This document shows, piece after piece, positions 1 through 45,805 of a stretch of DNA of 45,805 nucleotides (the first letter of the stretch is position 1; every line of letters begins with the position of its first letter). This DNA is from a virus. Location of the stretch: the IMG/VR virus record IMGVR_UViG_3300030098_005518, positions 1-45,805 of that record, one strand, 5' to 3'. Both the position numbers and the translations under genes were made by a program. Under the pieces are notes generated by a model. It was given only the letters and a program-made list of their open reading frames with translations. It was not told the origin of the DNA and made no database searches.

Positions 1-599
1 TTGATGCCCCCAGTCATCGGGGACTCGGTTTGCTACTAGTTTTTCAATTACTTGATCTTTGCTTATAAGAATGCCGTTTTGCGTAAACTGCGATCTTCCT
101 TCTTGAACAAGGTTTGGAATTGCGGGGTTTTCTCCGGTCGTAGCAGCTTTAACGAGATCTTTGGCCGAAAAGTTTGTGAACATTGTTTTAGTAACTTCAC
201 GCTTTTCAGCAATAAGCTCTAATCGGTCTTGCTCAGACTTTTGCTTAATGTGTAACAGCGCAGCTTGAACTTCTTGCGGAAGATCGCCAACCTTCATTTT
301 TTGTTCATCAACGGTAATTTCGTGATTGAGATCAAGCTCGGTGTTGTCATTTATAAGCGGCGTATATTGGTCTGCAAGTTGGGCAATTTTACTACCGTTG
401 TCGCTTGTCCATTCTTTTGGCATTGCCTTCCATAAGGCTTTCATGGTTCTGAGTTCTTTAAGGTCTGCTTTTATTCTTTGCAAATCGTAAAAAATCAGTT
501 TTTGAACAACCTTGTGCGGGATAGAGCCAATTCCAGCTTTAATAGCTGTAAAGTGAAGTGGGGTTAATAGTTTCGACCTAATTCCCTTAGCTTTAACCT
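1..599. repeat. Terminal overlap, copy 1 (direct repeat of 45207-45805)
   Basis: Aligns base for base with 45207-45805 at a constant offset of 45206. I count 19 substitutions and no insertion or deletion (about 96.8 % identity). Both copies lie in the same reading frame of the giant minus-strand gene. Eleven of the 19 changes are silent and eight are mostly conservative replacements (for example K/R, N/D, I/V, I/M); none makes a stop. The two ends are therefore two alleles of one locus, and the linear sequence is an opened circle or circularly permuted genome rather than a molecule with exact terminal repeats. Confidence 0.95.
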
Positions 600-3500
600 T
601 CCCTTTTTCATCAACTACATCGATGTCATCAGTAGCTTCTCTTCCTTCTTGGTCAAGAATATCAAGGTCTTCTAGAGCTTCCGTTTCAAGGTCTTCGTCA
701 GACATGTTTTCCATGCCGCGAGCCTCGTTTTTAGCGATAGTCCCAAGATCTCTTTCGTTTTGCTTTTGAAGCCTCTCAGCTATTTCCTCGTCTGCTTTGA
801 CTGCTTCAGGTGCCGCTTCTGGCGACATTTGCAAATCCAACAAAGAAAGATCATCATCAGTAAGAATGGATCTGTCGGCCAACCCGTTTAATTGAATGTC
901 TGACAAAAGCTCCTTAGAGCCTTCAGTGTATTCTTCAAAAAACGCTACATCACCAATTTGAGCCCTAGCTTTTTCTGGCAAACTTTCTTGATTGGTTTGA
1001 ACCAGACTAGTAGCTCTTCCAATTTTTTCTCCCATAACCGGAGGGGTTCGTTCTTCAAATCGAGCACGAGCTTCTTCCCCACGCATTGATTCTGGAAGCT
1101 GTCCAATCCAATCTTTAGTTGGCTCTTTGGAAATTGTTTCAACAAATTTGTCGTATTGCTCTCTTGTTTCAAACGAAAGCGTTTTGCTTTCTTTGTCGTA
1201 GCGAATGCCAAATTCTGGGAAAATTTCGTTTGCCCAAGCAGGCATGTCAACAAGATCGTCGAAGAAAGTTGATTCGCTATCTGTAAGTTGTACAGATTGA
1301 TAACCAGCAACGCCCTTCTCAGTAAGAGGCCCTGGTAGAGCAGAAGGCCTAGCCCTTTCAGCCAAAGCCTGTTCTTGACCTGCTCTTCGATCAATCTTTC
1401 TTTGGGTTATGTCTCGCCCTCTTTGCGCAGATTCTCTTGCGGATTGTTGTCGCGTGGGGGGGAAACCTTCCATTGTTGTAGCGCCAGCGCGACGATCAGT
1501 GATGGCGTTTTCAATACCTCTGCGGCCTCTTAATTCTCTAACGCGAGTGAGTCGCTTTTGGAACGGTATTGAGCTTGGGAGGGCTCTTGCAACATCCTGA
1601 TTAGACATCGAAGTATCTCGCAAAAGATCTCGATTATTGTCTTCAAGTTCTCGGTCAAGCGCTCTGTCGATATTGTTTCGATCATCAAATGTCAACGGCG
1701 CAGGAGTGTCACTTACTGCCTCTTCTTGATCTAGTTGAGCTTGAGCTTCTGCTTCAAGATTAGACATTGGGGGCAATTGAGTAAAACGACCCCGCGCTCC
1801 TCGCCCCGCAATTCTAGTAGGCTGGCCAGCTGGAGTTTGCAAAGGAACACGTTGCACCCCTTGGCGATTTTCTACTTCAGCTGCAATTGCATCCTCGTTG
1901 TTCTTTAACAGCCTATAGATCTTCTTCCGAAGTCCAACGCTGGTGTTTCTTTCCCTTGGATCTCCGGTCATGCGGCCAAGCATTTGATTCATTAGCTTTC
2001 TGCCGAATTGCCCTTCTTCGCCATCTCCAGCTCTTATGGCTTGTAGCGCTAAATCCGGAGCAGACATAATCAGGCCGAGGAGGGCGGCTTCTGACGGCTC
2101 TCCAGCAAGAAGCTCCTTCTCATACTTATCTGCTTGGTCTTTCTTTAGGAGGCGAGGACGACCGTCTGCTGGCTCTCCTTCGCGCTTGCGGCGTTCAATT
2201 TCCTTGTTGGCATAACTTTGCGGGAGTTTAATCCTACGACCATCTCTTGCTTCGTAGTAGATTGTTCCGCCATCCGCTGCTGTGCGAAGATCTCTTTGGG
2301 ACAGTTCTCCGATAGACTTTGGCCCCTGGATGTAATCAGTTATTAGTTCTTGCTCAACACTTCCCTCTTCAAGAATTTTGCCCCTTCTTATTAGCTCAAG
2401 AGAAGCAATAAGCGGAGTAACTCTAAATTGATCATTTCCTTCCCCCGCAAAAATCATGCTCGCTTTTTCGTCCGCAATAGGGTTGAGCATAGCGTAAAGC
2501 AAATCGTCATCTTTAATTACTGAAAGATCAGTTGCTCTGTCTTTAGAAATAGCGGTTTGTCTGGCAATTTCCTCTCTTTGTCTTTCTTTAAACAGGCGAG
2601 ATTTTAAGGTCCAGTAATCAGCGATTTCATCAGGAGTCCATTCCTGCTGCTCTTCAAAGGTCTTTGGACTTGGCCCGTATTCTGTTCGCCCTGGTCGTAC
2701 TGGGTCTGGACGGCCAGCTCTAGTTGCTATACCAGCTGGGCCACCCAAAGCTCCGCCAGTAAGGCCTGCTACTGCTACATCTCGAAAAAACCCTTCCCTA
2801 AACGGACTAAATTGAGCCGCTCGCTCTTCATCTCCCCTAATGGAATTAAAATAGTGAAGAGCAGTGTCAGCAATAATCAGTTCTGTTGCTTCTTGTAGGC
2901 CTTCACTTGTATATCCAATTAAAAACCCGTTAAGCGTCCGGCCCCAAGCCTTTTGAGCCATCTTTTCGTTTACTTTGTTTTTAAACATAAACTTCGAGCT
3001 AACGCCAGTAGTTAATGCTGTAGCGGTTGCTGCCATGGCACCTTCGGTAAGAATTACGCCACTAGCAGAATACGGGTCCATTCCCTTTTTGTTTATGTAG
3101 TAGTCTGCGCTTTCAGAAACTTGATGAGAAAAAGATTGCTGAGTGCTTAACCCTATAAATGCTCGGCTTCGGGTTTTTGCTATTTGCTTAACAGCTTTAG
3201 CTCTGCCGCCAGATTTTACGCCTTGCTCCAACAACATCTTTGTTGTTTTTTTAGCGGATCTTTTTAATGCTTCGTTTACTGTCTTTTTGCTTACTGTTTT
3301 TAAAGCCGTTTGAGCTGCCACCGATCCACCACCAGAAGCAAGTGCAGCTGCAATTGTTAAAGCAAACTCTGGTGCGGACTCCAAAGATCCATAATAAAAA
3401 TCTTCAATTATGTTTTGCTCTTCTTGGCTATAAACCTCTCCCGTGTCAGAATCAAATCTTGTGCCCTTTTTGGCCATTTGTAAATCAATATTATTAAGAG

Positions 3501-4371
3501 TAGCGCTTTCTAAAAGCGCATCGCCAACTTTGTTCTGTAGTACTCCTAGAAGATTTCCCACTCCCCCAGGAACAGCCGATCCAGCAACTTGTGTTACTTC
3601 TCCAGATGCTTTAAAAGCAGCTCCAAGCCCAAACCGAAGAGCAATTGCACCTGTATTTAAGTTGTAATAGCCTCGCTCTAAAGAATCACTCGATTTTTGA
3701 AGAAACCCAGGGTCCATTGCTTGGCCTACAGGTTTTTCTGTTCCGTCTTCTCTTATTCCATACCCCTGAACTGCTCTTCCTTGTGCCCCCTCAACCATTC
3801 GCAGTTGAGCTTGACGGTACTCAATCTCTGTCATTGATTTGGGAGGAGAATCAATCGCAGAATAAGGGATTTTAAATTCGTCCCTTAGCTTCCTTCGGGT
3901 TGTCATCCGCTCGGGAGCGGCTGGGGCCATACTGCGAAAGCCCTTTTCTTTTAAGAAGGCATTGGGGTCATCGGTGGCTTGAGCTTGTGTTAAAACGTCT
4001 TGAGGAGCTTCGGGTAAAGTTTGAAGTCTTTGCAGTTCTTCTTCTGGGTGGCCTGCTGCTCTAAGTCTTTCAATTTCAGCTGGGTCAGTTGCATACTTAC
4101 CAATTCGTTGGCTTTTTTCCCACGCTTCAAGCTCTCGTTGATGGTACTTTTGCAGCGCGTCATACCTAGGGTCAACCAGCTCTAAGTCTAGCTCTTCAGT
4201 AGTCTTGCCTTGAAAAGCTAAATCCCTAGCTATTCTTTGTGATTGTTGAAATTGATATGCTTCATCAGCTAAAGAGGTATAGCCTGTTCCAGTTGAAAGT
4301 TTTTCGCTATCAATTTCGTTGAAGGCTTTATCAAATTCTTTAGTAAGTTCTGGACTATTGAAAATGCTCAT
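1..4371 (-). CDS. Giant virion/ejection-type protein, N-terminal 1457 codons (continues at 45206)
   Basis: Open from ATG at 4371 to base 1 without a stop. Joined across the circle (base 1 corresponds to 45207) it continues to the stop at 43137, giving about 2146 aa. The start is MSIFNSPELTKEF. Roughly residues 1-300 are charged and helical. Small-residue/hydrophobic stretches near residues 330-350, 440-460 and 540-550 (Ala/Gly-rich) could be membrane-active. The rest of this part is a long Glu/Arg/Gln-rich segment. The motif TSEGLQEATELI resembles segments I associate with large phage polyvalent or internal virion proteins. Placement at the end of the late operon, after a 1189-aa protein, fits an internal core/ejection protein of a podovirus-like particle. 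No enzymatic motif was recognised. A leftover toxin-like or polyvalent multi-domain role is the alternative. Confidence 0.85.
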   Translation of the reverse strand, partial: MSIFNSPELTKEFDKAFNEIDSEKLSTGTGYTSLADEAYQFQQSQRIARDLAFQGKTTEELDLELVDPRYDALQKYHQRELEAWEKSQRIGKYATDPAEIERLRAAGHPEEELQRLQTLPEAPQDVLTQAQATDDPNAFLKEKGFRSMAPAAPERMTTRRKLRDEFKIPYSAIDSPPKSMTEIEYRQAQLRMVEGAQGRAVQGYGIREDGTEKPVGQAMDPGFLQKSSDSLERGYYNLNTGAIALRFGLGAAFKASGEVTQVAGSAVPGGVGNLLGVLQNKVGDALLESATLNNIDLQMAKKGTRFDSDTGEVYSQEEQNIIEDFYYGSLESAPEFALTIAAALASGGGSVAAQTALKTVSKKTVNEALKRSAKKTTKMLLEQGVKSGGRAKAVKQIAKTRSRAFIGLSTQQSFSHQVSESADYYINKKGMDPYSASGVILTEGAMAATATALTTGVSSKFMFKNKVNEKMAQKAWGRTLNGFLIGYTSEGLQEATELIIADTALHYFNSIRGDEERAAQFSPFREGFFRDVAVAGLTGGALGGPAGIATRAGRPDPVRPGRTEYGPSPKTFEEQQEWTPDEIADYWTLKSRLFKERQREEIARQTAISKDRATDLSVIKDDDLLYAMLNPIADEKASMIFAGEGNDQFRVTPLIASLELIRRGKILEEGSVEQELITDYIQGPKSIGELSQRDLRTAADGGTIYYEARDGRRIKLPQSYANKEIERRKREGEPADGRPRLLKKDQADKYEKELLAGEPSEAALLGLIMSAPDLALQAIRAGDGEEGQFGRKLMNQMLGRMTGDPRERNTSVGLRKKIYRLLKNNEDAIAAEVENRQGVQRVPLQTPAGQPTRIAGRGARGRFTQLPPMSNLEAEAQAQLDQEEAVSDTPAPLTFDDRNNIDRALDRELEDNNRDLLRDTSMSNQDVARALPSSIPFQKRLTRVRELRGRRGIENAITDRRAGATTMEGFPPTRQQSARESAQRGRDITQRKIDRRAGQEQALAERARPSALPGPLTEKGVAGYQSVQLTDSESTFFDDLVDMPAWANEIFPEFGIRYDKESKTLSFETREQYDKFVETISKEPTKDWIGQLPESMRGEEARARFEERTPPVMGEKIGRATSLVQTNQESLPEKARAQIGDVAFFEEYTEGSKELLSDIQLNGLADRSILTDDDLSLLDLQMSPEAAPEAVKADEEIAERLQKQNERDLGTIAKNEARGMENMSDEDLETEALEDLDILDQEGREATDDIDVVDEKGKVKAKGIRSKLLTPLHFTAIKAGIGSIPHKVVQKLIFYDLQRIKADLKELRTMKALWKAMPKEWTSDNGSKIAQLADQYTPLINDNTELDLNHEITVDEQKMKVGDLPQEVQAALLHIKQKSEQDRLELIAEKREVTKTMFTNFSAKDLVKAATTGENPAIPNLVQEGRSQFTQNGILISKDQVIEKLVANRVPDDWGHQ

Positions 4372-4389
4372 TAATCAACCCTAAGTTGC

Positions 4390-7300
4390 TTAGTATCCAA
4401 GTTGCTCTTGTGTGTGCATAAACCCATATCGCCGCATTAATTGCTCTGCTATTGTTTTTGCTTCTGCTGAACTAAGCCTTCCTGGGTATTTACTATCAAC
4501 AAGTCGGCCAAGAGCAACAATTGCCTCTTCTGGTTTATCTATTTCTATTTTTCTTTCGGCATCGGTGTTTGCGTTTATTGCTTCAAACTTTCTAAAACCA
4601 GAATCCATTCTGCGACCAGCAATAATTGCTTGCTCAATTGCAGGTTTAAATACGTTGCTCTCAAAAGTTACCTGTTGCATTTCGCCATCTCTTGTTCGTA
4701 TAAGAACAGGAGCATCAAATCCAATGCTTGCCACATCCTCGGGGCTTCTAACTACAGGCATTTCAGCGCCACGGGTTCCTTGGTTGACAACAGGCAATGA
4801 CCTCGGAGTAAACATGCCACTTCTGTCGTAGTCAGCAACTGTGTAACTAATTTGACCGTTTACAGTTCTTCTGTTGTAAGTGTTTCGATATTCGTCAGAA
4901 TAATCGTTTTCCGCTTTGCTTAGAATTTTTCTCTTTTGTTCCTGCCTGTATTCCCACTTCTGTCGCTCAAGGGCCACTTCGTTTGCTATTTCTTCTTGCG
5001 TAATAGCGGACATAAAGTCGGATTCTTCAAGAGGGGCTGCTTGAGCCTGACGATGGCTTTCTAAAAGTTCATTGCGCTTTTTCTCATAAGCATCCGGCAA
5101 TAAATAACCATTAGTAGAGGCTTGAGTTAGTTTCTCAAATTCAGATTCAAAACCTCTTTGTAGGCTTTCGTTTCTAGCGTCTTTAATTCTTTGATATATC
5201 GCCATTAACTCTTGGTCTGGCTGCTGTGGCGCATCTCCAACATCTTCTGCTGGATCTAAAAAAGTGCCTCGAAGGCCTTCGTGAGACTTAATTACCTGCC
5301 TTTGTAGGTTGGAATGTGTCCGTTCATCTATAGCTTCATCTATTGCTGTCTCTCGCGCTACCGATGCTTCACGGGTTTTACGGTCGTATTCGGCAGAGGC
5401 AATGTCATATTCCCGGCCCTTTTTAAACGCCGTGTCATACATCTCTTCAAGCCTTGTTGTTACCTCGTCCGTTTTCTTTCCTAAAGGAAACTCTTCCGTT
5501 TCAATCGTAGGTGTGATTTGTTGTGTGGCATGGTTATCTATAACCGTAAATGGATCTTTAGTCCTGATGAACGGAATGCCAGCTTGAACTAATCGCCTTT
5601 CGTCACTTTCGCTGTGTGATATAGCAACTGGAAGGTCATAACCCTCAACAATTGCTCCTGGGTAAGAACCAAACTCGCCCGATGCAATTATTAGTTGTCC
5701 GGTTTTATCATCAGAAGAAACCGTATAAGGCAAGTTTTGATATTCGTTTCTTATGCTGTCACTTAAATCCCAAAGCAAATCTGGGTCTGCTGTAGTGGTC
5801 ATCCCATAAGGCGCTTGAATTCCAGCTTGAGCCGGGTCGCTTTGATGGCCAGGGCCACTTATTCCTCTTTGTTGGCCCGGTCGCCTTCGTGGGGCCGGGA
5901 ATGCCTCAACCGCAAAACGAGCAGCGTCAGCTTGAGTAAGCTCGTTGTTAAATTGCATTTCCATTGCCCTGCGAAGCATTTGTTCTCGCTCCACTTCGGC
6001 CATAGCTTGTTGCCACAACATGCTTTCAGGTCTTGGGTAATCGCTTCTTTCATTTGCTTTTCTTAAGCTATTAAATCGACCAAGAACATCATTAAAGTGT
6101 GTGTCAAAATCTCTTTCTCTTTCAGCTTCTTGAGCTTTCCTTCCCCTTAGTAGTTGAGGTGACATTTCAATAAGTTGACTAGCAAGGCCAGCCCATTCTT
6201 TTTGAATACCAGCCCTTGTTTTTTGACGCTGTTTTTCTCCAATAAGCGGAGCATTGTTTATATTTTTTGCAGCATTAGCCACTTTTTCAAATCTGTCAAA
6301 CACACTACTTTGAATACCGCTTTGTCTGCCAATTTCAAGCAAGTGATCCATGCTGGTTTGCATGTCAGGGTTGAAGGCGTTTTGGCTTAGGGTTTTCATG
6401 TCCGTCCCAGGCCTTGGAATAAACGTCCCAGGCGCTCCAGGATCTTCAACAACCCCAATAGAGGATGATTGCCCAGTTACTGGGTCAACAAATGGAACAG
6501 AGAAATTGCCTTCTGCGTCAAACCCAGGCTGCTGCCATGTCCCTCCGCCCGTCTGGGGCGCTTGAGACATCTGAGCCCCAGGCATTGGGGGAATGGGCTG
6601 TCCTTGCCTCTGAGCCTCTCTGGCTGTCCTCTGCCACTCACGAAGCTCTGAGCGCCGCTGACGGCCCTGCTCGCGCATATCGCGTCTAGTTTCAAATCCT
6701 TCTCTGCGAGCCCTTATACGGTCTTGTACGCCCTGCTGATAATCCTGTCCTCTTTGCAGGCGCTCTTCGCGATTTCTGGCAATTTGCTGTCTTTCTCTTT
6801 CTGGGCGGGTGCGTTCTTTTTCCCGTTGTCCTTCCCAGAATTCTCCTTCTCTTTGCCGTCTTTCTTCAACTCGTCTTCGGTATTCTTGATCAGGAGTTTG
6901 TGGAAGCGCAGATTCTTCACTTCCTTCTTCTATCCAAGTGCCAGCCTCCTCGCTATATCGATAAGTCTTTCCATCAGCAGATCGTGTTTCGCCATCAGCT
7001 GGAGGGGCTTCACCAGTTTCAGTGGTTGGCTCTTGCCTATTTCTGTATCTAGTGTTTCCCCTGCTGTCTGTGTATTTTTCTAATCTTCCGCTTTCTACTT
7101 CTTGCTCTAAATAAAGCTGTTGTCTTTGATCCTGAAGTTTGAGAACCTCATTAGTGGCAAACCCCTTTTCTTTTGCTTTAGCTATTTGATCATCTAAAGC
7201 AGACATTCTTTCTGCTATAGACCCTTGAGGCTCTGCTGGTTCAGGTGGGCCCATTGGGCCATCATCTAATGCCTCTGCTGGTTGCTGTTGATTTGACGGA

Positions 7301-7959
7301 ACAGAGGGCTCTTGCGGCTGGCCTTGCGGTGAAGTCGGACCTTCAATTACATCAGGGCCTTGCTCTTGTCCTATATTCGCACCGGGCATTGGCGATGTGT
7401 CAAAAGGGTCTAACCATCGCGGCTCTACTGGTTCGGGTGGACCCATTGGGCCCTCTGCTATTGCCTCTTTCAAAGGGTCTAACCAAGAAGGTCTACTATA
7501 GGGTTTTTTATCTGCTTCTAAGTGATAAGTATTTTCCCCCAAAGTTACTTGATGGGATCGCGCTGCTCTTTCTTCTAAAGTGTCAGGTGTGCCTGGGAGT
7601 TGCCCTGACATACCTGGAGGGTACTTATCCGGTTCATCTTCTGGTAATTTCGGAAACTCGCCAGCTCCAGTGCCTAATTGAGATGCTCCTAATTGAGATG
7701 CTCCTAATTGAGTTAGGTCAATCCCTTTATCTAAACCAAAAGACCGAAGCTGCTCCTGACCCTCTCGTTTTCGTTGCGCCTCATTAAGCCCTTCATCAAA
7801 CTTTTCAAATGTTCTATCTGTTAAGGTTTTTACTGCCCCAACAGGCGTATAATCTTGCGACTTAATGAATCGGTATTCATCGTCGTCTTCGTCAGTTAAA
7901 AACGATGCAAAATCGCCTGGGACATTAGGGAGGGTTTCGTCTTCGTAACTACGAGCCAT
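4390..7959 (-). CDS. Large Gln/Glu/Arg-rich putative internal virion protein (1189 aa)
   Basis: The protein starts MARSYEDETLPNVPGDF and is very rich in Q, E, R and P. Residues about 85-97 hold a tandem LGASQ repeat. A GPMGPPEP block followed by EP occurs twice (near residues 170 and 235). Residues about 360-460 are an almost uninterrupted run of Arg/Glu/Gln, a probable coiled coil or charged helix. The C-terminal third is more ordinary and globular. No signal peptide, membrane segment or catalytic motif is visible. It sits 18 nt upstream of the giant 2146-aa gene and 11 nt after the lectin/CBM-like structural gene. The pair of very long genes at the end of the late operon resembles the internal-protein pair of podoviruses, so I infer a virion-packaged ejection protein. 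Function is inferred from size and position only. Confidence 0.8.
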   Translation of the reverse strand: MARSYEDETLPNVPGDFASFLTDEDDDEYRFIKSQDYTPVGAVKTLTDRTFEKFDEGLNEAQRKREGQEQLRSFGLDKGIDLTQLGASQLGASQLGTGAGEFPKLPEDEPDKYPPGMSGQLPGTPDTLEERAARSHQVTLGENTYHLEADKKPYSRPSWLDPLKEAIAEGPMGPPEPVEPRWLDPFDTSPMPGANIGQEQGPDVIEGPTSPQGQPQEPSVPSNQQQPAEALDDGPMGPPEPAEPQGSIAERMSALDDQIAKAKEKGFATNEVLKLQDQRQQLYLEQEVESGRLEKYTDSRGNTRYRNRQEPTTETGEAPPADGETRSADGKTYRYSEEAGTWIEEGSEESALPQTPDQEYRRRVEERRQREGEFWEGQREKERTRPERERQQIARNREERLQRGQDYQQGVQDRIRARREGFETRRDMREQGRQRRSELREWQRTAREAQRQGQPIPPMPGAQMSQAPQTGGGTWQQPGFDAEGNFSVPFVDPVTGQSSSIGVVEDPGAPGTFIPRPGTDMKTLSQNAFNPDMQTSMDHLLEIGRQSGIQSSVFDRFEKVANAAKNINNAPLIGEKQRQKTRAGIQKEWAGLASQLIEMSPQLLRGRKAQEAERERDFDTHFNDVLGRFNSLRKANERSDYPRPESMLWQQAMAEVEREQMLRRAMEMQFNNELTQADAARFAVEAFPAPRRRPGQQRGISGPGHQSDPAQAGIQAPYGMTTTADPDLLWDLSDSIRNEYQNLPYTVSSDDKTGQLIIASGEFGSYPGAIVEGYDLPVAISHSESDERRLVQAGIPFIRTKDPFTVIDNHATQQITPTIETEEFPLGKKTDEVTTRLEEMYDTAFKKGREYDIASAEYDRKTREASVARETAIDEAIDERTHSNLQRQVIKSHEGLRGTFLDPAEDVGDAPQQPDQELMAIYQRIKDARNESLQRGFESEFEKLTQASTNGYLLPDAYEKKRNELLESHRQAQAAPLEESDFMSAITQEEIANEVALERQKWEYRQEQKRKILSKAENDYSDEYRNTYNRRTVNGQISYTVADYDRSGMFTPRSLPVVNQGTRGAEMPVVRSPEDVASIGFDAPVLIRTRDGEMQQVTFESNVFKPAIEQAIIAGRRMDSGFRKFEAINANTDAERKIEIDKPEEAIVALGRLVDSKYPGRLSSAEAKTIAEQLMRRYGFMHTQEQLGY
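7673..7711. repeat. 15-bp tandem repeat coding for LGASQ units
   Basis: About two and a half copies of the unit CTAATTGAGATGCTC (plus strand) inside the 1189-aa gene. They encode the consecutive LGASQ repeats. The unit length is a multiple of three, so copy-number change by slippage would keep the frame. Confidence 0.8.
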
Positions 7960-7970
7960 AAGTTATCCAA

Positions 7971-9389
7971 TCAGGCAATAAGGGAATCAGCAATATTGGG
8001 GCTTCCAGAAGTAGGAAGATTCAAACCCATCCCAGAAATACCAAGAAGTTGCTCAAACATAAATTGCATTTCATTTGCTGGGGGGCTTGCTCCGTGTGCC
8101 CAGGTGCAAGTAAACACATCTTTATTTCTAAAATCGGCACTACCACGAACAATCAAGATTCCAGGTCCGCCTGAATAAACTGGCACAACTTCTGCCAAGA
8201 CCAATTCATCAATAACAATGTTTTTGGTGTTTGCTATAGCAGTAGTGCATTCAATGGAAAAGTATGGATCTTTAGGAAGTTCTGTTTCCGTAAAGTTCCA
8301 GTTATCCGTAATGTGGACCCAAGATGTCCCCAAGGAGCTTAAGTTGTAGCTTTTTGTTGCCGAAGAAACCTTACTGCCCGAACCGCTTTGAATGTTAAAT
8401 TCTAAAACCCCACTGCCAACAGTTCCGCTGCCAGCTGCAATCCGAGTTCGGCATGACAAAATGTAATTCTTGCCGCCGTAAACGCTTGCTGGTGTTCCAG
8501 AGTTAGTTCTAAGTTGTTGAGTTAATTTGTGTTGAAAAGAGCCATTGCCGTTTAGCTGTACATTTCCAGAGCTTTCAGCATTCCAAATGTAAGCAGCTGT
8601 TGTGTTTGCTTCTTGTTTATTTCCAGAGTGAGATCCAGAGCCAGCGTCCACCCAACCTAAAGGTAGGGTTGTTGCTGCAAAGGTTTGGAAATCGCTATTG
8701 CGTAAAATGTTATTTCCAGGAGCGGAAGCAACACCTCTTGTAAATGACCCCGCGCTTTTTGCGGCGGTAACTGATATGCCTTCTTGGACACCGCTTCCTG
8801 CTGGCCACTCCGCGTTAAACGAATTTTTAGGCTCATCTCCAATTATGGAAAAATGCTCTCTTCCCAAAGCTGTTCCACTAGATTTATCCATTTTACATTC
8901 AATGGTTAAAACTTCAGGTTTAATGGTTTGCCAAGTAGTATCTGTTGTTTGATAAGTTCTTGGCTGAGAAGAGTTGACAAGAATAGTTCCGTTTCCAGTA
9001 TTGCTTCCCCCAGCTGCTATGGTCCCTGCGGTTCCGTAAGCTGCCGCTTCCACGGTCTTAGATTCAGCAACCATGTCTTGGATAAGCAATTCCATCGCGT
9101 GTTTAAAACTTTGCGGCTCTTTGCTTAGGCCACTTCGGACAGTTTCCATGATTATATTTTGTGCAATGCCTGCAATGGAGCTGTGCATTGGCATCATTGG
9201 GGCGTCAAACGTCTTAATGCTTGAGGGTAAATTTAGGGTCTGATACATGTCCGTAACGGTAAATTCATCCAAGACATCTTCGATTTCGGTTCTTAGATTG
9301 TCCTGAAAATCATTCATCAACTTACGGACATAGAACAATTTCCCAAGTCTGGTAAAAAGTCCGTTTGTTCCTGTATAAGTAATTGCCAT
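7971..9389 (-). CDS. Structural protein with carbohydrate-binding-like beta-sandwich domain (472 aa)
   Basis: Residues 1-130 are helical and begin MAITYTGTNGLFTRLGKLF. The middle part (about 225-410) begins NILRNSDFQTF and LPLGW and ends with DELVLAEVVPVY. This is the layout of family 4/9 carbohydrate-binding-module-like jelly-roll domains: an N-R-N-G/S-F opening, a buried Trp and a final D-x-V strand. The C-terminus is again conserved-looking and ends NIADSLIA. Such modules are common in phage tail and capsid proteins that touch host glycans. It lies between a 104-aa gene and the 1189-aa gene in the virion module. I infer a tail or surface protein with a glycan-binding insert; the exact location in the particle is unknown. 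Confidence 0.75.
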   Translation of the reverse strand: MAITYTGTNGLFTRLGKLFYVRKLMNDFQDNLRTEIEDVLDEFTVTDMYQTLNLPSSIKTFDAPMMPMHSSIAGIAQNIIMETVRSGLSKEPQSFKHAMELLIQDMVAESKTVEAAAYGTAGTIAAGGSNTGNGTILVNSSQPRTYQTTDTTWQTIKPEVLTIECKMDKSSGTALGREHFSIIGDEPKNSFNAEWPAGSGVQEGISVTAAKSAGSFTRGVASAPGNNILRNSDFQTFAATTLPLGWVDAGSGSHSGNKQEANTTAAYIWNAESSGNVQLNGNGSFQHKLTQQLRTNSGTPASVYGGKNYILSCRTRIAAGSGTVGSGVLEFNIQSGSGSKVSSATKSYNLSSLGTSWVHITDNWNFTETELPKDPYFSIECTTAIANTKNIVIDELVLAEVVPVYSGGPGILIVRGSADFRNKDVFTCTWAHGASPPANEMQFMFEQLLGISGMGLNLPTSGSPNIADSLIA

Positions 9390-9390
9390 A

Positions 9391-9705
9391 TCAGTTTCCC
9401 AAAACTGTCAGTGTTATTGCGCTATTAGATGCTGCTTCGGCCTCAATGCGATGTTCCGATGAAATGTTGATTCCATATCCCCTTAGATCTAGCCTGCTAG
9501 TTGAATTTGCAGCTACTTCAACAATCCACAGTAAATGGTCAGTTATTGTCGAACTGGCCCCAAAAGAAGGGACGATATAAATTTTTGCGATCACAGCTGA
9601 TCCGCTGTAATTGCAAGCAATAAGATCTCTGACCATCTTCCCTACACCAGATGGGACTATCTCTCGGACGGTTGTTAGGGGTGTTTGTGAGCTAATCGTT
9701 GCCAT
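9391..9705 (-). CDS. Small beta-rich structural protein (104 aa), unknown
   Basis: I chose the ATG at 9705 (MATISSQTPLTTVREIVP), which has AGAGG about 8 nt upstream; an upstream in-frame start would overlap the previous gene more. The new start overlaps the end of the preceding Cys-rich gene by 14 nt. The protein alternates hydrophobic and polar residues with many T, S, I and V, as in a compact beta-sandwich. It has no Cys cluster, unlike its upstream neighbours, and no signal peptide. Its position inside the virion operon suggests a small tail or neck component. I do not recognise the family. Confidence 0.75.
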   Translation of the reverse strand: MATISSQTPLTTVREIVPSGVGKMVRDLIACNYSGSAVIAKIYIVPSFGASSTITDHLLWIVEVAANSTSRLDLRGYGINISSEHRIEAEAASNSAITLTVLGN

Positions 9706-17516: not shown

Positions 17517-17621
17517 TTACTTTTTCTTGGTAATCTTTTTACCAGTTTTCTTGGCGTACTTTTTAGCTGCCGCCTTGCCTTTTTTGGTATATGGGAATTT
17601 CTTTTTTCCTATTTTTGGCAT
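17517..17621 (-). CDS. Small Lys-rich protein (34 aa)
   Basis: ATG at 17621, 2 nt after the dockerin gene stop: MPKIGKKKFPYTKKGKAAAK then a Lys-rich tail to TAA at 17517. About half the residues are Lys. The pattern MPKxGKKxFPYTxxGxxAAK is a recurrent tiny phage late protein that I have seen next to structural genes. It is probably DNA-associated or a minor virion component. It ends just before the 18-bp palindrome. Confidence 0.65.
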   Translation of the reverse strand: MPKIGKKKFPYTKKGKAAAKKYAKKTGKKITKKK

Positions 17622-17623
17622 AG

Positions 17624-18223
17624 CTATTGACTCCATTTATCAAGCAAAATAGTTAAATCTGCTCCATCGACAATGCCATCATTATTGATGTCAGATCGGT
17701 TATTTTCAGAGCCCCAATCAGCCAAGAGAATAGTTAAATCAGCTCCGTCAACAACCCCGTTTCCGTCTATATCGCCTTGATCGCTGATTTCTACTACAAA
17801 AGACCAGACGAAAGATCCATATTCCGGCCCGAAGAAATCATCGTAAGCGAAAATAGAAACCTGTCCATTTTCGGCACAGACCTCATAGGGGCGAGAGTAA
17901 AAATTCTCACCTTGATTAATGATGGCGTATGTGCCTTGGGGTAAATCTACAGTCATATAGTAGATGACCCCTTTTTCATGAAACACTTCTTCATGGCCTA
18001 GGGTTACTACCCCTGTACTGTAGAAATAATCAGATATCTCAGTTCTGTTATCTTCATACTGAGCCAATATGAATCTTCCTGGCTCATTGGCAATGGCTAC
18101 AGAATAGGTAATTCCATCTGTAGTCGTTTGGGTAATATCCAGAGGGGTTTCTGGAGCAGGGCAATCACTTATTCCTAAGTGTGCTACTACCAAGAGAATA
18201 AAGATTATGGGGCTAATATTCAT
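17624..18223 (-). CDS. Secreted protein with two dockerin-type Ca-binding repeats (199 aa)
   Basis: The N-terminus MNISPIIFILLVVAHLGIS is a hydrophobic signal peptide, with possible cleavage before DCPAP. Residues 25-147 form an unknown beta-rich domain with two cysteines (21 and 116). Residues 151-171 and 178-198 are paired dockerin/EF-hand-like repeats, GDIDGNGVVDGADLTILL and SDINNDGIVDGADLTILL, each with D-x-D/N-G-x-V-D calcium loops and a following L..W. This repeat style is typical of secreted Planctomycetota proteins. It lies between the metallophosphoesterase/55-aa pair and the small basic genes. It may be exported by the host to act at its surface, or be captured from the host. Cohesin partner unknown. 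Confidence 0.85.
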   Translation of the reverse strand: MNISPIIFILLVVAHLGISDCPAPETPLDITQTTTDGITYSVAIANEPGRFILAQYEDNRTEISDYFYSTGVVTLGHEEVFHEKGVIYYMTVDLPQGTYAIINQGENFYSRPYEVCAENGQVSIFAYDDFFGPEYGSFVWSFVVEISDQGDIDGNGVVDGADLTILLADWGSENNRSDINNDGIVDGADLTILLDKWSQ

Positions 18224-18226
18224 GCT

Positions 18227-18394
18227 TTATTCATCGTCATCTTCGTTGTATTCAAGTTCGATAATCATGAGCAAGTCCATAGCTATATCGAACAACACAC
18301 CAGCAACTTGCCATTTGTCCATATCGAATTCAGTCATCCAATATGTGACATGCTTCTGAACTTCTATTTTCATCTTCTCAGCTGGTGAAAGCAT
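18227..18394 (-). CDS. Small acidic helical protein (55 aa)
   Basis: I chose ATG 18394, which overlaps the stop of the metallophosphoesterase gene as TAATG; a longer frame upstream would run 124 nt inside that gene. The sequence MLSPAEKMKIEVQKHVTYWM followed by an amphipathic FDIAMDLLMIIELEY and an acidic EDDDE tail suggests two helices. Coupled translation suggests function with the upstream phosphoesterase, but nothing else identifies it. Confidence 0.6.
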   Translation of the reverse strand: MLSPAEKMKIEVQKHVTYWMTEFDMDKWQVAGVLFDIAMDLLMIIELEYNEDDDE

Positions 18395-19170
18395 TATGGC
18401 ATCCTTATCAGTTCTGCGTCCCAGCATCGACCGTTTAAGCGAGATGGCCGATCCCAGATGCATTCTACGACTAATATGGCTGACCCCCACATACTCGTAT
18501 CTTTCCTCTTTGCCCATTCAGGCTTAAGAGGGCCACATGTTCCGACATTGGAGTACCAAAATGGCAATGGTATCTTGGACGTTCTTTTGCATTGGGTTGG
18601 GGCTATTGGCCTATGCGTATGCCCTCTCACGGTCAGACTAAACGGCACCCAATCACAAGCCCCTAGCATTTGAAGACCTTCTAACTCATCGCTATTCATA
18701 GCACTGTCAAAGCCATGGTAAAAATGGCATTGGCCCACCCTATAGACGCCTTTTCGTGATTTTTCGTATGGAACCCAAAACCATTCACGAAACTCCTTAC
18801 CGTGCTCTGGATGGGATTTCCAATCAACTAAACCCCTTAATGACTTTGGGATTCTCCTGGGATCTTTCGCAATAAGGTTATCGTCATGGTTCCCGGTGTT
18901 GATCCATCGAATACAATCATCAGGCAAAACATCTCTGATCGAAGAGAGTAAGTTAGCCGCATGTTCAAATTCATCGCTCAGTGAGTGGTCAAATTCATTA
19001 GCGTGAACACTTGCAGCCCCTGCCTCAAAAACATCCCCGAGATGGCCAAAATGGGTCAAATCGGGGATGTTTGCTAACTGATCAAGGATCCAGCGATGAG
19101 TCTCAGCTGGAGTAAAGGGGGAGTGTGTGCATGAAATAGCGGCTATCTTTGCACCGCGCCGCGTGTTCAT
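18394..19170 (-). CDS. Calcineurin-like metallophosphoesterase (258 aa)
   Basis: Motifs of the family appear in order: SCTHSP (His16; Cys in place of the usual first Asp of D-x-H), GHLGDVFEAG (42-51, Asp46), TGNHDDN (92-98, GNHD core), HFYHG (149-153) and VRGHTHRP (181-188). A late NVGTCGPL is also typical. Two metal ions would be held by these residues for phosphomono- or phosphodiester hydrolysis. The substrate is unknown: DNA ends, cyclic or other signalling nucleotides, or RNA are possible. The first-motif Cys should be noted because it could change metal binding. The gene lies between the small membrane-protein cassette and the dockerin gene, TAATG-coupled to a 55-aa gene. Confidence 0.85.
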   Translation of the reverse strand: MNTRRGAKIAAISCTHSPFTPAETHRWILDQLANIPDLTHFGHLGDVFEAGAASVHANEFDHSLSDEFEHAANLLSSIRDVLPDDCIRWINTGNHDDNLIAKDPRRIPKSLRGLVDWKSHPEHGKEFREWFWVPYEKSRKGVYRVGQCHFYHGFDSAMNSDELEGLQMLGACDWVPFSLTVRGHTHRPIAPTQCKRTSKIPLPFWYSNVGTCGPLKPEWAKRKDTSMWGSAILVVECIWDRPSRLNGRCWDAELIRMP

Positions 19171-19181
19171 GTTGATAAAAC

Positions 19182-19322
19182 CTACGAATTATACTTGCCG
19201 CCAGTGATGAGCTTGAGGAACGCTGTCTTAAACATCATCCCTGCACCGAAGCTCAACACACCAATCAAGGCGACAAACCAAACAGTTCCGAAGAATCCAG
19301 ACATGGATGCCAAGGTAGTCAT
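19182..19322 (-). CDS. Small single-span membrane protein (46 aa), holin candidate
   Basis: ATG at 19322 (MTTLASMSGFFGTVWFVALI) overlaps the stop of the lipoprotein-like gene as ATGA and has GGAGAAA 9 nt upstream. One hydrophobic segment, FFGTVWFVALIGVLSFGAG, is followed by a basic tail (FLKLITGGKYNS). The size and the cassette of small membrane proteins suggest a holin or antiholin, but many phages carry unrelated small membrane proteins. A longer upstream frame is rejected because it overlaps the neighbour. Confidence 0.6.
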   Translation of the reverse strand: MTTLASMSGFFGTVWFVALIGVLSFGAGMMFKTAFLKLITGGKYNS

Positions 19323-19687
19323 CGAGATTTTTTCTCCAATAGGATTTGCCTCACGATCTTGTACGTCCAAGCCCCACTGATTAGGGCCGTACAAACCACG
19401 AGTGGATAAAACAAGTAATCGTCGTATTTGGCCACTAAGTAGTTCAAAATCACCAAAATTATGCCACCAATCACCGGATACCACCCCCTCTGGCCCCTGC
19501 TGATCACAAGGAGAACCATGCCTGCTATGAGGCATAGGCTCCCGGTGATCGACAGGACTGTCAGAGGTTCCGACGATTCTGTCGCCTGACTGATGAATGA
19601 ACTCGCTTTTCCCGAAACCATTCCCCTAGGGTTAGAGTACTGGCATCCGGTCAAAAAGAAGATCATGAAGAAATGCAGTCTGGACAT
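19319..19687 (-). CDS. Lipoprotein-signal membrane protein with three further spans (122 aa)
   Basis: I chose ATG 19687 (MSRLHFFMIFFLTGCQYSN) because AGGAG lies 5 nt upstream. FFLTGC is a lipobox with Cys15 for lipidation. Then come three hydrophobic segments: LTVLSITGSLCLIAGMVLLV, GWYPVIGGIILVILNYLV and YPLVVCTALISGAW, with a basic C-terminus (LLEKKSR). The cassette context suggests host-envelope action (lysis or exclusion). The lipobox is reminiscent of an o-spanin, but spanins lack multiple spans, so I do not call it one. Confidence 0.65.
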   Translation of the reverse strand: MSRLHFFMIFFLTGCQYSNPRGMVSGKASSFISQATESSEPLTVLSITGSLCLIAGMVLLVISRGQRGWYPVIGGIILVILNYLVAKYDDYLFYPLVVCTALISGAWTYKIVRQILLEKKSR

Positions 19688-19695
19688 CTGCACTC

Positions 19696-19899
19696 CTATT
19701 CCACATTCTTTCTGATTGTAAACGCTTTGTCAAAGTGCGACTGAAGCTGGCTACTATTGCTGGTTACTCGTCGCTCTAACGCTTCAATGTGTTTTTCAGC
19801 AGCTGTGAGCCTTGAGCTTACCTTCCATAAGAATCCAAAGATCCCAAGGATCGCAGGGCCAGCAATACTAAGTCCTATAGCTGTTAGGTGAGCTTCCAT
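19696..19899 (-). CDS. Membrane-anchored coiled-coil protein (67 aa), XhlA/holin-like layout
   Basis: ATG at 19899, 1 nt after the upstream stop, with GGTGGG 4 nt upstream; an in-frame GTG at 19911 is the alternative. A hydrophobic segment at residues 5-26 (LTAIGLSIAGPAILGIFGFLW) precedes a heptad helix (LTAAEKHIEALERRV). One span plus coiled coil is the layout of XhlA-type lysis accessory proteins and of small phage inner-membrane proteins. It resembles its 88-aa upstream neighbour, with which it may pair. Confidence 0.6.
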   Translation of the reverse strand: MEAHLTAIGLSIAGPAILGIFGFLWKVSSRLTAAEKHIEALERRVTSNSSQLQSHFDKAFTIRKNVE

Positions 19900-19900
19900 G

Positions 19901-20167
19901 TTACCCACCACTACTTTCTAAACGCTCGATTCTTCTCCGTAACTCAGCCATCGTGTTAGCGTGGTTTGAATCGTTTGCTTCAGAAAGAACTTGAGATTTC
20001 ACCAAGTCCTGGGAAATCTCTCGTAGTTCAGCAATATCAGATGAGTTGTTTTGTATTTCCTGATCGCGTCGGCCAATATTCAGGAAGATACCCGCCGCTG
20101 TTGCAGTCAGAACAATTGTCTGGAGGGCAGGCCAGAGGTTCTGATGCGCACTTCTTTTCTGATCCAT
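19901..20167 (-). CDS. Membrane-anchored coiled-coil protein (88 aa), lysis-cassette candidate
   Basis: A short basic lead (MDQKRSAHQNLW) precedes one span, LQTIVLTATAAGIFLNI, and a long heptad coil ending LRRRIERLESSGG. AAAGGT lies just upstream of the ATG. The orientation (N-in, coil outside or inside) is not certain. With the next three genes it forms a run of four small membrane proteins, the most probable place for lysis functions. No muramidase or amidase is visible nearby. Confidence 0.65.
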   Translation of the reverse strand: MDQKRSAHQNLWPALQTIVLTATAAGIFLNIGRRDQEIQNNSSDIAELREISQDLVKSQVLSEANDSNHANTMAELRRRIERLESSGG

Positions 20168-20173
20168 TTACCT

Positions 20174-20284
20174 TTACTCGACTGCGGGTTTTACATTTTC
20201 TGTGTAGACGCACCGACCCCTAGGGGCTTGGTACTTATCGGAAAAATTGAAACAATTCACGCGATAAAACCAAGCGCTCATCAT
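20174..20284 (-). CDS. Candidate small protein (36 aa)
   Basis: ATG-ATG at 20284, frame MMSAWFYRVNCFNFSDKY to TAA at 20174, just before the ribosome site of the next gene. An in-frame stop lies two codons upstream of the start. There is no clear Shine-Dalgarno. It may be a real tiny gene or part of a leader; the composition is protein-like with two cysteines. Low confidence. Confidence 0.35.
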   Translation of the reverse strand: MMSAWFYRVNCFNFSDKYQAPRGRCVYTENVKPAVE

Positions 20285-20306
20285 GGACTAACGGAGGAAG
20301 CAGTGT

Positions 20307-20320
20307 GTCGGTACGCCGAC
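20307..20320. other. Hairpin with UACG-type loop
   Basis: GTCGG, TACG, CCGAC on the plus strand (a 5-bp stem with a 4-nt loop), in the short tract between two candidate small frames. There is no T-run on either side, so it is not a terminator. It could be part of a structured leader. The rest of 20285-20391 shows nothing I can name. Confidence 0.4.
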
Positions 20321-20391
20321 TCCCTCGATGAGCCTAAACGGTAAACAGAGCCAACCGCATGGCTACTAAACTGCCCTCAGACTTACCCCGT

Positions 20392-20541
20392 TTAGCAAGG
20401 GGTGGCAACCTGGCCTATAAAGCCCCCTGTTTGCCGCAAAACAAACAAGGAGCGAGAAAAGGAATGAAAACCATCATTCGTTTTTACACAAATGATGGCG
20501 TTGTGGGATGTGGACCACAAACTAAGGAGAACATCCTTCAT
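20392..20541 (-). CDS. Candidate small protein (49 aa) coupled to the resolvase gene
   Basis: ATG 20541 overlaps the RusA-like stop as ATGA. The frame MKDVLLSLWSTSHNAIICVK runs to TAA at 20392. The overlap style is the same as between neighbouring real genes, which is the main support. No motif is recognised. An opposing plus-strand frame with a good AAAAGGA site at about 20464 overlaps it, so the coding strand here is uncertain. Confidence 0.4.
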   Translation of the reverse strand: MKDVLLSLWSTSHNAIICVKTNDGFHSFSRSLFVLRQTGGFIGQVATPC

Positions 20542-20927
20542 GTAGTGACCCTGACTACAATTCTTGTCACTTTATCTTTTGACTTTTCCTGCTTCACATT
20601 CAAAGACCTAATTGTATTAGGCGAATCGTCTTTGATTAATCCAAGACTAGGTTTTTTAGATCTCGGACTTGGTCGCCTAAGAGCGTCTAGTAATATCTTA
20701 CACGCGCCATACAAATTATCTTCGTCCATTGCTCTCTTGCGGTAACCATACTGACGAGTAATTGAGATGTCAACTTCGCCAGAAAATTCAACCATTGGAC
20801 CAGTTGAATGAATATGTAATAGCTCAACCGTTTTAGTGTGCTCTTTACCGCGTTGAGCAAAATGCATTCGCATTAACCTGTTTGGGCTGATTAAGTCATA
20901 GTCGGGTATTGTGCATTCCCAGATCAT
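20538..20927 (-). CDS. RusA-family crossover junction endodeoxyribonuclease (129 aa)
   Basis: The catalytic pattern is visible: Asp68 and Asp70-Asn71 (MDEDN), Lys77 (ACKILLD), Asp81, then GLIKDDSP with Asp100-Asp101. RusA enzymes cut Holliday and branched DNA as dimers using these acidic residues, and phages use them to clear junctions before packaging. The length fits the family (about 120-140 aa). ATGA overlap with the primase gene puts it in the replication block. The start (MIWECTIPDYDLISPNRL) carries the family-like N-P-N/S-R-L opening. Confidence 0.85.
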   Translation of the reverse strand: MIWECTIPDYDLISPNRLMRMHFAQRGKEHTKTVELLHIHSTGPMVEFSGEVDISITRQYGYRKRAMDEDNLYGACKILLDALRRPSPRSKKPSLGLIKDDSPNTIRSLNVKQEKSKDKVTRIVVRVTT

Positions 20928-21742
20928 TTGTTTCGTTTTTCCTTGATTAGGTCAAGAACATCTTTTCGCACACACCCCTCTGCGACCCAGGCACGTAAAT
21001 CTTTTGCTGGTGGAACTAAGATAACAACTTCAGGGCAATGAGATCGCAGTGTAAATGCAAGCCTCTCTGCTCCATCTAATCCCACATTGTCAGCATCGGC
21101 AATAATCGCCACATGCCTACCCTTGGCAGCCTCAATAATTAAATCAGAACCACTATTACAAGATGGCCTTCCAATACAATCAAACCCCATATCCAAAGCA
21201 GCACCTGTGTCTGTAGGGCCTTCGCAAATCAAAACACCCTTTTGCTCTTTGCCTTCCTGCTTAGGTAAAAATAAACCCTGCCTCGACCCCTTTAAGGCCC
21301 ATTTACGGCCTTCCATGTTTCTAAACCTAATACCAATCAACCGATTTCCTGAGCGAAGCATCGGAAACGAATAGGCGTCCTGGTTGCTTGCATAGCCCAC
21401 ATAAAGCCTTTTTAAAGACTTTATGCTTACATCTAAGTCTTCCGCTAGATCGACTAATTTTTCTTCAGATATCGTCTTGGCCAGTTTCCTAGCCATGATC
21501 GCCATAACCTCATTGTGCTCGGGCAGCTGCTTTTCAATAGGCTTAGAAAGCTCTTTCTTCCACTCAGTAGTCTCTTTCAGAATGTGAAGGTAACCAGAGC
21601 CGTCTATGTATTTTTTGCTGCCTTCCTCAATTCGAGGGCAAATAACAGCAGATTTATCTTCACTGATAGTACACCAATCGGGCTTCTTGCAAATTGGACA
21701 TCGGTTTTCTGCGGTAACACGTACCCATCTAGTCTCACTCAT
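20924..21742 (-). CDS. TOPRIM DNA primase with N-terminal zinc finger (272 aa)
   Basis: Residues 15-36 form a zinc-binding site: CPICKKPDWC then a Cys at 35 (Cys15, 18, 24, 35). The phage-primase pattern CPxCxKPDWC is clear. The TOPRIM domain shows EGPTD (174-178) and IIADADNVGLDGAERL (214-229), the acidic metal-binding motifs. A helix at 75-115 links them. The protein is shorter than bacterial DnaG and has no helicase domain; the helicase is the gene just upstream (ATGA overlap). It would make primers for phage DNA synthesis, probably by the host replicase, since no phage polymerase gene is visible. Confidence 0.88.
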   Translation of the reverse strand: MSETRWVRVTAENRCPICKKPDWCTISEDKSAVICPRIEEGSKKYIDGSGYLHILKETTEWKKELSKPIEKQLPEHNEVMAIMARKLAKTISEEKLVDLAEDLDVSIKSLKRLYVGYASNQDAYSFPMLRSGNRLIGIRFRNMEGRKWALKGSRQGLFLPKQEGKEQKGVLICEGPTDTGAALDMGFDCIGRPSCNSGSDLIIEAAKGRHVAIIADADNVGLDGAERLAFTLRSHCPEVVILVPPAKDLRAWVAEGCVRKDVLDLIKEKRNK

Positions 21743-23388
21743 CCTGGCCTCTTCCAGCCATTGTTGGCTATTCGGGTGATTAATTGAGAGGCTTGGTTAA
21801 AAGATACATTCGTGTTGTAGCCATATCTCTTCAAGATCTTTGCCTGTTTAAAAGTACAAAGATTTGCCTTATATCTTCTAATCATCTCGTTGTGTAACAC
21901 AGTTTGTTGATGCTCAGTGAGTGTTGTTGTATCAACACCATTCTTTCTCAGCATCCCTCTCTGTCGCTCGGATAAAACTTTACTTGTCGGCCTGTTAACT
22001 CGCTCAGGGCTTATGTTGAGGACATTAAAGGGGTCGCCTTTACTTTGCCTATACTTGGCCTTAGCGGTCACATTAAGCATTTCTGCTGTGGCAGTGACCC
22101 TAGTGGCAATCTTTTGATCTTCTTCATCTTGTATCTTTGACGCTCTTTCCATCAAAGAAATCAAATCCACTGGCTGATTAAAATACTTGGACATCTTCTT
22201 CGCTCGCTCAACTACTTGAGAGCGATACTTACCGCCAAGTATGTCAGCAGAAGACACAAGTTTGTGCTTCGTAGAGTTACCTACAAAATCGATAATTTCT
22301 ACGCTTGGCTTAGAGCTGGCCGCAATGGCCTCCCGCCGTGCCTGGGCGGAACAGGGCGAGTCTACTACCCCAGGCAACGGGCGGGTTCCACGACCAGCCA
22401 TTTGCGCATAGAGAGCCCTACTTAAAGTAGGACGCGCAATAGCCACCACCCCAATAGTTGGATCGTCAAATCCTTCTGTGGCGATGCCGACATTGCACAA
22501 GAACTGGTATTCGCCGTCAAGGTAGCGACGAATAAGTTCTCTCCTCTGATCTTTGGAGGTTTTACCGTGGACTATTGCAGCCTTCTTACCATGACGAGTA
22601 ATGATCGAAGATAAATCCGTTGCCTGAGAAACACTTGTGGCAAAAATCAACGCCTTACGGTCACCAGCAAGCTCAACAACTGGCGTGGCAACACCATGCA
22701 AACTCGACTCAAGCTCAACAACCTTTGCCAAATCACCCTGGTTAAGGTCGCCAGCTGTTTTGCGTACATGGTCGAAGTTGAGGGACTCGACCACAACCTG
22801 ATTTGAGATGATAGGAACGAGCCAGCCATCTTCGATTGCTTGGTGTATTTCATATTGATACCCAATTGAATTGAATACTTGACCAAGAGCTAGTTTATCT
22901 GCTCGATCTGGCGTTGCTGAAACACCACAGATTTTGATATTTGGATTTTTCTTAAAATGCTCAACAACCCTCAAGTATGAAGAAGCAACTGAATGATGAG
23001 CTTCATCAATGATCAGTAAGCTAAACTCATTAGGGTTAAATTTGTCCATCCTGTACCCTGTGCGAGATTTTGCATTTAGGGTTTGGACACTTGCTACCAC
23101 TACGTTGTTGGCAAATAAACCAAACCCAACGCTTTCTCGGGATTTTAATTCAGCCATTTCTATGCTTGGCCTGTCCCCACAAACCCGCTCAATAGTCTTG
23201 GCAGCTTGATATATAAGCTCTTCTCGGTGCGCAACCACCATAGCCCTTCCGGGCGTTCTCTTTATTAACTCAGAAAATACAAAGGTCTTACCTGTGCCTG
23301 TTGGCATAACAATCAGGGAAGACCCATGTTCTTTAAGTTTTTGAATGGTGGACACGACCGCATCTTCTTGGTGTGGTCGTGGTTTCAC
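21739..23388 (-). CDS. DEAH-box superfamily 2 DNA helicase (549 aa)
   Basis: Superfamily 2 motifs in order: Q-like PRPHQEDAV (3-11), Walker A MPTGTGKT (28-35), DEAH (128-131), SATP (157-160), TEGFD (304-308) and QMAGRGTRP (329-337). The core resembles the phage UvsW/SSL2-type helicases that remodel forks and recombination intermediates. Residues about 400-549 are an extra C-terminal part; its end repeats a pattern (SERQRGMLRKNG...L, then TFKQAKILKRYG...QASQLI) that looks like two copies of a small helical DNA-binding or primase-associated module. It is ATGA-coupled to the primase gene. Confidence 0.9.
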   Translation of the reverse strand: MKPRPHQEDAVVSTIQKLKEHGSSLIVMPTGTGKTFVFSELIKRTPGRAMVVAHREELIYQAAKTIERVCGDRPSIEMAELKSRESVGFGLFANNVVVASVQTLNAKSRTGYRMDKFNPNEFSLLIIDEAHHSVASSYLRVVEHFKKNPNIKICGVSATPDRADKLALGQVFNSIGYQYEIHQAIEDGWLVPIISNQVVVESLNFDHVRKTAGDLNQGDLAKVVELESSLHGVATPVVELAGDRKALIFATSVSQATDLSSIITRHGKKAAIVHGKTSKDQRRELIRRYLDGEYQFLCNVGIATEGFDDPTIGVVAIARPTLSRALYAQMAGRGTRPLPGVVDSPCSAQARREAIAASSKPSVEIIDFVGNSTKHKLVSSADILGGKYRSQVVERAKKMSKYFNQPVDLISLMERASKIQDEEDQKIATRVTATAEMLNVTAKAKYRQSKGDPFNVLNISPERVNRPTSKVLSERQRGMLRKNGVDTTTLTEHQQTVLHNEMIRRYKANLCTFKQAKILKRYGYNTNVSFNQASQLITRIANNGWKRPG

Positions 23389-23390
23389 TG

Positions 23391-24203
23391 TTAAGTCTCT
23401 TTCATTTTCTCACTGTTTGCGTATGCCTCAAACCGCTCTCTGTTCAATACTCCAGAATCAAGACACTTCTCACAGCCATTACCTTCACAATTAATGCACT
23501 CTGAAAAAGGCCTAGCAAACTTAAGCATGTTGGCTATGTTTCTGAAATCTGCTTTTACAGGAGACATATCGACCCATATGCCCTCTGGCATGTTTGATAT
23601 AGCTTCTATGTCTCGGAAAAGAGAACGGAGCTTCTCTTTCGCTGCATCGAAAAGCGTTTGAGAGGTAACCAATCGGTGATCAGACGACTCCAAACTAGGA
23701 TCGCCATCGACCTCATTGGCCAGCATATCTTCTCTTAGCTTGTCACCCATCAAGCCCTTGTTGTCATCAGTCAACTGATAACCGTGCTTAATAGCGCGTA
23801 CTGCTTTTCTCACTTGAACCTTGGTGGGTTCTGTTTGGTTTGCCAAGTTCTTAGCAAGCCCCCACGCCTCTTCCCACTTATCTTCATCAAGCGATGTGAG
23901 TTCCGTTGCAGCTGTGGGATTCGTTACGTCAATCTTACTGACGATTTGCGGTATCTTCAGTAGCTTGTAAACCCATTGCTTACTGTACCCAAGCTCTATG
24001 CGTATGAAGCTCTCAAAGTTGGGGTGCCCATTTTCGCGCCACAACTCACGATCTTTGATGATATTGATTGCACCAGAAAGCATGACCCAATTAGATCTCA
24101 TGCCCTCCTCGGCCTGTTTGATTGCTTCAACTGCTTCTTCAAGGGTTTCTATAGCCGCAAGATCTGCGGGTATTTCTGGCATAGGCGCAGATAAATCAGT
24201 CAT
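23391..24203 (-). CDS. DNA-metabolism protein with HTH-like segment and C-terminal zinc knuckle (270 aa)
   Basis: I chose ATG 24203 (MTDLSAPMPEIPADL), with GGGAGA about 9 nt upstream and a short overlap with the XF1762 gene; the longer open frame is inside that gene. Residues 60-100 (NGHPNFESFIRIELGYSKQW, VYKLLKI) resemble the wHTH-like segment of phage DUF3102/ParB-like proteins. The C-terminus has CINCEGNGCEKCLDSG, a CxxCxGxGCxxC zinc knuckle of the DnaJ-central type. It lies between the helicase and XF1762 genes. A loader or regulator of replication is plausible, but the function is not identified. Confidence 0.7.
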   Translation of the reverse strand: MTDLSAPMPEIPADLAAIETLEEAVEAIKQAEEGMRSNWVMLSGAINIIKDRELWRENGHPNFESFIRIELGYSKQWVYKLLKIPQIVSKIDVTNPTAATELTSLDEDKWEEAWGLAKNLANQTEPTKVQVRKAVRAIKHGYQLTDDNKGLMGDKLREDMLANEVDGDPSLESSDHRLVTSQTLFDAAKEKLRSLFRDIEAISNMPEGIWVDMSPVKADFRNIANMLKFARPFSECINCEGNGCEKCLDSGVLNRERFEAYANSEKMKET

Positions 24204-24639
24204 AGGATCTGATCTCCCATCTAGTTCTGGTTTTTGGTAAGTCGTTTTTGTTTCTACGCCGAGTAGGGGTGTCCCAGTGTCGAGCTTTTCTCTTAGCACT
24301 AGACGTAAAACCTGATGCTCTAAGAGAAATGCCCGGTTCACCCTCTTGCGTATAAGTTACACAATTCTGATACCCCATTGCTTTGGCCGCTTTCCAGGCC
24401 GCTGAATAGAGCTTCGAGCAAGCGTTTTTTGTTCCATCCGTGCAGCACCTTAAGACCTCACAAGTGCGCCCATCGTCAAGGTGTCTTGATAAAGGCCTTC
24501 CGACGATAACTACGCCAACAAGCGATCCTGCAACCTCAACGCCCACTGAAAACAAGTGGCCCCTTACAGGTTTGTGATGCCTGTGAAAGAGTTCAACAAA
24601 GCTATTAGCTTCTCTTAATCTTACTGGCCGAATATTCAT
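24196..24639 (-). CDS. XF1762-family protein (GNAT-like fold), 147 aa
   Basis: The whole sequence follows the XF1762 family: ANSFVELFHRHHKPVRGHLF, GSLVGVVIVGRPLSRHLDDG, EVLRCCTDGTKNACSKLYSA, AAKAMGYQNCVTYTQEGE and SLRASGF. Members are small GNAT-like phage and bacterial proteins of unproven substrate, often beside recombination genes. Here it lies between the RecT-like and zinc-knuckle genes, with ATGA coupling to RecT. It may modify a base, a nucleotide or a protein; the donor and acceptor are unknown. Confidence 0.85.
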   Translation of the reverse strand: MNIRPVRLREANSFVELFHRHHKPVRGHLFSVGVEVAGSLVGVVIVGRPLSRHLDDGRTCEVLRCCTDGTKNACSKLYSAAWKAAKAMGYQNCVTYTQEGEPGISLRASGFTSSAKRKARHWDTPTRRRNKNDLPKTRTRWEIRSYD

Positions 24640-25511
24640 TCATCACCCCACGGATCTTCTTCGTCGCTCTTGGGGCTTTCTGAGATAACAACATCTGAGT
24701 CATCAAAGGCATCAGATCCAGTTACTGCTTCAACTAGTGAACGGCCCTCTGCCATATGGTCTTCAATCCATTCAAGCACCATTTCTAAATCAGAGTCTTT
24801 AGCCGTCCCGTCAATCGGAACCTTGTGATACTTAAGAATCTGTTTACAGATCTCAAAGCAATCAACCTTGGTGTCGCAATCACACCACATACTCACTACA
24901 TGCACCAGCTTCTCTTTGATTGGCATGTCATCCTCTTTGTCAGAGGGCGTAGGATCGCCGATCTGAGGCGTTTCTCTTTGAGGTGCCGCTGAAGACTTTG
25001 GATCTTCAGGGATCTCTGATTCGCCGTGCTCGTGGACATACACAGGCGCAGAGCCAAGGGCGTCTGGACAATGCTCACGATAGCCTGATGAGATCGCCCT
25101 AGCAAAGAGCATGGCTTTGGGCCACTTGCTCCAGTTGTCACCACGTAGCCCCGCTTTATTGGCATCTTCAATACTGAAAGTAGTTGTGCCAATCTCCTCC
25201 TTCTCCTTTTCGCTCGTGTCAAAGAAGGTGATGGAACACTCTGTTTCAGTTGTCTTCGCACGGTAGTCGTACTTTCCCGACCGCTTGATGGCGGCGGCCA
25301 TCAGGTTGGCGGCGAGTACTACTTTGCCTCTAATGATATATAGGCCTGCCATTGAATCGTAATCATTTAGGCCAAGCCCTCTGCCCACGATCAACTTCGA
25401 TGCGGCTGTTGCAACACTTTTTGCATCGGGAAACATACCCGACTGAACGAACACTTCTGCAACTTGAAGTGGCGTCATTTCTGCTTGAGGAATTGTTGCT
25501 AATCCAGTCAT
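24636..25511 (-). CDS. RecT-like single-strand annealing protein (291 aa)
   Basis: I chose ATG 25511 (MTGLATIPQAEMTPLQVAEV), overlapping the nuclease stop as ATGA. Residues 30-150 follow the RecT/Bet core: ASKLIVGRGLGLNDYDSMAG, LYIIRGKVVLAANLMAAAI and the acidic/aromatic KAMLFARAISSGYREHCPD. These proteins coat and anneal single strands. The last 110 residues are acidic (ending EEDPWGDE), like the SSB-style C-terminal tails that recruit partners. The neighbouring nuclease would supply the resected ends. Confidence 0.85.
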   Translation of the reverse strand: MTGLATIPQAEMTPLQVAEVFVQSGMFPDAKSVATAASKLIVGRGLGLNDYDSMAGLYIIRGKVVLAANLMAAAIKRSGKYDYRAKTTETECSITFFDTSEKEKEEIGTTTFSIEDANKAGLRGDNWSKWPKAMLFARAISSGYREHCPDALGSAPVYVHEHGESEIPEDPKSSAAPQRETPQIGDPTPSDKEDDMPIKEKLVHVVSMWCDCDTKVDCFEICKQILKYHKVPIDGTAKDSDLEMVLEWIEDHMAEGRSLVEAVTGSDAFDDSDVVISESPKSDEEDPWGDE

Positions 25512-26515
25512 TTGTTCTCCATAAGTTCTGGCGTATCGCCTCTTGCACAAAAATCTTGAGCTTCGCATATTTGACATCCAACGGGGTCAGGGATCTTTGG
25601 AAAGAATCCCGAACGCATCATTGCCACACGGTCAAGTAGGTCAGCTTTCATACTGTTAATCGCTTCAGGTTTGAAGTTTACAGGCCTCATAATGTTGTGT
25701 ATTGGCCTCGTGTCCCCTTTCTTGTACTGCACTTCAGACCCGTCCTCGTCTTTGATGATAGTTTTGCGAGCGAATGGCTTAAGGTAGGGAAGGTGACACC
25801 ACAGCATTTGTGGCACCTCGCCATACTCCACCCACCCATCTACTGCTTTGTAGGCCATGACTGAGCCTTCAAGGATCATGAGCCAGTAAAGGTACATTTG
25901 TAAGTGACGAGAGAGGTACGCCTTGGTTGGAGCAACCTGACGGTATTTCCAATCAATACACAGAAGTCTTTGTTCGCCATGACCAAATACATTTGAAGTG
26001 TCGCGCACTAATAGGTCAATATGACTGGCAAAACTTGTGTCACCAATCTTCACTCGGCACGGCAACTCAGTGCCAACCAGCTCACACTGGTCAAACAGAG
26101 GCATGAGTTGTTCGTAGTATTTCAGCTTCACAAAGCCAATCTCTTCAAGGATCTCGTCTTTATTGCGGAGCACTGCATCACTCACAATGCGGCCCTCCCC
26201 CTCTAGCTCGTGCACTAAATCCTCAAATGCCTCTTCGTTGATATCTTGGTGATTTTGTTCATGAACGCATTCGAGTATTTTGCCAATGAGCACCCCCTTA
26301 AAAAGGGCTGTCGTTGCCACTGGTTTCGTCTTCTGCTCGTGTTTCAACAGAACCTTGTGTGGGCATGTGTCCGTCAGATCTGATGTGTGAATGTCCGAAA
26401 TCACTGACAGACTCAAAGGGGTTCTTATCGTCGTATGGCATGGTATTCCTTTCCTCGATGATCTTTCCGATTGCTCGGTACAGCCTATCGACTGTGTATT
26501 GGGTTGTATTGTCAT
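25508..26515 (-). CDS. Cas4/RecB-like PD-(D/E)XK nuclease with iron-sulfur cysteines (335 aa)
   Basis: The start ATG 26515 has GGAGG at ideal spacing. Catalytic residues are His165-Ile-Asp167 (SHIDLLVRD) and Asp188-Trp-Lys190 (CIDWKYRQ), followed by RHLQMYLYW (Gln206), the motif set of PD-(D/E)XK nucleases. Cys51 (TDTCPHK) plus a C-terminal CxxCx5C (CQICEAQDFC) form the four-cysteine 4Fe-4S signature of Cas4/AddB types. Such enzymes resect DNA ends for annealing. Cys51 lies in the segment that also encodes the tail of the XRE gene in another frame, so the 218-nt overlap is probably real. It is ATGA-coupled to the RecT-like gene. Confidence 0.85.
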   Translation of the reverse strand: MTIQPNTQSIGCTEQSERSSRKGIPCHTTIRTPLSLSVISDIHTSDLTDTCPHKVLLKHEQKTKPVATTALFKGVLIGKILECVHEQNHQDINEEAFEDLVHELEGEGRIVSDAVLRNKDEILEEIGFVKLKYYEQLMPLFDQCELVGTELPCRVKIGDTSFASHIDLLVRDTSNVFGHGEQRLLCIDWKYRQVAPTKAYLSRHLQMYLYWLMILEGSVMAYKAVDGWVEYGEVPQMLWCHLPYLKPFARKTIIKDEDGSEVQYKKGDTRPIHNIMRPVNFKPEAINSMKADLLDRVAMMRSGFFPKIPDPVGCQICEAQDFCARGDTPELMENK

Positions 26516-26648
26516 GGTGTCCTCCAAGAAACCTGCATATCCATCCCACGCTGAGTCCACTCTTCTCAGCTAATTCTGGGTAGGTTATTTTCCAATGATC
26601 TTTAAAAGATTGGATTCTTTCTCTGTATTCTTTTGTTGACATCATCAT
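26298..26648 (-). CDS. XRE-family helix-turn-helix regulator (116 aa)
   Basis: The HTH is clear: TYPELAEKSGLSVGWICRFL followed by YTVDRLYRAIGKII. I place the start at the ATG-ATG-ATG run (26648-26640, GGAA upstream); 26690 is an alternative. The C-terminal 45 residues (from about DDKNPFESV) are hydrophilic and overlap the start of the nuclease gene in a different frame for 218 nt. It likely controls early or replication transcription. Its operator is unknown; palindromes at 27280 and 34192 are candidates. Confidence 0.8.
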   Translation of the reverse strand: MMMSTKEYRERIQSFKDHWKITYPELAEKSGLSVGWICRFLGGHHDNTTQYTVDRLYRAIGKIIEERNTMPYDDKNPFESVSDFGHSHIRSDGHMPTQGSVETRAEDETSGNDSPF

Positions 26649-26708
26649 CGTTATTTCCAAGAAATGCGTGATTTTAAAAGGTATGCGCATCCCACCTACC
26701 GCGAAAGG

Positions 26709-26969
26709 TTAGCTTATATCTTGATTCATTTTTTCAATGATGCTGTCGGCCAAGATTGTTTCAAGCACACTGAATGTCTTTTTAATTCCCGTGACACTCG
26801 TTTCCCAGTGAGAGGGCCATTCATCCCCTCCTCGAACTGATCCGAATTTGGATATGCCGATCTTAGTAAGCGTTTCCCCTAGCTCATCGACTGCTTTAAA
26901 GGCGGCTGCTAGTGCGCCAACTTCGTAAGGCACTCGAAGGCTAATGTTGATAGTTTCAACGTCTGACAT
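26709..26969 (-). CDS. Hypothetical early protein (86 aa)
   Basis: MSDVETINISLRVPYEVGAL starts a compact alpha/beta-looking protein, with a strand then helices (LAAAFKAVDELGETLTKIG) and a C-terminal helix (VLETILADSIIEKM). No Cys, no membrane span, no known motif. It starts 2 nt after the preceding gene stop, within the unit driven by the promoter at 27264-27293. It is probably a small host-takeover or replication accessory protein; unproven. Confidence 0.65.
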   Translation of the reverse strand: MSDVETINISLRVPYEVGALAAAFKAVDELGETLTKIGISKFGSVRGGDEWPSHWETSVTGIKKTFSVLETILADSIIEKMNQDIS

Positions 26970-26971
26970 AG

Positions 26972-27226
26972 CTACTCGTCCCCTTTCTCACTCAAGATTA
27001 TTTTGCCCATAGTGTTGTACATATCAACATTGGTGGTGCATTGGACTTCAATCTCCCGCATAACAGCCTCTTTGATTGTGATTTGGTCAAACTCCATATT
27101 GGCCAAAGTAACCAAACCACTTTCATCCTCGTCCAAGGTTAAAACAATAAGGCCGTTGTAAACAGGGGTGCCAGTTGTGCCAACGGTGACATTCACCGAG
27201 ACAGGTATTTTTGAAATTCGTAGCAT
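26972..27226 (-). CDS. Hypothetical early protein (84 aa) behind a consensus promoter
   Basis: I chose ATG 27226 (MLRISKIPVSVNVTVGTTGT) because AGGAGAA lies 7 nt upstream and the start falls about 30 nt after the predicted transcription start. The frame is open further (to 27286), but that part would sit on the promoter itself. The protein alternates strands (VNVTVGTTGTPVYNGLIVLT) and ends in GDE. No recognised domain. Confidence 0.65.
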   Translation of the reverse strand: MLRISKIPVSVNVTVGTTGTPVYNGLIVLTLDEDESGLVTLANMEFDQITIKEAVMREIEVQCTTNVDMYNTMGKIILSEKGDE

Positions 27227-27263
27227 GTCAAATTCTCCTATAAGTTCCACGGGGAACATTACA

Positions 27264-27293
27264 AGTATATCATCAACCATTGACATCTGTCAA
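27264..27293 (-). promoter_or_regulatory. Strong sigma-70-like promoter with palindrome over the -35 box
   Basis: On the minus strand TTGACA (27293-27288), an 18-nt spacer, then TATACT (27269-27264): a perfect -35 and five of six -10 bases. The -35 lies in the palindrome TTGACATCTGTCAA (27280-27293), a likely operator half. It sits upstream of the 84-aa gene, whose best ribosome site starts 30 nt further on. Host RNA polymerase could use it directly. Confidence 0.7.
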
Positions 27294-27307
27294 GGTTGAA
27301 TGACATT

Positions 27308-27325
27308 GTCTCGCCAGCGCGACGA
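27308..27325. repeat. Copy of GTCTCGCCAGCGCGACGA motif (identical at 34310-34327)
   Basis: GTCTCGCCAGCGCGACGA is identical over 18 bp to 34310-34327 and shares a 12-bp core with 1481 and 17492. It is non-coding here, between a 36-aa gene and the promoter at 27264-27293. As at 17492 it begins a few bases after a stop codon on the minus strand. Confidence 0.7.
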
Positions 27326-27330
27326 GGTTG

Positions 27331-27441
27331 TTATTTACTCATTTGAACCAGTGCCCAGATCACAAGAAGTGACCAAGCAAACACGGCCATTGCCGTGCTT
27401 GACATGGTGGTGTTCGGGCTAGTGTCTTTCCATCGCCTCAT
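27331..27441 (-). CDS. Small single-span membrane protein (36 aa)
   Basis: ATG 27441 (MRRWKDTSPNTTMSSTAMAV) to TAA 27331. The middle FAWSLLVIWALVQM is one clean hydrophobic span after a basic-polar lead, the usual shape of tiny phage membrane peptides. GGTGAT lies upstream. It fills a gap between two genes on the same strand. Function unknown; a host-membrane modulator is a guess. Confidence 0.5.
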   Translation of the reverse strand: MRRWKDTSPNTTMSSTAMAVFAWSLLVIWALVQMSK

Positions 27442-27453
27442 GGTTATCACCAA

Positions 27454-27852
27454 TCATCGAGTTATTTTAATGGAACCAATCGATTCGTTTCCGTGTTTCC
27501 ATTCTGCGTAGCAGGCTCCAGGTAAGGCTTTTTCTTTACTGGCCATAATCCAGGACTTGACCACAGACCTAGCAGCAGACTCAGCAGAATCTGAGGTGAA
27601 CTCATCTCTACTCACGATGCCCATTTGAACAACGAGCTTGTACGGTTCTTTTTCATCTGTTTCTTCGTCTAAATCATGCTTGCTTATGACAAAGACCAGA
27701 CAGTTATCAATCACGCTCCACTCATCGCTATTCCACGAGTTGGGCAGCTTGGCAATGATAGTGTTGATTATTCGGTCATCGTTTGGCGGGGTTGGCCATA
27801 GTTCAGTACCAGAAACAAGTATGTTTACACACAGGACATATGCGTCATTCAT
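27454..27852 (-). CDS. Hypothetical early protein (132 aa)
   Basis: I chose ATG 27852 (MNDAYVLCVNILVSGTELWP); the TTG start at 27867 would overlap the previous stop. The middle reads WNSDEWSVIDNCLVFVISKHDLDEE and the end HGNESIGSIKITR. The alternation of strands and helices and the two cysteines near the start are the only visible features. It follows the GP88-like gene with 12-nt spacing. No domain recognised. Confidence 0.65.
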   Translation of the reverse strand: MNDAYVLCVNILVSGTELWPTPPNDDRIINTIIAKLPNSWNSDEWSVIDNCLVFVISKHDLDEETDEKEPYKLVVQMGIVSRDEFTSDSAESAARSVVKSWIMASKEKALPGACYAEWKHGNESIGSIKITR

Positions 27853-27863
27853 TAACTTTTCTT

Positions 27864-28778
27864 TCAACTATGAGTTGCGCTTGAAACAACAAACCCAGAC
27901 TGATCACCCCTTGCACTGCCCTTGGCTCTAAGGCCAACAACATGCCCAGGTGCATCACGCCACCGTTCGTCATTAAGATCGCCATCAATAACAGGAAAGC
28001 CATGCCACGTTGATGGCAATGTCTGTGATGGCTTAGTGTCAAAAACTACTGCCACGTTATGGCCATCCTCAAGAGCTTTGATGCACTCGTCATCACGGCC
28101 CTCTTGCCTCGACAAAGTAATGTGATAATTTTTTGGACGATCTTGGTACAGGTACTTCGCGACCTTGGTGTAGTCATAAAACTGTATATCGGGCAAAGCA
28201 TCTTCAAACAACCAACGAGTTTTACGTGTCCAGTTCAAATCGCTGATTACATTGAGCCTGCAAGCAATATTTTGCTTTTTCTTGTGTTTAAGCAACTCTC
28301 TACCCACTGCCCATATAAATAACTCTGGATGCTCTGCAAAACATCTTGTCTTCGCAATTCGTGCAACCGTAACGCCGTTATATCTGCCATTACCAGCTGT
28401 AGCTAAACACACATGGCTACAGTTGCCAGCCATAGGGCACAAATCCCCACAACCAGAAGTGGCAGAAGGCGCAAGAGAAAGGCCGTATGTAGGCCTAGAG
28501 CTTTTAGAAAGTTTAAGATTTTGATTTGGCTGTGTGAGTAATGATAGGAATGTTTTATGCCAACGCTTTAAATGACTACGCGCTTGCGCATCTACACATT
28601 TCCCATGCTTACCAGTATCTGCAATATCCATTGCTGGTATTTGCTTATTAACAGATAGCTTGCACACTGGTAAGTCGTTAAGCCACCCAGGCAATCGACT
28701 GTCTGAACATGGCGCACTAGCTTGATGCTGCCATACAGATAAAGGCACTGCTTTTACAGTGCCCTGGTAGGTTTTCAT
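27864..28778 (-). CDS. GP88-family protein (gene product 88-like), 304 aa
   Basis: The ATG at 28778 has AGGA 8 nt upstream. The region GLSLAPSATSGCGDLCPMAG and NCSHVCLATAGNGRYN (Cys110, 114, 120, 124) with the following TRCFAEHPELFIWAVGRELL and LNVISDLNW is the conserved core of the mycobacteriophage-type gene product 88 family. The four cysteines look like a metal or iron-sulfur site. The biochemical role of the family is not known; a radical-type or metal-dependent enzyme is a reasonable guess. It lies in the early region upstream of unnamed small genes. Confidence 0.8.
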   Translation of the reverse strand: MKTYQGTVKAVPLSVWQHQASAPCSDSRLPGWLNDLPVCKLSVNKQIPAMDIADTGKHGKCVDAQARSHLKRWHKTFLSLLTQPNQNLKLSKSSRPTYGLSLAPSATSGCGDLCPMAGNCSHVCLATAGNGRYNGVTVARIAKTRCFAEHPELFIWAVGRELLKHKKKQNIACRLNVISDLNWTRKTRWLFEDALPDIQFYDYTKVAKYLYQDRPKNYHITLSRQEGRDDECIKALEDGHNVAVVFDTKPSQTLPSTWHGFPVIDGDLNDERWRDAPGHVVGLRAKGSARGDQSGFVVSSATHS

Positions 28779-28809
28779 GATCATAGTCCTTTTCTCTAAG
28801 TTGACTTGA

Positions 28810-29040
28810 TTAAATGTTGTCCGCTAGAAGCACAAAATAAAGCCGTGCGCATTGGCGCAATAATTCAACAGATATTTTTTTGTCTGAATCGGATTCCTTT
28901 ACAAACTCCTCAACATCATCTGCCTCAATATTGTCTGGAATAAAAATTATGTATGAATCATCGACTGGTGCAATAGTAGTTGACTCACTTAATACGCATG
29001 CCCATAAGCCTTCTTCTTCAGGGGTTTTTGCCGTTATCAT
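28810..29040 (-). CDS. Hypothetical small acidic early protein (76 aa)
   Basis: MITAKTPEEEGLWACVLSES opens a strongly acidic protein (many D and E), with a C-terminal helix SVELLRQCARLYFVLLADNI. Preceded by AGGAA. No domain. Acidic small early proteins can mimic DNA or bind host enzymes, but nothing here shows this. Confidence 0.6.
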   Translation of the reverse strand: MITAKTPEEEGLWACVLSESTTIAPVDDSYIIFIPDNIEADDVEEFVKESDSDKKISVELLRQCARLYFVLLADNI

Positions 29041-29043
29041 GTG

Positions 29044-29247
29044 TTAATCATTCCTTTGTTGTTCTCGAATTCGATCCTGATATTCCTTGAGTTTGCGTAT
29101 TGCGTCCGCCTTGTTATCGCAGTCGATGCGTCCGCCATCTTCTACAAAAGTGACATCATCAGTTACGATGTAATACTCCCAAGGTTGCTCACTCCAAGAC
29201 CCGCCCCCTATGTACGTGCGACCGCCATCTCTCTCGATATATGCCAT
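29044..29247 (-). CDS. Hypothetical small early protein (67 aa)
   Basis: MAYIERDGGRTYIGGGSWSE then strands (WEYYIVTDDVTFVEDGGRI) and a terminal helix (ADAIRKLKEYQDRIREQQ). TAATG coupling to the 113-aa gene upstream. This is a beta-beta-helix layout like many small host-takeover proteins. Not recognised. Confidence 0.65.
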   Translation of the reverse strand: MAYIERDGGRTYIGGGSWSEQPWEYYIVTDDVTFVEDGGRIDCDNKADAIRKLKEYQDRIREQQRND

Positions 29248-29588
29248 TAATCATTCCCTTCTTGATCTTGGGGGTAATCATCTTCACTCTCAAAGGGTGA
29301 ACTAAAACTTGTTGCGTAAGCATCGACTAGTTGCTGTACAAGATATTCAACACGCTTCCAAAAAGTATGTTGAACAGGGATTTGCCACTCAGGCATACGA
29401 TACAACTGCGATTCCTGTAACAACTCAACAAACCCATAGGTGCCATTTTCCCATGCATATTGAAGCTGGATTTGTTTTTCCCACAATATGTGCCGATCTT
29501 GGGCCCGTTTAAGCTCGTCTGGGTCAGTAGGAACAGAGACATTGAACTGCTTACAATGATCTTCAAACGGTACGTGTGTAAATTGCAT
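29247..29588 (-). CDS. Hypothetical early protein (113 aa)
   Basis: MQFTHVPFEDHCKQFNVSVP starts a mostly helical protein rich in Q, E, Y and W (for example KQIQLQYAWENGTYGF and FWKRVEYLVQQLVDAYA). The tail is acidic (SPFESEDDYPQDQEGND). No motif is identifiable. It is TAATG-coupled to the next gene. Confidence 0.65.
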   Translation of the reverse strand: MQFTHVPFEDHCKQFNVSVPTDPDELKRAQDRHILWEKQIQLQYAWENGTYGFVELLQESQLYRMPEWQIPVQHTFWKRVEYLVQQLVDAYATSFSSPFESEDDYPQDQEGND

Positions 29589-29590
29589 TG

Positions 29591-29878
29591 TTAACCCTTT
29601 CTGGAACTAAGTCTGCCGTGCGTTTTTTCACACCAATCCTCGATGAGGCAAAACTCAGCCTTCTTGCCCCCACCATCTCGGCGATCTGGTTCCCCATGCT
29701 TTTGCGTCCACTCGTAAGCTCTCAATCGAGCGGTTCCAACTCCCTCTGATACGATTTCCAGGAAAGTGCGCTTGCCGAAAAGACATGGGGTTGAGTACAG
29801 AACATAGGTTTTTGGCCTCAGTTCATTGTGTGCGTATTCGTTGCGCTTAAGTGCGTCGAGTTCGCTGAGTTCATTCAT
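29591..29878 (-). CDS. Hypothetical early protein (95 aa)
   Basis: MNELSELDALKRNEYAHNEL is helical, then LYSTPCLFGKRTFLEIVSEG and EFCLIEDWCEKTHG. ATGA overlap with the previous gene (29875-30126). Two short cysteine stretches are present but no zinc pattern. Not recognised. Confidence 0.6.
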   Translation of the reverse strand: MNELSELDALKRNEYAHNELRPKTYVLYSTPCLFGKRTFLEIVSEGVGTARLRAYEWTQKHGEPDRRDGGGKKAEFCLIEDWCEKTHGRLSSRKG

Positions 29879-30126
29879 GTTGTTCCCTTCTTTTCTGCCA
29901 CTAAGTTGGCGTGAAATTGACCATGCGCCGCGTCGTGATACTCCTCGATCTCAAAGCCAGCGTGCATGAGATCAGCCAGGAAATCTGTCAACGCTGTCCG
30001 CGAATAGTCGTCTTCGGAGCGGACAGCCTCGTTATCTAGGTCGTACCCCACCGCCATCGCCGCTGCGCGTAATGCATTCACCCCGCGCATCGCCCGTTCT
30101 AAGTTCGTCATCTTGCGTTCATTCAT
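29875..30126 (-). CDS. Hypothetical early protein (83 aa)
   Basis: I chose ATG 30126 (MNERKMTNLERAMRGVNALR), which has AAAGAG upstream and avoids a 46-nt overlap. The helical N-terminus is followed by TDFLADLMHAGFEIEEYHDAA, which could be a helix-strand unit. It is ATGA-coupled to the 95-aa gene. Not recognised. Confidence 0.6.
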   Translation of the reverse strand: MNERKMTNLERAMRGVNALRAAAMAVGYDLDNEAVRSEDDYSRTALTDFLADLMHAGFEIEEYHDAAHGQFHANLVAEKKGTT

Positions 30127-30136
30127 GTTGTCTCTT

Positions 30137-30532
30137 TCAGCAAGTGTTGTAATCATCAACAAGTGGGCATAGCCAATCTTCACTGGCCCACGTATTAATT
30201 TCTTTGCCGTCTAACGTAAAGAAACCATCTTCTCTGGTAGTGCGCACTCCGACATCATTTAACTCATGGAAGAAAACAGAAACTTCTCCATGAAATGCAA
30301 CCCAGTGTTGAAGGTTATCAATCAAACCTCGATCTAATAGATCGTTGATTGGCTCAATACCTTTGCCAAGCTGCATATCTCTAGGCTGATCGTATTCGAT
30401 TGAACAATGCAGTCCGAGCTTTTCGGCCTCTTTAAATATTGCAATAAGCGCGTTGTGTCGATCTTTGCCGCGCCTAATGCTGTTCATGATTTTTTCATTC
30501 ATCCACTCTGTATTTGGATCTCGTCCGTACAT
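30137..30532 (-). CDS. Hypothetical early protein (131 aa)
   Basis: MYGRDPNTEWMNEKIMNSIR; AAAGGG is upstream of the ATG. Central text DQPRDMQLGKGIEPINDLLD and NLQHWVAFHGEVSVFFHEL. Mixed helix/strand with several His and Trp; the end is TWASEDWLCPLVDDYNTC. No catalytic pattern I can name. Confidence 0.65.
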   Translation of the reverse strand: MYGRDPNTEWMNEKIMNSIRRGKDRHNALIAIFKEAEKLGLHCSIEYDQPRDMQLGKGIEPINDLLDRGLIDNLQHWVAFHGEVSVFFHELNDVGVRTTREDGFFTLDGKEINTWASEDWLCPLVDDYNTC

Positions 30533-30550
30533 GATAGTTACCCTTTCTTC

Positions 30551-30727
30551 TTAAGAGTGACAGTGTCCATCAGCCTCAATACCAATAACCATTGCTGCAC
30601 CTGTTTGGTCGCTGCTCACAACAACCGTTACGCAATCGTCACACGGTAGTGAGCATGGTTCACCTACATTGTCCCACCGTTGCTGTAGCGCAGCAATAGC
30701 CTCTTTTTGAGCTTCACTTAAAACCAT
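30551..30727 (-). CDS. Hypothetical small early protein (58 aa)
   Basis: I chose ATG 30727 (MVLSEAQKEAIAALQQRWDN), with GAGGAGAAC upstream. The helical first half is followed by CSLPCDDCVTVVVSSDQTGA, a CxxxC-DDC group that might bind metal, then a strand and DGHCHS at the end. Not recognised. Confidence 0.65.
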   Translation of the reverse strand: MVLSEAQKEAIAALQQRWDNVGEPCSLPCDDCVTVVVSSDQTGAAMVIGIEADGHCHS

Positions 30728-30738
30728 GATTGTTCTCC

Positions 30739-31065
30739 TCAAAAATCCCAAAGTTCATCGTTGCAATGCAATAAAGCATCTGCCCACCAATCGTCATCTT
30801 GACGACTCAAAATCTTTTTGATCGCGTCGTAGTTTGTCTGTTCTTGTTCCGTGGTTGGATCGTTATCAATAAACCGATCACCCCACTCAAGCTCAATGAC
30901 ATCGATCAGGTCAACGTCAGATATAAAGATATCACCTTCTGTGCGAACACACCAACCCCACCGCTCTTCAATGCTGTTGGATGTGCGAAGATCAAAGTCC
31001 AATAAAACAATCCCGTCCACTGGGAATCCATGCAGACGAGATTTAACTCGAAGCGGTTTTTTCAT
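30739..31065 (-). CDS. Hypothetical early protein (108 aa)
   Basis: MKKPLRVKSRLHGFPVDGIV is strand-rich, then LLDFDLRTSNSIEERWGWCV and a helix ending TDW-poor acidic DDDWWADALLHCNDELWDF. GAGGAA lies upstream. It is acidic with several Trp; no domain seen. The layout resembles small beta-sheet phage proteins. Confidence 0.65.
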   Translation of the reverse strand: MKKPLRVKSRLHGFPVDGIVLLDFDLRTSNSIEERWGWCVRTEGDIFISDVDLIDVIELEWGDRFIDNDPTTEQEQTNYDAIKKILSRQDDDWWADALLHCNDELWDF

Positions 31066-31077
31066 AGGGTTTATTCC

Positions 31078-31326
31078 TCAATATCGCTTTTCGTCCCAAT
31101 CTAGATTGCCTGAATCAACTACAACAGGATAAGGCCATGCATCGTCGCCTGTTTCTTGAATGACATGACGCAATACAGTACGTCCGTTACGTTGCTCATA
31201 GTGGGGACGAACATATACGTAGTTGTGTTCCCACTCATCATGCAATAATGAATACAAACTGACAGCCTGCCCTTCTTCAGGCCACTCAAGATCTAAAATG
31301 TCTAAGAAATCTTTTCTACTCATCAT
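31078..31326 (-). CDS. Hypothetical early protein (82 aa)
   Basis: MMSRKDFLDILDLEWPEEGQ, with two possible ATG starts (31326 or 31323), overlaps the previous gene stop by about 10 nt. HYEQRNGRTVLRHVIQETGD looks like a strand-helix unit. Acidic end (DSGNLDWDEKRY). Not recognised. Confidence 0.6.
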   Translation of the reverse strand: MMSRKDFLDILDLEWPEEGQAVSLYSLLHDEWEHNYVYVRPHYEQRNGRTVLRHVIQETGDDAWPYPVVVDSGNLDWDEKRY

Positions 31327-31615
31327 TTACCCCTTTCTCGGATGATAGGTTTGGTTTTTCATCTGTTACATGCACATGAGACAAGTGCCCAGATTTTTTC
31401 ATTAACGCTATTTTTCTTATACGGTAATACTGATCAATCCAAGAATCAGACCGTTCTTTGCCGTACTTCTTACGAAGGTATGAGAGGTACTCCCATATAT
31501 CCATTGCAGGATTAATTGGATGCGGCACACGTTGCCAAGCTGGGCGAGCGACATTGAGAGAGTTGACGTATAGAAGGTGTTCTTTTTCAAATTCAGTGCG
31601 CTGTATATCCGCCAT
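31316..31615 (-). CDS. Hypothetical early protein (99 aa)
   Basis: MADIQRTEFEKEHLLYVNSL has a strong AAAAGGGAAAGGAA upstream. It is mostly helical, with a YLSYLRKKYGKERSDSWIDQ-type basic/acidic helix in the middle. No domain seen. It is the second gene after the small membrane peptide. Confidence 0.65.
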   Translation of the reverse strand: MADIQRTEFEKEHLLYVNSLNVARPAWQRVPHPINPAMDIWEYLSYLRKKYGKERSDSWIDQYYRIRKIALMKKSGHLSHVHVTDEKPNLSSEKGVNDE

Positions 31616-31632
31616 ACTTATTCCTTTCCCTT

Positions 31633-31737
31633 TTAAAAGTTAAGGGTTGACTGCATTACGACATAGATCAAAGCAGTAAACAAAAACACTCCTGCAATGA
31701 GGAGTGCCATTTCGATAATGTTGCGTATTTGTTTCAC
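31633..31737 (-). CDS. Small single-span membrane protein (34 aa), GTG start
   Basis: GTG 31737, 3 nt after the upstream stop (TAA-CAA-GTG), gives MKQIRNIIEMALLIAGVFLF and a second half TALIYVVMQSTLNF, one strong hydrophobic span with a basic lead. An ATG inside (the M of EMALL) is an alternative start. It fills the gap between two genes, and the next gene has its own strong ribosome site. A tiny membrane modulator is plausible. Confidence 0.5.
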   Translation of the reverse strand: MKQIRNIIEMALLIAGVFLFTALIYVVMQSTLNF

Positions 31738-31740
31738 TTG

Positions 31741-31995
31741 TTATGGTTCATTCCAATAAGCAAAAGCCTCTTCAATCTCTGCATCAATCAGGTCAATGAT
31801 TGTCTGGTCTACAAGATCTTCCCAGCGATCCAGAACTTGGTCGAAGGCATCGTTAGTAATTTCGGCAACAATGCGAGCGGGGCAGTTTTGGTCTTTAACT
31901 CGTTCTTGGATTTCAGACCGAAGCCACTCTTCGGTGAATCCGAGCGCCATGCCGTCGTGTTTTTCCCTGGTCTTAGCGTCTGATATAACAAACAT
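31741..31995 (-). CDS. Hypothetical early protein (84 aa)
   Basis: I chose ATG 31995 (MFVISDAKTREKHDGMALGF), with AGGAGAA 8 nt upstream. The opening strand MFVISDAKT then a helix-rich acidic body (RWEDLVDQTIIDLIDAEIEE) suggest a small globular or coiled protein. Not recognised. Confidence 0.65.
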   Translation of the reverse strand: MFVISDAKTREKHDGMALGFTEEWLRSEIQERVKDQNCPARIVAEITNDAFDQVLDRWEDLVDQTIIDLIDAEIEEAFAYWNEP

Positions 31996-32012
31996 GATTT
32001 GTTCTCCTGGTT

Positions 32013-32321
32013 TCATGCAAATAATGACGGGGTGTTTTCGGATTTCAATATTTCATGTTCAGCGCAATCACGGCCAAACGGAAATGGGCCGAGGAAGCGT
32101 TTGACATGGAATCGCTGTAGCTCGTACCAAAGGCCAATGCCTAAAACGGGGCCATGCTTATCCATGCATTTATGATAGTTCTCGTGAGCTTTATACATAC
32201 GCCTTACTTGCGATTGGCTTAAGTACAGCGCAACATCTCCAGAGAACTGCTCACATTCTAGGTACACCTCGTTGCCTTGTTGAATCTCTTGATTGCAACG
32301 GGTGCAGTAGCGGTTAGTCAT
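32013..32321 (-). CDS. Small zinc-finger-like early protein (102 aa)
   Basis: I chose ATG 32321 (MTNRYCTRCNQEIQQGNEVY), with GGAGAGG upstream and a short overlap with the previous gene. Early CTRCNQEI (CxxC) and late ENYHKCMDKHG with CAEHEIL could together form a zinc site. It is helical and aromatic-rich afterwards (FHVKRFLGPFPFG). It likely binds nucleic acid or protein; not recognised further. Confidence 0.65.
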   Translation of the reverse strand: MTNRYCTRCNQEIQQGNEVYLECEQFSGDVALYLSQSQVRRMYKAHENYHKCMDKHGPVLGIGLWYELQRFHVKRFLGPFPFGRDCAEHEILKSENTPSLFA

Positions 32322-32568
32322 CGGTTGCCTCTCCTTCATCGACCTGATATCCACCCGATCTCAAGTTAGCAATAGCCTCATGCCACTTCTGTTCGGCAAG
32401 ATCTCGATCTGAACAGGTAGTAAACATACGATATGTTCTACCTCTAATACCCATTGTTATCCTTGCTCCCCCAATCTCAGTCCAATCAAGACTGAGAACC
32501 GAGGGATCATCCCCATTAAGAGTAACAATCGCAGATTTCATAGTCAGACTTTGCATGTCATTAGTCAT
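32314..32568 (-). CDS. Hypothetical small early protein (84 aa)
   Basis: MTNDMQSLTMKSAIVTLNGD; GGAGGT just upstream. Strand-rich first half (SVLSLDWTEIGGARITMGIR), then a helix (DLAEQKWHEAIANLRSGG) and an acidic DD end. It shares the length and acidic VIDD/TDD tail with its upstream neighbour, so the two may be distant paralogues. Confidence 0.65.
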   Translation of the reverse strand: MTNDMQSLTMKSAIVTLNGDDPSVLSLDWTEIGGARITMGIRGRTYRMFTTCSDRDLAEQKWHEAIANLRSGGYQVDEGEATDD

Positions 32569-32815
32569 CGATTACCTCCATATCTTTCATACGGTCAACG
32601 CGGCTATTCCACTCTCGTGCAGCTGCATCGGAATCGGTGATATGAAACGCTCGAACGTCGAACTGTTTCTCCTCAACTTTCCCATTGGCATTGGTTTTCG
32701 GTGTGCTGAACCAGATCATGATCTGATCTGTGATCGCAGTGCCTCTGTACAGCTTGATACCGCCACGATATTCAACTACTGCCTTCTTGCGTATTGTCTT
32801 AATCGTTGCTCGCAT
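32561..32815 (-). CDS. Hypothetical small early protein (84 aa)
   Basis: MRATIKTIRKKAVVEYRGGI; AAAGGAGA at good spacing. Strands (VEYRGGIKLYRG, IMIWFSTPKT) and a terminal helix (DSDAAAREWNSRVDRMKD) ending VIDD. It is similar in size and tail to the next gene. Overlaps of 8 nt and 17 nt at its ends show compact packing. Not recognised. Confidence 0.65.
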   Translation of the reverse strand: MRATIKTIRKKAVVEYRGGIKLYRGTAITDQIMIWFSTPKTNANGKVEEKQFDVRAFHITDSDAAAREWNSRVDRMKDMEVIDD

Positions 32816-32963
32816 CGATATCTCCTTTCTTCTCTTGTTGGCCTATTACGATTGGTACGTCTTGTGTCGCTTGTGCGAATGACGGACGCCTGTCACCTAC
32901 AGCGATAACGCGGGATGGTTGAACATCTGATTCAAAACCGAGATAAAAGCATTCTTCATGCAT
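32799..32963 (-). CDS. Hypothetical small early protein (54 aa)
   Basis: ATG 32963 (MHEECFYLGFESDVQPSRVI) has AAGGAA 7 nt upstream and runs to TAA 32799, overlapping the next gene by 17 nt. The overlapping frame and ribosome site support reality. Its last residues are GQQEKKGDIDASND. Function unknown. Confidence 0.6.
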   Translation of the reverse strand: MHEECFYLGFESDVQPSRVIAVGDRRPSFAQATQDVPIVIGQQEKKGDIDASND

Positions 32964-32966
32964 TGG

Positions 32967-33176
32967 TCATTCCTTTTCTTGAATGATAGGATTGGTGAAA
33001 AGCACACCGCCCCCCGTTAAGGGGGCGATGGCGCACTGGCACGGATGGCCAGGAATCTCTGCACTGCGGCCAGATCGATAGCATCCTGCAACCATTGCCC
33101 CATTCGCATGGGGTATGGTCACCACAACAAAGCATCCCGCTGCGCTCCAGTATTCGATGGGTGCTTTTCTTCGCAT
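32967..33176 (-). CDS. Hypothetical small early protein (69 aa), contains hairpin-coding stretch
   Basis: MRRKAPIEYWSAAGCFVVVT then CYRSGRSAEIPGHPCQCAIA. The segment PLTGGG is coded by the strong hairpin at 33008-33027, so the RNA would fold inside this gene. No good ribosome site is visible at 33176. Its C-terminal end contains the ribosome site of the 54-aa gene. Real coding is plausible, not certain. Confidence 0.5.
   Translation of the reverse strand: MRRKAPIEYWSAAGCFVVVTIPHANGAMVAGCYRSGRSAEIPGHPCQCAIAPLTGGGVLFTNPIIQEKE
33008..33027. other. Strong GC hairpin, twin of the one at 33644
   Basis: CGCCCCCCGTTAAGGGGGCG: seven paired GC-rich bases with a short loop, inside the 69-aa gene. The same core, CGCCCCCCGTTA then GGGGG, occurs at 33644-33663. 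It may act as an RNA stem that slows or protects the early transcript. Confidence 0.55.
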
Positions 33177-33692
33177 TCGATCACAGCCAGGGCGGATCAG
33201 CTCTGGCCGCGCAAGCCCATCACTGGCAAGGCGTTCAATGGCATTGTTGCGATTTGGTTTATGCGCCTAGAATCTAGCGTATCGATTGATTGGATCGGTG
33301 TATACTTGTTTTATTGTTTCCCATTGTGTGGGCATACGATAAGCGTACACGTATGATCGATCGAACGGATACGGTCAAGAATCCGCATACAATCGGCAGT
33401 CTTTACTGCCTACTCGGGGTACGTCGTTCCCCTACTCGCGCTTGTCTTTCCATGGGTTCGCGGTGTCCATCGGCTCCCGGATTCTATGGAATCGTAGAGC
33501 GGATAGGGCATACGCCGATTGAATCAGCGCCGACCAGGGTATAAGCCTCATCGGGTCCGCGTTTGGCCCTTGATAGGTTCAAACGTCGCACGCTTTGGCA
33601 CGTGCTGAGGTGCCTTAGGATGTCAAAGAGCTAGAATGGCAAACGCCCCCCGTTAGGGGGACGATGCCGTATAGGGGGGGGCGTGTGAATGC
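33177..33692. other. Non-coding tract (516 bp) with many hairpins, candidate structured RNA
   Basis: No plausible gene is seen on either strand; the one 84-codon plus frame has no ribosome site or protein-like text. The tract is visibly richer in GC and in inverted repeats than the genes around it: GGCAGT/ACTGCC (33397-33412 region), GGGG...CCCC, CATACG/CGTATG, CGTTTG/CAAACG, GCACG/CGTGC. It lies within the early transcript, between the 138-aa and 69-aa genes. It could be a structured RNA, a replication origin or a regulatory leader; I cannot say which. Confidence 0.5.
33644..33663 (-). terminator. Possible weak terminator hairpin after the 138-aa gene
   Basis: Read on the minus strand, CGTCCCCCTAACGGGGGGCG followed by TTTG: an eight-pair stem with a 4-nt loop and a short T run, 30 nt after the stop of the 138-aa gene. 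The T run is poor, so partial termination or an RNA-protecting stem is as likely. Confidence 0.45.
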
Positions 33693-34109
33693 TTAGGCTT
33701 GGCAGAATGCCGCGCAACAATCGGCGAGTACGTCCGATTTGGTTTCGAGTCGGCATGCTTCCATGGCAATGGCGATGCGCTCTAGGTTGCGCGTTTCGCC
33801 GTCAATGGTCACCGATTCTCGGGAAACATCGCGCCCTTGTGCTACCAGGGTATCAATGAAACGAGACACGGCGATGATGGCGTCAACCTGCGTTTGGAGT
33901 TGTGCGATCTTCGCGAGTCTGACTTGTAGCCCCGTGCGCCCCTTGCGGGATACCGTCTTAGCTTTCCCATTGGGCTTCATTGTCGAGAAGAAAGATTCGA
34001 CCGAACGCACAATATCGGTATGCGTGAGATCGGACGTCGCCTTTTCAAACGAATCAGGTTTGGGCGCTGACTTCTTGGGGGTTGCCTTCTTGCGGGTTGC
34101 GTTGCTCAT
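33693..34109 (-). CDS. First early protein, hypothetical (138 aa)
   Basis: MSNATRKKATPKKSAPKPDS is a basic, Lys/Pro-rich lead. The body is helical (LQVRLAKIAQLQTQVDAIIA, then RFIDTLVAQGRDV), ending in a helix with three cysteines (VLADCCAAFCQA). AAAAGGATAAAACA precedes the ATG. It is the first gene of the minus arm, next to the divergent control region, so probably the earliest expressed. Function unknown; a DNA- or nucleoid-binding protein fits the basic lead. Confidence 0.7.
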   Translation of the reverse strand: MSNATRKKATPKKSAPKPDSFEKATSDLTHTDIVRSVESFFSTMKPNGKAKTVSRKGRTGLQVRLAKIAQLQTQVDAIIAVSRFIDTLVAQGRDVSRESVTIDGETRNLERIAIAMEACRLETKSDVLADCCAAFCQA

Positions 34110-34191
34110 TGTTTTATCCTTTTCTCAATGAGTATTGAAAGAGCTACACTGCGTAGCTTGCGTGTACCAGTTTACAGGTATCGGATATCAG

Positions 34192-34207
34192 GTCAAGGTA
34201 TCTTGAC
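34192..34207. promoter_or_regulatory. Perfect 6-bp-arm palindrome, operator candidate
   Basis: GTCAAG, GTAT, CTTGAC. It overlaps the -35 box of the candidate plus-strand promoter and is related in sequence (TTGAC halves) to the palindrome at 27280. The XRE-type regulator is the obvious candidate ligand, but nothing proves it. Confidence 0.5.
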
Positions 34208-34233
34208 ACAATAAAGCTCAGAATATGTAGAAT
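34203..34233 (+). promoter_or_regulatory. Candidate promoter for the plus-strand late arm
   Basis: TTGACA at 34203-34208 and TAGAAT at 34228-34233, with a rather long 19-nt spacer. The first plus gene starts 225 nt downstream, so a leader with the tandem repeat would be transcribed. Overlap with the palindrome suggests repression. Only moderate support because of the spacing. Confidence 0.4.
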
Positions 34234-34309
34234 GTCCAATGGGGTACGGCCGTGGGGGTATCCCTCTCCCCTACTCGTCCCTTTGTTCGATAGGTGGTAG
34301 GGTAGTGTA

Positions 34310-34327
34310 GTCTCGCCAGCGCGACGA
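34310..34327. repeat. Copy of GTCTCGCCAGCGCGACGA motif
   Basis: GTCTCGCCAGCGCGACGA is identical to 27308-27325. Its last four bases begin the first unit of the tandem repeat at 34324. Non-coding position in the divergent control region. Confidence 0.7.
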
Positions 34328-34363
34328 CCCGAACAAAGACCTAACGACCCGAACAGAACCCTA
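34324..34363. repeat. Tandem 20-bp iteron pair
   Basis: Two adjacent units, ACGACCCGAACAAAGACCTA and ACGACCCGAACAGAACCCTA, identical over the first 12 bases; a third degenerate match (AGATCCGAAC) lies about 14 bp further. Iterons beside a DnaA-like gene and a bidirectional control region suggest an initiator-binding or regulatory site. Confidence 0.6.
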
Positions 34364-34458
34364 TCATCTGCCCCCAAGATCCGAACCACGCCCCCACCCG
34401 CACTCATGTTTTATATATATACCCCCTTCCACCCGATATAGGATTAGGACTTTGTGGT

Positions 34459-34707
34459 ATGCCTAGTTGGAAGACATCTGGTATGGAGCGTGATTTAGGG
34501 TCGTTAGATACTCGGGTGTTGTTAAATGGTGCTCGCGGTTTATCTGTGGTTATATTGGATATAGCTCGTGACCATAAGGGGGATGATTTATCGGATTTGG
34601 AGTATGTTGCGTACCGTTTAGAGTTGTTGTTGAATGAGTTTGAGGCTCGTTTGAGGGTTATTGATGAGTTACGAAACGAGTTACGAATACTTCAAGCGCA
34701 AATCTAA
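34459..34707 (+). CDS. Small helical protein, first gene of plus arm (82 aa)
   Basis: MPSWKTSGMERDLGSLDTRV then a long helix (LLLNEFEARLRVIDELRNEL) with heptad spacing, ending LQAQI. AGGA lies upstream of the ATG. Its last 44 nt overlap the next gene (34664). It likely forms a coiled coil, possibly a packaging accessory; not recognised. Confidence 0.6.
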   Translation: MPSWKTSGMERDLGSLDTRVLLNGARGLSVVILDIARDHKGDDLSDLEYVAYRLELLLNEFEARLRVIDELRNELRILQAQI

Positions 34708-35524
34708 GGCGGAGATGCGTCGGGAGTTGATTGACAATGGTTTGTGGGCTGATTTTGTAAAGGCTCGCGAGGCGTTGAAGGAGAATGGTGAAACGGTTGA
34801 ACGTGCTTGGCGTATGGCGTTTGAGGCGGTCATGTCTCCATTTGACGAGCGTTTCGATGACAAGGAGGTTGTGGAGTACGTTCGTGAGGTAGTGGATGGT
34901 GATCCGGTTCGTCCTGGCGACCCGGAGGAAGAGGAGGATGACGAGGAGGATCTTGACTACCATCCGCCCCCACCTGTGGTGATGGATGTTTTGGATGAGA
35001 CTTCCAAGCCTGTTCGGCCTGCTGCCAAGAAGAAGAAGATTGGTTCTGTGACTCGCCGTTCTATGCGGAAGCATGATGTCTCGAAGGAGACTTTTGACGA
35101 GAAGACTTGCAGTACGCCCAAGACGGTTGAGTGGGTAGCGGCGAATATAAGGGTGGGTGATGCTTCAGCTGAGGATGCGCCGAGCAGTGAGGCGTGGAGT
35201 ATGTTGTGTTGGGTAAAGGGCAGCCCTCAAGCGGAAAGTCAGTTTTGGGGTCAGATATACACCAAATTATTGCCTACAAGGCAGCAGCTTGAGCAAGATG
35301 ACTTAATGAGGGATGATGGTCGGGTGGTTTTGAATTTGATTGGTCGGATGAGAGAGATAAAAGAGGAGTCTGTAAATGGGCGGCTACATGCGGACGCCGA
35401 AGCAACAGAAGCGGATAGCGATGGATCTGGCCCTAGAAGTCTCGCAAGAATTGGGGATATCGTGGCAAGAGATGATATCGACGACCAGGGGGAAAACGGC
35501 TCAGGAGGCGAGGGAGAGGGTTAG
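34664..35524 (+). CDS. Putative terminase small subunit-like protein (286 aa)
   Basis: MSYETSYEYFKRKSKAEMRR: helical N-terminus with the pattern LIDNGLWADFVKAREAL, then an acidic stretch (PEEEEDDEEDLDYH), a basic helix (RRSMRKHDVSKETF), and SEAWSMLCWVKGSPQAESQF then WGQIYTKLLPTRQQLEQ. The last block resembles the small-terminase phrase A-x-x-x-L-x-W...FW..IY.KLLP. It stands three genes before terL. The final 50 residues overlap the DnaA-like gene in another frame, so its true end might be shorter or reached by frameshift. Reasonable but unproven. Confidence 0.5.
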   Translation: MSYETSYEYFKRKSKAEMRRELIDNGLWADFVKAREALKENGETVERAWRMAFEAVMSPFDERFDDKEVVEYVREVVDGDPVRPGDPEEEEDDEEDLDYHPPPPVVMDVLDETSKPVRPAAKKKKIGSVTRRSMRKHDVSKETFDEKTCSTPKTVEWVAANIRVGDASAEDAPSSEAWSMLCWVKGSPQAESQFWGQIYTKLLPTRQQLEQDDLMRDDGRVVLNLIGRMREIKEESVNGRLHADAEATEADSDGSGPRSLARIGDIVARDDIDDQGENGSGGEGEG

Positions 35525-35648
35525 TGTGATCATGTATGAAATGCTTATTCCACATATGGATGAAATTGATATAGCTCGTTTAATTGGCATGAGTAGGTCT
35601 ACTTTTTATACAGCTCGGAAAAGGTGGATAAAAAAGCACAGCCGATAA
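35376..35648 (+). CDS. DnaA C-terminal-domain-like HTH protein (90 aa)
   Basis: ATG 35376 has GAGGAG upstream. Residues 14-88 follow the DnaA domain IV plan: LGISWQEMISTTRGKTAQEA, RERVSVIMYEML, then IDIARLIGMSRSTFYTARKR (recognition helix pair). It lacks an ATPase domain, so it would bind DNA only. The nearby iterons at 34324 are candidate targets. It overlaps the preceding gene by 149 nt in another frame. It may be a replication initiator accessory or a transcription regulator. Confidence 0.7.
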   Translation: MGGYMRTPKQQKRIAMDLALEVSQELGISWQEMISTTRGKTAQEARERVSVIMYEMLIPHMDEIDIARLIGMSRSTFYTARKRWIKKHSR

Positions 35649-35655
35649 CCCTTGT

Positions 35656-36165
35656 ATGGAGTTAAAAGAAAAACTTGCCATTCTTGAGGTAGTCCTCCCA
35701 TGGGCTAAACAGAGAATAGACAGGTTTAAGATTTGGGAATACGACGAGTTAGTGAACGAGGGGTATGTACACGCTGTAAAGATATACCCCAGGTGGGACC
35801 ATCAAAAAGGCGCTTTAACCACGTTCCTCAACGCTTCCCTTTATGATCATGTCTTTAGAAGCTACGCAAAACAGCACAATATAGAAATCAAAAGAGATCG
35901 TTCTGGCGGTACGCAAGGAAAGCGAATTTACACCCCCAAGATGCATTACACAGCAAAACTAAAAGATATAGCTGATGAACAAGTAGAAAAGGAAAATGTC
36001 CCCTGGGATCTCTTGTCAGAGATGCCTAGAGCGGTTGCCTATTTACTTGGCATAGGTTTAAGCAAAGCGCAGACAGGGAGGGTTTTAGGGGTTTCGGGCT
36101 CTCGTATTAGTCAGTTGGCGTTAGAAATTAAGAGCCTGATGGAAAAAGAACGCCGTGCCAAATGA
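35656..36165 (+). CDS. Sigma-70-like transcription factor (169 aa)
   Basis: Residues 25-75 show a region-2 pattern: WEYDELVNEGYVHAVKIYPR, then FDP-like WDHQKGALTTFLNASLYDHV with aromatic residues as in promoter-melting helices. Residues 130-160 (LSKAQTGRVLGVSGSRISQL) are a region-4-type HTH. It is much shorter than host sigma factors and lacks region 1. It overlaps the terL start. A late-gene sigma factor is the likely role; a terminase small subunit is the alternative because of the position just before terL. Confidence 0.7.
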   Translation: MELKEKLAILEVVLPWAKQRIDRFKIWEYDELVNEGYVHAVKIYPRWDHQKGALTTFLNASLYDHVFRSYAKQHNIEIKRDRSGGTQGKRIYTPKMHYTAKLKDIADEQVEKENVPWDLLSEMPRAVAYLLGIGLSKAQTGRVLGVSGSRISQLALEIKSLMEKERRAK

Positions 36166-37870
36166 GTTTTACGATCTAGTCCCTAAAGATCTAGAGGCAA
36201 ACCTAGCCTTTAGAAATGAAATTATCCGTACAGGAAGCACGGATCGCAAAGCGGCAGAAGAGCTGTACATCATGTGCAGTAGGGATTTATTGTTCTATGT
36301 AAACGCATTTTGTTGGACTTATGACCCCAGGGTGGGGGATGGGGTTCTGCCGTTTGTCACCTATGAGTTTCAGGACGAAGTCCTTACTGATATAGAAAGC
36401 GCCCTAGGCAATCGCGACCTTGTAATCAAGAAAAGCCGTGATATGGGCGCATCTTGGATGCTACTCACTGTTTTTGAGTGGCGATGGCACTTCCGGGCTA
36501 ATCAGTCATTTTTGTTAGTAAGCCGTAATGAAGATTACGTCGATAAACCAGGTAACCCAAAAAGCCTTTTTTGGAAGATCGATTTCATACACAAGTATTT
36601 GCCTGGATGGCTACAGGCAAAGCATACCAGGACGAAATTAAGACTTACGAATGAAGATAATGGCAGTTCAATCGATGGCGAGTCAACCACTGGGGATGTG
36701 GCTCGCGGTGACCGCCGTACTGCTATTGGCCTCGATGAATTTGCTGCTTTTGATATTGACGCTGGCTATCGGGCGCTTGCATCGACTCGTGACGCAACAA
36801 ATTCAAGAATCTTCAACAGTACACCAAGCGGAACAAACAACGCCTTCTACGACCTTGCGAACAACGAAACAATGGAGCAACTCTCACTCCATTGGACGCT
36901 GCATCCTGTCAAGTCAACTGGCAGCTATGAAGATAGCCAAGGCAAAACGCGAAGCCCGTGGTATGACGAAGAGTGCAAAAGATGTGCGAACCCACAAGAA
37001 ATTGCACAAGAACTCGACATCGACTTCGCGGGATCAGATTACCAATTCTTCGACACAAGAATAATCGACGACCTAATTCAAAAGACGGGATCGCATCCTT
37101 ACACCGCTGGGGAGCTGAAATACAATGCTATTACCGGAAAGCCAGAAGATTTTGACCAGAAGCCCAAAGGAACCCTGCGTCTTTGGTGCCACCCAGATGC
37201 CCAAGGGGATCTTCCAACAGATCGACGTTACGTCATTGGTGCAGATATTGCAGCAGGAACCGGAAGTAGCAACAGCGTCCTCTCCATTGGTGACTGCAAA
37301 ACTGGGGAAAAAGTAGGTGAACTTGTCACGCCGAACCTTCGGCCCGATCAGCTGGCGACGTATGCGGTCGCCCTCGCACAATGGTTTAAAGGGAATAGCG
37401 AGGGAGCCCTACTTATATGGGAAGCTCCTGGACCCGGACGCAACTTCGGAGACAGAGTCCTTGAATTGGGATACCGACGAATCTGGTACAAGAAAGACCA
37501 ATCGGGAAAGATATCTAAAATCCCAGGCTGGTGGCCGACCAAGGATGAGAAAAGGGTCTTATATAGCGAATATAGATCTGCATTATCCACAAAACATTTC
37601 ATTAATCATAGCGCAGATGCTTTGCGAGAATGTAAAGAAATCATATTTGCCGCCACCGGATGGATCACTCACTCAAGATCGCTCCGTACCGTTGATCCGT
37701 CGGGTGCGCGTGAGAATCATGGAGATCGTCCAACTGCTGACGCACTCTTGTGGAAGGGAATGCAGAAAATCCCGTCAGATAAGCCGATACCGATAGGTGT
37801 ACCTAGGGATTCAATGATCTGGCGAAGGCAACAGGTAGAAACTCGTAAGCGAAAAGCTATGGAATGGTGA
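36155..37870 (+). CDS. terL: Terminase large subunit (571 aa), GTG start
   Basis: GTG start (GTGCCAAATGAG) overlaps the sigma-like stop. Motor motifs: KKSRDMGASW (92-101, deviant Walker A), IGLDEFA (191-197, Walker B and catalytic Glu) and NSTPSG (221-226, coupling motif). Nuclease motifs: IGADIAAGTGSSNSV with Asp364, and a late GDRPTADALLWK. The length is typical of ATP-driven packaging enzymes. It would cut and translocate phage DNA into the prohead through the portal encoded 3 nt further on. Confidence 0.93.
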   Translation: MPNEFYDLVPKDLEANLAFRNEIIRTGSTDRKAAEELYIMCSRDLLFYVNAFCWTYDPRVGDGVLPFVTYEFQDEVLTDIESALGNRDLVIKKSRDMGASWMLLTVFEWRWHFRANQSFLLVSRNEDYVDKPGNPKSLFWKIDFIHKYLPGWLQAKHTRTKLRLTNEDNGSSIDGESTTGDVARGDRRTAIGLDEFAAFDIDAGYRALASTRDATNSRIFNSTPSGTNNAFYDLANNETMEQLSLHWTLHPVKSTGSYEDSQGKTRSPWYDEECKRCANPQEIAQELDIDFAGSDYQFFDTRIIDDLIQKTGSHPYTAGELKYNAITGKPEDFDQKPKGTLRLWCHPDAQGDLPTDRRYVIGADIAAGTGSSNSVLSIGDCKTGEKVGELVTPNLRPDQLATYAVALAQWFKGNSEGALLIWEAPGPGRNFGDRVLELGYRRIWYKKDQSGKISKIPGWWPTKDEKRVLYSEYRSALSTKHFINHSADALRECKEIIFAATGWITHSRSLRTVDPSGARENHGDRPTADALLWKGMQKIPSDKPIPIGVPRDSMIWRRQQVETRKRKAMEW

Positions 37871-37873
37871 TTG

Positions 37874-39673
37874 ATGGCATACACCTACGACAATAACAAG
37901 GCATCTCGGCTTCAAAACGCTATTGAATACTCGCGGCGTAAGTTGCAGCCATATAGAGAAAAGCGCCTTCATGCAATTAGGCAATTTGTTGGAACGCACT
38001 ACACCGACAACGGTGCGACTCAGCGCGTACCAATGAACTTACTAGAAATGGCTATCTCGATTTATCGTCGGGCCATTGCTGCGCGAAGACCGCAAATTTT
38101 AGTAAAGTCGAAAAGTCGAGAAAGAGCAGCTGTTGCAAACCAGTTTGAGTTTGCTCTTAACTCTCTGATTAAAGACATTGACCTTGAGACAACAATACAA
38201 AAATGGGTTACCGATGCCATGTTTGGTATGGGTATTGTCAAAGTCGGCCTTACCGACAGCGGCATGGATATGGGTGGTTTTGAACACGACCCAGGCCAAC
38301 CTTTTGTAGACAATGTTGATTTCGATGACTTTGTCTTTGATATGACTGCAAAGCGTTGGGACCAAATACAGTTCTCAGGGAACAGGTACTGTTGCCCTTA
38401 TGAAGCAATTGTCCAAAGCAAGATGTTTGGCAAGAAGACAAAAGACATACAGCCAAGCATTTACCAAAAGACTAATGAGTTTGGTGAAGAGCGCATTCAA
38501 CAAATCGGATCAGGTGAAGGGTACTTTGGAGATGAGTACTATTCCCCAATTGTTGAGCTTTGGGATATTTGGCTGCCAATCGAAAATGTAGTTGTCACTG
38601 TTCAGGCAGATGATCGTGGTGGCGTTTCTCAATCTGAACCCCTTAGAGTTGTAGAGTGGGAAGGCCCAGAAGAAGGCCCCTTCTACACCATGGGATTCGG
38701 GGAAGTGCCAGGGAATCTAATGCCCCTTTCGCCAGCGTCATTGCTCATGGATCTCCATGAAATGGCAAACAAAGTCTTCCGAAAGGTATCCCGACAGGCG
38801 GATCGGCAAAAGACCATTACTGTCGTTCAGTCCGGTCACGAGTCCGACGGTGAGCGGATCGTTGAAACCAATGACGGAGATACGATTCGGAGTGATCGGC
38901 CCGAAGCGACAAGAGAAGTGCGCTATGGCGGGGTTGATCAACCAACCTTGGCTTACTTGATTCAGCTCAAAGACATGTTTGTCTATATGGGCGGAAACTT
39001 GGACGCCCTTGGCGGACTTGGGAAGCTCAGTGACACAGCTGCACAAGAGCAACTTATCTCTAAGTCGGCCTCCGCTCGCATTGCCGACATGCAAGAGTCT
39101 GCAACAAAGGCGGTTAAGGAAGTGGTTACAGCGGTCGCAAAATACCTTTGGTATGACCCCGTGACTAAACCGACGGTCCTAGTCAAGATTCCTGACACGG
39201 ATTATGAGGCTTCGGTCGAATTTGGCCCAGAAATTCGTGAAGGTGAGATTGTTGAGTATGAGCTTGATATTGCACCTTACTCAATGGTTGATCGAAGCCC
39301 GTCAGAACGAGCAAAGACCTTGGGCGAACTTATGCAAGGCTTTGTTATTCCCATGGCCCCAATCCTTCAACAGCAAGGTTACAGGCCAGATATGGGCAAA
39401 TTCCTCGAACTTATGGCAAAATACAGCAACACAGAGGAACTTACAGAAATCGTGAAGAAGATCGACCAGCAAGACATGGCCAACATCCAACAAATGCAAG
39501 AGGTTGGAGGAGATCAAGAGCGACCAACTCAGTCTCCAGTAACAACACGGCGGAACATTAGGGAAAACGTTCCCGGTTCTACCCGAGAGGGCCGAGATGA
39601 GGCCATGATGCAACTTCTTGCTGGCGGTGGTCAGCCTGCTCAAGCTGGTCAAATGGCGGAGAACACCGGATAA
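37874..39673 (+). CDS. Portal protein (599 aa)
   Basis: I chose ATG 37874 (MAYTYDNNKASRLQNAIEYS), 3 nt after the terL stop (TTG 37871 is possible). Features: AIAARRPQILVKSKSRERAA, then FVDNVDFDDFVFDMTAKRWD, LVVVTVQ-like strands, DMFVYMGGNLDALGG in the wing/stem, and a C-terminal Gln/Glu-rich tail (MANIQQMQEVGGDQERPTQS). Position directly after terL and before scaffold/capsid is the classic portal place. The length is normal for podovirus-like portals. The end has a TAATG overlap. Confidence 0.9.
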   Translation: MAYTYDNNKASRLQNAIEYSRRKLQPYREKRLHAIRQFVGTHYTDNGATQRVPMNLLEMAISIYRRAIAARRPQILVKSKSRERAAVANQFEFALNSLIKDIDLETTIQKWVTDAMFGMGIVKVGLTDSGMDMGGFEHDPGQPFVDNVDFDDFVFDMTAKRWDQIQFSGNRYCCPYEAIVQSKMFGKKTKDIQPSIYQKTNEFGEERIQQIGSGEGYFGDEYYSPIVELWDIWLPIENVVVTVQADDRGGVSQSEPLRVVEWEGPEEGPFYTMGFGEVPGNLMPLSPASLLMDLHEMANKVFRKVSRQADRQKTITVVQSGHESDGERIVETNDGDTIRSDRPEATREVRYGGVDQPTLAYLIQLKDMFVYMGGNLDALGGLGKLSDTAAQEQLISKSASARIADMQESATKAVKEVVTAVAKYLWYDPVTKPTVLVKIPDTDYEASVEFGPEIREGEIVEYELDIAPYSMVDRSPSERAKTLGELMQGFVIPMAPILQQQGYRPDMGKFLELMAKYSNTEELTEIVKKIDQQDMANIQQMQEVGGDQERPTQSPVTTRRNIRENVPGSTREGRDEAMMQLLAGGGQPAQAGQMAENTG

Positions 39674-40044
39674 TGCCAACGTATTGTTTTTTAAATAAGC
39701 AAACAGGCGAACGTCGTGAGTTCATTTGGACAATTAGCGAAATGGAATCTAATTGTCGCAATATGACTTATACCGACAAGTCTAACGTCGTTTGGTTGAG
39801 GGATTTTGCTACTGAACAAGGTGAAGTTGCGTCTAATTGCGGCAATTGGCCGATGAAAAGCGATGCAGCAGGTGTTCACCCAGACCAAATTGGAGAAGCA
39901 CGGAAAGAATCTCAGCGTTTTGGGGTTCCAACCGACTTTGATAAGAAAACAGGCCAAGCGATTTTTAATAGCAGATCACATAGGGCTAAGTATTTGAAAT
40001 CCAAAGGTTATTTTGACAGAAATGGTGGATACGGAGATGGCTGA
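39673..40044 (+). CDS. Conserved phage protein, FmdB-like start (123 aa)
   Basis: MPTYCFLNKQTGERREFIWT resembles the P-T-Y-x-F/Y opening of FmdB-type and similar phage proteins, but the usual zinc CxxC is not complete. The second half, GVHPDQIGEARKESQRFGVP and FNSRSHRAKYLKSKGYFDRN, then GGYGDG, is a recurrent text in podovirus head genes. It lies between portal and scaffold. It might be a head-assembly factor. Function not known. Confidence 0.75.
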   Translation: MPTYCFLNKQTGERREFIWTISEMESNCRNMTYTDKSNVVWLRDFATEQGEVASNCGNWPMKSDAAGVHPDQIGEARKESQRFGVPTDFDKKTGQAIFNSRSHRAKYLKSKGYFDRNGGYGDG

Positions 40045-40924
40045 ACAAACCAAGAATGTAGAGGAAGTGGAAGATAAGGATCCCTGGGACTTTGAAGATC
40101 CAGAGATTGAAGACACACTAGTGGCTGACGCGGATATTCCTGCTGAAACTGAGGAGGACACGGATGTTTCCTCTGAAGATCCAGCAGAAGAAATTGTTTT
40201 GCGAGCAAAGGAAGCTGGCTTAACGCAAGAGGACATGGACAACATGGGCTCTCCCGACACCCTAGAATTTGTTCTTAATCTGCTAGATCAGAAAATCCAA
40301 AAAGTAGAAGAAGAGGCGAAAAATACCACCCAAGAAACGGGTGATGCGGTATCAGAAGATGTAGATTCTGAGCCAAGCAGTGATGATTTTGATTGGATTG
40401 ACAAATTAGATCCTGACGAATCAGTTGATTCCGATTCAGTTAAAGCTCTGAAGGCCATGAAGACCCGTCTTGACGAAATGTCTGGAACGGTTAAAGCCAT
40501 GACCGAGCAAAGTAGAACAGCAAAATCCGAGTCATTCTTTGCTCAATTGGATGACCAATGGAATGAGTTGTTTGGTAATGCAAAAGAACAAACTGATCGA
40601 AATAAAGCTAATCGACAGACTGTTGTTGATGAAATGGAATCATTGCGAGCGGGGTATCGCTCTCGTAAAAAGCGTATTCCGGAAGAAACTGAATTATTCG
40701 AGCGAGCTTTAAGAAGCACGTTCGGTGAACACGAAAAAAACTTTGCGCGTAATGAGGTCGAAGGCAAGATCAAAAAGCGTTCATCTCAGTTTATTTCTCG
40801 TGCCCAAAGCAGACCAACTAAGGAACTCCTTACAGGTCGTGAAAAGGCAGTGAGCAGTGTTTCTGCTCGAATGAGAGAACTGGGTTTAAGCAACCTTGAT
40901 GATATTGGAGAAACCTTTGAATAG
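40037..40924 (+). CDS. Scaffolding protein, acidic (295 aa)
   Basis: ATG 40037 (MAEQTKNVEEVEDKDPWDFE) has GGTGG upstream; an earlier ATG at 40022 is possible. Residues 1-140 are extremely acidic (D/E); residues 150-220 are a coiled coil (ALKAMKTRLDEMSGTVKAMT); the end is basic (GKIKKRSSQFISRAQSRPTK). Acidic-then-coiled-then-basic is the usual scaffold plan, with the basic end binding the capsid protein. It lies immediately before the capsid gene. Confidence 0.85.
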   Translation: MAEQTKNVEEVEDKDPWDFEDPEIEDTLVADADIPAETEEDTDVSSEDPAEEIVLRAKEAGLTQEDMDNMGSPDTLEFVLNLLDQKIQKVEEEAKNTTQETGDAVSEDVDSEPSSDDFDWIDKLDPDESVDSDSVKALKAMKTRLDEMSGTVKAMTEQSRTAKSESFFAQLDDQWNELFGNAKEQTDRNKANRQTVVDEMESLRAGYRSRKKRIPEETELFERALRSTFGEHEKNFARNEVEGKIKKRSSQFISRAQSRPTKELLTGREKAVSSVSARMRELGLSNLDDIGETFE

Positions 40925-40941
40925 CGCATGGAGATTAAGTC

Positions 40942-41997
40942 ATGGCAACTCTTCAGGCAGCTGATATTGCTGATCTGATCACGACCACCCAGCGAGATCT
41001 GGGCCGTCTGCGATGGACTGACCTCTCTTACGATCTTCAGGATTACGTGGCTCTGCCATCAATTCTGCAACGTGAGAAGGTTTCCTACCAGTCAGGTCAA
41101 GCTCTTCAGTGGAACGTGATGACCGGAACCAGTGGCGCAACACGCGACACGGGTTTGTATGAAGTCGATAGTGTGAACGTCGCAGATGTGATGCAAACGG
41201 CAACAGTTCCGTGGCGTCATATGACGACTAACTACGCTATTGAACGACGCGAAATCGCGATGAACCGCAGCCCAGCTCAAATTGTTGATCTGGTCCGCAT
41301 TCGCCGCCACGATGCAATGGTTGACCTTGCGAAGCACATGGAAACTCGCTTCTGGTCCGCGCCAACATCATCTAGCAACAACACTCAAATGTACGGTATT
41401 CCGTATTGGGTTTCTTGGGTTGCTGATGCAACTGGCGACTTTGTTGGTGGTGATCCGTCTGGATTTAGCGATGGCGCTGGTGGACTTTCGTCCAGCACTT
41501 ACAGCCAGTGGCAGAACTTCTCTGCAACTTACACTAATGTCACAAGCGTTGACTTGGTTCGTAAGTGGCGTCGAGCTGCAACATTTACAAACTTCCGCGC
41601 TCCAGTCGCGGGTAATGAATATGGAAGTAGCGCTCGTGGCAAGTACGGGTTCTACACAAATTACGATGTCATTGGACCACTCGAAGAAGTCCTTGAAGCA
41701 CAGAATGAAAATCTGGGCAATGACATTGCGTCTAAGGATGGCAAGTTGCTGTTCCGCCAGATCCCAGTTACATGGGTTCCAGAACTGAACAGTCGAACTG
41801 GTGATCCCGTTTACGGTATTAACTGGTCAGTGCTCAAGCCAGGATTCCTCGCAGGTGAATACCTCCGCGAAGAAGGCCCAGCTAAGGCGTCCAATCAGCA
41901 CACCGTCTTCCTCACACACGTTGACCTCACGATGAACTTGATCTGCCACAATCGGCGAGCAAACTTCGTGTTGGCCAAGAGTGACCCGACGGCTTAA
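40942..41997 (+). CDS. Major capsid protein (351 aa)
   Basis: MATLQAADIADLITTTQRDL; AAGTC-ATG with GGAGA upstream. The sequence has the look of an HK97-fold coat protein: early helices, the middle VPWRHMTTNYAIERREIAMN, DAMVDLAKHMETRFWSA, the loop-rich glycine region (VGGDPSGFSDGAGGL), and the C-terminal HTVFLTHVDLTMNLICHNRR. Strong codon care, length and position after scaffold confirm. No protease motif is seen in the neighbours, so no processed delta domain is implied. Confidence 0.88.
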   Translation: MATLQAADIADLITTTQRDLGRLRWTDLSYDLQDYVALPSILQREKVSYQSGQALQWNVMTGTSGATRDTGLYEVDSVNVADVMQTATVPWRHMTTNYAIERREIAMNRSPAQIVDLVRIRRHDAMVDLAKHMETRFWSAPTSSSNNTQMYGIPYWVSWVADATGDFVGGDPSGFSDGAGGLSSSTYSQWQNFSATYTNVTSVDLVRKWRRAATFTNFRAPVAGNEYGSSARGKYGFYTNYDVIGPLEEVLEAQNENLGNDIASKDGKLLFRQIPVTWVPELNSRTGDPVYGINWSVLKPGFLAGEYLREEGPAKASNQHTVFLTHVDLTMNLICHNRRANFVLAKSDPTA

Positions 41998-42018
41998 GCC
42001 GAGAAAGGACTCTGAACA

Positions 42019-42819
42019 ATGGCACAAGGTAAAGTTACTTACAACAACCCTGGGTGGGATTTTGGCGCGCTGCTTGATGGTAGTGGTCACTTCCGCTTTT
42101 GGGATGACTTTCTCACCCCTTCATTCCACACTCTGGCTAATGCGGCTTCTGGTGATGACACTCAGATCCTCAACAACTGGAGTTACACTCAAAACGACAG
42201 CAGCACTACCTTCCCCGTCTTTACGGCGGCACAGGAGATTGCTGGTGGCGTTCTGAAGTACACTTCTCACACCGGAGACAACGACGGTATTGTCTTTTTC
42301 CCAGGCTTCTCGGTTGGGGCACCGGCCAGCACCGACATGGAAATGGAATGCCGTATGGCAATCACTGACATCGCTAACACTTGCGTGTTTTTCGGTTTGT
42401 CAGAAACTGTTGCTGATGCTGGTCTTGTTGCTGACGGTACCGGCCTCTTCACAGATGCCGCTGGTGGCGCTGACCGTGTGGGTATTGGTTATGATGCTGC
42501 AACCACGACTGGAAAGTTTGATGTTCTTTCGAGCCTCAACGCAGCCGGTCTTGGCGGAACCGATGTCGCAGAATACTCAGTTGAATTTGATGCTGGGGCG
42601 ACCGGAACACTTGCGTCTGACGAATATGTTCGCCTTGGACTGTCCGTAATCAACGGCATTGCAAGGTTCTACATTGATGGATCTCTCGTTTACACCGCAG
42701 AAAACGCTACAACCATGAGCGATCAGAAGTTGTATCCGTGCCTGCTGATGATGAACGAAGAAGCCGCAGCAAACGTGTTCTACATTGACTACTTCGGTGT
42801 CAGTGCAGTCCGTCCCTAA
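42019..42819 (+). CDS. Lectin-fold-like head or decoration protein (266 aa)
   Basis: MAQGKVTYNNPGWDFGALLD then a beta-rich body. Text such as MECRMAITDIANTCVFFGLS and INGIARFYIDGSLVYTAENA resembles concanavalin-like (LamG-type) jelly rolls: a FYxDGxxV hairpin and repeated strands. Likely a surface or decoration protein, encoded 21 nt after the capsid gene. It could bind glycans. The terminator follows 27 nt after its stop. Confidence 0.75.
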   Translation: MAQGKVTYNNPGWDFGALLDGSGHFRFWDDFLTPSFHTLANAASGDDTQILNNWSYTQNDSSTTFPVFTAAQEIAGGVLKYTSHTGDNDGIVFFPGFSVGAPASTDMEMECRMAITDIANTCVFFGLSETVADAGLVADGTGLFTDAAGGADRVGIGYDAATTTGKFDVLSSLNAAGLGGTDVAEYSVEFDAGATGTLASDEYVRLGLSVINGIARFYIDGSLVYTAENATTMSDQKLYPCLLMMNEEAAANVFYIDYFGVSAVRP

Positions 42820-42845
42820 TTAAAGAACCTTTCCCCTCTCTTCTT

Positions 42846-42885
42846 GACCCCTTCATCCTCTTTATGGGGATGGGGGGGTCTTTTT
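42846..42885 (+). terminator. Rho-independent terminator of the plus arm
   Basis: A 13-pair stem, GACCCCTTCATCC pairing with GGATGGGGGGGTC (two G-U pairs), loop of about 9 nt, then TTTTT. It closes the capsid operon. The stem lies partly inside the 3' end of the convergent minus-strand gene (42862-43134). Confidence 0.9.
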
Positions 42886-43134
42886 ATATGTAACGTGAGA
42901 AGTTTCGTGAGGGTCGGATTTAAAAATAATAGGAGGGACATCTTCCTCTATAGGCTCTCCAAGAAAAACCAAATCCTGGTCTTCCTTGTCAAGCATCCCC
43001 CAGAGTTTGACAAAACTCTCAATCGCATCAACTACTTTAACATTGTAAAAGTTTGCGATTTCTCTTATTTGAGCATAATCATCTTCTCGAATGCGAACAC
43101 TAACCGTTTCCGGCTTGCTTTGCCCCTTGCTCAT
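42862..43134 (-). CDS. Ribbon-helix-helix-like small protein, last gene of the minus arm (90 aa)
   Basis: ATG 43134 lies 2 nt after the giant-gene stop. MSKGQSKPETVSVRIREDDY then a helix pair (AQIREIANFYNVKVVDAIES) resembles the strand-helix-helix of RHH DNA-binding proteins or small antitoxins. The tail (KKTPPSP) is coded by the terminator stem. It may regulate late genes or be a minor virion protein. It converges with the plus arm. Confidence 0.65.
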   Translation of the reverse strand: MSKGQSKPETVSVRIREDDYAQIREIANFYNVKVVDAIESFVKLWGMLDKEDQDLVFLGEPIEEDVPPIIFKSDPHETSHVTYKKTPPSP

Positions 43135-43136
43135 TT

Positions 43137-45805
43137 TTACTGACTTTCTATAAATTGTCGCCTTACGCCCTTTGATGCGTTTCCATAGAATCGCTCTAAG
43201 CCGTTTTCAATCTTAGCTTTGTTTTTGGATTCAAATCGACGCTTGAGATCGTCAATATTAAACGACATATCTGGATACAAGCTATTAAACAAGTTCATTG
43301 TTTCAATGGCTTCTTTGTATTTGCCGTCAACCAAAAGTGCAGCTGCTCGATCTTTGTACTTGTCTTCTTGTGCTCTTAGAACTTGAAGACGAGAGTATTC
43401 TAAAGACATAACACTTTGGTTTACTGTTCTAAAGCCTCCTGCAAGCTCCATCCACAAAGCTCGGCCTTTATCTTCATCTCTAAATCGCAACTGGCCGCGA
43501 GAATCATATTCGTCGTGGTATCCAGATAGTCTTTCAACATTGCCAAGAAGCCATTTAAAGGTAGGTGATGTATCTTTAAACTTTCTATAAGACGCTGTTG
43601 CTCTAGAGATATCACCGACATCTTTGTGACTACCAAAGATTGCTGAACTCATATCAGTAATAAATCCGCCTGTCGGGCCTTTAAATTGATTCCAAACAAC
43701 CTCTGGCATTGAGTCGCCAAAGTTCCCCTGGAAAAGACCAGTAGACCCAGAAAGATCTATGCCAATTAACCCAGGTAAACCAAAGGTAAATGTATCTGCG
43801 GCAGTTTTGCCAACCCTTTTCTTTAAACCGTTATGCCAAGAGGCAAGCATCTTTTGATGATCCATTTCCTCTTCATCTGACATTCCGAGAAGTGATGCAA
43901 TCTTAGAAATGCCCCACCAAAGAGGAAGGCCTGTTAACACAATGCCTCTCGCTCCACCAATAACGGCTTGCAAAGCCAGCCATTTACCTACGCCAGAATA
44001 CCTTTTGTTTTGATGCCCTTCTTTCAAAAGCTGAAGGCCGTAACCAATCATGTTCATTTGGAAACGTCGGTATTGCAGCAAAGTGCTTGCAATTGGGCTG
44101 TGCAAGATTGGGGGAAGATTGGCCCGTGTAAACATAAACTGACTGCCAACGTAACCTTGAACTGTTGCGTATTCTGCCGCGTCTGTGTCGCTCATTCCTT
44201 TGCTTTTTCCGTGTAAGTAAAAAGCTATAAAGGAAAAGTTCATATTGCGAAGTTCTGATTGTGTCGAAACCTTGCCTCGCAAAGCATGTTTATCTAATAA
44301 CTCTTGACCCCTTGTAACAACGTCAATTGCCTTTTGGCCAAGAGAAGTTACAGAGCCGTCAATATACATTCCGGCGCTAGAATCCATTCGGCCATGCTTG
44401 TCTAATAATGCTCTGCCTTCAGCAGTGTTGTGCATTCTAGCGGCTTGAAGAAAAATCTTTTCCCCAACAACTGGATAAACCGTTAGCAAAGGCTGAGTTG
44501 AGTTAACAAGCCATTGCCTTGGCGTTTTAAGTTGTCTTAAAAAGTTAAAAGCTCTAAATCCAGAAAGAAACCGCCTTGTTGGCATTGGCGAATTTCTAAG
44601 GCCAGGAATGCTTTGGATAAGACCATCAAGCATAATCTCCGCGCCTGTTTGCTTTGTAAACAATGCATTAGAAAGAACGTCTTCTAAATATTGCCCAAAA
44701 GAATTACCCTTTTGTTTTAGCGCAGTAATTTCTGGTTGGGCAGCTTTCGTCATCATACGTCCGTACTTATGACGATTTCTAGCCCTGGTGTACGCAGTCC
44801 ACACCTTGGGGAAATTCATGCTGTACCCAGTAGCTCCAGTTCTTTGAAGAAGCGGAGCAAAGAAAGGGCTTCGGTTTTCTTTGAGTTTGACGCGAGCCTT
44901 AAACAGCGCATCATTAATTTCTTCGCTAGTTGCGTCTGTTTCTGATCTTAAAGCTCTTTGCAAAGCAGATCTTTCTGCCTTAGACAAGCTCATAAAATCG
45001 GGATCTTCGTTATAGGCTGGTTTAGCTTCAAACCTAGTAAACTTGACGTTCTTAAGGTTTTGAGGTGGACTCGCTTTAAAATCGTAAAGTGCTTGGTAAG
45101 CCTCTTCTGCTGTATTGGCTTCACCTGGGACAGAATAAGAGTTGCCCTCTTCGTCGTAGGCTCGCAGCTTATACCTACCAAACCAAGCGTGGTGGAAGTA
45201 AGCATATTGATGCCCCCAGTCATCGGGGACTCGGTTTGCTACTAGTTTTTCAATTACTTGATCTTTGCTTATGAGAATGCCGTTTTGCGTAAACTGCGAT
45301 TTTCCTTCTCGAACAAGGTTTGGAATTGCGGGATTTTCTCCAGTCGTAGCAGCTTTAACGAGATCTTTGGCCGAAAAGTTTGTGAACATTTTTTTAGTAA
45401 CTTCACGCTTTTCAGCAATAAGCTCTAATCGGTCTTGCTCAGACTTTTGCTTAATGTGTAACAACGCGGCTTGAACTTCTTGCGGAAGATCGCCAACCTT
45501 CATTTTTTGTTCATCAACGGTAATTTCGTGATCGAGATCAAGCTCGGCGTTGTCATTTATAAGCGGCGTATATTGATCTGCTAGTTGGGCAATTTTATTG
45601 CCGTTGTCGCTTGTCCATTCTTTTGGCATTGCCTTCCATAAGGCTTTCATAGTTCTGAGTTCTTTAAGGTCTGCTTTCATTCTTTGCAGATCGTAAAAAA
45701 TCAGTTTTTGAACAACCTTGTGTGGGACAGAGCCAATTCCAGCTTTAATAGCTGTAAAGTGAAGTGGGGTTAATAGTTTCGACCTAATTCCCTTAGCTTT
45801 AACCT
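43137..45805 (-). CDS. Giant virion/ejection-type protein, C-terminal part (continues from base 1)
   Basis: The frame is open to the right edge. Bases 45207-45805 repeat 1-599, so the non-redundant C-terminal part is 45206-43137 (689 codons plus stop), giving the full protein of about 2146 aa. An ATG at 45680 is not the start: the other allele has ATA there. The C-terminal part is mixed: ARNRHKYGRMMTKAAQPEIT, a helical region around FRAFNFLRQLKTPRQWLVNS, the SPIASTLLQYRRFQMNMIGY block (resembling the PLxRFG-type end of phage polyvalent proteins), and a hydrophobic LQAVIGGARGIVLTGLPLWW near residue 1880. A membrane-penetrating ejection role is plausible. Confidence 0.85.
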   Translation of the reverse strand, partial: VKAKGIRSKLLTPLHFTAIKAGIGSVPHKVVQKLIFYDLQRMKADLKELRTMKALWKAMPKEWTSDNGNKIAQLADQYTPLINDNAELDLDHEITVDEQKMKVGDLPQEVQAALLHIKQKSEQDRLELIAEKREVTKKMFTNFSAKDLVKAATTGENPAIPNLVREGKSQFTQNGILISKDQVIEKLVANRVPDDWGHQYAYFHHAWFGRYKLRAYDEEGNSYSVPGEANTAEEAYQALYDFKASPPQNLKNVKFTRFEAKPAYNEDPDFMSLSKAERSALQRALRSETDATSEEINDALFKARVKLKENRSPFFAPLLQRTGATGYSMNFPKVWTAYTRARNRHKYGRMMTKAAQPEITALKQKGNSFGQYLEDVLSNALFTKQTGAEIMLDGLIQSIPGLRNSPMPTRRFLSGFRAFNFLRQLKTPRQWLVNSTQPLLTVYPVVGEKIFLQAARMHNTAEGRALLDKHGRMDSSAGMYIDGSVTSLGQKAIDVVTRGQELLDKHALRGKVSTQSELRNMNFSFIAFYLHGKSKGMSDTDAAEYATVQGYVGSQFMFTRANLPPILHSPIASTLLQYRRFQMNMIGYGLQLLKEGHQNKRYSGVGKWLALQAVIGGARGIVLTGLPLWWGISKIASLLGMSDEEEMDHQKMLASWHNGLKKRVGKTAADTFTFGLPGLIGIDLSGSTGLFQGNFGDSMPEVVWNQFKGPTGGFITDMSSAIFGSHKDVGDISRATASYRKFKDTSPTFKWLLGNVERLSGYHDEYDSRGQLRFRDEDKGRALWMELAGGFRTVNQSVMSLEYSRLQVLRAQEDKYKDRAAALLVDGKYKEAIETMNLFNSLYPDMSFNIDDLKRRFESKNKAKIENGLERFYGNASKGVRRQFIESQ
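45207..45805. repeat. Terminal overlap, copy 2 (direct repeat of 1-599)
   Basis: Second copy of the circular junction; see the first copy for mismatch counts. It ends at base 45805, matching base 599. Which allele is the typical one cannot be told from this sequence alone. Confidence 0.95.

Follow-up and report, generated by a model that had tools for sequence, protein, structure and literature searches.

The window, a 45,805-bp IMG/VR virus record analysed here over its whole length, encodes a protein whose C-terminus is a dockerin in which both calcium loops are complete. Judged from its sequence, this protein is a member of a phage family that carries no name in the libraries searched and that occurs at more than one genomic site. 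Our preferred reading, to which we assign a probability of roughly 45%, is that the protein is exported and moored by its dockerin on the host surface, where it would shield or modify the infected cell. We consider it well supported that this host is a planctomycete.

The dockerin protein and the phage that encodes it

The gene and the parts of its product are as follows, all on the minus strand:

17624..18223, minus: dockerin gene (ATG start, 199 aa, stop codon included in the coordinates)
18167..18223, minus: putative signal peptide MNISPIIFILLVVAHLGIS (about aa 1-19, placed by a hydrophobic peak)
17783..18139, minus: beta domain (aa 29-147; nine predicted strands; AlphaFold2 mean pLDDT 81)
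17630..17776, minus: C-terminal dockerin (aa 150-198; from PF00404, NF041540 and model superposition)
17738..17773, minus: calcium loop 1, DIDGNGVVDGAD (aa 151-162; positions 10-11 are Gly-Ala)
17657..17692, minus: calcium loop 2, DINNDGIVDGAD (aa 178-189; positions 10-11 are Gly-Ala)

An earlier note on this DNA had described a signal peptide followed by two GADLTILL calcium repeats. That description holds, in that both loops are complete and the N-terminus is signal-like, although the beta domain at aa 29-147 had been overlooked. GADLTILL is present in each repeat (aa 151-171, DIDGNGVVDGADLTILLADWG; aa 178-198, DINNDGIVDGADLTILLDKWS), and both 12-residue calcium loops carry Asp or Asn at positions 1, 3, 5, 9 and 12, so that their ligands are complete. 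When all six frames of the window were scanned with a single-loop pattern, nothing matched except the two loops of this protein. A double-loop pattern matched once in the window and in 0 of 200 simulations of it (order-1 Markov).

Profile searches place the C-terminus close to the thresholds of two dockerin families. Pfam Dockerin_1 (PF00404) aligns with aa 150-193 at E 2.3e-4 and 21.8 bits, 1.1 bits below its curated cut-off of 22.9, and NCBIfam NF041540, named 'GC-type dockerin domain-anchored protein', scores 29.4 bits, above its cut-off of 29. The homologue in a sister phage shows the reverse, with 24.9 bits for PF00404 (above 22.9) and 27.4 for NF041540 (below 29). All nine phage proteins that we aligned, the window protein included, match PF00404 at E <= 0.1. 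In the AlphaFold2 model, one helix is predicted after each calcium loop (160-168 and 187-195), and the dockerin model superposes on chain 2y3n_B with a VIA-align Z of 8.8 (rmsd 2.0 Å over 56 residues, 32% identity) and on 2ozn_B, from C. perfringens NagH, with a Z of 7.6. Five loop residues (D151, D162, D178, D182 and D189) are invariant across the nine aligned proteins, as are W140 and a pair of cysteines, C21, directly before the beta domain, and C116. UniProt A0A516MFS6, an entry of the viral structure library that bears no protein name in the tables consulted, is likewise 199 aa long and 100% identical to the window protein.

The hydrophobic peak at the N-terminus reaches 3.79, the highest among the 60 window ORFs compared, and this hydrophobicity is consistent with a putative signal peptide. 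In L111 and L116, two of the nine aligned members, the N-terminus is not clearly hydrophobic, and export is therefore not a trait of every member. A lipobox at C21 was ruled out by eye, the residue at -1 being Asp.

For the beta domain, searches of PHROGs, Pfam and PDB sequences gave no convincing relative, and Foldseek gave no match to its fold in the PDB at E <= 0.001. The nearest solved folds, the C-terminal sandwiches of GH98, were set aside because their Z of 7.9 lies inside the tool's stated noise. No match was found in 199 Planctomycetota genomes, in a search that had no positive control and whose empty answer is thus uninformative.

The following features describe the remainder of the phage genome as far as it bears on the dockerin gene:

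1..599, no strand: terminal overlap, repeating 45207-45805 with 19 mismatches
14699..15814, minus: SU10-type adaptor, a virion protein (PF24175, 33.7 bits against a cut-off of 27)
18394..19170, minus: metallophosphoesterase gene, upstream of the dockerin gene (PF00149, 21.5 bits, at cut-off)
19182..19911, minus: overlapping small ORFs, membrane-protein-like by eye, with one lipoprotein-like frame
36155..37870, plus: terminase large subunit (PF03237, 32.7 bits against a cut-off of 22)
37871..39673, plus: SU10-type portal (PF23899, 31.4 bits against a cut-off of 30)
40942..41997, plus: putative major capsid protein (assigned from its position and conservation, with no Pfam family; 88% identical in the sister phage)

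Because the ends of the record overlap by 599 bp, the phage genome is near-complete. With an SU10 portal and an SU10 adaptor both above cut-off, the phage classes as an SU10-type podovirus; a primase-like protein and a helicase are also encoded. The dockerin gene is flanked on the same strand by the metallophosphoesterase gene on one side and by virion-block genes on the other. Three frames scanned from the small ORFs at 19182..19911 gave no Pfam family above cut-off; these ORFs possibly have a lysis or envelope role. Two adjacent paralogous genes (16045-17347; 219 and 210 aa) adjoin the dockerin gene, and the minus-strand stretches 43137-45680 and 1-4371 are probably a single very large ORF split by the ends of the contig.

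A phage gene family at several sites

The sister phage (record G002, 41,317 bp, of which loci L088, L091 and L093 are parts) encodes a dockerin gene at the same position, with about 41-42% identity (L088:1501-2100). The nearest neighbours of this gene are 60-85% identical between the two phages, and several same-strand genes further along are 27-50% identical; because these further genes vary as much, the divergence of the dockerin gene is high but not unique. Within the protein, the dockerin half is 55% identical and the beta half 36%, which indicates that the docking part is more constrained than the beta domain.

We then considered 58 loci, recruited mainly through similarity to the portal, capsid, terminase or phosphoesterase, several of which are parts of one contig. 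Dockerin ORFs were found in 16 distinct contigs, the window included, and they fall at three sites. Site A, after the phosphoesterase gene, is occupied in the window and in the sister record. Site B lies in the head-gene block, where the dockerin gene stops 1.2-1.4 kb short of the capsid gene; it is occupied in nine contigs, three of them with identical protein, and in the five contigs whose stretch as analysed takes in a portal match, that match is upstream. Site C lies directly before the phosphoesterase gene in five contigs, two with identical protein. The phosphoesterase, which is 85% identical in the sister phage, is thus the flank marker for sites A and C. An hhalign comparison of the site-A and site-B beta domains gave a probability of 90 and an E of 1.5e-6. 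These domains are therefore homologous, and the two sites hold a single gene family at different genomic places. The N-domain of the site-C proteins differs: it does not align with that of site B, and the model of the site-C family is poor (pLDDT 50). The accessory slot that holds the site-C dockerins is occupied in L123-L129 by a small protein that looks like a Flp/Tad prepilin by eye (e.g. ERGMQTAEYMILGTVMGAGSIGA); its identity as a Flp pilin was not adopted, the only match being one to DUF4244, below cut-off, in one of three peptides.

Only 8 of 35 related whole records match a dockerin profile (E <= 1), and relatives of 41.8, 45.0 and 44.6 kb have no match, so the gene is accessory. In one of the eight (G032) the dockerin lies within a 419-aa frame that lacks a signal-like start, and the adjoining gene is minor-head-protein-like by eye. 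Where substitution rates could be measured, dN/dS lay at 0.05-0.12 in three pairs from site B and at 0.25 in one pair from site C, indicating purifying selection in relatives; between the window and sister genes, silent sites are saturated along the entire gene, and this pair stands outside the range given. The absence of the double loop from all 200 simulations, the retention of the gene in place in the sister and the purifying selection in relatives together argue that the dockerin gene is not a product of chance.

The full-length protein found no relative in IMG/VR, and an alignment of the two phage proteins found the sister record alone. Among 50,697 phage records there was no match for the full-length protein, for the site-B homologue L109 or for the putative capsid. 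Scanning IMG/VR with the dockerin alignment gave 139 confirmed stretches, of which the best 80 were used, and scanning with the window's own dockerin gave 14. From these, 88 loci were newly numbered, and 86 of them contained 91 dockerin ORFs. After 10 ORFs at contig edges and 13 identical duplicates had been dropped, a hydrophobicity threshold of our own setting divided the rest into 29 ORFs that have a signal-like start and a dockerin at the end, 5 that have such a start but whose dockerin is not terminal, 6 small ORFs with no clear signal and 28 that are longer or signal-less. The window's beta domain was found in 41 of these loci with a dockerin alongside in 41 of 41 ORFs, as selection by dockerin favours. 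Among the 58 loci, all 14 ORFs with the beta domain (11 contigs, window included) also carry a dockerin and no dockerin-less frame matched, the beta-domain profile having been built from rows of the same set in which it was counted. Since six of the 41 loci are contigs already among those 11, the family that joins the beta domain to a dockerin comprises 46 IMG/VR contigs. It is possible that cellular DNA has been misassigned as viral in some IMG/VR contigs.

Dockerins also occur on other phage-borne proteins. The two signal-bearing dockerin ORFs tested, those of L240 and L246, belong to the subtilases (Peptidase_S8, E 3.5e-42 and 2.4e-39). Signal-bearing proteins of 467-483 aa are encoded in L240, L241, L242, L244, L246 and L269, with terminal dockerins that end in WGACP, WGTCP or WGNC. 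A protein of about 357 aa with its dockerin some 30 residues before the end is encoded at L250 3152-4234, and similar ones in L186, L187, L247, L251-L255, L259, L261, L272 and L273; L187 and L239 have a dockerin neighbour of 800 aa. A GGDSGSPAF stretch had suggested by eye that the L250 protein is a serine protease, and a cohesin-like region had been seen by eye before the dockerin of a signal-bearing protein in a 102-kb viral contig (L227 3353-4159); PDB sequence searches and BLASTP supported neither.

Evidence on the host

The proposal of a planctomycete host, made earlier from the sequence, is supported by two kinds of relatives: the nearest cellular dockerins are planctomycete, and distant relatives of the terminase, portal and putative capsid genes are found in Planctomycetota genomes. 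The second of these is a further clue, so the dockerin is not the only strong indication of the host, as had been supposed.

The association of the repeats with Planctomycetota agrees with a scan of cellular genomes that used patterns taken from the query itself. Among the best 80 of at least 197 confirmed loci, 75 are titled Planctomycetota, one 'Bacteroidia' and four just 'bacterium'. The 'Bacteroidia'-titled genome shares its phylum sample with a Phycisphaerales MAG, i.e. with Planctomycetota; one 'bacterium' genome (L072, which is G062) falls in the order of that MAG, and the other three 'bacterium' loci are one single, unassigned genome. In 44 of the 49 measurable cellular cases no more than 14 residues separate the dockerin from the stop, as in the window protein. 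Gly-Ala occupies positions 10-11 in loop 1 at 43 and in loop 2 at 41 of the 50 loci (out of 80) that could be parsed, counts that are biased because the query patterns contain those residues. Dockerins were found in 10 of 10 Planctomycetota genomes (1-51 matches each) versus 1 of 14 named control genomes; seven of the ten had been chosen for earlier dockerin matches and one, G441, for a capsid match, while G064 and G066 had been chosen for neither. With the phage profile at E <= 1e-8, matches were found in 2 of 119 Planctomycetota genomes, one of which is the sample centre with 55 matches. Strong matches to the phage dockerin profile are thus not general in Planctomycetota.

Cohesin domains, which the earlier note had envisaged as the docking partners, were looked for in 25 dockerin-bearing genomes: a cohesin scored above the Pfam cut-off in three and was detectable at E 0.001 in six, and the other 19 gave no match at that threshold. 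One cellular protein carries a cohesin together with a C-terminal dockerin that scores below cut-off. A Cys-containing tail is found on 29 of 64 terminal cellular dockerins and on none of the 13 that this phage group encodes, and is present in ORFs of other phage contigs (L188, L240 and L246).

The structural genes were traced by a profile of the putative capsid, which matched one genome, G441, among 392 from Planctomycetota (E 2.8e-80; the contig measures 6,955,728 bp). Beside this capsid relative lie relatives of the terminase (31% identical), portal (33%), connector (33%) and adaptor (24%), so that G441:C1:3010167-3020522 (L157, L158) is a distant relative of the structural module inside a 7-Mb planctomycete contig. 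We regard it as a lead towards a prophage. In the order of a Phycisphaerales MAG, the putative capsid matched 5 of 400 genomes, and in five of the six capsid-bearing genomes the terminase and portal matched on the same stretch. One of these five genomes of that order contains a 46,906-bp contig with overlapping ends (G495:C61; L170, L176, L177) in which relatives of the terminase, portal and capsid follow in the same order. No dockerin was found in the stretches inspected around these distant relatives. The capsid search in cellular genomes covered Planctomycetota, as the control that had been centred on 'Bacteroidia' drew Planctomycetota again.

The terminase matched 144 phage records, mostly of Vibrio and enterobacteria, but at 22-34% identity among the 20 matches listed these are too distant for a host to be named from them. 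No CRISPR spacer link was found between 20 kb of the window and 400 genomes of one order. Short DNA matches to those 20 kb occur in 44 of the 400 genomes, with most of the matches at window positions 34060-34103. Because the 33-44 nt matches there lie at the start of a Lys-rich gene, often several to a genome, we read them as low-complexity and rejected them as spacers.

Possible roles and comparison with known systems

According to our preferred reading, the infected planctomycete would export the dockerin protein by the general secretion route, as its hydrophobic N-terminus suggests. The folded product would consist of a beta domain, probably stabilised by a disulphide, on a dockerin whose fold is predicted and which would bind calcium. 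The dockerin would moor the protein to a cohesin-type or equivalent receptor of the envelope, in competition with the dockerin-tagged proteins of the host, and the moored protein would display its faster-changing beta domain at the host surface. Surface receptors could in this way be masked or altered during late infection, a timing taken solely from the place of the gene among virion genes. The likeliest benefit, which we put forward only tentatively, is superinfection exclusion or the prevention of re-adsorption by progeny. As the beta domain has no convincing relative, receptor masking is put forward by analogy.

The main rival reading is that the protein is a component of the virion, inside the particle or on its exterior, and that its dockerin attaches the particle to surface cohesins of the host at adsorption. 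It owes this place to another phage contig, in which a 2148-aa protein (L192 710-7156) matches PHROG baseplate wedge families (best E 6.8e-52) and carries 30 tandem dockerin-type calcium loops (19 profile matches); from its sequence, it may be a component of the virion adapted to binding of the dockerin type. The site-B copies within the head-gene block, the unclear N-termini of L111 and L116, and the signal-less frame of G032 beside a minor-head-like gene point the same way. Against this, most members open with a hydrophobic segment resembling an export signal, that of the window protein being the strongest, and virions assembled in the cytoplasm do not normally take up exported proteins. The conserved cysteine pair, moreover, would suit an oxidising, extracytoplasmic location. 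Decoration of the virion, one of the functions offered earlier, therefore fits poorly with an exported protein, the dockerin loops of the baseplate-like protein notwithstanding, and we consider a virion role unlikely.

We give similarly little credence to the idea that the dockerin is a sorting tag, a C-terminal label for a surface-anchoring route that needs no cohesin, with the activity of the cargo (adhesion, help in lysis or a change of the envelope) being what matters. The words 'domain-anchored' in the NCBIfam family name, the 19 of 25 dockerin-bearing genomes with no detected cohesin, and the C-terminal position of 44 of 49 measurable cellular dockerins would all accord with such a tag. 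The Cys tail, however, is shared by none of the 13 dockerins of this phage group, in which a Cys-based anchor would fail.

A late, envelope-active protein that helps lysis or release, encoded near candidate membrane proteins, seems improbable to us: the small frames at 19182-19911 do look membrane-protein-like, but no lysis family was detected and no catalytic motif recognised in the dockerin protein, and site B lies elsewhere in the genome. That the gene is a captured host gene useless to the phage, or a chance motif, would agree with its accessory distribution but is contradicted by the selection data (dN/dS of 0.05-0.25 in measurable relatives), the 46 contigs and the 0 of 200 simulations, and we judge it very improbable indeed.

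A wider proposal may be worth stating, though we hold it to be doubtful: the cohesin-dockerin surface of Planctomycetota could be a general docking platform for the phages that infect them, with dockerin-cohesin binding serving adsorption as well as alteration of the infected cell's exterior. This proposal would join the dockerin-moored shields, the dockerin-tagged subtilases and the 30-loop baseplate-like protein. That a virus family has kept, moved and re-used the same module under selection suggests that docking by dockerin matters at the host surface. In the planctomycete genomes examined that bear dockerins, these are numerous, but a cohesin was detectable in only 6 of 25. The small, soluble phage module could serve as a probe for the dockerin partner. 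The dockerin also provides a sequence handle for spotting candidate planctomycete phages, as with the 139 confirmed IMG/VR stretches.

The nearest known domain is the type I dockerin (PF00404), which the window protein resembles in its pair of calcium loops, with a helix after each, and in its C-terminal position. Chain 2y3n_B belongs to a cellulosomal GH48 of B. cellulosolvens, in an entry whose title speaks of a type II cohesin-dockerin. Unlike this chain and 2ozn_B, the dockerin described here is phage-borne and attached to a beta domain of no recognised enzyme family, its binding to a cohesin is putative, and its loops have Gly-Ala at positions 10-11, as planctomycete dockerins do. The window protein scores above the cut-off of the GC-type family, yet its tail is WSQ and has no Cys. 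We take 'GC-type' to refer to a Gly-Cys-type C-terminal tail; as the window protein lacks one, we class it simply as a dockerin, without counting it as a full member of the GC-type family.

Small exported lipoproteins with which phages exclude superinfection by masking a receptor are exemplified by Llp of T5 and Cor of N15. The likeness to the window protein is one of functional analogy only, as those proteins are lipid-anchored, lack a dockerin and have no sequence link to it.

Dockerins have been noted in other phages. Gene 40 of Vibrio phage VvAW1 has dockerin similarity that is discussed, in the available part of the source, for integration and not for docking (PMC3558961), and A0A8S5M688 is annotated 'Dockerin type 1 [Myoviridae sp. 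ctCL221]'. These are different phages, and the layout of signal, beta domain and dockerin is known for the window family, not for them. A chronic phage of a planctomycete has been described in a paper whose available part does not contain the word dockerin (PMC10945688), and among the open-licence papers listed, no title or abstract opening described a planctomycete phage with an exported dockerin protein. The closest counterpart on the host side is the planctosome, a hypothesised cohesin/dockerin surface complex of freshwater Planctomycetes (PMC6461901). As presented in the available part of that paper, it is host-encoded and peptidase-centred and has no phage component described; itself a hypothesis, it would provide the surface cohesin on which an exported phage dockerin could be moored.
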